This document shows, one piece after another, positions 1-47,396 of a stretch of 47,396 nt of DNA. Under the pieces are notes generated by a model, which did not search any database, was not told where the DNA came from, and saw nothing but the letters and a program-made list of their open reading frames with translations. Numbering within the stretch: position 1 is the stretch's first letter; every line of letters starts with the position of its first letter. The stretch comes from Arenimonas sp. SCN 70-307 (GTDB taxonomy: Bacteria > Pseudomonadota > Gammaproteobacteria > Xanthomonadales > Xanthomonadaceae). Where the stretch lies: contig NZ_MEDO01000024.1 in the NCBI RefSeq assembly GCF_001724815.1, positions 1 through 47,396 of the forward strand. Reading direction: 5' to 3'. The translations under genes were made by a program, and so were the position numbers.

Positions 1-103
1 GTCGGCCACGGCCGGCCCCGATTTGCTGCTTAGACACCAACAAATCTACCGGGTCGGCCGTGCGCCACTCCCCTCAGTTGGGAGAAGAACCTTTTTTTTC
101 GCC

Positions 104-109
104 TATAAT
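104..109 (+). promoter_or_regulatory. -10 element of the sulfotransferase gene
   Basis: A perfect TATAAT lies 29 bases upstream of the ATG at 139, leaving room for a short leader. No good -35 is seen at 17 bp; TTGGGA at 78-83 is the closest but would need a 20-bp spacer. A run of eight T at 92-99 behind a weak CTCCC/GGGAG hairpin (68-84) could also end an upstream transcript. Confidence 0.5.
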
Positions 110-138
110 CCGGGGCCACCGCGAAAGGCCCGCACCTG

Positions 139-1725
139 ATGTCCCAAGCCGCGATCGTCGACGAAACCCGGTTCCGCAAGCACCTGCGGCGCGCCGAGGC
201 CTACCAGGCCCAGGGCCTGCGCGAGGACGCGCTGGCGAGCTACGCCGCGGCCGCGGAGGCCAATCCGGACGACATCCCGACCCGGCTGCGCATGGTCGAC
301 CTGCACCTGGGCGCGCGCCGCCACAACCCGGCCCGCGCCGAGGCACTGCGTGCCACCTCGGGCTTCGTCTCCAGCCCGAAGATCGCGCTCGAGCTGGTCG
401 AGCGCTTGTTCACGCTGGGCGAAACCCACGTGGTGGTGCAGATCGCCCGGCAGCTGCACCCCGGCATGTGGGACTCGGCGCAGTCGCTGGCCGAGATGGC
501 GCGCCACCTCACCCTGATGGGTGCGCACGACCTCGCCGACGGCTTCGCCAAGGCGGCCGTGCAGCGCGACGGCCGCCATCCGCCTTCCTTGTTCATCATG
601 GCCACGATGGACATCTTCTTCGGCCGCATGGACGCGGCGGCCGAGCACATCGGGCGCTGCCTGGAGCTGGTGCCGCACGACCCGAGTTCGAACTGGCTGA
701 TGTCGCGCCTGCGCCGTCCCGACGCCGGGCCGCGCATCGACCGCATCCGCGCGGCGCTGGCCGCCTCGCCGTCGGCCGAGGCCCAGTCCTGGCTCTGGTA
801 CGCGCTGCACGGCGAACTGCACGAGCTGCGTGACTACGCGGCGTCGTGGGAAGCCCTGATGCAGGGCTGCGCGGCAAAGCGTTCGCTGCTGGCCTACGAC
901 CCGGCGCGGGAAACGCAGATGTACGACACCCTGCGCCGCTGGAACGCGCACGAGCTGGCCCGGCCGGGAGGCCACCGCGACCCCTCGCTGGTGCCGATCT
1001 TCGTCATCGGCCTGCACCGCTCGGGCACCACCCTGGCCGAGCGCATCCTCTCCGGCCACCCCGCCATCCAGGGCGCCGGCGAAACCTATGAGTTCACCAC
1101 CGCGCTGCGCCGGGCCAGCGGCCTGCACTTCAAGGGCGAAACCTCGCTCGAGGTGATCCAGGCCCGCACCACGCTCGACTACGGCCAGCTCGGCCGCGAC
1201 TACCTCGAAGGCATGCGCTGGCGCGCCGGCGGCAAGCAGTACGTCACCGAGAAGCTGCCTTCGAACTACGTCAACGTCGGCTTCATCGCCCGGGCGCTGC
1301 CGCAGGCGCGCTTCGTGCACCTGCGCCGGAACGCCATCGACGTGGGCCTGTCGAACCTGCGCACGCTGTTCAACGAAGCCTGCCCGTTCTCCTACGACCA
1401 GATGGACTTCGTCGAGCACCACGGCCGCTACCGAGCGCTGATGCAGCGCTGGCGCGAGCTTCTGCCCGGCCGCCTGATCGACGTGGACTACGACGAGATG
1501 GTCGCCCAGCCCGAGGCCACCGCCCGCAAGCTGGCCGGCTTCTGCGGCCTGGAGTACGACCCGGCCATGGTGCGCATCGAAGAGCGCACGGACGCCGTGG
1601 CCACCGCCTCGAGCGTGATGATGCGCGACGGCATCCGCAAGGACCGCGGCGGCCTGTGGCAGGCCTACGCGCAGTGGCTGCAGCCGATGATCGACAAGCT
1701 GTCGGACATCCCCGGCTACCGCTGA
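139..1725 (+). CDS. TPR-domain sulfotransferase
   Basis: 528 aa. Residues about 10-240 are Ala/Leu-rich helical repeats of TPR character. The C-terminal half is a sulfotransferase domain: the PAPS 5'-phosphosulfate-binding loop reads PIFVIGLHRSGTT at residues 286-298, and a later segment FVHLRRNAIDVGLSNL matches the 3'-phosphate-binding part. Such proteins move sulfate from PAPS to a hydroxyl or amine of a protein, sugar or small molecule; the substrate is not evident here. The gene runs convergently into a TPR-hydroxylase with only 4 bases between the stops. The ATG at 139 lacks a strong Shine-Dalgarno sequence but sits well behind the TATAAT at 104. The family call is firm; the substrate is unknown. 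Confidence 0.88.
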   Translation: MSQAAIVDETRFRKHLRRAEAYQAQGLREDALASYAAAAEANPDDIPTRLRMVDLHLGARRHNPARAEALRATSGFVSSPKIALELVERLFTLGETHVVVQIARQLHPGMWDSAQSLAEMARHLTLMGAHDLADGFAKAAVQRDGRHPPSLFIMATMDIFFGRMDAAAEHIGRCLELVPHDPSSNWLMSRLRRPDAGPRIDRIRAALAASPSAEAQSWLWYALHGELHELRDYAASWEALMQGCAAKRSLLAYDPARETQMYDTLRRWNAHELARPGGHRDPSLVPIFVIGLHRSGTTLAERILSGHPAIQGAGETYEFTTALRRASGLHFKGETSLEVIQARTTLDYGQLGRDYLEGMRWRAGGKQYVTEKLPSNYVNVGFIARALPQARFVHLRRNAIDVGLSNLRTLFNEACPFSYDQMDFVEHHGRYRALMQRWRELLPGRLIDVDYDEMVAQPEATARKLAGFCGLEYDPAMVRIEERTDAVATASSVMMRDGIRKDRGGLWQAYAQWLQPMIDKLSDIPGYR

Positions 1726-1729
1726 AGGG

Positions 1730-3016
1730 TCAATCCAGGATGTGCTGCCGCTCGGGGTAGAAGGCGGCGTAGGCCTCGGTGACCGCGGCCACCATCGCCC
1801 GCTCGCGCTCGTCCAGGAACGGGTTCCAGACGTCGAGGATCAGCACCACGCGCGCTTCCTGGCTGCGGTTCCAGGCCTCGTGCTCGATGGTGTCGTCGAA
1901 GGCCAGGATTTCCCCGCGCCGCCACTGCCGGGTGTCGTTGCCCACGCGGATGGCGCAGTCGGGCGGGATGATCAGCGGCAGGTGCACGATGGTGCGCGTG
2001 TTGGTGGCGCCATGGTGCGGCGGGATGTGCGTGCCCGGCCGCAGGCGCGAGAAGAAGGCCGTGGGCCCGCGCTCGCGGATGTGCACCAGCGGCACATCGT
2101 CCAGCGCCGCCGCCGTCACCGGGCAGGCCTCGCAGTTGCGCACCACGCGCTCGCCCTGGTTGTGCAGGAAGAACACGCCCCAGTCGGGGTTGTGGTTGAT
2201 GGCGCGCCAGGCGTCGCTGTCGGGCACCTCGCCGTCGGGCTTTTGCACGTAGGGAATGAAACCCTGCTCGCCACCGGCCACCAGCGCCGTCACTTCGGCG
2301 GTGATTTCATCGGTGCGCGCCTCGAGCGCGGCGGCCCAGGGGAACAGCTCGCGCGGGTAGAAGGTGAGCGCCGGAAGCTTGGGGAAGTACATGAAACCCG
2401 GCTTGGGCAGCTGCGGCTTGGCGCGGCCCATCAGGATCTCGAAGCACTCTTCGAAGCGTGCGCCGGCCACGGTGCCGGCGGGTGCCTGCGCCATCGCCTG
2501 GCGCAGGGCGTCCTCGAGCTGGCGCTGTTCGGCGCGCACGAGTTCCGAGCCGTGCGCCAGCTGCTGCTGCAGCGTAACGGGCAGGGTGGGGATGCGCGCG
2601 GCCTGGTCGAGCGCGGCGCGGTAGTGCTGGGTGGCCTCGCGCACGCGCCCTGCGGATTCGAGCACCTGCGCCAGGTCCAGGCGCACCGGCAGGAAGCCCG
2701 GGTCCAGCGCCAGCGCGGCCTCGTAGGCTTCGATGGTGCCGCCGGCATTGCCCAGGGCCGCCAAGATGCGGCCACGGTTGGCCTCGAACACGGCGGCGCG
2801 CGGCTGCCCGGCGCAGGCCTGTTCGATCAGGCGGCGCGCGTCCTCCAGCCGGCCGGCCCAGAAGCTCTGCATCGCCAGGAAATGTGCCGCGGGGCCGTGG
2901 TCCGGCGCCGCGGCGAGCACCTCGCGGTAGCGCCGCGCCGCGTGCTCGGCCTGGCCCGATTGCGCCAGGCGTTCGGCCTCGGCGGCCATGGCCTGGATCT
3001 GGGGCGTGTGGGTCAT
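1730..3016 (-). CDS. TPR-domain aspartyl/asparaginyl beta-hydroxylase
   Basis: 428 aa. Residues 1-150 are TPR-like repeats (for example residues 97-140). Residues about 230-420 form an aspartyl/asparaginyl beta-hydroxylase domain, a 2-oxoglutarate/Fe(II) double-stranded beta-helix. Visible motifs are GTHIPPHHGATN (residues 328-339) and IEHEAWNRS (377-385), which hold candidate iron ligands, and an Arg-rich strand RVVLILDVWNPF for 2-oxoglutarate binding. Known relatives hydroxylate Asp/Asn in proteins or act on lipids or small molecules. The protein has no signal peptide and is probably cytoplasmic. It is convergent with the TPR-sulfotransferase and divergent from the methyltransferase (90-bp gap). 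The substrate cannot be read from the sequence. Confidence 0.87.
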   Translation of the reverse strand: MTHTPQIQAMAAEAERLAQSGQAEHAARRYREVLAAAPDHGPAAHFLAMQSFWAGRLEDARRLIEQACAGQPRAAVFEANRGRILAALGNAGGTIEAYEAALALDPGFLPVRLDLAQVLESAGRVREATQHYRAALDQAARIPTLPVTLQQQLAHGSELVRAEQRQLEDALRQAMAQAPAGTVAGARFEECFEILMGRAKPQLPKPGFMYFPKLPALTFYPRELFPWAAALEARTDEITAEVTALVAGGEQGFIPYVQKPDGEVPDSDAWRAINHNPDWGVFFLHNQGERVVRNCEACPVTAAALDDVPLVHIRERGPTAFFSRLRPGTHIPPHHGATNTRTIVHLPLIIPPDCAIRVGNDTRQWRRGEILAFDDTIEHEAWNRSQEARVVLILDVWNPFLDERERAMVAAVTEAYAAFYPERQHILD

Positions 3017-3072
3017 GGCGATGCTGCCGTCGGATGCGTCCCGCCATTATCACCGTGCCCAAGGGGCGGCGC

Positions 3073-3078
3073 TATAAT
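3073..3078 (+). promoter_or_regulatory. -10 element of the methyltransferase gene
   Basis: A perfect TATAAT lies 28 bases before the ATG at 3107, in the 90-bp divergent spacer shared with the hydroxylase gene. The -35 position (3050-3055, TCACCG) is weak. Confidence 0.6.
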
Positions 3079-3106
3079 CGGCCCCTTGTCTCGCAGGGAA
3101 AAAACG

Positions 3107-4099
3107 ATGGCCGACGATTCGACGCTGCTGGCCGAGCGGCGCAGGAGCTGGACGAACTACTGGGCCAGCGGCGCCCTGCATTCGTGCCTGGGCAGCTTCG
3201 ACGGCAATTACGCCGGCGAAGTGCCGGAGGCCTGGCGCGGCGCGCTGGCGGCGCTGCCCGCGGGCGCCACCGTGCTCGACCTGTGCACCGGCAACGGCGC
3301 GCTGCCGGCGCTGTTCGTCGGCGAGCCGGCCGGCGCGGCCCTGGCCCGCATCCACGCCGTCGACCTGGCGCAGATCCGCCCGGACTGGGTGAACCAGCTC
3401 GAGCCGGGCCAGCGCGAGCGCGTGGCCTTCCAGGGCGGCATCCAGGCCGAATCGCTGCCTTTCGAGGATGCCAGTTTCGACCTCGTCTGCAGCCAGTTCG
3501 GCATCGAGTACACCGACCTGGGCCGCTCGCTGCCCGAGGTGGCGCGCGTGCTCAAGCCCGGCGGCCTGTTCGCCGTGGTGCTGCACGACACCGAATCGCT
3601 GATGTGCCGCAACGCCCGCGAGGAGCGCACCCACCTGGCGTGGATGGCCGAGCACAACCCCATCGCCCGCGCGGCCGAGCTTTGCCGCTTCGTCGCCCGC
3701 GCCGCCACGCCGGAAGGCCGCCAGGCGCTGGCCGCCGATCCGGCCGCCGAGAAGGCGCGGCTGGCCTTGAATGAAGTGATGGCCGCCATGACCCTGCGCG
3801 CGCAGGAGCACGTGGTGCCCGACGTGCTGGTGCAGTCGCAGCGCACCATCTTCGAGGCCATCCAGGCCGCGATGCGCTCCGGCGACGCCGAGGTGGGCCT
3901 GCAGGGCCTGGCCTGGCTGCGGGAGCAGCTGCTGCAGTCCGACCTGCGCCTGGCCGAGCTGCTCGGCTGCGCGCTCGACGAGGCCGCGCTCGACGGCTTC
4001 CTCGCCGGCACCGGACTGGCCGAGGAAACCCGGCGTCCGCTCACCTTCCCGGGCGGCGACCGCCTCGGCTGGTGGCTGCAGGCGCGCAAGCCCGCCTGA
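3107..4099 (+). CDS. SAM-dependent class I methyltransferase
   Basis: 330 aa. Motif I is TVLDLCTGNGALPALF (residues 55-70), the glycine-rich loop of Rossmann-fold methyltransferases. The acidic end of strand 2 is HAVDLAQ, and a motif IV/post-IV region reads FDLVCSQFGIEYTD followed by EVARVLKPGGLFAVV, as in Methyltransf_11/25 proteins. The ATG at 3107 was chosen because the N-terminal MADDSTLLAERRRSW is helical and follows a promoter and a short A-rich leader; the upstream open frame lies antisense to the hydroxylase gene. The C-terminal 130 residues are helical and not diagnostic. Substrate unknown. Confidence 0.85.
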   Translation: MADDSTLLAERRRSWTNYWASGALHSCLGSFDGNYAGEVPEAWRGALAALPAGATVLDLCTGNGALPALFVGEPAGAALARIHAVDLAQIRPDWVNQLEPGQRERVAFQGGIQAESLPFEDASFDLVCSQFGIEYTDLGRSLPEVARVLKPGGLFAVVLHDTESLMCRNAREERTHLAWMAEHNPIARAAELCRFVARAATPEGRQALAADPAAEKARLALNEVMAAMTLRAQEHVVPDVLVQSQRTIFEAIQAAMRSGDAEVGLQGLAWLREQLLQSDLRLAELLGCALDEAALDGFLAGTGLAEETRRPLTFPGGDRLGWWLQARKPA

Positions 4100-4124
4100 T
4101 GCCCGATCGGCGGGGCCGGGCATC
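4098..4124. other. Hairpin between convergent genes
   Basis: The 8-bp arms GATGCCCG (4098-4105) and CGGGCATC (4117-4124) enclose an 11-nt loop and overlap the methyltransferase stop codon. There is no T-run, so a role as an intrinsic terminator is doubtful. Confidence 0.35.
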
Positions 4125-4156
4125 GCGCCCGCGCCCCGCGCTTTGAATCGCCTGCC

Positions 4157-5635
<1,479 letters not shown>

Positions 5636-5843
5636 GGACAGGTCCTTTGCGTAGGCAAGGCCCTGATTTTACGCGCTTCGTGTTATGCGCGCGTGGCGGG
5701 GTAGGAAGCCGCCGACGCACGGCGGGGGGCTGTTCCCAGCCCATTCCGGGCGTTCCGGCGATGGGGCGCGGCGGCGGCGCTGCCGACACTGTGCCTGCCG
5801 ACGCCAGCCCGGCGCGGCGCGACCCCAAATCCGAGGAACCGCC

Positions 5844-6155
5844 ATGAACAAGACCGTATCCCTGCTTGCCCCGCTGCTGCTGGGCGCCTTCCTGGCCGGC
5901 GGCGCGCTGGCCGCCGAGAAGGTGGACATCAACAAAGCCGACGCCGCCACCCTCGACCGCGTGCTCGACGGCGTCGGTCCGGCCAAGGCCGAGGCCATCA
6001 TCGCCCACCGCCAGAAGCACGGTGCCTTCCGCAGCGCCGACGAGCTGGTCGAAGTGAAGGGCATCGGCCTGGCCCTGGTCGAGGCCAACCGCGAGCGCAT
6101 CACGGTGGGCGCCGGCAAGGCCGCCGCGCCGGCCGCCGAGCCCGAGTCCGACTGA
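5844..6155 (+). CDS. ComEA-like helix-hairpin-helix DNA-binding protein
   Basis: 103 aa. A signal peptide (residues 1-23, MNKTVSLLAPLLLGAFLAGG then ALA) precedes a ComEA-type helix-hairpin-helix pair: KVDINKADAATLDRVLDGVG and KAEAIIAHRQKHGAFRS, followed by ADELVEVKGIG. The family binds double-stranded DNA non-specifically in the periplasm; long versions serve in natural competence, while short ones like this are also called YbaV-type. An Ala/Pro-rich tail ends in acidic residues. It is followed by a clear intrinsic terminator, so it is a single-gene unit. The ATG at 5844 is the only start that gives the signal peptide. A role in DNA uptake is inference. Confidence 0.9.
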   Translation: MNKTVSLLAPLLLGAFLAGGALAAEKVDINKADAATLDRVLDGVGPAKAEAIIAHRQKHGAFRSADELVEVKGIGLALVEANRERITVGAGKAAAPAAEPESD

Positions 6156-6177
6156 AACGCCACCGTGGGACCCCCTT

Positions 6178-6204
6178 CGGCCCGGCGCCGCCGGGCCGCT
6201 TTTT
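6178..6204 (+). terminator. Intrinsic terminator of the ComEA-like gene
   Basis: The stem CGGCCCGG (6178-6185) and CCGGGCCG (6191-6198), with a 5-nt loop, is followed by CTTTTT. It starts 22 bases after the stop codon. Confidence 0.85.
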
Positions 6205-6223
6205 CCCGAGGTCTTTCGCCACC

Positions 6224-6724
6224 ATGAGCCACTCCCGGCCCTTGCCCGACCCCGCCATCGCCGAATTCCGCCGCGTCCGGCTCGAACGGCGCTCGGTGCC
6301 CGGCCAGACCTACCTGCTCACCGTGGCCACGCTCTATCGCCGGCCCGTGTTCGCCGACGACGAGGCGGCGCGCGCCGTCTGCCGGGTGCATAACGCCCAG
6401 TGGCCCTGGCGCGACAGCGCGGTGCTGGCCTGGGTGCTGATGCCCGACTGCTGGCAAGGCCTGGTGACGCTGGGCGAACGCGACAGCCTCTCGACCCTGA
6501 TGGGGCGCTTCAAGTCGCTCACTTCCCGCGCCGTCGAAGACCGCCACCGCGTGAACGGCTGGCTCTGGGGCCGCGGTTTCGAAGACCGGGCCCTCCGCCC
6601 GGACGAGGCACCGATGGCCGCGGCCCGGCACCTGGTGGGCACGCCGCTGCGGGCCGGCCTGGTGCGGCGGCTGGGTGACTACGCTTACTGGAACACGGCG
6701 TGGCTCGACCCCGGCGGCACCTGA
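6224..6724 (+). CDS. REP-associated tyrosine transposase homologue (RAYT) with altered active site
   Basis: 166 aa, typical RAYT (TnpA_REP, IS200-like Y1 transposase) length. Recognisable blocks are PGQTYLLTVATLYRRPVF, the core VLAWVLMPD, GWLWGRGFEDRALR, and the C-terminal PLRAGLVRRLGDYAYWNTAW. In active relatives MPD is followed by His-x-His (HUH metal site); here residues 75-77 read Cys-Trp-Gln. The catalytic Tyr normally starts the Y-I-x-x-N-P segment; here that position is His (ARHLVGTPLRAGLV). By family knowledge both the metal site and the nucleophile are gone, while the fold-defining segments and the frame are intact. It is single-copy in the window, near GTAGGAGCGCC-type REPs, and has no flanking terminal repeats. 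A binding or regulatory role is inference. Confidence 0.85.
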   Translation: MSHSRPLPDPAIAEFRRVRLERRSVPGQTYLLTVATLYRRPVFADDEAARAVCRVHNAQWPWRDSAVLAWVLMPDCWQGLVTLGERDSLSTLMGRFKSLTSRAVEDRHRVNGWLWGRGFEDRALRPDEAPMAAARHLVGTPLRAGLVRRLGDYAYWNTAWLDPGGT

Positions 6725-6748
6725 GGCCGCTGCGCTAGACTGCGCGGC

Positions 6749-7213
6749 ATGATCCTGCCGCGCTACCACGTCGCCGACTCGCGCATCCCGGGCGCCGGGA
6801 AGGGACTGTTCCTGGACGAGCCGGTGGCGCGCGGGCGCATCGTGGTGGCGCCCGACGACATCCCGCGCACCTGGCGCTGGGACGAGGTGCGCGCCCAGCC
6901 CGATCCGCGGGCCGCGATGGACGCCGCGGTGCGCTGGTTCGAGGACCGCTACACCATCAGCCTCGACTGGCCCGACGAGTGTTACGTCAACCACAGCTTC
7001 GAGCCCAACGGGCTGTGGCACCTGGGCTTCATCTTCGCCGCGCGCGAGCTCGCCGCCGGCGAGGAGCTGACGGTGGACTACCGCCACCTGCTGCCCGAGG
7101 GCGAGGCCGAGGTCTTCCGCGACGCCGGCACCGGCCGCGAGATCATCGGTTTTTCCTGGGCCGAATCGCTGGCCTCGTCCACGCGCGCGCTGGCGGCGCT
7201 GCAGGCCGGCTGA
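6749..7213 (+). CDS. SET-domain protein (small, no post-SET)
   Basis: 154 aa. The SET fold is indicated by the N-terminal DSRIPGAGKGLFLDEPVARG, the central NHSFEPNG (the NHS/NHC-x-PN signature) and the C-terminal ELTVDYRHL. SET proteins transfer methyl groups from SAM to lysines. No cysteine cluster follows, unlike the second SET protein at 15347. The stop codon overlaps the ATG of the HutD-like gene (TGATG), so the two are translationally coupled. Substrate unknown; bacterial SET proteins of this size are poorly characterised. Confidence 0.82.
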   Translation: MILPRYHVADSRIPGAGKGLFLDEPVARGRIVVAPDDIPRTWRWDEVRAQPDPRAAMDAAVRWFEDRYTISLDWPDECYVNHSFEPNGLWHLGFIFAARELAAGEELTVDYRHLLPEGEAEVFRDAGTGREIIGFSWAESLASSTRALAALQAG

Positions 7214-7812
7214 TGCGCCTGCTGCACCTGCCCGCCCAGGAGTACCGCCGCGAGCGCTGGCGCAACGAGCGTGGCTGGACCCGCGAGATCCACCGCCAGC
7301 CCGAGGGGGCCGCGCAATGGGACTGGCGCGCCTCGATCGCCGAGATCGACCACGATGCCCCGTTTTCGCCCTTTCCCGGCTGCGACCGCGAACTGGTGCT
7401 GCTGGCGGGCGAGGGCATGCACCTGCACTTCGACGACGGCGAGTCGGCCACGCTGCTGCCGCCGCACCAGCGCCTGCGTTTCGCCGGCGAAAGGCCGCTG
7501 CGCGCCGAGCTCATCGCCGGACCCACGCACGATTTCAACCTGATCTGGCGCCGCGATGCGGTCGAGGCCACGCTGCTGCACCGGCCGCTGGTGGGGCCGA
7601 TGGTGTTCTTCGCCGAGCCCGGCACTACCTGGCTGCTGCACCTGCTGCAGGGCCAGGCGGCGTTCAAGGACCTGGCGCGGCCGCTGCGCCTGGAGCAGGG
7701 CGACAGCGCGCTGCTGCTGCCCGACCCCGACGGCCCCTCGCGCCTGATCCTGCAGGGCGGCGGCGAGCTGCTGCTTGCGAAGCTGCGATCCCGCTCCGAA
7801 TCACCCCTGTAG
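7213..7812 (+). CDS. HutD family protein
   Basis: 199 aa. The pattern of HutD/Ves proteins is seen: the N-terminal MRLLHLPAQEYRRERWRNER, then TREIHR, WDWRASIAEIDHDAPFSPFPG, ELVLLAGEGMHLHF and PTHDFNLIWRRD. These are bicupin-fold proteins of uncertain role, often linked to histidine use; no hut genes are seen here. The ATG overlaps the SET gene stop by one base. The last codons and the TAG stop are supplied by a REP element: the repeat begins at 7809 and the TAG is its second to fourth bases, so the C-terminal residues near SESPL may not be ancestral. Confidence 0.85.
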   Translation: MRLLHLPAQEYRRERWRNERGWTREIHRQPEGAAQWDWRASIAEIDHDAPFSPFPGCDRELVLLAGEGMHLHFDDGESATLLPPHQRLRFAGERPLRAELIAGPTHDFNLIWRRDAVEATLLHRPLVGPMVFFAEPGTTWLLHLLQGQAAFKDLARPLRLEQGDSALLLPDPDGPSRLILQGGGELLLAKLRSRSESPL

Positions 7813-7891
7813 GAGCGCCTTCAGGCGCGAATATTCTGATTTTGGCTTTGCCTTTGGCAAAGAACGGATTCGCGCCTGAAGGCGCTCCTAC
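7809..7891. repeat. REP pair (GTAGGAGCGCC family) with internal hairpin
   Basis: Two perfect 24-bp inverted arms (7809-7832 and 7868-7891), each beginning GTAGGAGCGCCTTCAGGCGC on its own strand. The 35-nt spacer itself holds CTTTGCC/GGCAAAG (7846-7852/7856-7862). The element lies between the convergent HutD-like and Rieske genes and supplies the hutD-like stop codon. It could act as a bidirectional terminator or mRNA stabiliser. Confidence 0.92.
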
Positions 7892-7903
7892 GGACCGCTG
7901 CGC

Positions 7904-8218
7904 TCAGCGGTCGTCGCGGGTCCAGACCGCGCCGTCCTCGACCTTCACCGGGAACTTGGGCACGGCCGTGTAGGCCGGCGCGCACAGGGCCTCGCCGGTG
8001 CGCAGGTCGAAGCGTGCGCCGTGCAGGGTGCACTCGACCTGGTCGCCGTCGATCGGCCCGGCGCTGAGCTCGAAGTCCTCGTGCGTGCACTTGTCCTCGA
8101 GGGCGTAGAACCGGCCGTCGAGGTTGACCACCAGGATCGGCGTATCGCCGTCCCAGGCGACGGTCGATTCGCCCGGCAGCAGCTCGGACGTGGCGCAGAC
8201 GCGCACCCAGGCGCTCAC
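7904..8218 (-). CDS. Rieske [2Fe-2S] ferredoxin
   Basis: 104 aa, a full-length stand-alone Rieske ferredoxin. The cluster motif is CTHEDFELSAGPI with CTLHGARFD, i.e. Cys-x-His followed by Cys-x-x-His. Small Rieske ferredoxins carry electrons for oxygenases or nitrite-reductase-like enzymes, or accompany SUF genes. The ATG overlaps the upstream GNAT stop by 4 bases, so it is the second gene of a two-gene unit. The unit lies directly behind sufS, separated by a long inverted repeat, which hints at an ancestral link with Fe-S assembly. The partner oxygenase, if any, is not in the window. Confidence 0.9.
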   Translation of the reverse strand: MSAWVRVCATSELLPGESTVAWDGDTPILVVNLDGRFYALEDKCTHEDFELSAGPIDGDQVECTLHGARFDLRTGEALCAPAYTAVPKFPVKVEDGAVWTRDDR

Positions 8219-8778
8219 AGCCGCTTCTCCAGCACCTCGAAGCGCAGGTCCGGCCGCAGCGGGATGCCGAAGCGCTCGTCGCCGTAGGGGAAGGGCTTCT
8301 TGAGGCCGGTGCGGGTGTAGCCGCGGCGCTCGTACCAGGCGATGAGTTCGTCGCGCACGTCGATCACGGTCATGCGCATCACCGCCATGCCGTAGTCGTC
8401 GCGGGCGATGCGCTCGGCCTCGGCCAGCACTTCGCGGCCCAGGCCGCTGCGCTGCAGCGTCGGCTGCACCGAGAACATGCCGAAGTAACCGGCGCCGTCC
8501 TCGACGGCCACGTGGGCGCAGGCCACCAGCGCCTCGCCGCGGAAGGCCAGCAGCACCTGGCTTTGCGGCCGGCGGAGGTTGGCGAGCACGTCCCCGGCAT
8601 TGGTGCGGCGGCCGTCGAGCAGGTCGGCCTCGGTGGTCCAGCCGGCGCGGCTGGCATGGCCTCGGTAGGCCGACTCGACCAGCGCCACGATCGCATCCAC
8701 GTCATCCGCCGTGGCCGCGCGGAACACCAGCGGCGCCTGCCAGCCGCCGTCAGCCTTGTTCGGTTCCTGCCAACTCAT
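8215..8778 (-). CDS. GNAT family N-acetyltransferase
   Basis: 187 aa. The GNAT fold is shown by LVFRAATADDVDAIVALVES at the N-terminus, the acetyl-CoA-binding motif A region MFSVQPTLQRSGLGREVLAE (usual Q/RxxGxG/A pattern, here QRSGLG), and IAWYERRGYTRTG in motif B. It acetylates an amine of unknown identity. The gene starts 11 bases from the left arm of the inverted repeat at 8790-8870, so its promoter must lie within or beyond that repeat, or it is read through from sufS. Its stop overlaps the Rieske ATG. Confidence 0.88.
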   Translation of the reverse strand: MSWQEPNKADGGWQAPLVFRAATADDVDAIVALVESAYRGHASRAGWTTEADLLDGRRTNAGDVLANLRRPQSQVLLAFRGEALVACAHVAVEDGAGYFGMFSVQPTLQRSGLGREVLAEAERIARDDYGMAVMRMTVIDVRDELIAWYERRGYTRTGLKKPFPYGDERFGIPLRPDLRFEVLEKRL

Positions 8779-8789
8779 TCCTGAACCCC

Positions 8790-8870
8790 GTGAACCAGGT
8801 TGATTTTATCCAACCCGGTACACGGGCGGAGGGAGGGTGAACCCGGTTGGATAAAATCAACCTGGTTCAC
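8790..8870. repeat. 26-bp perfect inverted repeat behind sufS
   Basis: Arms 8790-8815 and 8845-8870 are perfect reverse complements, each beginning GTGAACCAGGTTGATTTTAT on its own strand, with a G-rich 29-nt centre. The right arm contributes the sufS stop codon (TGA at 8869-8867). The family differs from the GTAGGAGCGCC REPs and from the GGGGTCAGG elements. It may form a strong hairpin limiting read-through from suf into GNAT-Rieske. Confidence 0.9.
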
Positions 8871-10102
8871 TGGAGCAGTTTGCGGACCTTTTCGATGCCG
8901 GCGGCCAGCTGCTCGACTTCGACGTGGGTGTTGTAGAAGGCCAGCGAGGCGCGGCAGGTGGCCGGCACGCCGAAGTGCGCCATCAGCGGATGCGCGCAGT
9001 GGTGGCCCGAACGCACGGCGATGCCTTCCAGGTCGAGCAGGGTGGCCAGGTCGTGCGCATGCGCGCCTTCCACCAGGAAGCTGATCACCGCCGCCTTGCC
9101 CGGCGCCGTGCCGTAGATGCGCAGGCCCGGAATGGCCGACAGGCGCTCGGTCGCGATCGCCAGCAGCGCCTGCTCGCGCGCCTCGACCTCGGCCATGCCG
9201 ATGGCCGAGAGGTAGTCCACCGCCGCGCCCAGGCCCACCACGCCGGCGATGTTGGGCGTGCCGGCCTCGAACTTGTGCGGCGGGTCGTTGAACACCGTGC
9301 CCTCGAAGCGCACTTCCTTGATCATCTCGCCGCCGCCCAGGAAGGGCGGCATCTCGCGCAGGTGCTCGCGCCGCGCCCACAGCCCGCCGGTGCCGGTGGG
9401 GCCGAGCATCTTGTGGCCGGTGAAGGCGTAGAAGTCGCAGCCCAGGGCCTTGAGGTCCACCGCGCGGTGCGGCAGCGCCTGCGAGCCGTCCACCAGGGTC
9501 GGCACGCCGCGCTGGCGCGCCAGCCGGCAGATCTCGGCCACCGGGTTGACCGTGCCCAGCACGTTCGAGACGTGGGTGAAGGCCAGCAGCTTCACTTCCG
9601 GAGTGAGCTTGGCGCGCAGGTCGTCGAGGTCGAGCGCGCCCTCGGGGGTGATCTCCACCACCTTGATGCTCGCGCCGGTGCGCTGGGCCACCAGCTGCCA
9701 GGGCACGATGTTGGCGTGGTGCTCCATGCGCGTGAGCAGGATGGCGTCGCCGGCCTGCAGGCGCGGCAGCGCCCAGCTGTAGGCCACCAGGTTGATGGCG
9801 AAGGTGGTGCCGGAGGTGAGCACCAGCTCGTCGCCCGGCACGCCCAGGAAGCGCGCCAGGCGCGTGCGCGCGCCCTCGTAGGCCTCGGTGGCCTCGGTGC
9901 CCAGGGTGTGCACGGCGCGAGAGACGTTGGCGTTGTGCTCGCGGTAGAAGGCATCGACCGCGGCGATCACCTGCTGCGGCTTTTGCGACGTGTTGGCCGA
10001 GTCCAGGTACACCAGCGGCTTGCCGTGCACCTGCCGCGTGAGCACCGGGAAGTCGGCGCGGATGCGCAGCCAGTCCGGGCGGGCCTTGGCGACGGCGCTC
10101 AC
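8867..10102 (-). CDS. sufS: SufS cysteine desulfurase
   Basis: 411 aa. Class V PLP aminotransferase that takes sulfur from cysteine for iron-sulfur cluster assembly. The PLP lysine is in AFTGHKMLGPTGTGGLW, and the catalytic Cys is in RSGHHCAHPLM, the group II (SufS-type) motif. The start is GTG at 10102, overlapping the sufD stop (GTGA), which fits the N-terminal SAVAKARPDWLRIRADFPVL; longer frames upstream only read through sufD out of frame. It is the last gene of sufR-B-C-D-S. No sufE or sufU partner lies in the window. The stop codon is donated by an inverted repeat. Confidence 0.96.
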   Translation of the reverse strand: MSAVAKARPDWLRIRADFPVLTRQVHGKPLVYLDSANTSQKPQQVIAAVDAFYREHNANVSRAVHTLGTEATEAYEGARTRLARFLGVPGDELVLTSGTTFAINLVAYSWALPRLQAGDAILLTRMEHHANIVPWQLVAQRTGASIKVVEITPEGALDLDDLRAKLTPEVKLLAFTHVSNVLGTVNPVAEICRLARQRGVPTLVDGSQALPHRAVDLKALGCDFYAFTGHKMLGPTGTGGLWARREHLREMPPFLGGGEMIKEVRFEGTVFNDPPHKFEAGTPNIAGVVGLGAAVDYLSAIGMAEVEAREQALLAIATERLSAIPGLRIYGTAPGKAAVISFLVEGAHAHDLATLLDLEGIAVRSGHHCAHPLMAHFGVPATCRASLAFYNTHVEVEQLAAGIEKVRKLLQ

Positions 10103-11393
10103 GCCGGTGCCCCGTCGCGCAGCAGGCGCGCGGCCACCGCGTCGCCCAGCGAGGCCGCCAGCGCGGCATCGCCCAGCACCGCCAGCGGCTCGCGCAGGAA
10201 GGCCTGCATCAGCAGCACGCGCGCCTGCGCGCCCGGGATGCCGCGGCTGCGCAGGTAGAACAGCGCGGTCTCGTCGAGGCGGCCGACGGTGGCGCCGTGC
10301 GCGGCCTTCACTTCGTCGGCGTGGATGACCAGCACCGGCTGGCTGTCGATCTCGGCGGCGTCGGAGAGCAGCAGGTTCTTGTTCGACAGCTCGGCCTCGC
10401 TGCCGTCGGCGCCGGCGCGGATCTCGATGCCGCCGTGGAAGACGGCGCGGCCGCGCGCATCGGCCAGGCCGCGCCAGGGCAGCTCGCAGCGGGTGTCGCG
10501 GGCCTGGTGGACGATGCCCAGGCGCGTGTCGAGGTGGCGCCGGCCGTCGGCCAGCAGCACGCCGCCGGCATGCAGCGCCGCGCCTTCGCCCTGCAGGGCC
10601 ACGTTGAGCTCGTGGCGCGAGAGGCCGCCGCCGAGCTCGAGGTCGACGCGGCGGTATTCGGTGCCCGAGGCCAGCACGGCGTCGGTGCGCAGCAGTGCCG
10701 TGGCGCCGGCCGCGTCGTCCTGCAGGCGGGCATGCACCAGCTTCGCGCCGCCGGCCAGGTGCACGTGCATCACGTGGTTGGCCAGGTGGCGGTGTTCGCC
10801 GGCGTGCAGGTGGTGCTCGACCACGGTGAGCGCGGCGTCCTTGCGCAGCTCGACCAGGTGGCGCAGGTGCGCGGCCTGGTCCTCGCCGGCCGGCGCGCCC
10901 ACGAACACCAGGTGCACCGGCGCGGTGGCCACGGCGCCCTGCTGCAGGCGCAGCAGCACGCCCTCGGTGGCCAGCGCGGCGTTGAAGCGGGCGAAGAGTT
11001 CGTCGGTGCGCTCGTAGCGGCGCGCCAGCACCGACACCGTGCGCGGGTCGTCGCCGGCCAGGGCCTGCGACAGCGGGCGCAGTTCGACGCCGTCGGGCAG
11101 CTCGTCGAGCCGGCTCAGGCCGGCATCGAACACGCCGTTGACGAACACCAGGCGCGGCGAGGGCACGTGCGCCAGCCGCGCGGCGTCCACCGGCGCGGCG
11201 GCCGGGGCTGCGAAGCCGCGGGCCGAGAGGGCGCGCAGCGAGGTGTATTTCCAGGCCTCGGTGCGCGGGCCGGGCAGGCCGGCGGCGAGCGCCGCGGCCA
11301 GCGACTCGCGGCGGGCGCCGCCGAGGCCCTGGGCTTCGACCAGCGGCGCCGGCAGCGCTTCGAAAACGGTGCGGAAGGCGTCGAGCAGGGCGC

Positions 11394-11397
<4 letters not shown>
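10099..11397 (-). CDS. sufD: SufD, Fe-S scaffold subunit
   Basis: 432 aa. SufBD superfamily protein; with SufB and SufC it forms the SufBC2D scaffold complex for Fe-S clusters in the cytoplasm. The N-terminal helical part includes GPRTEAWKYTSLRAL, typical of SufD, and the C-terminal beta-helix contains VIHADEVKAAHGATVGRLDE and FYLRSRGIP, conserved in the family. The ATG at 11397 overlaps the sufC stop by 4 bases; the stop overlaps the sufS GTG. The sequence is Ala-rich like its neighbours. Confidence 0.95.
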
Positions 11398-12170
<773 letters not shown>

Positions 12171-12190
12171 GGCATCCGTGATTGGTTTTG

Positions 12191-12230
12191 CTCCCTCTCC
12201 CGCCTGCGGGAGAGGGCCGGGGAGAGGGCG
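12191..12230. repeat. CCCTCTCCC-type palindromic repeat between sufB and sufC
   Basis: An 11-bp perfect stem CCCTCTCCCGC (12193-12203) and GCGGGAGAGGG (12206-12216) is followed by a second GGGGAGAGGGCG copy ending one base before the sufB stop codon. GAGAGGG-rich repeats of this look are common intergenic repeats in pseudomonads and xanthomonads. In the suf mRNA it would fold between the sufB and sufC coding regions. Confidence 0.8.
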
Positions 12231-13673
<1,443 letters not shown>

Positions 13674-13674
13674 G

Positions 13675-14130
13675 TCAGGCTCCGGCCGGCACGTTGGCCA
13701 GCGTCATCGGGATGGCCTTGCGCGCCGCGGAAGGCGGCAGCATCTCGGCCAGGGTGATGCCGCCGAGCGCCTCGGCGATCACGTCGTTGATGCGCCGCCA
13801 GTGCGTCTGTACGCCGCAATGCGACTCGTGCTCGCAGCTGCTGTGCTCGCCCGAGCACTCGGTCATGCCCAGCGGGCCCTCGATGGCCTCGACGATGGCG
13901 ATCAGCGGGATGTCGCGGGCCGGGCGGGCCAGCCGGTAGCCGCCGCTGGCGCCGCGGAAGCTCTCGACCAGGCCGGCGTGGGCCAGGGGCTTGAGCACCT
14001 TGGCGACGGTGGGCGGCTCGAGCCGGGCGCGCTCGGCCAGTTCGGCGGACGAGTGCACGCGACCCGGCGCCTCGGCGAGGGCGACCAGGATGACGGTGGC
14101 GTAGTCGGTGAGCTTGGTGACGCGAAGCAT
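13675..14130 (-). CDS. sufR: Rrf2-family SUF operon regulator (SufR/IscR-like)
   Basis: 151 aa. Rrf2 winged-helix protein: [18 protein letters not shown], then [20 protein letters not shown] (recognition helix) and [13 protein letters not shown] (wing). Three cysteines in CSGEHSSC and ESHC match the Fe-S ligand loop of IscR-type sensors. As first gene of the operon it most likely senses cluster status and controls suf expression by feedback. The name follows the proteobacterial 'SUF system Fe-S cluster assembly regulator' and not the cyanobacterial SufR, which is unrelated. Confidence 0.93.
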
Positions 14131-14163
14131 GGCGTCGGCCTGGCGGGACTAATCAGGACTGAA

Positions 14164-14192
14164 ATTGTACGCTTTGACCCCGGCCGGCTCAA
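14164..14192 (-). promoter_or_regulatory. Promoter of the suf operon
   Basis: On the minus strand TTGAGC (14192-14187) and TACAAT (14169-14164) are 17 bp apart, giving a transcription start near 14157 and a leader of about 26 bases before the sufR ATG. The region just downstream of the -10 (14143-14160) holds two GGACT/GACT copies spaced by about 8 bp, a candidate Rrf2 operator. Confidence 0.65.
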
Positions 14193-14214
14193 TCCACGGG
14201 GCGTGAAGCCCGGC

Positions 14215-15249
14215 TCAGGCCACGTCCACCCCGATCAGGCGGCCGATCAGGAACACCGTCGCGCCGGCCAGGGCGCCGATGCCCAGCATGCGCAAGCCGC
14301 CGAGCCAGGGATTGCGGCCGGAGAACAGGCTCATCGCCGCGCCGGTGCCGAACAGGCCGGCGGCGGCCAGCCCGGTGCCCCAGTAGGCGGCCCGGGGCAG
14401 GGCGCTGCCCAGGAAGAAGGGAAGCAGCGGCACCAGGGCGCCCACGGTGAAAGCGCTGAAGGAAAACACGGCGGCCCCGATCGGCGATCCGAGGTCGTCG
14501 GGGTTGAGGCCCAGCTCCTCGCGCGCCAGCACGTCCAGCGCCTGCTTGGGGTCCTGCACCAGCTGGTGGGCGAAGGTGCGGGCCTGCCCGGGCTCCATGC
14601 CGCGGGCGATGTAGATCAGCGCCAGCTCTTCGGCCTCGGCTTCCGGGTATTTGCGCAGTTCGTCGGCTTCCAGGCCGATCTGGTACTCGAACAGCTCGCG
14701 CTGCGAGCGCACCGAGACGTACTCGCCGGCGGCCATCGACAGCGCGCCGGCCAGCAGGCCGGCGATGCCGGTGGCCAGCACGGTGCCGGTGCTGGCCTGG
14801 GCGCCGACCACGCCGAGGATCAGGCTGGCGTTGGACACCAGGCCGTCGTTGACGCCGAAGATGGCGGCGCGCAGGTTGCCGCCGCCGACGGTGCGGTGGC
14901 TGAGCCCGACCTGGGCGAGGTCGGTGGGCAGCAGGTGGCCGCCCAGGGCGGCCGTGTAGGCCGACAGCCCGCGCACCTTCAGCGCCGCCAGCGCCGGCCG
15001 CACGCGCCGCGGGCCGAGCCGGCGGGCCAGCACGGCCACGAGCCGCGCGCGGGGCGTGGGAACAAAGGGCAGCGGCAGCGCCTGGCCGGCCTCGGCGGCG
15101 GCTTTTTCCCAGGTGCGTGCCTGCTCCTCGGCGGCCGCGGCCAGCGAGCCGAACAGCGCGGCGATGCGCGGGTCGCGCTCCGCGGTGGCCAGGGCCCGGT
15201 ACAGCCAGGCCGACTGCTTTTCCTCGCTCCAACTGTTCGCCGGATCCAT
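14215..15249 (-). CDS. VIT1/CCC1-type iron/manganese transporter with ferritin-like N-domain
   Basis: 344 aa. The C-terminal part is a VIT1/CCC1 transporter: GGNLRAAIFGVNDGLVSNAS, then AGALSMAAGEYVSVRSQREL, and three further hydrophobic segments in the last 90 residues. The N-terminal 130 residues are helical (YRALATAERDPRIAALFGSL) and resemble the ferritin/rubrerythrin-like domain found fused to bacterial VIT proteins. Members move Fe(II) or Mn(II) out of the cytosol. Lying next to suf, it fits iron homeostasis. The start at 15249 (MDPANSW) was chosen because upstream residues in the same frame overlap the divergent SET gene's leader. Confidence 0.9.
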   Translation of the reverse strand: MDPANSWSEEKQSAWLYRALATAERDPRIAALFGSLAAAAEEQARTWEKAAAEAGQALPLPFVPTPRARLVAVLARRLGPRRVRPALAALKVRGLSAYTAALGGHLLPTDLAQVGLSHRTVGGGNLRAAIFGVNDGLVSNASLILGVVGAQASTGTVLATGIAGLLAGALSMAAGEYVSVRSQRELFEYQIGLEADELRKYPEAEAEELALIYIARGMEPGQARTFAHQLVQDPKQALDVLAREELGLNPDDLGSPIGAAVFSFSAFTVGALVPLLPFFLGSALPRAAYWGTGLAAAGLFGTGAAMSLFSGRNPWLGGLRMLGIGALAGATVFLIGRLIGVDVA

Positions 15250-15346
15250 CGCGAGCCCCCGTTTCGTGCTCCCAGCATAAGCCCGGGGCTGCATGGCGTG
15301 CGCGGATTGGCCACAATGGCGTCCCTCTCGCCGTGCGGAACACCCC

Positions 15347-15829
15347 ATGCCCAAGAAGATCGAAGCCCGCCGCTCCGCCATCCACGGCAACGGCGTCTTC
15401 GCCACCCAGGCCATCGCCAAGGGCGAGCGCGTGGTGCGCTACAAGGGCAAGCTGCGCACGCACGAGGAAGTCGACGGCGAGTACGGCGAGCAGCCGGAGA
15501 CGGGCCACACCTTCCTGTTCACGCTCAACGACAAGTACGTCATCGACGCCAACATCGACGGCAACGCGGCGCGCTGGATCAACCACAGCTGCGACCCGAA
15601 CTGCGAGGCGGTGTTCGAGGAAAGCGACACCGGCAAGAAGCGCAAGGACCGGATCTACATCGAGGCCATGCGCGACATCGCCGCCGGCGAGGAACTGACC
15701 TACAACTACGGCATCGTGCTCAGCGAGCCGCATACCGCCGCCAACAAGAAACTCTGGGCCTGCCGCTGCGGCTCGCCCAAGTGCACCGGCACCATGCTCC
15801 AGCCCAAGAAGTCGAAGAAAAAGGCCTGA
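15347..15829 (+). CDS. SET-domain protein with post-SET cysteine motif
   Basis: 160 aa. A near-complete SET domain: RRSAIHGNGVFATQAIAKGE, FLFTLNDKYVIDA, RWINHSCDPNCEAVF (NHSCDPNC signature) and ELTYNYG. It is followed by a post-SET motif CRCGSPKCTG, which in eukaryotic histone-lysine methyltransferases binds a zinc with a Cys from the NHSCDPNC loop. It ends in a Lys-rich tail (PKKSKKKA). Lysine methylation of a bacterial or host protein is possible but the target is unknown; there is no secretion signal. The stop codon TGA lies inside a REP-like half palindrome. The ATG at 15347 fits PKKIEARRS; an upstream in-frame ATG at 15293 would overlap the divergent promoter area. Confidence 0.92.
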   Translation: MPKKIEARRSAIHGNGVFATQAIAKGERVVRYKGKLRTHEEVDGEYGEQPETGHTFLFTLNDKYVIDANIDGNAARWINHSCDPNCEAVFEESDTGKKRKDRIYIEAMRDIAAGEELTYNYGIVLSEPHTAANKKLWACRCGSPKCTGTMLQPKKSKKKA

Positions 15830-15843
15830 AGGCCCTCCCACAG
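15823..15843. repeat. Half REP at the 3' end of the SET/post-SET gene
   Basis: GGCCTGAAGGCCCTCCCACA (from 15823) matches the right half of the REP pair at 18192-18214 with one change. The SET gene stop codon is the TGA inside it, so gene end and repeat are merged. Confidence 0.7.
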
Positions 15844-15913
15844 TGACTAACGGCCCGCTCGCCGGGCCGCCCCCGGCGGGACAATGCCCTGCCGCTGCAA
15901 CCCGAACGACACG

Positions 15914-18151
15914 ATGACCCTTCGCGCCCTCACCGCCGCGCTGGCCCTGGCCGGCGCCAGCCTGCCTGCCGCCGCCATCACCGTGGATGGCCGCATCGAC
16001 CCGGCCGAATGGGCCGGGGCGCGCCACGTCACCGAATTCGTGCAGGTGCAGCCCATGACCGGCGGCCCCGGCAGCCTGCGCACCGAGGCCTGGATCCTGG
16101 CCACGCCGCAGGGCCTGGCCGTGGCCTTCCGAAACCACCAGCCCGCCGGCCTGCCGCGTTCGACCCAGCGCACCCGCCGCGACCAGATGGGCCAGCTCGA
16201 CCGCGTCAACCTGATGGTGGACTTCGACGGCGACGGCCGTACCGGCTACGACTTCGTGGTGGCGCTGCCCGGCGGCATCGCCGACGAGGTGATCACCAGC
16301 GAGCGCAATTTCAACGACGACTGGGACGGCCACTGGCACCACGCCACCACCCAGGACGCCGAAGGCTGGAGCGTCGAGATCCTGGTGCCCTGGCACGTGG
16401 CGCCCATGGCCCGCCCGCAGGACGGCACCCGCACCCTGGGCATCTACCTCGACCGCGTGGTGGCGCACACCGGCGAGCGCATCGCCTGGCCCAACGCCAG
16501 CTTCATGCGCCCGCGCTTCCTGTCCGAATTCGCCCGCGTCGAGGTGCCGCACTACGACCAGGCGCTGCTGGCGGTGACGCCCTACGTGGTGGGCCTGAAC
16601 GACAACGTCGCCGGCAGCAGCGACTTCGACGCCGGCGCCGACCTGTTCTGGAAGCCCAGCGGCCAGTTCCAGCTCTCGGCGACCATCAACCCCGACTTCG
16701 GCCAGGTCGAGAGCGACGACCTGGTGGTGAACTTCGGTGCCGTCGAAACCTTCTTCGGCGACAAGCGCCCGTTCTTCACGGAAAACCAGGGCCTGTTCGA
16801 CGTTCCCTTCGGCGCCGGCAACAGCCGCCTGCTCTACACGCGCCGCATCGGCGGCAATGCCGATGACGGCAGCGGCGCCGGCGACGTGGCCGCGGCGGTG
16901 AAGCTCAACGGCAGCCTCGGCCAGGTGCGCTACGGCCTGCTGGCCGCCAGCGAGAAGGGCGAGGCCGGCCGCGATTTCTTCGCGCTGCGCGCCACGCGCG
17001 ACTTCGGCGCCCACGACCTGGGCACGATGCTGACCCACGTCGAGCGGCCCTGGCTCGAACGCGAGGCTTCGGTGGCCTCGGTCGACCACCTGTGGACGCC
17101 GGACGGTTCGTGGACCCTGCGCAACCAGGCCGTGGCCTCGAAGTCCACCACCGCCGGCCTGCGCCGGAACGACCTCGGCCTGCAGTCGCGCATCGACTGG
17201 CTGATGGGCGATGGCTGGCGCCAGCAGCTCTACCTGCTGCACCTGGGCGACGAGCTCGAGCTCAACGACATCGGCTACCTCGACCGCAACAACTTCAACT
17301 ACGCGCGCTACGAACTGGCACGGCGCGAGGATGCCCCGGCCGAAGGCTCGCGCTATGCCAGCTACGAGACCCGCTGGGCCGTGTCGAACCGCACCAGCGC
17401 CAGCGGACTGCACATCGCCAATGCCGCCGCCGTGCAGCGTTACGCCGAGCTTCGCGACGGCGGTGATGAGTTCTGGGACGTGGCGATGTGGTCGGCGGGC
17501 AACGACGACCGCATCACCCGCGGCAACGGCGTGGTGCGGGTGCCGGAAAAGCTCTACGCCTTCTGGGAACGTTCGCGCCCCCAGCGCGGCGCCTGGTCGC
17601 TCGAGGGCATGGTGCGCGTGGCCGCGGAAGGCCTGGAAGGAGCCTCGAAGCCCGGCCTGGAGCTCTATTTCGAGCCGACCCTGCACCTGGGCGAGGCGCT
17701 GGCGATCGAGTTCGGCCTGGGCCTCGAGCACGAGCCGGACTGGCTGCTCTGGCGCGGCGGCAACCGCCTGGGCAGCTTCCGCGCCGACACGGCCACGGCC
17801 AACGCCAGCCTGCAGTGGCAGCTGGGCTCGCGCCAGGAACTGCGCGTGAAGCTCGAGACCATCGCGCTCGACGCGCGGCTCACCCAGGCCTGGGAAGTCG
17901 GCCCGGGCGGCCGCCCGGTGCCGGTGGCCGCGCCGGCCGACGTCACCGACTTCAGCCTCGCCAACCTGGGCTTCCAGGTGCGCTGGCGCTACGAGCTGGC
18001 GCCGCTCTCGGACCTCTACGTGGTCTACAGCCGCGGCGGCCTGGCCGAAGACGGCGTCAGCCGCTCGCTCGCCGACCTGCTCGGCGACGCCACCTCGCTG
18101 CGCGACGCCGAGCAGGTCCTGGTCAAACTCAGCTACCGCTTCGCCAACTGA
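15914..18151 (+). CDS. Secreted DUF5916-type protein with N-terminal carbohydrate-binding-like domain
   Basis: About 745 aa from the ATG at 15914. The signal peptide is MTLRALTAALALAGASLPAA then A. Residues about 25-190 look like a family 9 carbohydrate-binding-like (DOMON-like) domain (ITVDGRIDPAEWAGA), and the rest matches DUF5916 proteins: FWKPSGQFQLSATINPDFGQ, VNFGAVETFFGDKRPFFTEN and alternating beta-strands with aromatic ends through to LVKLSYRFAN, a typical outer-membrane barrel terminus (final Phe-Ala-Asn). An outer-membrane location is therefore likely. The function of this family is not established. A REP pair follows the stop. Confidence 0.85.
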   Translation: MTLRALTAALALAGASLPAAAITVDGRIDPAEWAGARHVTEFVQVQPMTGGPGSLRTEAWILATPQGLAVAFRNHQPAGLPRSTQRTRRDQMGQLDRVNLMVDFDGDGRTGYDFVVALPGGIADEVITSERNFNDDWDGHWHHATTQDAEGWSVEILVPWHVAPMARPQDGTRTLGIYLDRVVAHTGERIAWPNASFMRPRFLSEFARVEVPHYDQALLAVTPYVVGLNDNVAGSSDFDAGADLFWKPSGQFQLSATINPDFGQVESDDLVVNFGAVETFFGDKRPFFTENQGLFDVPFGAGNSRLLYTRRIGGNADDGSGAGDVAAAVKLNGSLGQVRYGLLAASEKGEAGRDFFALRATRDFGAHDLGTMLTHVERPWLEREASVASVDHLWTPDGSWTLRNQAVASKSTTAGLRRNDLGLQSRIDWLMGDGWRQQLYLLHLGDELELNDIGYLDRNNFNYARYELARREDAPAEGSRYASYETRWAVSNRTSASGLHIANAAAVQRYAELRDGGDEFWDVAMWSAGNDDRITRGNGVVRVPEKLYAFWERSRPQRGAWSLEGMVRVAAEGLEGASKPGLELYFEPTLHLGEALAIEFGLGLEHEPDWLLWRGGNRLGSFRADTATANASLQWQLGSRQELRVKLETIALDARLTQAWEVGPGGRPVPVAAPADVTDFSLANLGFQVRWRYELAPLSDLYVVYSRGGLAEDGVSRSLADLLGDATSLRDAEQVLVKLSYRFAN

Positions 18152-18162
18152 CCGGCCCTGTT

Positions 18163-18214
18163 GTCGGAGGGCTTTCAGGCCCGACGAGCCGGTCGGGCCT
18201 GAAGGCCCTCCTAC
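18163..18214. repeat. Variant REP pair downstream of the DUF5916 gene
   Basis: Arms 18163-18185 and 18192-18214 are inverted with two mismatches. The sequence is of GTAGGAGGGCCTTCAGGCCC type, a sister form of the GTAGGAGCGCC REP. It could end the DUF5916 transcript. Confidence 0.85.
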
Positions 18215-18260
18215 AGGAGCAGGGGGCGTGAGGGTTTCCTGAACCGCCCCTCCAGGGTCC

Positions 18261-18289
18261 TTGCCTTGGTTTGACCGGTGTCATTTAAT
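18261..18289 (+). promoter_or_regulatory. Promoter of the gbsR-cydAB operon
   Basis: TTGCCT (18261-18266) and TTTAAT (18284-18289) are separated by 17 bp. The predicted start falls inside the palindrome that follows directly. Confidence 0.65.
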
Positions 18290-18309
18290 GTTTCAGAAAT
18301 TTCTGAAAC
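18290..18309. promoter_or_regulatory. Perfect 20-bp palindromic operator
   Basis: GTTTCAGAAATTTCTGAAAC is a perfect palindrome placed immediately after the -10 and 13 bases before the regulator ATG (18323). A MarR/GbsR dimer bound here would block initiation, so autorepression of the regulator-cydAB unit is likely. Its AT-rich sequence stands out in GC-rich surroundings. Confidence 0.8.
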
Positions 18310-18322
18310 TACGGATGGCGCC

Positions 18323-18904
18323 ATGGACCTTCCCCCGCTCAGCCAGTCCTTCGTGCTGCATTTCGGTGAAATGGGCAGCCGCTGGGGCATCAACCGCACC
18401 GTGGGGCAGATCTATGCCCTGCTGTTCATCTCGGCCCGGCCGCTGACCGCGGACGAAATCACCGAGCGCCTCGGCGTCAGCCGCTCGAACGTGAGCATGG
18501 GCCTGAAGGAGCTCTCGTCCTGGCGCCTGGTGCGCCTGAGCCACCAGCCCGGCGACCGCCGCGACTACTACGCCGCGCCCGAGGACGTCTGGGCGATCTT
18601 CAAGACCCTGGCCGAGGAGCGCCAGCGCCGCGAGATCGACCCCACCCTTTCCATGCTGCGCGACGCCATGCTCGAAAGCCCCGGCTCGGCCGAGGAGGCG
18701 CACGCCCAGGCACGCATGCGCGAGACGCACGACCTGATCGAGCAGCTCACCGACTGGTTCGCCGAAGTGCGCAAGCTCTCGCCCGAGACGCTCGAGAAGC
18801 TGATGTCGCTCGGCGCAAAGGCCACCACCCTGCTGCAGTTCACCGACAAGGTGCGCGCCATCGGCCGCGGCAAGGACGAGGCCGCGCAGGAGCAGGCCTC
18901 ATGA
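18323..18904 (+). CDS. GbsR/MarR-family transcriptional regulator
   Basis: 193 aa from the ATG at 18323. The winged helix-turn-helix has GbsR-type features: FGEMGSRWGINRTVGQIYAL, TADEITERLGVSRSNVSMGL (recognition helix) and LVRLSHQPGDRRDYYAAPED. The C-terminal half is a helical dimerisation region. The ATG at 18323 was preferred over 18278 because the earlier start would place the promoter and palindrome inside the gene. It overlaps cydA by 4 bases. It most likely regulates the cytochrome bd genes and itself; the signal sensed is unknown. Confidence 0.9.
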   Translation: MDLPPLSQSFVLHFGEMGSRWGINRTVGQIYALLFISARPLTADEITERLGVSRSNVSMGLKELSSWRLVRLSHQPGDRRDYYAAPEDVWAIFKTLAEERQRREIDPTLSMLRDAMLESPGSAEEAHAQARMRETHDLIEQLTDWFAEVRKLSPETLEKLMSLGAKATTLLQFTDKVRAIGRGKDEAAQEQAS

Positions 18905-20244
18905 GCGAACTCGACCCGGCCCTGCTGGCGCGCATCCAGTTCGCCGCCAACATCAGCTTCCACATCCTGTTCCCGACGATCACCATCGCGCTGGGCTGGT
19001 TCCTGCTGTTCTTCAAGCTGCGCTTCGTGCGCACGGGGGAGCAGCACTGGCTCGACGCCTACTACTTCTGGGTGAAGGTGTTCGCGTTGACCTTCGCGCT
19101 GGGCGTGGTCAGTGGCATCACCATGAGCTTCCAGTTCGGCACCAACTGGCCGGGCTTCATGGAGACGGTGGGCAACATCGCCGGCCCGCTGCTGGCCTAC
19201 GAGGTGCTGACGGCCTTCTTCCTCGAGGCCAGCTTCCTCGGGATCATGCTTTTCGGGCGCAAGCGCGTCGGCGAGCGCATGCACACCCTGGCCACCGCGC
19301 TGGTGGCGGGCGGCACCACGCTGTCGGCGTTCTGGATCCTGGCGCTCAACTCCTGGATGCAGACGCCGGTGGGCTTCGAGATGATCGACGGCGTGGCGCA
19401 CCCGACCGACTGGTTCGCCATCGTCTTCAACCCGTCGTTCCCGTACCGGCTCAGCCACATGCTGCTGGCCTCGGGCCTGACCGCGTCCTTCCTGGTGGCG
19501 GGCCTGTCGGCCTATCGCTGGCTGCGCGGCGACCGCGGCCAGGACGTGCGCGCCGCGCTGCGCGCCGGCGTGTTCGTGGCGGCGCTGCTGATCCCGCTGC
19601 AGATCCTGGCCGGCGACCTGCACGGCCTGAACACGCTCGAGCACCAGCCGGCCAAGGTGGCGGCGATGGAAGGCGTGTGGCAGGACGAAAAGGGCGCGCC
19701 CGCGCTGATCTTCGCCATTCCCAATGAAGAGACGCGCAGCAACGACTACGCCATCGGCATCCCCAAGCTCGCCAGCCTCATCCTCACCCACGACCCCGAC
19801 GGCGAGATCAAGGGCCTGGATTCCTTCATCGGCGAGCACCCGCCGGTGGCGCCGGTGTTCTGGGGCTTCCGGGTGATGGTGGGCATCGGCCTGCTGATGC
19901 TGGCGGTCTCGTGGTGGACGGCCTGGCGCCTGCGACGCGGCGGCGAGCCTTCGATGTGGCAGGCGCGTGCGCTGCTGGCGATGACCTTCTCGGGCTGGGT
20001 GGCGACGCTGGCCGGCTGGTACGTCACCGAGATCGGCCGCCAGCCCTGGCTGGTGACCGGCGTGCTGCGCACCGGCGACGCCATCTCGGCCACGCCGGCG
20101 CCCATCATCGGCATCAGCCTGGCGGCCTACCTGCTGCTCTACGTGGCGCTGCTGGCGGCCTACGTCTCGGTGCTGTTCTACCTGGCCCGCCACCGCGGCA
20201 AACCCGACCACCGCCCGGCCGTGGCCGGCCTGCAGGAGGCCTGA
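18901..20244 (+). CDS. cydA: Cytochrome bd ubiquinol oxidase subunit I
   Basis: 447 aa, short-Q-loop form (cyanide-insensitive oxidase-like). This inner-membrane subunit binds hemes b558, b595 and d and oxidises quinol. Seen: QFAANISFHILFPTITIALG with an early His, FQFGTNWPGFMETVGN, LNSWMQTPVGFEM, FPYRLSHMLLASGLTASF with a heme-ligand-type His, and the family signature region YVTEIGRQPWLVTGVLRT. About nine transmembrane segments. The ATG overlaps the regulator stop; cydB follows after one base. Serves respiration at low oxygen or under stress. Confidence 0.96.
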   Translation: MSELDPALLARIQFAANISFHILFPTITIALGWFLLFFKLRFVRTGEQHWLDAYYFWVKVFALTFALGVVSGITMSFQFGTNWPGFMETVGNIAGPLLAYEVLTAFFLEASFLGIMLFGRKRVGERMHTLATALVAGGTTLSAFWILALNSWMQTPVGFEMIDGVAHPTDWFAIVFNPSFPYRLSHMLLASGLTASFLVAGLSAYRWLRGDRGQDVRAALRAGVFVAALLIPLQILAGDLHGLNTLEHQPAKVAAMEGVWQDEKGAPALIFAIPNEETRSNDYAIGIPKLASLILTHDPDGEIKGLDSFIGEHPPVAPVFWGFRVMVGIGLLMLAVSWWTAWRLRRGGEPSMWQARALLAMTFSGWVATLAGWYVTEIGRQPWLVTGVLRTGDAISATPAPIIGISLAAYLLLYVALLAAYVSVLFYLARHRGKPDHRPAVAGLQEA

Positions 20245-20245
20245 G

Positions 20246-21238
20246 ATGGAAACGACGCTGCCGCTGGTGTTCACGGCGCTGATGGCGCTGGCGATGCTGC
20301 TCTACGTGGTGCTCGACGGCTACGACCTGGGCGTGGGCATTTTGCTGCGCGGCGCGGGCGACGCCGACAAGGACCGCATGATCGCCTCGATCGGCCCGTT
20401 CTGGGACGCCAACGAGACCTGGCTGGTGCTGGGCGTGGGCCTGCTGCTGGTGGCCTTCCCGATGGCGCACGGCGTCATCCTCGGCGCGCTCTACCTGCCG
20501 GTGGCGGCGATGCTGATCGGCCTGATCCTGCGCGGGGTGGCCTTCGACTTCCGGGTCAAGGCGCGCGCGGCGCACAAGCCGCTGTGGAACGCGGCCTTCT
20601 GGGCCGGCTCGGTGCTGGCGGCCTTTTCGCAGGGCTACATGCTGGGCAGCTACGTGCTGGGATTCCGCGACGACCTGGTGGGCACGCTGTTCGCGGTGTC
20701 GATCGGCCTGTCGCTGGTGGCGGGCTATGCGCTGCTGGGCGCGGGCTGGCTGGTGCTCAAGGCCGAGGGCGAGCTGCGCGCCAAGGCGCTGCGCTGGGCC
20801 TACGCCAGCCTGTGGCTCACGGGCCTGGGCATCGCGGCGGTGTCGGTGGCGACGCCCTGGGTGAGCCCGCGCATCTTCGAGAAGTGGTTCGCGCTGCCGC
20901 AGCTGCTGTTCCTGCTGCCGGTGCCGGTGCTGACGACGCTGGTGTTCGCGGCCACGGAAGGTGCGATCCGCCGGCTGCGCCGCGGCGAAACCTCGCGCGA
21001 CTGGATTCCCTTCGCCGGCGCGGTGTCGCTGTTCGTGCTGGCCTTCGGCGGCCTGGCCTACAGCCTCTTCCCCTACCTGGTGATCGACCGAATCACGATC
21101 TGGGACGCGGCCGCCGCGCCCGGCTCGCTGCTGATCATGCTCGTCGGCGCCGCCATCACCCTGCCCATGATCGCCGTCTACACGGTCTACGTGTACCGCG
21201 TCTTCTGGGGCCGCACCGCCGAACTCGAATACCTCTGA
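20246..21238 (+). CDS. cydB: Cytochrome bd ubiquinol oxidase subunit II
   Basis: 330 aa. Starts with LPLVFTALMALAMLLYVVLD then GYDLGVGIL, the CydB hallmark, followed by FWDANETWLVLGVG and GLILRGVAFDFRVKA. About eight to nine transmembrane segments. Pairs with CydA in the oxidase. No small CydX-type ORF is visible directly downstream; the next gene is on the other strand after 36 bases. Confidence 0.96.
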   Translation: METTLPLVFTALMALAMLLYVVLDGYDLGVGILLRGAGDADKDRMIASIGPFWDANETWLVLGVGLLLVAFPMAHGVILGALYLPVAAMLIGLILRGVAFDFRVKARAAHKPLWNAAFWAGSVLAAFSQGYMLGSYVLGFRDDLVGTLFAVSIGLSLVAGYALLGAGWLVLKAEGELRAKALRWAYASLWLTGLGIAAVSVATPWVSPRIFEKWFALPQLLFLLPVPVLTTLVFAATEGAIRRLRRGETSRDWIPFAGAVSLFVLAFGGLAYSLFPYLVIDRITIWDAAAAPGSLLIMLVGAAITLPMIAVYTVYVYRVFWGRTAELEYL

Positions 21239-21274
21239 CGCCCCCCTGCGTGGCTTCAGCGGGAAGCGGGACCG

Positions 21275-21769
21275 TCAGCGGCAGGTGGGGAGGCGGGTGG
21301 CGGCGGGGTAGTTGCTGGCGCGGCACTGCCAGTCGAAGCCGCCGTCGGCGGTGGGCGTGGGGGTGAGCCGGATGACGCCGCCGCGGGCCACGTGCGGCTT
21401 GAGCGAGATCGAGACCACACCCTGGGTCTGCACCGTGATGCCGGCCACCGGCCCGCCGGCGTGGTCGCCGGGCACGCCCAGGCCCAGCTGGGCCAGGCTC
21501 TGCGGCCAGTCGCCGCGATCGGCGAAATAGCCCTCCACCGCGCTGCGCACGGCGGCGCTGCGCTCGATCGCGTCGAGGGCCTCCGCTTGCGCGGGCGGCG
21601 GCGGGGGCGCTTCGGTGGCCGTGGCGGCATCGGCCTGCTGCGCGGCTGCGCTGGCGGCGGGTTCGCCCTCGGCCGGCAACGTGGCGAAATGCACCGATAC
21701 CCGGTACGCGACCAGCGAGAACAGCACCACGACGACCAGGGCGACGACGATGTAGGCGGGTGATCTCAT
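21275..21769 (-). CDS. Pilin-like membrane-anchored protein
   Basis: 164 aa from the ATG at 21769 (an upstream ATG at 21802 adds 11 residues). One N-terminal hydrophobic segment (AYIVVALVVVVLFSLVAYRV) is followed by an Ala/Pro-rich linker (AAQQADAATATEAPPPPPAQ) and a C-terminal domain that resembles the globular part of type IV pilins: AVRSAVEGYFADRGDWPQSL, ISLKPHV, GGVIRLTPT, FDWQCRASNY and a final Cys (PTCR) able to form the C-terminal disulfide. There is no prepilin peptidase site, so it is a pilin-like domain on a membrane anchor and probably not an assembled pilin. Confidence 0.75.
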   Translation of the reverse strand: MRSPAYIVVALVVVVLFSLVAYRVSVHFATLPAEGEPAASAAAQQADAATATEAPPPPPAQAEALDAIERSAAVRSAVEGYFADRGDWPQSLAQLGLGVPGDHAGGPVAGITVQTQGVVSISLKPHVARGGVIRLTPTPTADGGFDWQCRASNYPAATRLPTCR

Positions 21770-21821
21770 CCGGGCGAGTGCAGGTCGTGGCCACGCGGCC
21801 ACGACCCGAGTCTACCCGCGA

Positions 21822-23858
21822 TCAGTCGTCGTCGTGTCGAGGCCGGAACGACTCCACCAGCTGCTTCTGCACCTGCGGCGGCACCGGCTCGTAGTGGCTG
21901 AACTCGAGTTCGTAGCGACCGCGGCCCGCCGTGGCGCCCTTGAGCTCGGCGGCATAGTCGCCCAGCTCCGACAGCGGCACCTGCGCACGCACCAGGATCT
22001 CGCCGCCGCGCCCGGCGTCGGTGCCGTGGATGCGCGCGCGCTTGCCGGCCAGCTGTCCCGTGATGTCGCCCATGTGCTGCTCGGGCACCGCCACCGTCAG
22101 GTCGACGATGGGTTCGAGCACCTGCGGGCGCGCCTTGAGCACGGCGTCCAGGAAGGCCTTCTTGCCGGCCGCGACGAAGGCCACTTCCTTCGAATCGACG
22201 CTGTGGTACTTGCCGTCGTACACCGTCACGCGCACGTCCTGCAGCTGGTAGCCGGCGATGGCGCCGCCGTCGAGCACCTGGCGCACGCCCTTTTCCACCG
22301 CCGGGATGAACTGGCCCGGGATGGTGCCGCCCTTGACCGCGTCGACGAACTCGAAGCCCTTGCCGCGCTCCAGCGGCTCGATGCGCAGGTACACCTCGCC
22401 GAACTGGCCGGCGCCACCGGTCTGCTTCTTGTGGCGGTGGTGGCCCTCGGCGGGGGCGGCGATGGTTTCGCGGTAGGCGATGCGCGGCGGGCGGGTCACC
22501 ACGTCCACGCCGTAGCGCTCGCGGATGCGCTCGAGCATCACCCGCAGGTGCAGCTCGCCCAGCCCGCGCACGACCGTTTCGTTGAGTTCGTGGTTGTGCT
22601 CGACGTGGAAGCCCGGGTCCTCCTCGGACAACTTGTGCAGGGCCGTGGCCAGCTTCTGCTCCTGGCCGCGGGTGGCGGCCTCGATGGCCAGGCCGAACAT
22701 CGGCTTGGGGAAGTCGAGGGGCCTGAGCCGGATGTCGTCCTCGTCGTGGCTGTCGTGCAGCACCGCATCGAAGTGGATCTCGTCGATCTTGGCCACCGCG
22801 GCGATGTCGCCCGGGATGGCGCGCTCGATCTCGACGTGCTCCTTGCCCTTGAGCTTGAACAGGTGGCCGACCTTGAAGGGCTTGCGGCCATCGTCGATGA
22901 ACAGCTGGCTGTCGCGCCGCACCGTGCCCTGGAAGACGCGGAAGACGCTGAGCTTGCCGACGAAGGGGTCGTTGACGATCTTGAAGACGTCGGCCACCAC
23001 ATGGGCGGCCGGGTCCGGCGTGGCGACGAAGGGCTGGCCGTTCTTCTCGAAGGGCGGCGGGTTGCCCTCGAGCGGGTTGGGGAAGAGCTTCTCGGCCAGG
23101 TCGAGCAGCTCCTTCACGCCCACGCCGTTGCGCGCCGAGACGAAGCACACCGGCACCAGGTGGCCCTCGCGCAGGCATTGCTCGAAGGCGTCGTGCAGGG
23201 CCTGGCCGGACAGGCCTTCCTCGCCGTCCTCGAGGTAGCGCTCCATCACCTGCTCGTTGATCTCGACCACCTGGTCGACGATGCGCTGGTGCGCCTCGGC
23301 CACGGGGCCGAGGTCGGATTCGCCCTCGGGGTTGAAGAAGCAGTCCACCACGCGCGTGCCCTTGCCGGCGGGCAGGTTGATGGGCAGGCATTCGGGGCCG
23401 AAGGCCTCGCGCAGCTCCTCGAGCAGGGCGGGCAGGTGCCCCGGGTCGATGTCCATCTTGTTGACCACCAGCACGCGGCACAGGTTGCGCGCCCGCGCGT
23501 ATTCCATGATGCGGCGCGTGCCGTACTCGACGCCGTTGGCGGCATTGACCACCACGGCCACCGTTTCCACGGCGCTGAAGGCCGACAGGGTGGGGCCGCG
23601 GAAATCGGCGTAGCCGGGCGTGTCGATCAGGTTCAGGTGCACGCCGGCGTGGTCGGTGCTGGCGATGGCGGTGTTGAGGGAGTGGCCGCGGGCCTTCTCC
23701 ATCGGGTCGAAGTCGGACACGGTGCTTCCGCGTTCGAGGCTGCCTGCCGCGGGAATGGCGCCGCCGGCATGCAGCAGGGCTTCGAAAAGCGTGGTCTTGC
23801 CGGCGCCGGCGTGGCCTGCCAGGGCCACGTTGCGGATTTGCTGGGTGCTGTAGGACAT
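21822..23858 (-). CDS. Elongation factor G-like translational GTPase (EF-G2 type)
   Basis: 678 aa. G1 is GHAGAGKTT (residues 15-23), G3 LIDTPGYADF, G4 NKMD. EF-G domains II-V follow (GLGELHLRVMLERIRERYGV in domain III/IV, PQVLEPIVDLTVAVPEQHMG in domain V). The P-loop GHAGAGKTT and divergent N-terminus mark it as the EF-G-like paralogue rather than the main FusA, which normally sits with rpsL/rpsG/tuf. The start at 23858 was chosen because GGGAGGAA lies 7-14 bases upstream; the frame is open further upstream without another good start. Its role is not settled in the family. Confidence 0.88.
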   Translation of the reverse strand: MSYSTQQIRNVALAGHAGAGKTTLFEALLHAGGAIPAAGSLERGSTVSDFDPMEKARGHSLNTAIASTDHAGVHLNLIDTPGYADFRGPTLSAFSAVETVAVVVNAANGVEYGTRRIMEYARARNLCRVLVVNKMDIDPGHLPALLEELREAFGPECLPINLPAGKGTRVVDCFFNPEGESDLGPVAEAHQRIVDQVVEINEQVMERYLEDGEEGLSGQALHDAFEQCLREGHLVPVCFVSARNGVGVKELLDLAEKLFPNPLEGNPPPFEKNGQPFVATPDPAAHVVADVFKIVNDPFVGKLSVFRVFQGTVRRDSQLFIDDGRKPFKVGHLFKLKGKEHVEIERAIPGDIAAVAKIDEIHFDAVLHDSHDEDDIRLRPLDFPKPMFGLAIEAATRGQEQKLATALHKLSEEDPGFHVEHNHELNETVVRGLGELHLRVMLERIRERYGVDVVTRPPRIAYRETIAAPAEGHHRHKKQTGGAGQFGEVYLRIEPLERGKGFEFVDAVKGGTIPGQFIPAVEKGVRQVLDGGAIAGYQLQDVRVTVYDGKYHSVDSKEVAFVAAGKKAFLDAVLKARPQVLEPIVDLTVAVPEQHMGDITGQLAGKRARIHGTDAGRGGEILVRAQVPLSELGDYAAELKGATAGRGRYELEFSHYEPVPPQVQKQLVESFRPRHDDD

Positions 23859-24076
23859 GAGGCCGTTCCTCCCGAGGCTGGGTGGTTGGGCCGTCATGGT
23901 CGGCGGCGCGATGGCGCTGCCTTCATCGGTCGTCTGGCGCGACCGCGCGTCGGTCATGGCGGACGCCCGGCCGCAGCCGGGGGCACCCAGCCTTCCACCG
24001 GCGGCGGGCGGGGTCAAGTGCGGGGCGTTAGACTGGCCCCCCGGCCGCGCCGCGGCCAGCGAACGGAGGATTCCCC

Positions 24077-24505
24077 ATGGCCATCAAGCGCCACGCCACC
24101 GCCCACTGGGAAGGCAACCTCGAGTCCGGCCAGGGCCGGATGAGCACGCCGCAGAGCGGACTGTTCGAGGACACCCGTTATTCGTTCAAGACCCGTTTCG
24201 CCGACGAGAAGGGCACCAATCCCGAGGAACTGCTGGCGGCCGCGCACGCGGGCTGCTACTCGATGGCGCTGAGCTTCATCCTGCAGAACGCCGGCCACAC
24301 CGCCGGGCGCATCGACACGCGCGCGGAAGTCAGCGTGGAGATGTCGCCGGGCCCGCACGTCACTGGCGTGCATCTGGTGGTCAAGGGCAGCGTGCCGGGC
24401 CTGTCCGAGGACGAATTCCTGCGTTTCGCGGGGGACGCCAAGGCCAATTGCGTGATCTCCAAGGTGCTCAGCGTGCCGATCAGCATGGATGCGACGTTTG
24501 TCTGA
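24077..24505 (+). CDS. osmC: OsmC family peroxiredoxin
   Basis: 142 aa. OsmC/Ohr fold with both redox cysteines: AHAGCYSMALSF (peroxidatic region) and KANCVISKVLSVPI. The N-terminal AIKRHATAHWEGNLESGQGR and NPEELLAAAHAGC match OsmC rather than Ohr. It reduces organic hydroperoxides using dithiol donors. GGAGGA lies 9 bases before the ATG. Its 3' end overlaps the alpha/beta hydrolase gene by 17 bases. Confidence 0.93.
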   Translation: MAIKRHATAHWEGNLESGQGRMSTPQSGLFEDTRYSFKTRFADEKGTNPEELLAAAHAGCYSMALSFILQNAGHTAGRIDTRAEVSVEMSPGPHVTGVHLVVKGSVPGLSEDEFLRFAGDAKANCVISKVLSVPISMDATFV

Positions 24506-25259
24506 AGCGGGCGGCAGCGCCGTGTTCGTGCACGGCGCCGGTGGCGGCGGCTGGGAGTGGACGGTCTGGTCGCGGGTGCTCTCGGCCGCGGGCTGGCAGG
24601 TACTGGCGCCGGACCTGCGGCCGGCGCCCGGCGGCCTGGCCGGGACGCGGCTTGCCGACTATGCGACGCAGGTGCGGGGTTGGCTCGACGCGGCGCCGCG
24701 GCCGCGCCTGCTGCTGGGCGCGAGCCTGGGCGGGCTGCTGGCGGCGATGCACGCCGACGCGTCCGACGCGTTGGTGCTGGTGAACCCGATGCCGCCGGCC
24801 GGCCTGCCCGGCGCCGCGCCGCGGCCGGCGATCGTGCACTGGGGCCGCACGGCTTCGCTGGCCGGCACGCGCCGGGCCATGCCGGGCGCCGACGACGCGG
24901 CGGCGCTGTTCGCCTTCCGCCGCTGGCGCGACGAATCGGGCGCGGCGCTGGACGAAGCCGCCGCGGGCACCACGCTGCCCCCGCCGCGCGTGCCGGTGCT
25001 GGTCATCGCCTCCGACGCCGACACCGACATTCCGCCGGCCACCTCGCAAGCCCTGGCCGACGCCTGGGGTGCCGACTTCCTCTCCACCCCCGGCAGCCAC
25101 GTCGACCCCTTGCTCGGCCGCCACGCCGCCCCCCTCGCAACCCAAACCCTCGCCTGGGCCACGAGAAACGGGGTCAGGTTCACTTCCGGAACGCTGGGGC
25201 GCAGTGGCCCTGGCGTCCCAAACACCCCGCGAGGCGCTACTGTGCGCGGGCGGGTGTAG
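24489..25259 (+). CDS. Alpha/beta hydrolase with repeat-encoded C-terminal extension
   Basis: 256 aa. The oxyanion region is FVHGAGGGGWEW, the nucleophile elbow GASLGG (Ser), the acid VIASDADTDIP (Asp) and the base GSHVDPL (His). Substrate unknown. After TQTLAWATRN the frame runs into a GGGGTCAGGTTCACTT element (from 25165), so the last 33 or so residues (NGVRFTSGTLGRSG...) are encoded by the repeat and its flank. In the comparable position behind murD2 the same repeat follows a TGA; here the codon is CGA, giving read-through. It overlaps osmC and is probably cotranscribed with it. Confidence 0.85.
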   Translation: MRRLSEAGGSAVFVHGAGGGGWEWTVWSRVLSAAGWQVLAPDLRPAPGGLAGTRLADYATQVRGWLDAAPRPRLLLGASLGGLLAAMHADASDALVLVNPMPPAGLPGAAPRPAIVHWGRTASLAGTRRAMPGADDAAALFAFRRWRDESGAALDEAAAGTTLPPPRVPVLVIASDADTDIPPATSQALADAWGADFLSTPGSHVDPLLGRHAAPLATQTLAWATRNGVRFTSGTLGRSGPGVPNTPRGATVRGRV

Positions 25260-25298
25260 CGCTCGTTTCAATCGTTGATGTTCCCTGATCCCATTTCG
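25165..25298. repeat. GGGGTCAGG-family element, copy 1 (degenerate)
   Basis: The left arm GAAACGGGGTCAGGTTCACT starts at 25165 inside the hydrolase frame. A decayed inverted partner around 25277-25298 (GTTCCCTGATCCCATTTC) keeps the CCTGA-CCC-TTTC pattern with several mismatches. The centre is about 90 nt and unpaired. The left arm is certain; the pairing is a weak call. Confidence 0.65.
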
Positions 25299-25309
25299 TG
25301 GAGGCGGTG

Positions 25310-26965
25310 ATGCGTCGAGTGGCACTGGTGATGGCGTTGGCGGCGGCGTGTGGCGTGGCGCAGGCCGAGGGGGAGTCGCTGCTGGTGGCGGGGCGCATCC
25401 ACACCGGGGATCCCGGCCAGCCGGTGGTCGAAGCCATGGCCTGGGATGCGAAGGGGCGCGTGCTGGCGGTGGGTCGCGCGGCGGACCTCGCCCGGCGTTT
25501 CCCGCAAGCCGAGCGACATGAAGCGCCCGGCGCCACCGTCGTGCCGGGCCTGGTCGATGCCCATGCGCACCTGATGAACCTGGGCTTCGCCCTGCTGCGC
25601 GCCGACCTCGTCGACGCCGGGAGCAAGGACGAAGTCATCGCCCGCCTCAAGGCTTTCGAAGCCACGCTGCCCGAAGGTGCCTGGCTGCTCGGCCGCGGCT
25701 GGGACCAGAACGACTGGCCGGGCAAGGAATTCCCCACCGCCGCCGACCTCGATGCCGCGTTCCCCGACCGCCCGGTCTGGCTCGAGCGCGTCGATGGCCA
25801 CGCCGGCTGGGCCAACACGGCCGCGATCCGTGCCGCCACGCGCGATCTGTCCGGCGACTGGCAGCCCGAGGGCGGCCGCATCCTGCGCGACGCCCGGGGC
25901 CAGCCCACGGGCGTCTTCATCGACACCGCCTCGGCCTTCATCGACGCCGCCGTGCCGCCGCCGGACGAGGCGCTGCGCGCCGAAGCGCTGGAGCGCGCGC
26001 TCGAAGCCGCCGTCGCCAACGGCCTCACCGGCGTTCACGACATGGGCGCGTCGCTGGCCGACCTGCGCCTGATGCGCAGCTTTGCCGACGCCGGCAAGCT
26101 GCCGCTGCGCGTGCGCGCCTACGCCAACGGCGACGCCGAAGCGCTGGATGCACTGTGCGCGATGGGCGCCTACGAGCACGCCTCGGGCCGCCTGGCCATG
26201 CGCGGCGTGAAGTTCTACGTCGACGGCGCGCTCGGCAGCCGCGGCGCCGCGCTCATCGAGGACTACAGCGACGAGCCGGGCCACCGCGGCCTGCTCGTCA
26301 CCGAGCCGGCGGCTTATGCGGCCGGCGTGGCCAAGGCCCGCGACTGCGGCATCCAGCCGGCCAGCCACGCCATCGGCGACCGCGGCAACCGCATCGTGCT
26401 CGACACCTACGCGCAGGCGCTGGGCGACCAGGCCACCGGCGACCACCGCTGGCGCGTCGAGCACGCCCAGGTGGTGCACCGCGACGACCTGCCGCGTTTC
26501 GCCGCGCTGAAGGTGATCGCCTCGATGCAGCCCACCCACGCCACCTCCGACATGCCCTGGGCCGAGGCCCGCGTCGGCCGCGAGCGGCTGTACGGCGCCT
26601 ACGCCTGGCAACGCCTGCGTGCGCTGGGCGTGCCGCTGGCGCTGGGCTCGGACTTCCCAGTCGAGTCGGTGGACCCGCGCCTGGGCCTGTATTCCTCGGT
26701 GACCCGCCAGGACCTGGCCGGTTCGCCCGCCAGCGGCTGGCTGGCCGACCAGCGCCTCTCGCCCGACCAGGCGCTGCAGGGCTTCACCGCCGGTGCCGCC
26801 CACGCCGCGTTCGACGAAGACGAAACCGGCCGCCTGGTGCCGGGCCTGCGCGCCGACTTCGTGGTGTTCGACGCCGATCCGCTGACGGTCGCGCCGGCGC
26901 AGCTGCCGAAGCTCAAGGTCCTCTCGACCTGGGTCGACGGCCAAGCCGTTTACACCGCCCGGTAA
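25310..26965 (+). CDS. Secreted amidohydrolase (YtcJ-like)
   Basis: 551 aa. A signal peptide (MRRVALVMALAAACGVAQAE) precedes an amidohydrolase family 3 domain: PGLVDAHAHLMNLG (metal-binding His-x-His), GAWLLGRGWDQNDWPG, RVDGHAGWANT, GVHDMGASL, VKFYVDGALGSRGAAL, ASHAIGDRGNR, RVEHAQVV and LGSDFPVESVDPRLG, all in YtcJ order. It hydrolyses a C-N bond in an unknown substrate, probably in the periplasm. The start at 25310 was preferred over the ATG at 25298 because it gives a clean signal peptide and has GGAGG upstream. The TAA stop lies inside the inverted repeat at 26961. Confidence 0.92.
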   Translation: MRRVALVMALAAACGVAQAEGESLLVAGRIHTGDPGQPVVEAMAWDAKGRVLAVGRAADLARRFPQAERHEAPGATVVPGLVDAHAHLMNLGFALLRADLVDAGSKDEVIARLKAFEATLPEGAWLLGRGWDQNDWPGKEFPTAADLDAAFPDRPVWLERVDGHAGWANTAAIRAATRDLSGDWQPEGGRILRDARGQPTGVFIDTASAFIDAAVPPPDEALRAEALERALEAAVANGLTGVHDMGASLADLRLMRSFADAGKLPLRVRAYANGDAEALDALCAMGAYEHASGRLAMRGVKFYVDGALGSRGAALIEDYSDEPGHRGLLVTEPAAYAAGVAKARDCGIQPASHAIGDRGNRIVLDTYAQALGDQATGDHRWRVEHAQVVHRDDLPRFAALKVIASMQPTHATSDMPWAEARVGRERLYGAYAWQRLRALGVPLALGSDFPVESVDPRLGLYSSVTRQDLAGSPASGWLADQRLSPDQALQGFTAGAAHAAFDEDETGRLVPGLRADFVVFDADPLTVAPAQLPKLKVLSTWVDGQAVYTAR

Positions 26966-27039
26966 AGAAAGGGGGTCAGGTTCACTTATCGCCCGCGCTC
27001 CGCGCAGGCGATAAGTGAACCTGACCCCCTTTCTTTACC
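26961..27039. repeat. GGGGTCAGG-family element, copy 2 (33-bp perfect inverted repeat)
   Basis: Arms 26961-26993 and 27007-27039 are perfect reverse complements around a 13-nt loop; the core is GGGGGTCAGGTTCACTTATC. It lies exactly between convergent genes and contains the stop codons of both (26963-26965 and 27037-27035). The hairpin with CTTTCTTTA after the C-run could terminate transcripts from both sides. Confidence 0.93.
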
Positions 27040-27907
27040 AGTCGAGGGTGCCGCGCACGACGGTCTGCACCTGGCCGCCGGACCAGACTTCGCCCTCGGC
27101 GTCGACCTGCAGGTAGAGGCGGGCATCGTGGCCGACTTCGCGGCCCTGGCTGACGACGTAGCGGCCGTCGGCGTGGGGCAGGGCGCCGGCGTGGTGCAGC
27201 CAGGCGGCCAGGGTGGCGTTGGCGGCGCCGGAGGCGGCGTCCTCCACCTGGGCGGGCTGGCCGACGAAGGCGCGCACGGCCAGGTCGTGCTCCGCGCCGG
27301 CGCAGCGCGCGTAGACGCACACGCCCATCGATTCCGTGTCCGCCGCCAGCGCGGCGATCGCGGCCCAGGGCGGCGACAGCGAACGCAGCGCGGCCTCGTC
27401 GCGCAGTTCCACCAGCCACCAGCGCCGGCCGCCGTCCATCAGCACGGGCGGCAGGGCGCCCAGCGGCAGGCCGGCGAGCACTGCCTGCAGGCGGGGCGCG
27501 TCGGCCGAGCCCACTTCCAGCACCCGCGCCCGCGGTGCGCGCACCGACAGGCGCCGCGCCGCACCTTCGCCCTCGACGCGGACCGGCAGCGCGCCCACCG
27601 CGCACTCCTGCACCAGCAGCCCGTCGCGCGGCGTCGCCAGGCCCGCCTCGAGCACCGCATGGGCGCTGCCGATGCTCGGATGCCCGGCGAAGGGCACCTC
27701 GCGGCGCGGGCTGAAGATGCGCAGCCGGTAGCTGCCTTCCGGCGTGGCCGGCGGCAGAACGAAGGTGGTTTCCGGCAGCCGGGTCCAGCGGGCGATGGCC
27801 TGCATGGTGGCGTCGTCGAGGCCGTCGGCGTCGAACACCACGGCCAGCGGGTTGCCGTCGCCCGGACGGGCGGCGAACACGTCGAGTTGCACGAAGCGGC
27901 GTTGCAT
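27035..27907 (-). CDS. PhzF family isomerase-like protein
   Basis: 290 aa. PhzF/DapF-like fold: QLDVFAARPGDGNPLAVVFD, LPETTFVLPP (catalytic Glu region), EVPFAGHPSIGSAHAVLEAG and the second-domain motif EDAASGAANATLAAWL (usually EDPxTGSA). PhzF relatives catalyse isomerisations; outside phenazine clusters the substrates are largely unknown, and no phenazine genes are present here. The ATG at 27907 is the start that gives QRRFVQLDVF. The gene ends within the inverted repeat. Confidence 0.9.
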   Translation of the reverse strand: MQRRFVQLDVFAARPGDGNPLAVVFDADGLDDATMQAIARWTRLPETTFVLPPATPEGSYRLRIFSPRREVPFAGHPSIGSAHAVLEAGLATPRDGLLVQECAVGALPVRVEGEGAARRLSVRAPRARVLEVGSADAPRLQAVLAGLPLGALPPVLMDGGRRWWLVELRDEAALRSLSPPWAAIAALAADTESMGVCVYARCAGAEHDLAVRAFVGQPAQVEDAASGAANATLAAWLHHAGALPHADGRYVVSQGREVGHDARLYLQVDAEGEVWSGGQVQTVVRGTLDW

Positions 27908-28034
27908 GGGGCGTCCTGCCCGGTGGGGGATGCGCAGGTTACCAGCCCGGCCCCCGCGCCGCGCCGGCGGGGCTTCGTTTACACTCGTCCGGCCCGCGCG
28001 CCGACTGCGCCGGCCCCCTCGACAAGACCACGCC

Positions 28035-30662
28035 ATGACCCCTGCCGCGCCTGCCGCCGGTGCCCCTGCGCCGGATTGGATCGTCCTCAAGTTCGGAGGC
28101 ACCTCGGTGTCCCGACGCCATCGCTGGGACACGATCGGCGCGCTGATGAAACGCCGCGCGTCCGAAGAGGGCGCGAAGGTGCTGGTGGTGGTCTCGGCCG
28201 TCTCGGGCGTCACCAACGAGCTGCAGGCGGTCTGCGACGGCCACGCCGACGCCGCCGGCACGGCCGCGCGCATCGACGCGCTGGTGGCGCGCCATCGCGA
28301 CTTTTGCCGCGACGAACTCGGCCTCGACCCCGACGCCGTGCTCGGCGAACGCCTGGCCGCGCTACGCGCCCTGGCCGGCGACCCGCGCCGCACCGCCGGC
28401 GAGCTGGCCTGGCAGGCCGAAGTGCTGGCCCAGGGCGAGTTGCTTTCGTCCACCCTCGGCGTGGCCTACCTGCGCTCGCAGGGCCTGGACGTGGGCTGGA
28501 CCGATTCGCGCGAGTGGCTGCAGGCCGTGGCGCTTCCCAACCAGAACGACTGGAGCCGGCGCCTGTCGGCCTCCTGCGCCTACGAGGGCGACGCCGCGCT
28601 GCGCGCGCGCTTCGACGCCGCCGGCCCGGCGCTGCGCATCGCCCAGGGTTTCATCGCCCGCGCGGCCGACGGCGGCACCGCCATCCTCGGCCGCGGCGGC
28701 TCGGACACCTCGGCGGCCTACTTCGGCGCGCTGATCAAGGCTCGCCGCGTCGAAATCTGGACCGACGTGCCCGGCATGTTCAGCGCCAACCCGCGCCAGG
28801 TGCCCGACGCGCGCCTGCTCAGCCGGCTCGACTACGCCGAGGCCCAGGAAATCGCCACCACCGGCGCCAAGGTGCTGCACCCGCGCTGCATCCACCCCTG
28901 CCGCGAGGCGCGGGTGCCGCTGTGGATCCGCGACACCACGCGGCCGGACATGCCCGGCACCGTCATCGACGCCTCGGCCGCCACCGTGCCCGGCGTCAAG
29001 GCCATCAGCTCGCGCCGCGGCATCGTGCTGGTGTCGATGGAAACCATCGGCATGTGGCAGCAGGTGGGCTTCCTGTCGGACGTGTTCGAGCGCTTCAAGG
29101 CGCACGGCCTGTCGGTGGACCTGATCGGCTCCTCGGAAGCCAACGTCACCGTCTCGCTCGACCCCAGCGACAACCTGGTCAGCACCAACGTGCTCGACGC
29201 GCTCTGCGCCGACCTCTCGCAGGTGTGCCGGGTCAAGGTGATCGCGCCCTGCGCGGCGGTCACGCTGGTGGGCCGCGGCATGCGCTCGCTGCTGCACAAG
29301 CTCTCGGACGTCTGGGCCGAGTTCGGCCGCGAGCGCGTGCACCTGATTTCGCAGTCGTCCAACGACCTCAACCTCACCTTCGTGCTCGACGAGGGCCTGG
29401 ACGACGACATGCTCTCGCGCCTGCACGCGCTGCTGGCGCAGTCGGGCGCCATGCCCGTCACCGAAACCGCGGTCTTCGGCCCCAGCTGGCGCAGCCTGGA
29501 CAAGCCCGCCGGCGCCGGCCGCCCGGCGCCCTGGTGGCAGGTCCGCCGGGAGCGCCTGCTCGCGCTCGCCGCCCGCGGCACGCCGCGCTACGCCTACCAC
29601 CTGCCCACGGTGCGCGAGCGCGCCCGCGAGCTGATGGCGGTGGCGGCGGTGGACAAGCGCTTCTTCGCGCTCAAGGCCAACCCGCACCCGGCCATCCTGC
29701 GTACGCTCGAGGCCGAGGGTTTTGGCTTCGAGTGCGTGTCGGCCGGCGAGCTGGCGCACCTGTACGAGGTGCTGCCGGCGCTCGATCCGTCGCGCGTGCT
29801 GTTCACGCCCAGCTTCGCGCCGCGCGCCGAGTTCGAGGCCGCGCTGGCCCGCGGCGTGCACGTCACGCTCGATTCGCTGGCGCCGCTGCAGCAGTGGCCC
29901 GGCCTGTTCCAGAGCCGCGACATCGTGCTGCGCGTGGACCCGGGCTTCGGCCAGGGCCACCACGAGAAGGTGCGCACCGGCGGCAAGGACGCCAAGTTCG
30001 GACTGGCCGCGGCCGACGTGCCGGGCTTCGCCGCCGCCGCGCGCGCCGCCGGCGCCCGCATCGCCGGCCTGCATGCGCACATCGGCAGCGGCATCCACGA
30101 CGCGCGCCACTGGCACACGGTGTACGCCAGCCTCGCGGCCCTCGCCGAAGGCATCGGCACGGTGTCCTTCATCGACGTGGGCGGCGGCCTGGGCGTGGCC
30201 TACGACCCCGAGGCCGAGCCCTTCGACCTGCAGGCCTACGGCGCCGCGTTGGCCGAGCTCAAGGCCGCCTATCCGCAGTACGCGCTGTGGGTGGAGCCGG
30301 GCCGCTACCTGGTGGCCGAAGCCGGCGCGCTGCTGCTGGCGGTCACCCAGGTGGTGGAGAAGCAGGGCCAGCGCCGCGTCGGCGCCGACGGCGGCATGAA
30401 TGCGCTGATGCGCCCGGCGCTGTATGGCGCCTGGCACGAAATCGTCAACCTCAGCCGCCTCGACGACGCGCCCGGCGCGCCCTGCGACGTGGTGGGCCCG
30501 GTCTGCGAATCGAGCGACGTGCTCGGCCGCCAGCGCCGCCTGCCCGACGCCACCGCCGAGGGCGACATTCTGCTGGTCGGCCATGCCGGCGCCTACGGCG
30601 CGGTGATGGCCAACCGCTACAACCTGCGCGCGCTGCCGCAGGAGGGCGTGCTCGATGACTGA
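28035..30662 (+). CDS. lysAC: Bifunctional aspartate kinase / diaminopimelate decarboxylase
   Basis: 875 aa fusion. Aspartate kinase part (about residues 1-480): VLKFGGTSVSRRHRW, AILGRGGSDTSAAYFGAL, EAQEIATTGAKVLHPRCIHP and two ACT-type regulatory segments (VSMETIGMWQQVGFLSDVFE; VKVIAPCAAVTLVGRGM). Diaminopimelate decarboxylase part (about 500-875): PLP Lys547 in FFALKANPHPAIL, HAHIGSGIHD, FIDVGGGLGV, VEPGRYLVAEAG and PVCESSDVLGR (active-site Cys). It catalyses the first and last steps of lysine synthesis, so flux through DAP can be controlled in one polypeptide. The fusion is known from Xanthomonas and Xylella. It overlaps murL by 8 bases. Confidence 0.96.
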   Translation: MTPAAPAAGAPAPDWIVLKFGGTSVSRRHRWDTIGALMKRRASEEGAKVLVVVSAVSGVTNELQAVCDGHADAAGTAARIDALVARHRDFCRDELGLDPDAVLGERLAALRALAGDPRRTAGELAWQAEVLAQGELLSSTLGVAYLRSQGLDVGWTDSREWLQAVALPNQNDWSRRLSASCAYEGDAALRARFDAAGPALRIAQGFIARAADGGTAILGRGGSDTSAAYFGALIKARRVEIWTDVPGMFSANPRQVPDARLLSRLDYAEAQEIATTGAKVLHPRCIHPCREARVPLWIRDTTRPDMPGTVIDASAATVPGVKAISSRRGIVLVSMETIGMWQQVGFLSDVFERFKAHGLSVDLIGSSEANVTVSLDPSDNLVSTNVLDALCADLSQVCRVKVIAPCAAVTLVGRGMRSLLHKLSDVWAEFGRERVHLISQSSNDLNLTFVLDEGLDDDMLSRLHALLAQSGAMPVTETAVFGPSWRSLDKPAGAGRPAPWWQVRRERLLALAARGTPRYAYHLPTVRERARELMAVAAVDKRFFALKANPHPAILRTLEAEGFGFECVSAGELAHLYEVLPALDPSRVLFTPSFAPRAEFEAALARGVHVTLDSLAPLQQWPGLFQSRDIVLRVDPGFGQGHHEKVRTGGKDAKFGLAAADVPGFAAAARAAGARIAGLHAHIGSGIHDARHWHTVYASLAALAEGIGTVSFIDVGGGLGVAYDPEAEPFDLQAYGAALAELKAAYPQYALWVEPGRYLVAEAGALLLAVTQVVEKQGQRRVGADGGMNALMRPALYGAWHEIVNLSRLDDAPGAPCDVVGPVCESSDVLGRQRRLPDATAEGDILLVGHAGAYGAVMANRYNLRALPQEGVLDD

Positions 30663-32064
30663 CTTCAAACCGGGCGCGGTGCGCGCCTTCCGTTTCCTCG
30701 ACGCCACGTTCGACGCCGCCACCGGCGAGGCGCGGCTGGGCTACGCCTTCGACGACGGCCCGGAGATGGTCGAGGTGCTGCGCTTCCCGGGCGCGCCGTT
30801 CGCGCCCGACGCCGCGCGCGCCGACGCGGTGCAGCGCGCGCTGCGGCTGCTGCACGGCCTGGCCGGCGTGAGCTACTACAAGGCCGCCGTGCCGCCGGAA
30901 ATCCGCTTCGAGGCTTACGACATCGATGCGGCGACGGCGGCGCTGCTGACGTCGGTGTACGAGAACGGGCTCGGCGAGTTCGCCTACCGCAATGGCATTT
31001 CGCTGCGCGGCAAGATCCGGTTCCCGGTGGGGGATTCGCGGCTGAAGCCGCTCCTACAGGAAGCCACCCCTGTAGGAGCGCCATCAGGCGCGAATCTTTC
31101 CGCAGGGAGCCTCCCGGTCCCGACAACCCGCGCGCTGGTCGCCATAGGTGGCGGCAAGGATTCCCTGGTCTCGATCGAAGCCCTGCGTGCCGCCGGCGTC
31201 GAACAAACCGTCGCCTGGGTCGGCGGCTCGCCGCTGATCGCCGCCTGCGCCGCGCGCACCGGCCTGCCCACGCTCAACATCGGCCGCACGCTTTCGCCGG
31301 AGCTGTTCGAGCTCAACCGCCGCGGCGCGCTCAACGGCCACATCCCGGTGACGGCGGTCAACTCCGCCATCCTCGCGCTGGCCGCGCTGCTCACCGGCCA
31401 CGACCAGGTGGTGTTCTCCAACGAACGCTCGGCCAGCTACGGCAGCCTGATCCCGGGCACGGGCGAGGTGAACCACCAGTGGTCCAAGGGCTGGGATTTC
31501 GAGCGCGACTTCGCCGCGCACCTGCGCAGCCACGTCGCGCCCGGCCTGCATTACTACTCGCTGCTGCGGCCGTTCTCGGAGCTGGCGGTGGCGCGGCAGT
31601 TCGCCCGCATCGACCACTACGACGCGCATTTCTCCAGCTGCAACCGCAACTTCCACCTGCTGGGCGAGCGCCCGGCGCAGCGCTGGTGCGGCGTGTGCCC
31701 CAAGTGCCACTTCGTGTTCCTGGCGTTGGCGCCGTTCATGCCCAAGCCGCGGCTGGTGGGCATCTTCGGCCGCAACCTGCTCGACGAACCCGAGCAGGCG
31801 CCGGGCTTCGACGCGCTGATGGAGTTCCGCGACCACAAGCCCTTCGAGTGCGTGGGCGAGGGCCGCGAGTCGCGGGCGGCGATGGAGCTGCTCTCGCAGA
31901 GCCCGGCCTGGCGCGAGGACGCGCTGGTGCGGCGCTACCTGCGGGAAATCCGGCCCCAGCTGGACGAATCGGAGCGGGGGCTGGCATCGCTGCTCGAACC
32001 CTCGGATGATCACGGCATTCCGGGCGGCCTGTGGGAGCGCGTGCGTGCGCATTTCGGAGCTTGA
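30655..32064 (+). CDS. murL: MurL, UDP-MurNAc-L-Ala-L-Glu epimerase, with in-frame REP insertion
   Basis: 469 aa. MurL converts the L-Glu of UDP-MurNAc-L-Ala-L-Glu to D-Glu with ATP, replacing MurI/MurD in xanthomonads. Seen: the ATP-binding [20 protein letters not shown] (residues 160-179), [23 protein letters not shown] and a [11 protein letters not shown] cysteine pair. Residues 127-147 ([20 protein letters not shown]) are translated from a REP pair (31034-31095) lying just before the ATP motif. The frame stays open, so the gene may still work. It is coupled on both sides: 8-base overlap with lysAC and 20 bases with murD2. Confidence 0.93.
31034..31095. repeat. REP pair inside murL
   Basis: Arms 31034-31057 and 31072-31095, separated by 14 nt, are inverted copies of the GTAGGAGCGCC-type REP (one with GCGGCTTCAGCCGC, one with GCGCCATCAGGCGC). 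The orientation is the opposite of the pair at 7809: here the GTAGG ends face inward. It is read through in frame as part of MurL. Confidence 0.92.
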
Positions 32065-33424
32065 GGGCAAGCGGGTCGCGATCTGGGGCTACGGCCGCGA
32101 GGGCCGGTCGGCGCTGGCGGCCCTGCGCTGGCGCCTGCCCAGCCAGCCGGTGACGGTGTTCTGTTCCCACGACGAGGCCGAACCCCTGCGCGAGATGCAG
32201 GACCCGGCGCTGCGCATCGAAACCAGCGTGAGCGCGGAGCAGCTGGCCGCGCATGAAGTGGTCATCAAGTCGCCGGGCATCAGCCCCTACACCTCGCCGG
32301 CCGCCGACGCCGCGCTCGAAGGCGTGCGCTACATCGGCGCCAGCGGACTGTGGTTCGCCGAGCCCCGGGCCGGCAAGCGCGTGTGCATCACCGGCAGCAA
32401 GGGCAAGTCCACCACCACGGCGCTGGTGGCCCACCTGCTGCGCGCCTCGGGCGCGCGCACGGCCCTGGCCGGAAACATCGGGCTGCCCCTGCTCGAGCTG
32501 CTCGACGTGCAGCCGCCGCCGGAGTACTGGGCCATCGAGCTGTCGAGCTACCAGACCGGCGAGGCCCGCGAGGTGGACGTGGCGGTGGTGCTCAACCTCT
32601 TCCCCGAGCACCTGGACTGGCACGGCACCGAGGCGCGCTATTACGAGGACAAGCTCAAGCTGGTGACCCAGGCCGCGCCGCGCATCGCGGTGCTCAACGC
32701 CGGCGACCCGCGCCTGGTGGAGCTGGACGTGCCGGCCGACACCCGGGTGCTGTGGTTCAACCACGCCGACGGCTGGCACCTGCGCGAGGCCATGGTCTAC
32801 CGCGGCGAACAGCCGGTGCTCGACGCCCGCCACGTGCCGGTGCCGGGCCGGCACAACCGCCTGAACCTGTGCGCCGCGCTGGCCACGCTCGAGGCCCTGG
32901 GCCTGGACGCGGTGGCGCTGGCCGCCGAGGCCGCCAGCTTCCGGCCGCTGCCGCACCGCCTGCAGTCGCTGGGCCTGCGCCACGGCATCGAGTCGGTGAA
33001 CGACTCGATCTCGACCACCCCGCAATCGGCCATCGCCGCGCTCGACTGCTACCGCGGCCGGCGCGTGGCCATCCTGGTGGGCGGCTACGACCGCGGCCTG
33101 GACTGGGGCGTGTTCGCCGAGCGCATCGCCGCCGAACCGGTGGCGGCGGTGATCACGATGGGCCAGAACGGTCCGCGCGTGTTCGAGAAGCTCAAGCCGC
33201 TGGCCCTGGGCAACAAGTTCTTCCTGGCCGAGGCCGAGGAGATGGAGCACGCGGTGAAGCTGGGCCTGCAGGTGCTCGGCCACGACGGCGTGCTGCTGCT
33301 TTCGCCCGGCGCGCCCAGCTTCCCGCGCTACCGCGACTACGCCGAGCGCGGCCGCCATTTCGCCAAGGCCGCCGGCTTCGATCCCGACCTCATCTCCGCC
33401 ATTCCCGGCCTCGGCGTCGCCTGA
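32045..33424 (+). CDS. murD2: MurD2, UDP-MurNAc-L-alanine-L-glutamate ligase
   Basis: 459 aa from the GTG at 32045. Mur ligase: N-terminal nucleotide-binding [24 protein letters not shown]-loop [63 protein letters not shown] and [21 protein letters not shown]. It adds L-Glu to UDP-MurNAc-L-Ala, the substrate for MurL. The order lysAC-murL-murD2 puts three steps that shape the peptidoglycan stem peptide in one operon. The start is uncertain: GTG at 32045 gives the natural N-terminus [11 protein letters not shown]; an ATG at 32006 would add 13 residues inside murL. Confidence 0.92.
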
Positions 33425-33479
33425 GAAACGGGGTCAGGTTCACTTCCGGGGTTTGGCCCGCGGAGGCGGGCCAAACCCC
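33425..33479. repeat. GGGGTCAGG-family element, copy 3 (single arm plus hairpin)
   Basis: The left arm GAAACGGGGTCAGGTTCACT begins directly after the murD2 stop. No right arm is found. The centre is a strong 14-bp hairpin GGGGTTTGGCCCGC / GCGGGCCAAACCCC (33448-33461 / 33466-33479). It probably ends the lysAC-murL-murD2 transcript, although no T-run follows. Confidence 0.85.
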
Positions 33480-33524
33480 GAGTGGGGACTAGCCTTGGCG
33501 GCTGTTTCCTCCGAGGAGCCCACC

Positions 33525-34304
33525 ATGCGCCGCAATCTGTTCGCCCTTGCCCTGCTTGCCCTGGGCCTGTCCGCCCCGGTGGCCGCCGAGACCGTCGCCA
33601 AGCCGGTGAGCTGGCAGCACGGCGGCACCACCTTCGACGGTTACCTCGTGTACGACGCCGACGAGGACGACCTGCGCCCGGGCCTGCTGATGGTGCCCAA
33701 CTGGATGGGCGTCACCGAGTCGGCCATCGAGAAGGCCAAGGCCCTGGCCGACGATGATTACGTCATCCTGCTGGTGGACATGTACGGCCGCGGCGTGCGC
33801 CCGGCCGACACCAACGAGGCGGGCGCCGCCGCCGGCGCCGTGTACGCCGACCGCGACGCCCTGCGCGGGCGCATCACCGCCGCGCTCGAGGTGCTGCGTG
33901 GTTCGGCCGGCCAGGCGCCGGTGGATACCCGCAAGATCGGCGGCATCGGCTTCTGCTTCGGCGGCGCGATCGTGCTCGAGCTGGCCCGCACCGGCGCCGA
34001 CGTGGCCGGCGTGGTCAGCTTCCACGGCAACCTCGAGACCCCGCTGCCCGCCAAGGCCGGCGACCTCAAGGCCAGCGTGCTGGTGCTCAACGGCGCCGCC
34101 GACACCTACGTGCCCCAGGCCCAGATCGACGCCTTCCAGGCCGAGATGGCCGGCGCCGGCGCCGACTGGCAGTTCGTCAACTTCGGCGGCGCCGTGCACT
34201 GCTTCGCCGAGGCCGACGCCAACAGCCCCGGCTGCCTGTACGAGCCCAGGGCCGCCAGGCGCGCCTACGGGATGATGGAAGACTTCTTCGACGAACTCTT
34301 CTAA
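33525..34304 (+). CDS. Secreted dienelactone hydrolase family protein
   Basis: 259 aa. A signal peptide (MRRNLFALALLALGLSAPVA, then AE) precedes a DLH domain: LLMVPNWMGVTESAIEKAKA, DYVILLVDMYGRGVRP, IGGIGFCFGGAIVLELA (nucleophile Cys), NGAADTYVP (Asp) and GGAVHCFAE (His). The catalytic triad is Cys-Asp-His as in dienelactone hydrolase. Probably periplasmic; substrate unknown. CGAGGAG lies 6-12 bases before the ATG. The gene faces ispB across an inverted repeat. Confidence 0.9.
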   Translation: MRRNLFALALLALGLSAPVAAETVAKPVSWQHGGTTFDGYLVYDADEDDLRPGLLMVPNWMGVTESAIEKAKALADDDYVILLVDMYGRGVRPADTNEAGAAAGAVYADRDALRGRITAALEVLRGSAGQAPVDTRKIGGIGFCFGGAIVLELARTGADVAGVVSFHGNLETPLPAKAGDLKASVLVLNGAADTYVPQAQIDAFQAEMAGAGADWQFVNFGGAVHCFAEADANSPGCLYEPRAARRAYGMMEDFFDELF

Positions 34305-34308
34305 AGAC

Positions 34309-34387
34309 AAGAAACGGGGTCAGGTTCACTTATGAAAAAGGCCCGCCGAGCGGGCCTTTTTCATAAGTGAACCTGACCCCGTTTCTT
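34309..34387. repeat. GGGGTCAGG-family element, copy 4 (37-bp perfect inverted repeat)
   Basis: Arms 34309-34345 and 34351-34387 are perfect reverse complements. The outer 25 bp match the family (GAAACGGGGTCAGGTTCACT on each strand); the inner part is a unique terminator hairpin. It lies between convergent genes: the dienelactone hydrolase stop is 4 bases away and the ispB TAA (34389-34387) lies at its right end. Confidence 0.94.
34335..34361. terminator. Bidirectional intrinsic terminator inside repeat copy 4
   Basis: AAAAAGGCCCG (34335-34345) and CGGGCCTTTTT (34351-34361) flank a 5-nt loop. Read from either strand this is a GC stem followed by five T, serving the convergent dienelactone hydrolase and ispB genes. 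Confidence 0.88.
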
Positions 34388-35385
34388 TAGTGGGTGCGGG
34401 AGATGGCGTAACGGGCGAGGCCGCGCAGCGCCTCGCGCCATTCGGAGGCGGGCAGGGCGTCGAGGGCGGCCTCGGCCTCGGCGGCGTAATGCTCGGCGCG
34501 GCTGCGGCTGTAGCCGATGCCGCCGGTCTGGCCGATGGCGGCCAGCACTTCGGGCATGGCGCCGGCGTCGCCGGCCTCGACCACCGCGCGCAGGCGCTGG
34601 CGCACGGCGTCGGCGGAATGCGCCATGGCGTGGATCAGCGGCAGCGTGGCCTTGCCTTCGGCCAGGTCGTCGCCCAGGTTCTTGCCCAGGGCCTCGGCGT
34701 CGGCGGTGTAGTCGAGCACGTCGTCGGCGATCTGGAAGGCCAGGCCCAGGTTCAGGCCGTAGTCGTGCATGGCCTGCTGGGTGGCCGCGTCGGCGCCCGA
34801 GAGCAGCGCGCCCAGGCGGGTGGCCGCGGCGAACAGCACCGCCGTCTTGCGCTCGATCACGCGCAGGTAGGCGGCCTCGTCGGTGTCGGGGTTGTGCACG
34901 TGCAGCAGCTGCAGCACCTCGCCCTCGGCGATGCGGTTGGTGGTGTCGGCCAGCACCCGCATCACCGGCATCGAATCGAGCTCGACCATCAGCTGGAAGC
35001 TGCGCGAATACAGGAAGTCGCCCACCAGCACGCTCGGCGCGTTGCCCCACAGCGCGTTGGCGGTGCGCCGGCCCCGGCGCAGGTCGGACTCGTCCACCAC
35101 GTCGTCGTGCAGCAGGGTGGAGGTGTGGATGAACTCGATGATCGCCGCCAGCTGGTGCGCGGCCGGGCCGCCGCCGCCCAGGGCGCGCGCGGCCAGCACC
35201 ACCAGCATCGGCCGCAGGCGTTTGCCGCCGGCCGCGACGATGTGCTCGGAAATCTGGTTGATCAGGACCACGTCCGAGGCCAGGCGGCCGCGGATCAGGG
35301 CGTCCACGGCGGCCATCTCGCCGGCGGCGAGGGCCTGGATGGCGGCGATGCCGGGCACGGCGGCGGGCTGGGGCTGGGCAGACAT
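34387..35385 (-). CDS. ispB: Polyprenyl (octaprenyl) diphosphate synthase
   Basis: 332 aa. Trans-isoprenyl diphosphate synthase: first Asp-rich motif LLHDDVVDESDLRRGRRTAN, second FQIADDVLDYTADAEALGKN, plus GGKRLRPMLVVLAA near the N-terminus. Makes the long isoprenoid tail of ubiquinone; chain length (octaprenyl) is inferred from similarity to IspB. The small residues before the first DDxxD agree with a long-chain enzyme. The ATG at 35385 is so close to the -10 that the mRNA may be leaderless. Confidence 0.92.
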   Translation of the reverse strand: MSAQPQPAAVPGIAAIQALAAGEMAAVDALIRGRLASDVVLINQISEHIVAAGGKRLRPMLVVLAARALGGGGPAAHQLAAIIEFIHTSTLLHDDVVDESDLRRGRRTANALWGNAPSVLVGDFLYSRSFQLMVELDSMPVMRVLADTTNRIAEGEVLQLLHVHNPDTDEAAYLRVIERKTAVLFAAATRLGALLSGADAATQQAMHDYGLNLGLAFQIADDVLDYTADAEALGKNLGDDLAEGKATLPLIHAMAHSADAVRQRLRAVVEAGDAGAMPEVLAAIGQTGGIGYSRSRAEHYAAEAEAALDALPASEWREALRGLARYAISRTH

Positions 35386-35391
35386 GGCCCG

Positions 35392-35397
35392 ATTATA
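35392..35397 (-). promoter_or_regulatory. -10 element of ispB
   Basis: TATAAT on the minus strand lies 6 bases upstream of the ispB ATG. A start about 7 bases downstream would be the A of the ATG itself. The -35 is poor. Confidence 0.55.
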
Positions 35398-35476
35398 AGG
35401 CCCCCGGTGTCGCGACCGGGACAAAAGCCGACGCCCGCGGGGGCAGAGGGCCGACTCCGCGACGGCCCGGGGCTGG

Positions 35477-35482
35477 CATAAT
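35477..35482 (+). promoter_or_regulatory. -10 element of ssb
   Basis: CATAAT lies 41 bases before the ssb ATG at 35524, in the 138-bp divergent spacer with ispB. A GGCAGGAA ribosome-binding sequence is 5 to 12 bases upstream of the start. The -35 is not obvious. Confidence 0.45.
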
Positions 35483-35523
35483 CCCCCCCTCACAAGGCAA
35501 ACCATCGACAAGGCAGGAACGCC

Positions 35524-36057
35524 ATGGCCCGCGGCATCAACAAAGTGATCCTGGTTGGCAACCTCGGCAACGACCCCGAGACCCGCTACAGCCAGTCAGG
35601 CTCGGCCATCACCACCATCTCCGTCGCCACCAGCGAGAGCTGGAAGGACAAGAACGGCGAGCAGCAGGAGCGCACCGAGTGGCACCGGGTGAAGTTCTTC
35701 GGCCGCCTGGCCGAGATCGCCGGTGAGTACCTGAAGAAGGGCCGCCAGGTCTATATCGAGGGTTCGCTGCGCACCGAGAAGTACACCGACAAGAACGGCG
35801 TCGAGAAGTACGCCACCGACATCATCGCCAACGAGATGCAGATGCTCGGCGGCATGCCGGGTGGCGAGGGCGGCGAGCGCCCGGCCCGCTCCGGCGGCGG
35901 CGAGCGTTCGGCCCGTCCGTCCGGCGGTGGCCAGCGCGGCGGCGGCGATTACGGCTCCTCGCGCGGTGGCGGCGACTACGGCGGCCGCTCCGGCGGCGGT
36001 TCGGCGCCCCCGTCGCGCAACGACGACCCGTTCCCGGACGACGACATCCCGTTCTAA
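35524..36057 (+). CDS. ssb: Single-stranded DNA-binding protein
   Basis: 177 aa. The OB fold spans residues 1-110 ([60 protein letters not shown]). A Gly/Ser/Arg-rich linker follows (about 113-165, with repeated GGG and DYG), then the acidic tip DDDIPF that binds partner proteins. Essential in replication and repair. It is the last core-type gene: composition and gene style change directly after its stop codon. Confidence 0.97.
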
Positions 36058-36109
36058 TTGGAACTGGCTTCGCTTCTGTAAAGTCCTGTCTTCTTTCTTA
36101 TAGGGATCA

Positions 36110-36125
36110 AGAGGATAGGTCCTCT
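36110..36125. other. Small inverted repeat at the island's left edge
   Basis: AGAGGA (36110-36115) and TCCTCT (36120-36125) flank a 4-nt centre, between ssb and the first recombinase. The size fits a recombinase core site, but it could be chance. Confidence 0.3.
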
Positions 36126-36195
36126 CTGGGCGTAGTGACAGAGCCGCTGTGTAATACAGATTCAGAAGCAGAAATGGTGTCAAATCGCCCAGACC

Positions 36196-37446
36196 GTGTG
36201 TTGGGCGAGAGTGCACTTGGAACAGGAGTCGACGAAGCCGTGGTGCGTACGCATCGCGGTCCTGGAATCTGGAGAGAGGCTCCCCTTGCTCGTCAGGGGA
36301 GCCTTTGGCTTGCCGGACGAAAAGGTCACCGAGTTTGCACTGGTCAGGCTGCGCTCAAGGGGTAGGGCAGCTAGGACCATCTCCGCCTCTGTGCGGGCAG
36401 TCGGTGAGGCGCTGGATCACCTGCGTGCACGTGGAATCTGCCTTGAGGAGCGGATCGCCAAGGGGACCTATCTTTCACACGAGGAACTCCAGGCATTCGC
36501 CACTTCCTGCAAGCGTGGGCGCAAGAAGCGCTCAGTGCATCGAGATCACGCTGCGAACAAGTATTCTCGCTTCCTTGATTACGTAGCCTGGCTCGCCGCT
36601 CCGGTGATTGCACGGGCTTCTAGTGAAGCAGCCTTTGCCAAGGCACAGAGGGACCTCAAGAGGTTTCAGGTGAGGGCAAGTGCCGTTGCGCCCCCTTCCG
36701 AGGCCGCGATCCAGAGTCCGGACAGTGCGGGTGGACTCACTCCTGACCTTAGAGATCTCCTGCTTCAGGTTATTCGCCCGGAAAGCGAGCGAAACCCTTG
36801 GGCCGACGCGGCACTTCGCAGCAGAAACTACGCCATGGTGATGCTGGCTTACGAGCTGGGGCCTCGGGCGGGTGACGTGCTGAGCCTGAAAGTCAGGGAC
36901 CTCAGTCTGAATCGACGCCCTGCCACCGTCACGTTTCATCGGCGACACGATGACCCTGAGGATCCAAGAGCTGACCAGCCAACGCTGAAAACGAAGCCGC
37001 GTGTCCTCGAAATAAGCGACAGGCTAGCCCTTTCCATTGAGACATGGTTGGACAAGTTTCGCGCAGACAGGGTTCGCTTCCCTGATGCGCGACGTCATCC
37101 CTTTGTCTTCGTGAACAATCGTGGCAACCCGATCAGCCAGCGCGGTTTTCAACTCGTCTACGAGCGCCTGAGAGAGGCTTTCCCTGAGTTTGGGCGGCTT
37201 GTCTCCCACTCCTTGCGGCACGACTGGAACGAGCGTTGGGTTGATCTCGCCGAAAAGGAGTCCTATGACCCTTGGGGGACTCAACGGCAACAATGTTATG
37301 CGATGGGATGGTCTGAAAGATCCAATATGCCAGCGAGATATGCGCGTCGAGCCATCGCAGAGGCAGCTAACCGACGGATCTCTAGAATGAACGACGCGTC
37401 CGAGAATAGGGGGAATCGTTCGCAGGGGTCTGGAGGTGCTGAATGA
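36196..37446 (+). CDS. Tyrosine recombinase/integrase, first of three
   Basis: 416 aa. The C-terminal catalytic domain has a full set of residues: Arg224 in LGPRAGDVLSL, Lys265 or Lys267 in LKTKPRVLEI, His338 and Arg341 in SHSLRHDWN, Trp372 in the GWSERS segment (Trp can replace the second His) and nucleophile Tyr382 in PARYARRAI. The N-terminal 170 residues are the DNA-binding arm and core domain. The start is uncertain: GTG at 36196 or GTG at 36211. Its stop overlaps the next recombinase ATG by 4 bases. Probably the active integration/excision enzyme of the island. Confidence 0.88.
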   Translation: MCWARVHLEQESTKPWCVRIAVLESGERLPLLVRGAFGLPDEKVTEFALVRLRSRGRAARTISASVRAVGEALDHLRARGICLEERIAKGTYLSHEELQAFATSCKRGRKKRSVHRDHAANKYSRFLDYVAWLAAPVIARASSEAAFAKAQRDLKRFQVRASAVAPPSEAAIQSPDSAGGLTPDLRDLLLQVIRPESERNPWADAALRSRNYAMVMLAYELGPRAGDVLSLKVRDLSLNRRPATVTFHRRHDDPEDPRADQPTLKTKPRVLEISDRLALSIETWLDKFRADRVRFPDARRHPFVFVNNRGNPISQRGFQLVYERLREAFPEFGRLVSHSLRHDWNERWVDLAEKESYDPWGTQRQQCYAMGWSERSNMPARYARRAIAEAANRRISRMNDASENRGNRSQGSGGAE

Positions 37447-39023
37447 CGAGGAGATCAGGCAAGACTAGTGGGGCATCTGATTACGTCGACTACGGGATTC
37501 CCACTTTGCTGGAAACCCGGGATGGTCTAAGCGTAAAGACGTCGTCCGAGCGTTGGTTGCTCGGGCTAAACACCAGTATCAACTGGGAACGTTTCGAACC
37601 TATTCCGCAAAGAATTGTTCTTCCGGTTAAGGCCTATCTGTGCCATTGCCTGCAAATTGGTTCTCCGCGGAGTGCGGGCAACGATTTTGCAAGGCTGCTT
37701 GCTGGGTTCTCAAGGATCGAGCGCGACGCGCTAAGGTCGCTCGCAGCGGGCGAACTCGGGATGAGTCTGTTTCACGCTTTCAAGGCGGCTCTTGAGAATG
37801 ATGAATCTGTAACCTCCGACAGTTGTAAAGACTGCCTTCAATCATTCAGAAGGTGGTATGTCTGGTGTGCCGACGTCGAGTTGCCCAACTTCCTGGATTC
37901 GGTTGCGTTGACGCTTGAGCAGCGGACTATCGGGGGGTCGGCAAAAGGCCAAGCGGTCCTAAGCAACGATCCTCATGAAGGGCCAATTTCCTTCGTTGAG
38001 GATGTCCGAGTTGAGACCGCAATAGCTAGGGATTTTGACCATCTCGATCGTATGCAAACGGCGGACCTGCAGTCGCTCGTTGCCGTTCTTCTTAGCAAGT
38101 CATTCGGACTCTATGGTGCCCATCTTCAGCTAATCAATGAGGCGGACTATCAGGTTGAGGTTCTTCCAGATGGCCGGGCAGTTCACTGGCTGCATGTTCC
38201 TCGCCTGAAGAAACGTGGGGTTAGGGCAGTTGTGGGATCTAGGCGGCGGCGGCTTAGCGATCGATTGGCTGCCTCGATTAACTTACTCAAACAAAGAAAC
38301 GCCGCCGACTGTGGGAGGAGTTCACACATTCAAAGTCTGGGCGGCGAAGTTCCTCTGTTCTTGACCAGGAAGCCACGGGAGCGATTTATAGGCACTACGC
38401 TTGAGGTTGATGCTTATCGCTGGCGACTTGCGTATTTCGTGGATTCCATGAGCCGATTCGCAAAAAGGCATGGGTTGAACTTTCGTTTGGCTCCACGGCG
38501 ATTGCGATATACGTTCGCGACGCGACTCGTTGATGAGGGGTGCTCGCCACTTGAGTTGGCAGATGCCCTAGACCATACGGATCTTCAGCACGTGATGGTC
38601 TACTTTAATTCCAGGGGTGGGGTGGTGCGTCAGCTGGATGCGGCAATGGCCCTCCGTCTTGCGCCTCTGGCGAACGCATTCCTGGGTCGAATCGTTCCCA
38701 GACCTCCCTTTTCCGCAGGAAGTGACGCGGTTTCGAGCGTCATTAAGTTTCGGGGCGGTTCATCCGACCTTCGCGACGTCGGGCATTGTTCGATTTCCAC
38801 ATGTGGTCTAGACGCCCCTCTTGCCTGTTACACCTGTCCCAAGTTTGAGCCATGGGTTGATGGCCCGCATGGGTTTGTTCTGGATGAGCTTGTCAAAGAT
38901 CGAAAAAGGAAAGTTGAACTTGGGTTTGATGGCCGAATCGTCCAAGTCCACGATAGAACGATTCTGGCTGTTGCTGATGTGGTCAGAAAGACCGCGGGCG
39001 CCGGTTATCAAGACGAAGGCTAG
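37443..39023 (+). CDS. Tyrosine recombinase-like protein, second of three, incomplete active site
   Basis: 526 aa. Tyrosine recombinase fold in the C-terminal half, but the first catalytic Arg is replaced (FGLYGAHLQL, Tyr224 where GLR is expected) and the box II His is Arg (PRRLRYTFATRLVDEG, Arg352-x-x-Arg355). Lys256/257, His378 and Tyr387 (DHTDLQHVMVYF) are present. A C-terminal cysteine set (HCSISTCG and CYTCPKF, Cys449/454/462/465) suggests zinc binding, as in recombinases that work in multi-gene sets such as Tn554-like or RIT elements. It may be an accessory subunit. Translationally coupled to the first gene. Confidence 0.82.
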   Translation: MTRRSGKTSGASDYVDYGIPTLLETRDGLSVKTSSERWLLGLNTSINWERFEPIPQRIVLPVKAYLCHCLQIGSPRSAGNDFARLLAGFSRIERDALRSLAAGELGMSLFHAFKAALENDESVTSDSCKDCLQSFRRWYVWCADVELPNFLDSVALTLEQRTIGGSAKGQAVLSNDPHEGPISFVEDVRVETAIARDFDHLDRMQTADLQSLVAVLLSKSFGLYGAHLQLINEADYQVEVLPDGRAVHWLHVPRLKKRGVRAVVGSRRRRLSDRLAASINLLKQRNAADCGRSSHIQSLGGEVPLFLTRKPRERFIGTTLEVDAYRWRLAYFVDSMSRFAKRHGLNFRLAPRRLRYTFATRLVDEGCSPLELADALDHTDLQHVMVYFNSRGGVVRQLDAAMALRLAPLANAFLGRIVPRPPFSAGSDAVSSVIKFRGGSSDLRDVGHCSISTCGLDAPLACYTCPKFEPWVDGPHGFVLDELVKDRKRKVELGFDGRIVQVHDRTILAVADVVRKTAGAGYQDEG

Positions 39024-39031
39024 TAGCTCAA

Positions 39032-41080
39032 ATGGCTAAATTCCTAACCTCGCAGGAAAGGCGGTCCAAGCTTGCATGCGAGGAATTCTGCGCAGAGATG
39101 CGGTCGCTCAATCCATACGCGGATGTTGATTGGGAGCAATCCTCATGGGTCGTCGGAAAGGCCCGGAGGGCTAGTTCTCGTGTGAATGAGAGAATTCATT
39201 TCACGACCCACATCTATACGTCGTCATCTCCGGGGTCCCTCGGTCCGGCGTTCCCTCGTGTCTTTGGGGATTTCGTTCGTGCGATAGTCGTCGATAAGGC
39301 ATTAAGTGGGACAAAGCGACCTACGGCGTCTGCTCAGATGGTGCTCGTCCGCGCCCTTCGATACCTGTACGAAGAGCTTAAGAGGAGTAGTGGCGCAGAT
39401 GAAGTCAGTCCGTGGCGGCTCGTTCGTGCCCACTTCGATAACGCTGTGCAAGAACTTCTTTCTCGCGAGAAGCCCTACACTAGTTACCGGGTGGCAAACT
39501 ATCTGCAGTATGTGGCCGCGAAGGTCGATTCCCTGGGGCTCGCCCCCGTTGCTATGGTCTGGAAGCACGGGGTTGAGCGGCCTGAGGGGGCTGGAGGGCT
39601 GAAGGCGAATCGTGTTGGGAAGAGATTTCGGGAGCGGCGCGAGCGCCTGCTTTTGTCCGACGAAGTTCTCTATGCAGTTGCCGCGCTATCTAACGCCGAA
39701 GATTTGGATGATCGGGACCTGGTTTGTCAACGGGTTGTGGATCTTCTGTTCTGCTGCGGATTCAGAGTGAACGAGGCTCTGGCCCTATTCCGAGATTTGA
39801 TGGTGGAAGAGGCGGTAAGGGATGATCTTGGTCAGCTGGCGCTGGGTGCGGACGGCAACCCAGTGTCGCCCCATTTCGGTCTGAGATATGTTCCAGAAAA
39901 GGGTGGAAGAGAGGCTTCGAGAATCAAATGGGTTCCAACCGAGCTTGTTCCGATTGCGCGCCGAGCCGTCACTGACCTTCTGAGAGTAACGTCGCCATAT
40001 GCTGATCGGGCGCGGTTCGCATTTGAAAATCCGGGTCGCGCCCAGTTCGGTGAGCCGTGGGATTCCTTGCCCTCTGATGCCTTGGTTTCGCTTCAGGATG
40101 TCGCTGGGATGCTCGGTTTTCGCAAGGCCGACACCGCGAGGATATGGATTGAGTCAAACGTTAGGGCTGGAGCGGCTTCGACTCGGGGCGAGAGTTGCAT
40201 GAAGGGTGATGTTGAGGGGGCGGTGTCGCGATTGATTCACGGAGCAAGTATCAGTTTTGGGGGAGATCTTGGCGAGGCTCGAGTGCACGAGTTGCTCGCC
40301 GTTGTGCCAAGGAATTATTTCCATAGCAGGAAGGCTTCAATTAACGGGACGGCAGTATCTGTCACCGATCAGAACATCAGCGATTATCTTTGCGGTCGGT
40401 CCAGCAGTAGCGGCTCAGCCAAGTCGATCTTCGAGCGGCGTGGCTTAAGGGACTCCAGTGGCGCGATAATCAAAATTCGGACTCATCAATTCCGTCATTT
40501 CCTTGATACCGTCGCCGCGGAGGGCGGGGTGCCCGAGCTCGTTCGGGCGCGTTGGATGGGGCGGAAGGACCTTTCACAGAACAGTGCCTACGATCATGAG
40601 ACTGGGATATCTCTCGCGCGGAAGGTGCGTCAGCGGCTTGTTGACGGCACGGTTGAAGGCCCGATTGGTGACTATGTCAGAGCGATCCCGGATCCGGTGG
40701 CTCGAGGAGATCTCGCGTCAGATCTGATTCGAGGCATTCATAGGACGCAGCTTGGACGATGCTTCCATGACTGGGCGGCTTCCCCGTGTCCTGAGCATGA
40801 GGCTTGCTGGGGATGTCTTGAGCACTTAGTCGTCAAGGCAGACTCAATGGAGATGGCAGAGGCGGAGCGTCAGCTTTTGGAAACGAAGCAGGCCTTGGCT
40901 GCTGCTGAAATTCAGAAGAGTGAAGGCACGTATGGTGCCGGAAACTGGGAGAAGGCGCACCGGAGGAAGCTGATTAAGTTGGAGCGAATTCTGGCGGTCC
41001 ACAAAGACGCGTCTGTACCTGACGGCACGCTCGTGCATCTTGCGGCTTCGAGCGTCGGGGACGGTTCTCCCAATGAATAA
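39032..41080 (+). CDS. Large tyrosine recombinase with C-terminal His/Cys cluster, third of three
   Basis: 682 aa, far longer than typical integrases. Catalytic residues are complete: Arg245 (CCGFRVNEALAL), Lys299 (SRIKWVP), His485/Arg488 (RTHQFRHFLDT), Trp508 (RARWMGRKDL) and Tyr520 (NSAYDHETG). An insertion of about 130 residues between Lys and box II contains a helix-turn-helix-like stretch (SLQDVAGMLGFRKADTARIW). The C-terminus has a probable zinc cluster Cys577-x-His579, Cys586, His589, Cys592, Cys595 and then a coiled coil. Size and cluster resemble the large integrases of gamma-mobile-trio (GmtZ-type) modules; that match is from memory and unverified. Starts 8 bases after the previous stop. 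Confidence 0.85.
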   Translation: MAKFLTSQERRSKLACEEFCAEMRSLNPYADVDWEQSSWVVGKARRASSRVNERIHFTTHIYTSSSPGSLGPAFPRVFGDFVRAIVVDKALSGTKRPTASAQMVLVRALRYLYEELKRSSGADEVSPWRLVRAHFDNAVQELLSREKPYTSYRVANYLQYVAAKVDSLGLAPVAMVWKHGVERPEGAGGLKANRVGKRFRERRERLLLSDEVLYAVAALSNAEDLDDRDLVCQRVVDLLFCCGFRVNEALALFRDLMVEEAVRDDLGQLALGADGNPVSPHFGLRYVPEKGGREASRIKWVPTELVPIARRAVTDLLRVTSPYADRARFAFENPGRAQFGEPWDSLPSDALVSLQDVAGMLGFRKADTARIWIESNVRAGAASTRGESCMKGDVEGAVSRLIHGASISFGGDLGEARVHELLAVVPRNYFHSRKASINGTAVSVTDQNISDYLCGRSSSSGSAKSIFERRGLRDSSGAIIKIRTHQFRHFLDTVAAEGGVPELVRARWMGRKDLSQNSAYDHETGISLARKVRQRLVDGTVEGPIGDYVRAIPDPVARGDLASDLIRGIHRTQLGRCFHDWAASPCPEHEACWGCLEHLVVKADSMEMAEAERQLLETKQALAAAEIQKSEGTYGAGNWEKAHRRKLIKLERILAVHKDASVPDGTLVHLAASSVGDGSPNE

Positions 41081-41522
41081 TTCACGGCGACGTGCTCGCA
41101 AGTTCCTTACGGAAGACGGCATTGTTAGGGTAGTGCGTGCAATAGAGTCGTTGTCTGTCACGACTGCGCTGACCTGGGAAGACGTTAAGCGCCTAGCGAG
41201 CGAGCATGCTGGTGATGGCTATGTTTGGACGCGCCAGGCGCTTGAGAAGCATCGTCAGATCAAGGATGCCTATCTGTCCCATGAGTCAGCGCGCAGAAGG
41301 CACGCAAAGAGCGGGAATCGGACAAGTGGGCGTTTGTCGGAGCCACAAAGGCTCGCTCGGCTCGAGGCAGAGGTTGAGGCTCTTCGTGCGACACTAAATC
41401 AATACGACCAGAGGTTTGCGACGTATCTCGCAAATGCCGTAGCGCACGGGATGACCGTGCAGCAATTGTCGGCACCTCTGCGACCCCCATCCAGAGGGGG
41501 TGGTAACTCTGATGCGACCTGA
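41073..41522 (+). CDS. Small coiled-coil protein of the recombinase module
   Basis: 149 aa from the ATG at 41073, overlapping the third recombinase by 8 bases. The N-terminal half looks like a DNA-binding fold (FLTEDGIVRVVRAIESL, TWEDVKRLASEHAG, VWTRQALEKHRQIKDAYLSH), and residues about 100-130 form a coiled coil (LARLEAEVEALRATLNQYDQ). In position and size it corresponds to TnpC of Tn554 or to the small GmtX-type gene of gamma-mobile-trio modules. Likely an accessory factor in recombination; no enzyme motif is seen. Confidence 0.72.
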   Translation: MNNSRRRARKFLTEDGIVRVVRAIESLSVTTALTWEDVKRLASEHAGDGYVWTRQALEKHRQIKDAYLSHESARRRHAKSGNRTSGRLSEPQRLARLEAEVEALRATLNQYDQRFATYLANAVAHGMTVQQLSAPLRPPSRGGGNSDAT

Positions 41523-41605
41523 GCGATAGAGACCTTCGCGTTAGGAGGGCGTATTGTCGCCGGCCTAATCGCTCTGGGGCTTCCAGTCTTCGAAGTTTGA
41601 CGCTG

Positions 41606-41854
41606 TCATTTCCTTCGCAGTCTGAGCACCAGCGTCATGGCCTTCTTCGGCGATATCCCGAGCTTCTCGGCGAGCAAAAAGTACTCCATTACGTCCAGCC
41701 GTCGCCCTCCCTGCTCGATGGCGGACAGGCGCTGCTGAGGCCAGCCCAGGGCGTCGCACAGCTCGGTTTGTGTAATGCCGAGGGCTTTGCGGGTCCGGCG
41801 GAGCTCGGTGACCAGTTCGCGGTACTCCTTGGCGTAAATGGTCTTCTTGGGCAT
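41606..41854 (-). CDS. XRE-family helix-turn-helix regulator
   Basis: 82 aa. Cro/C1-type HTH: LRRTRKALGITQTELCDALG then WPQQRLSAIEQGGRRLDVME. Ends with a basic RLRRK tail. It is transcribed towards the recombinase module and divergently from the broken gene at 41970. It could be a control protein for the island or, by proximity, for the restriction-modification genes. No toxin partner is seen. Confidence 0.88.
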   Translation of the reverse strand: MPKKTIYAKEYRELVTELRRTRKALGITQTELCDALGWPQQRLSAIEQGGRRLDVMEYFLLAEKLGISPKKAMTLVLRLRRK

Positions 41855-41902
41855 GGCGGTCCGGTCCCTTCCTGGGTGGACACGCTAGGTGCGCCGGCCA
41901 AA

Positions 41903-41919
41903 TACATGAAAAACGTGTA
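41903..41919. promoter_or_regulatory. Candidate operator of the XRE regulator
   Basis: TACATGAAAAACGTGTA is an imperfect palindrome (TACATG / CGTGTA, one mismatch, 5-nt spacer) in the spacer between the divergent XRE gene and the broken gene. It overlaps a possible minus-strand -10 (TATTTG, 41904-41899). Confidence 0.45.
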
Positions 41920-41969
41920 AAAACGGGCTACCATCCGGCCCTGTTCTCCGGCTCCCGAGTCCCTGGCCT

Positions 41970-42309
41970 ATGCCCCTGCTATTGGTCCACCCGGCCGTGG
42001 ACCTGACGCTCGAGCTCTACGTCTCGCCGGCCCTGGAGGAAGCCAAAGGCCCTGGAGTACCGGCTGCAGGACCTCCTGAGGGACTGCCTTGATTGGGACC
42101 TAAAGCCCCCCACGGATGCCCAGGTGGCCTACGCCACGGTCCTAGCGGCCCGGCACGGCATTTCCGTGCCGTCTGAGGCCCTCAGCTATCGCTTCCATAT
42201 GGCGATGTTCCTTGAGGCCTGGGCTCGAAAGCCCACGCGCCCTGGCCCTTCAGAGGATCAGCCAGGGCTTTCGGTCCAGGAATTTGACCCCGAGGTCCCG
42301 CCGAAGTGA
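41970..42309 (+). pseudogene. Hypothetical gene broken by a 19-bp duplication frameshift
   Basis: The ATG at 41970 opens MPLLLVHPAVDLTLELYVSP, then the frame is lost; the rest continues in another frame as YRLQDLLRDCLDWDLKPPTD and onward to VQEFDPEVPPK with a stop at 42307. The switch coincides with two copies of GGCCCTGGAG (42029-42038 and 42048-42057) 19 bp apart. Removing one copy plus spacer joins the parts seamlessly as VSPALEYRLQD, giving a protein of about 106 aa. Function unknown. The second part could start at GTG 42124. Confidence 0.7.
42029..42057 (+). repeat. Short direct repeat causing the frameshift
   Basis: GGCCCTGGAG at 42029-42038 and 42048-42057 is separated by GAAGCCAAA. 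The 19-bp unit is not a multiple of three and interrupts the gene at 41970. Confidence 0.8.
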
Positions 42310-42310
42310 A

Positions 42311-42353
42311 CGGCCTGGTGCGCGTCTTTTCGGATGACGTAGGCACCAGGCCG
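42311..42353. other. Inverted repeat after the broken gene
   Basis: CGGCCTGGTGC (42311-42321) and GCACCAGGCCG (42343-42353), 11 bp each with a 21-nt loop containing TCTTTTC, lie 1 base after the stop. It may be a terminator-like hairpin or a recombination site; no T-run follows. Confidence 0.55.
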
Positions 42354-42425
42354 CAGTTGGGCAAAAAGCCGCGTTGTAAGTTGAGCAAGAGTAAGTGCAA
42401 AACGTCCAGTTTCAGAGCCTAGTCC

Positions 42426-43151
42426 ATGCCAATCGAACAATCAGAACTCAACAGACTGCTCGAGGAGTCGATCAGCGACCGACGTAAAGAGCCCGAGTTC
42501 TTCCGCGCACTGCTGGACGCCACCGTTTATGCCCATGTCCCCCTTAACGACCAGAGCGGGCGAATTCGATTCATCCAATTCAACGGGCCCGACGGAGAGC
42601 TTCTGCTGCCCTTCTTCTCTGACCCCGGAAAATCCGAGGCGGCCGCGCGAGGTAATGCTCGTACTGTGGCGATCAATGGCCGGCTCTTCTTGGAGAGCAC
42701 ACTAGGAGCCACTCTTATCCTCAATCCGAATAACCATTGGTGCAAGCTTTACCCAGAGGAGATCCGTGTTCTGCTCAGCACTGGGCAAGTTGCAGTTCTG
42801 GAAGCAGACAATTACGAGGAACGCACGCAGATCGCCGTCGCGAACCCCGAAAATGTTCCCGAGCTACTGATTAGGGGCGTCAGTGAGATTCTGGCCACGC
42901 TCCCCGATGTGGAAATTGCATATCTCGTCGACATGCGTTTCGACCCGCATCTGGACACCCCAAACTGGGTGTTAGCCGTTGGTACGCCCAAGTCGACGAG
43001 CACGCGGATCTGCCGTGCCATCCTGGCCGAACTCCAGTCCCGGGGAACGCTCACGGACAAACCGCTCAGCTTGATGCCTTTGCCGATCGAGGATCCGGTG
43101 CCTGATTGGGCTGCGGAACTAAAACCCGAGCCCATCTATCGCCGAGGCTAA
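42426..43151 (+). CDS. SseB-like (enhanced serine sensitivity) family protein
   Basis: 241 aa. The N-terminal domain matches SseB: NRLLEESISDRRKEPEFFRA and LLDATVYAHVPLND, then IRFIQFNGPDGELLLPFFSD and AVLEADNYEERTQIAVANPE. The C-terminal part (PDVEIAYLVDMRFD, NWVLAVGTPKST) fits the SseB C-terminal domain. The biochemical role of SseB is unclear; family members occur near toxins, secretion systems and in islands. No signal peptide. It is the first intact gene after the broken gene; 284 bp without a recognisable gene separate it from hsdM. Confidence 0.8.
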   Translation: MPIEQSELNRLLEESISDRRKEPEFFRALLDATVYAHVPLNDQSGRIRFIQFNGPDGELLLPFFSDPGKSEAAARGNARTVAINGRLFLESTLGATLILNPNNHWCKLYPEEIRVLLSTGQVAVLEADNYEERTQIAVANPENVPELLIRGVSEILATLPDVEIAYLVDMRFDPHLDTPNWVLAVGTPKSTSTRICRAILAELQSRGTLTDKPLSLMPLPIEDPVPDWAAELKPEPIYRRG

Positions 43152-43435
43152 ACAGGTGCCGGGAGTTATCCGGGTTAGCCCTAACATCCGGCTCTGCTAA
43201 CCAGTCCCAGATGGGCCCGACGGCCAGGTCGTCGGGGCGGTCCCGAGCTTGGATCTCCTTGTCCTTCGGCGAGTTCGGGTCTTGTCCGGCATGACCCGTC
43301 AACCGAACCGACACCCCGACCCCAGGGCGAGGGAGGGGGCGGGTGGGGGGGGAAATCCCGGGGGCTCGCGATTGTCTCTGCAGATGAGACAGAATCCCCC
43401 GATAGTCTTAGCGTCTTCAAAGGGGACCGCCCGGA

Positions 43436-45280
43436 ATGAACCAACAAAGCCTCTCCGCCTTCATCTGGTCGGTGGCCGACCTGCTTCGGGGTGACTACAA
43501 GCCCCACGAATACGGAAAGGTAATCCTGCCCTTCACGGTACTGCGTCGCCTGGACTGCGTCCTCGCACCGACCAAGGCGAAGGTTCTGAAGGAGCTGGAG
43601 GCGAAGACCAAGGCGGGGGTGAGCTCGGACCCGTTCCTTAAGAGAGCTTCCGGCCAGAGCTTCTACAACAGCTCCGACCTTGACCTGTCCAAGCTGCTCG
43701 GCGACCAGGACCACATCAAGCAGAACCTTTACGCCTACCTGCAGGGGTTCTCCCCGGAAGCCAGGGACATCTTCGAGCGGTACGACTTCGCCACCCAGAT
43801 CGAGCGCCTGGCCAAGGCCAACCTGCTCTACCTCGTGACCGAGAAGTTCGCCAACATCGATCTGCACCCTGGGTCGGTCGACAACGCCCAGATGGGCCAT
43901 GTCTTCGAGGAGTTGATCCGCCGGTTCGCCGAGCTCTCGAACGAGACCGCTGGTGAGCATTTCACTCCGCGAGAAGTCATCAAGCTGATGGTCAACCTCG
44001 TCTTCATCGAGGATGACGACGTGCTGACACCCGGCAACGCGGTCGTGCGCACCATTTACGACCCAACGGCTGGAACCGGCGGAATGCTGTCCGTTGCCGC
44101 GGAGCACCTTGCCGAGCACAACCCCGCTGCCCGACTGACCCTTCATGGGCAGGAGCTCAACGACGAGTCCTACGCCATCTGCAAGGCGGACATGCTCATC
44201 CGCGGCCAGGCGGTGGAGAACATCGTCGCCGGTAACACCCTGAGCGAGGACGGGTTCCCCAAGAAGACCTTCGACTACATGCTGGCCAACCCGCCGTTCG
44301 GCGTGGAGTGGAAGAAGGTCGAGAAGGTCGTCCGGCAGGAGCATGAGCAGAAGGGCTTCGACGGGCGCTTCGGGCCTGGTCTGCCGCGCGTCTCCGACGG
44401 CTCGATGCTCTTCTTGCTCCATCTCGTGGCCAAAATGACGCCGGTGGTCGATGGCAAGGGCGGCAGCCGCTTCGGCATCGTACTCAACGGCTCGCCGCTG
44501 TTCACGGGCGGAGCTGGCAGCGGTGAGAGCGAGATCCGCCGTTACCTGCTGGAGAACGACCTGGTGGAGGCGATCATCGCCCTGCCGACGGACATGTTCT
44601 ACAACACCGGCATTGCCACCTATGTCTGGGTGGTCTCGAACAAGAAGCCACCCGCCCGCCGGGGCTGGGTGCAGCTGATCGACGGCTCGCACTTCTGGCA
44701 GAAAATGCGCAAGAGCCTTGGCAGCAAGCGCAAAGAGATGCGCGACGAGCACATCTCCTTGGTTACCCGTCTGTTCGGCGACTTTGCCGAAGCCGACCTG
44801 GTCATGCTGCTCGACGCATCCGGCAAAGAGGTGGGTCGCGATGTTCTGGCCAAGGACGCTGTCACCCCGGCTGGGCCGGAGGGCGGCAAGGCCAAGCGGG
44901 TGCCGCTGGCCCGCCACTTCCGCAATGAGGCTTTCGGATACACGGCCATTACCTTCGAGCGTCCCCTGCGCGACGAGGTCGGTAATGTGGTCCTGTTCGA
45001 GAAAGGGAAGCAGAAGGGAAAGCCGCAGCCAGACAGCAGCCTGCGCGACTCCGAGAACGTGCCGCTCAACGAGGACATCGGTGCTTACTTCAAGCGAGAG
45101 GTCCTCCCTCACGCCCCGGATGCGTGGATCGACGAGACCAAAAGCAAGGTGGGGTACGAGATCCCGTTCAACCGACATTTCTATGTGTTTGAGCCGCCGC
45201 GACCGCTTGAGGAGATTGATGCCGATCTGAGGGCGGTGTCTTCGAATATTTTGCGGGTGCTCGGCGAGATGAGCGCATGA
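43436..45280 (+). CDS. hsdM: Type I restriction-modification methylase subunit
   Basis: 614 aa. N6-adenine methyltransferase: N-terminal helical HsdM domain (residues 1-140, [20 protein letters not shown]), SAM-binding DPTAGTGG (209-216) preceded by [13 protein letters not shown], and catalytic NPPFG (285-289). Modifies host DNA in complex with HsdS. The 284-bp spacer upstream (43152-43435) carries G-rich tracts and presumably its promoter; nothing else is recognisable there. The stop overlaps the hsdS ATG by 4 bases. The GC content is higher than in the recombinase module, hinting at a different origin. Confidence 0.95.
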
Positions 45281-46602
45281 AGATGAAAGGTTACGCCGAT
45301 TACGAGGAATGCCGTCTTCCGTGGCTCGGTCGTTACCCCAGGCATTGGTCGCTAACAAAGACAAAGCGGGTCTGTAGCTTCACTACCGGGTGGACGCCGC
45401 CAACGGGAGATTCGGCAGCGTACGAAGGGGATTGCCCTTGGGCCAATATTTCGGACTTGGGGCAGCGAGTGATCCTCAATACTGCTAAGTCGATCAGTGC
45501 CAAGGCGGCAGAAGATCATGGTCTGGAGCTGATTCCGGCCGGCAGCTTGATGTTTAGCTTCAAGCTCTCGGTTGGCCAAGTGGCGTTTGCTGGTAAGCCG
45601 ATGTTCTCTAACGAGGCTATCGCGTCCTTCCGGGAGTCGGCTGATCTCGATTTGAGATTTTCGTACTACGCATTTCCGATTTTTCTTGTCGAGAATGCGG
45701 CCGAGAACATTTATGGCGCAAAGCTGCTAAACCAGTTCCTAATCAGGGAAGCGATATTCCCGCTGCCGCCAAAGCCTGAGCAAAGGCTCATAGCCGACTT
45801 CCTTGACCGAGAGGCCGCGAAAATAGACGCCCTCATCGACGAGCAGGAGCGCCTGCTCGCGCTGCTGGCGGAGAAGCGCCAGGCGGTCATCTCCCATGCA
45901 GTGACCAAGGGGCTAAATCCCGATGCACCGATGAAGGACTCCGGCGTTGCGTGGATGGGGCAGATCCCGGCGCATTGGCGAGTCGCGCCGTTGGCGCGAG
46001 TTTCCCGCGAGAGATGCGATGGTCCTTTTGGCTCAGGGATAAAGTCCTCACACTACACAGACCAAGGCGCACTTGTGGTCAGGCTTCAAAACATCCGCGC
46101 GGGTCGATTCAGGATGGGCGAGCCTGTGTATCTTGATCAGGAGTACTTTGAGTCCGAGCTGAAAGGCCATGCAGTTTTGAACGGCGATGTTTTGGTCGCC
46201 GGACTTGGTGACGACAACAACTTACTCGGTAGGGCTTGCGTTGCTCCGGCTAACCTCGGCCCGGCATTGGTGAAGGCAGATTGCTTTCGATTCCGCCTCC
46301 TTGATGACATGTGTCCTGAGTTCATCGCACATCAACTCTGTGCAGGCGCAGCATTCGATGCAGGCCAGTTGGCAACTGGTACAACAAGATCGAGGATTCC
46401 ATTGAGTGCGATGGCGGGCCGAATGGTTGCCTTTCCGCCAATGGATGAACAGAAAGCAATTAAAGTCCATATCGCAGGTTTGCTAAAGAAGTCGGATGAT
46501 CTTTGTTGTATGGCTGAGGCCGCCATTGCTCTTCTGCGTGAGCGCCGCGCAGCTCTAATCGCTACGACGGTTACCGGCCAAGTTGATGTGCGGGGAGTGT
46601 AG
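45277..46602 (+). CDS. hsdS: Type I restriction-modification specificity subunit
   Basis: 441 aa. Two target-recognition domains: the first begins [20 protein letters not shown] and the second [20 protein letters not shown], each followed by a conserved helix region ([40 protein letters not shown]). The central linker [20 protein letters not shown] is the usual coiled coil. It defines the DNA target of HsdM and HsdR. Lower GC in the recognition domains than in the linker fits domain swapping. hsdR is not in the window. Confidence 0.94.
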
Positions 46603-46715
46603 TGTTGTATCGGAGTCATTACTTCTCGCCTTCGCTGGGGTGGTGTGGCTTCGTAGTCAGGAAGAAGTGCCTAGGTGTCGTAACCTGAGCGGGATTGCCG
46701 GGAACACCGAGTCCA

Positions 46716-47396
46716 GTGAGTAGCGACAATCGCGAAGATCCATGGATGCGGCTTGTGCCGGCGCTCTTTCGTGCGCTGGCGGATCCTGCATCCCGCGACG
46801 CGCTGCCTCGACCTGTCACCGGTTCCCTTGAAGAAGCCTGTGGTACCTGGGGTGCGTTGCACTACGCGTTCAACTGCTTCTTGGGGTGGCGTGATGTTCC
46901 TAAGGGCCTCGTGTGGTGGTACCGAGCTGGCAAGCCCGTCGAGGGGTCAGAGGTCCTCGCTCTAATCCGAGAGGTTTGGGGCCGGGACGACCTGATCGAC
47001 TACTACGCGGCTTGGGCTTGGAAGCCGGCATGCCAGTACTGGATGGTTCCCCAGGAGTTCGCTCCTCTGGACGGCCCCTCGCCGACAGAGCTTGCGAAAA
47101 ATTCTCACTGGCCTGACGAAGGCTGGTGGCGGGCCTTTATTCGCCGTGGAGCGGTCCACCACCACGACCCCTTTTATGGCGGGTCTGACGCCCTCCATCT
47201 CTCGGCGCATACGGGCCGAGAAGTCGGTGTCCCGTCCCAGGCCCCCGTCATCCACCTGGATGCCCCCGGCCGCCGCGGAGTGCTCATTACCGAGGGCCTG
47301 CAGCACTGGCTGGCCGATCTCGAGGCCCTGGGCCAAACGCTGCCCTCCCTGGGTGATCGGTCCTGGCGCATCGAGGTCTTTGATCGGCGCGTGGGG
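46716..47396 (+). CDS. Unrecognised gene, cut by the window edge
   Basis: Open for 227 codons to the window end. Possible starts are GTG 46716 (SSDNREDPWMRLVPALFRAL) or ATG 46746. The product is Trp-rich and acidic-basic mixed (YYAAWAWKPACQYW, PDEGWWRAFIRRGAVHHH), with the C-terminal visible part VIHLDAPGRRGVLITEGLQH. No family was recognised. Codon use is consistent with coding, and GC rises towards the edge. It follows hsdS by 113 bases, so it may be a cargo gene in the defence region. Confidence 0.6.
   Translation, partial: MSSDNREDPWMRLVPALFRALADPASRDALPRPVTGSLEEACGTWGALHYAFNCFLGWRDVPKGLVWWYRAGKPVEGSEVLALIREVWGRDDLIDYYAAWAWKPACQYWMVPQEFAPLDGPSPTELAKNSHWPDEGWWRAFIRRGAVHHHDPFYGGSDALHLSAHTGREVGVPSQAPVIHLDAPGRRGVLITEGLQHWLADLEALGQTLPSLGDRSWRIEVFDRRVG

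Follow-up and report, generated by a model that had tools for sequence, protein, structure and literature searches.

Which kind of element begins directly behind the ssb gene of Arenimonas sp. SCN 70-307 (contig NZ_MEDO01000024.1), and is it a new one? In the whole stretch analysed (47,396 nt, hereafter the window), three tyrosine-recombinase genes (416, 526 and 682 aa) and a 149-aa gene, located directly 3' of ssb, overlap or abut; this arrangement, which had been proposed from the letters of the DNA, was confirmed, and all four frames are open. The four genes lie on DNA with a G+C content of 58% vs. 71% upstream (0.562 for the gin module, 0.714 for the DNA upstream). The features of the unit are the following:

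35524 to 36057, plus strand: host ssb, targeted for integration at its 3' end (Pfam SSB, 9.1e-40)
36196 to 37446, plus strand: ginA, tyrosine recombinase with a GTG start and a complete active site, R-K-H-R-W-Y (PF00589, 5.6e-14)
37443 to 39023, plus strand: ginB, tyrosine recombinase with Tyr in place of Arg-1 and Arg in place of His-1, and a C-terminal Cys cluster
39032 to 41080, plus strand: ginC, large tyrosine recombinase, R-K-H-R-R-Y, with a C-terminal Cys/His cluster
41073 to 41522, plus strand: ginD, small protein with short N-terminal helices followed by two long helices

With high confidence, the four genes are the ginABCD operon of a GInt and lie at its ssb-side end. These elements, characterized by ginABCD, were described by Bardaji et al. 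2017 (PMC5385486) and are also named Tn6571-type, being placed within the Tn554 family according to excerpts of PMC8865565 and PMC10121019; in the search of PMC10121019, according to its excerpt, an element counted as a GInt when one or more of its integrases resembled one already published. Excision and integration require all four gin genes, the ends of ssb are a recurrent target, and the islands are bordered by direct repeats, imperfect and some 10-17 nt long (PMC5385486). Earlier work on GInts already covers the ssb 3' end as an insertion site and restriction-modification genes as cargo, to which defence genes are added in E. coli. The present locus shares with GInts the same four genes in order and kind, overlapping, as well as the imperfect direct repeats, the targeted ssb 3' end, the restriction-modification cargo and the wide spread. 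Filed by gene order, structure and published descriptions, the element would be a further example of an already described GInt, and a striking recombinase cluster is now placed in a published element type. The combination of three recombinases with a small accessory gene, regarded as novel in the sequence-only reading, was already known as the ginABCD operon (PMC5385486). One difference concerns the active sites: GinC is said to lack the first Arg (PMC5385486), a remark that stands outside the definition by operon and structure, whereas GinC has it here and the Arg-poor enzyme is GinB.

The scan gave 134 confirmed relatives, 80 of which were kept for counts. The order A-B-C is found in 68 of these 80, and A-B-C-D in 59, with nine relatives (9/80) having A-B-C without a recognised ginD; the 12 relatives outside the A-B-C count include contig-cut loci and broken ginC frames, such as that of L146, where ginA and ginB are visible. 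The proposal that the module works as a single mobile recombinase unit is supported. The upstream gene was judged in the 57 relatives in which 1 kb or more precedes ginA: 46 of them have ssb there, in 37 cases within 236 nt of ginA, and the other 11 have none, a point against the GInt reading. Relatives occur in Alpha- and Betaproteobacteria and, according to MAG titles, in Deltaproteobacteria and Acidobacteriota. Among plasmid records, 92 match GinC and 69 match GinB; seven stretches were taken, five of which carry A-B-C and the small gene behind a plasmid ssb, the other two having no ssb. In one of the five, ssb and ginA are separated by a group II intron reverse transcriptase gene. Modules of this kind lie behind ssb genes of chromosomes and of plasmids alike.

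No GinC match was found in the other genomes of the genus. Twenty-two ssb loci of the same genus were read (L045-L048, which are fragments or second copies, being left out), with a recognisable tip in 16 and none in six; rfbB lies within 400 bp after ssb in nine of the 16. The idea that the module is core sequence rather than an insertion was ruled out, since the other genomes of the genus are without GinC and their ssb loci are gin-free. A comparison with related genomes had been suggested on this very point. Its location behind ssb, also anticipated, was borne out both by the relatives with ssb in front and by the gin-free ssb sites of the genus.

Both ends of the element were recognised, the right one on C22, a different contig of this genome:

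36047 to 36058, plus strand: attL core TCCCGTTCTAAT, among the codons that specify the C-terminal tip of SSB (..I-P-F-stop)
36077 to 36083, plus strand: left-end motif TGTAAAG, 19 nt past the ssb stop
C22 8252-8263: attR repeat TCCCGTTCTGAT, just before rfbB
C22 8229-8235: CTTTACA, inverted copy and counterpart of the left-end TGTAAAG

The direct repeat is imperfect, 11 of its 12 nt being identical between the two contigs, and the motifs noted at the ends are short and inverted. The DNA behind ginD would run to the attR of C22 as one island, the ends of which lie on two contigs; against this, the C22 part has a G+C content of 0.628, less deviant than that of the gin module. In a left-end survey, the SSB tip was found 5' of ginA in 51 of 52 rows, the 'ssb' row of L072 having no SSB tip at its end. 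Of the 52 left ends, 44 carry a loose TGTAA-like motif, which lies at +19 to +21 in 41 cases, the control having been made for the stricter form only; this stricter form, GTAA[AC], is present at 31/52 left ends vs. 0/16 empty ssb ends. The right-end pattern derived from C22 was matched seven times over the 543 kb that follow the operons in 87 loci (among which L015 and L068 are one sequence), with none on the reverse strand and 0.05 expected in shuffles; since it was designed from C22, C22 is not an independent match. The target would be the codons of the conserved C-terminal tip of SSB, of which we found no mention in the literature consulted. These landmarks (SSB-tip codons, TGTAAA motifs and right-end pattern) allow the automatic delimiting of GInt islands and their cargo.

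The active sites were compared in alignments of those rows of the 80 relatives with A and B found and lengths above 350, 430 or 600 aa, supplemented with the window itself and as many as 13 loci found earlier; L021, whose second gene has no BLAST match, was left out, and L015 and L068 are counted twice. In GinA, the residues R-K-H-R-W-Y are conserved (78 rows). GinB retains Arg-2 in 81/81 rows and Tyr in 80/81 (R355 and Y387 in the window), and its Cys cluster forms columns visible in the family alignment. Model NF041502 matches 12 of 12 GinB family members; for the GinB of the window, the match (4.3e-73, 246.7 bits) lies under the curated cut-off of 350.

The missing residues of GinB could suggest a decayed, immobile module, with the catalytic residues of ginB lost and the island left as a fixed remnant, a reading that we consider unlikely. 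It would fit a GinB devoid of both Arg-1 and His-1, and a GinC unmatched in the other genomes of the genus. However, His-1 is absent from GinB in all 81 aligned rows, and the lack of Arg-1 (18/81 rows, one of them a duplicate, the GinB of the window included) is common to a lineage occurring in Alpha-, Beta- and Gammaproteobacteria; losses shared so widely are not recent decay. Moreover, the four frames are open, overlapping or abutting, and the two element ends are recognisable. The 18 rows without Arg-1 all have an Arg at the His-1 place (18/18). Repeated compensation was rejected as an explanation: the GinB tree, a quick one with some long branches, needs only 1-3 changes, so the loss of Arg-1 and the Arg at His-1 are near a single event.

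GinC has its first Arg (R245 in the window; R in 82/82 rows, L132 included) and about 90 extra residues located past its catalytic Lys and ahead of the HxxR box. In this extra part, Pfam HTH_17 was matched in three of 40 members (best 0.0015; position checked in one, L115) and was not found by Pfam in the GinC of the window. A helix-turn-helix may be inserted in the catalytic domain of GinC. As judged from the alignments, the three recombinases bear three distinct conserved active-site signatures; we found no mention in the literature consulted of these signatures, nor of the possible helix-turn-helix. With the signatures, it becomes directly testable which strand each recombinase cuts.

The order of a complete, an incomplete, a large complete and a small protein is also that published for strand-biased circularizing integrative elements (SEs; intA-tfp-intB-srap), with their ordinary recombinase, broken-site recombinase, large recombinase and small auxiliary. 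The two do share a pair of working recombinases, one of them large, with an incomplete recombinase in second place, a small coiled-coil auxiliary and inverted motifs at both ends, but we hold it highly unlikely that the element is an SE or a close branch. SEs are found solely in Gammaproteobacteria, whereas gin relatives reach Alpha- and Betaproteobacteria and beyond, and Tfp is without the RHRY residues, two of which (Arg-2 and Tyr) are kept in GinB. The authors of PMC10214605, who reported the strand-biased circularisation of SEs leaving no empty site, separated them from GInts by sequence.

The fourth protein, GinD, has homologues in alignments A3 and A6. Its AlphaFold2 model (mean pLDDT 87) has helices at 14-26, 35-45, 54-58, 61-86 and 90-124; in our reading of the model, the short N-terminal helices would be HTH-like and the two long ones a coiled coil. 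Of 45 GinD proteins, three match DUF6262 (best 0.003) and nine match ZapB, a coiled-coil family (best 3.7e-5). The best PDB match has an E of 0.77, and no fold is therefore claimed.

Resemblance to Tn554, RIT and gamma-mobile-trio modules had also been noted earlier. Tn554 and RIT stand as analogues only, their gene content being different. Tn554 (TnpA, TnpB, TnpC) likewise has several recombinases and a small protein, but its recombinases are two, vs. three here, with no counterpart of the incomplete one; RIT (recombinase in trio) has three recombinase genes side by side, but with 34-bp terminal inverted repeats and no fourth gene, whereas a fourth is present here and in the 59 A-B-C-D relatives. 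The gamma-mobile-trio is similar in idea, since the excerpt of PMC12715929 describes a mobile element in which defence and offence genes abound; that the present element belongs to it has next to no probability. Model recomb_GmtY (NF040693), the one model of the trio that was compared, has five weak places in the genome, none above cut-off and none in the window, and weak matches to it also occur in 14/14 control genomes. No GMT-named model was matched by the four gin proteins at E up to 1. NF040692, possibly a GMT model (its name is 'recomb_assoc'), has no match in the genome.

Coming back to the GInt, published genetics of other GInts suggest that GinA, GinB, GinC and GinD together would join attL and attR, releasing a circle that would insert into the conserved SSB C-terminal tip codons (D-D-D-I-P-F-stop). 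Insertion there would leave ssb intact and account for the same target in distant bacteria and on plasmids. Strand cutting would be performed by GinA, with its complete active site, and GinC, with a nearly complete one; GinB, short of some catalytic residues, would mainly bind DNA and complete the complex, while GinD would be an accessory factor that may aid integration, by analogy with TnpC of Tn554. A copy-out-like behaviour, in which circularisation leaves no empty site, has been reported for some GInts and for SEs. Tentatively, and with more doubt than confidence, it could result from single-strand exchange or the cutting of one partner site, through a fixed division of labour between a complete GinA, a complete GinC with Arg for His-2 and a possible HTH in its catalytic domain, and a GinB partner always without His-1 and, in one old lineage, also without the Arg-1 conserved elsewhere.

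The cargo present in the window behind ginD is as follows:

41606 to 41854, minus strand: HTH_3 regulator-like protein (PF01381, 2.9e-12)
42426 to 43151, plus strand: SseB-domain protein, N- and C-terminal domains (PF07179, 5.9e-11; PF14581, 8e-7)
43436 to 45280, plus strand: HsdM, type I modification subunit (PF02384, 6.8e-58; PF12161, 5.5e-29; PADLOC MTase_I, 1.7e-268)
45277 to 46602, plus strand: HsdS, type I specificity subunit (PF01420, 5.1e-13; PADLOC Specificity_I, 6.4e-93)
46716 to 47396, plus strand: open frame, 227 aa or longer, that continues past the contig end and has no clear family (no Pfam match above cut-off; best DUF6409, 0.016)

No HSDR_N match was found in the genome; HsdR may lie in the sequence missing between the two contigs. 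The type I modification and specificity genes support the expectation of an island with defence-type cargo, whereas, with regard to the new systems that the rest of the island might hold, the cargo seen is ordinary (type I modification and specificity, SseB-domain, HTH, IS21 and arsenic-type genes). The arsenic-type genes are probably arsenic-resistance genes.

The four-gene recombinase module of the window (ginA, ginB, ginC and ginD, 36196..41522, directly following ssb) belongs to a GInt, i.e. a mobile island of the ginABCD type, an assignment made from published descriptions. In the available text of PMC10121019, the GInts of E. coli are defence-carrying islands, named the Tn6571 family; that of PMC8865565 places Tn6571 and Tn6488, both ginABCD, under Tn554, and that of PMC10214605 keeps the strand-biased circularizing integrative elements (SEs) apart from GInts. 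The sequence-only reading had described the four genes as one module and raised insertion behind ssb, and relatives bear out both points. Scanning genome contigs turned up 134 confirmed relatives, and the counts use the 80 that were kept: the order ginA-ginB-ginC was found in 68, the remaining 12 including loci cut by a contig end and others whose ginC ORF is broken, and a recognised ginD followed in 59. In the 57 relatives whose sequence reaches 1 kb or more upstream, ssb preceded ginA in 46, the distance between the two genes being at most 236 nt in 37 of these 46.

Concerning the distribution of the module, a search of 199 genomes, the host's own and those near it, found a GinC relative in eight, none of the other seven belonging to the host genus. 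Among 369 genomes drawn from the class, eight gave a match, two of them strong apart from the host's own. The nearest relative in the contig scan (52%) was a Silanimonas MAG from the host's family, whose locus is the same sequence as G110 of the 199-genome search (GinB identical). In Tepidimonas fonticaldi, two gin operons with identical GinB lie ca. 22 kb apart on one contig, and ssb stands in front of the first only. On five plasmid stretches, two from P. aeruginosa, two from E. coli and one from Paraburkholderia, the module likewise follows ssb; in the Paraburkholderia case, a gene for a group II intron reverse transcriptase separates the two. Two further plasmid stretches lack the ssb neighbour. 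One E. coli plasmid has avs4 after ginD; on one of the P. aeruginosa plasmids, the module is followed by one hypothetical gene and then a type ISP restriction gene.

In a sister species (G022) whose site is empty, ssb leads into rfbB, which lies within 400 bp of ssb in nine of the 16 readable ssb ends of the genus and not in the other seven. Querying the host's own genome with this ssb-rfbB flank located a second contig, C22, carrying a candidate far end: reading toward rfbB, CTTTACA (an inverted copy of the TGTAAAG at the window's left end), 16 nt and TCCCGTTCTGAT, which imperfectly repeats 12 nt at the ssb end of the window, precede rfbB. At a second rfbB-like stretch of the host genome (C14), no such right-end pattern was found. 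A pattern built from the C22 end and searched in 543 kb behind gin operons (87 loci) gave seven matches, vs. 0.05 in shuffles and none on the reverse strand. At two loci, L081 (ca. 12816-12880) and L122 (ca. 17264-17330), it is followed at once by a left-end-like TGTAAA, which suggests a tandem stack of elements at a single site. The sister's empty site and the occupied site of the window share TAATTGGAA just after the ssb stop, which leaves the exact island boundary open to within a few nucleotides. In the sister, this TAATTGGAA could be the scar of an excised element; of the 15 other ssb ends readable in the genus, 14 have TGA instead. If both parts belong to one island, it comprises at least 11.3 kb in the window and 8.3 kb on C22, the stretch between them being unassembled.

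The left ends were compared in 52 loci (the window, 46 genome loci and five plasmid loci). The presumed ssb ORF ends in an SSB tip PF-stop, mostly DDDIPF, in 51 of them. A loose TGTAA-like motif, counted without a control, follows in 44, starting at +19 to +21 after the stop in 41, and a stricter form, GTAA[AC] at +15 to +32, is present in 31/52 left ends vs. 0/16 empty ssb sites of the genus. GInts may share, as their target, the codons for the conserved tip of SSB, which would explain why distant GInts pick ssb and why plasmid ssb genes also serve. In 27 left ends, the region +41 to +110, counted from the end of ssb, has a T run and then a GTTTAC-like motif, in many cases with a hairpin, judged by eye, ahead of the T run, as if the element supplied the ssb terminator, flanked by inverted GTAAAC motifs; this pattern is not clearly visible at the window's own left end. 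Two isolated stretches encode only the last 22-24 SSB residues: one (L045, G019:C216:14096-14167), which matches the window's tail at 100% identity, may represent a former attachment site or a piece of ssb, and the other (L047, G026:C4:3-68), which begins at a contig edge, may be a split ssb.

As for the active sites, 78 GinA, 81 GinB and 82 GinC rows were aligned, one duplicate pair included. GinA carries R-K-H-R-W-Y (78, 78, 77, 78, 74 and 77 of 78, respectively). GinB has Lys and Arg-2 in all 81 rows, His-2 and Tyr in 80 and His-1 in none; its Arg-1 is present in 63 and replaced by Asn in 15 and Tyr in three, the window's included, a loss corresponding to one to three changes on the tree. 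In GinC, Arg-1, Lys, Arg-2 and Tyr are found in 82/82 rows and His-1 in 81, the His-2 position being Arg throughout. The window's GinC thus has the first Arg, which GinC lacks according to the available text of Bardaji et al. (2017; PMC5385486). Conserved Cys clusters lie toward the C terminus of both GinB and GinC. In GinC, additional sequence also separates the catalytic Lys from the HxxR box (elements 351-403), and an HTH is possible there: Pfam HTH_17 matched weakly at 342-389 of one homologue (L115), and the extra stretch of the window's own GinC gave no such match. The SSB-tip target, the TGTAAA end motifs, the three distinct signatures and the possible HTH inside GinC may be new; none was found in the accessible literature searched on ssb integration and ginA-C. 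All four are refinements of a known element.

The cargo on C22 comprises an IS21 transposase, IstB, an SBF-family transporter, a low-molecular-weight phosphatase family protein, an ArsR-type regulator and an FMN reductase, the last four of which together look like an arsenic-resistance cluster (Acr3, ArsC, ArsR, ArsH). Two further C22 proteins matched nothing in Pfam or PADLOC at E 0.01:

671-1468, minus strand, unmatched cargo protein of 265 aa
7316-7831, minus strand, unmatched cargo protein of 171 aa

In the window, the cargo consists of an HTH protein, an SseB-domain protein, HsdM, HsdS and an unassigned open frame at the contig end; a search of the host genome for the HSDR_N domain found none. 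The SseB-domain protein (42426-43151) is island cargo adjoining the type I R-M locus.
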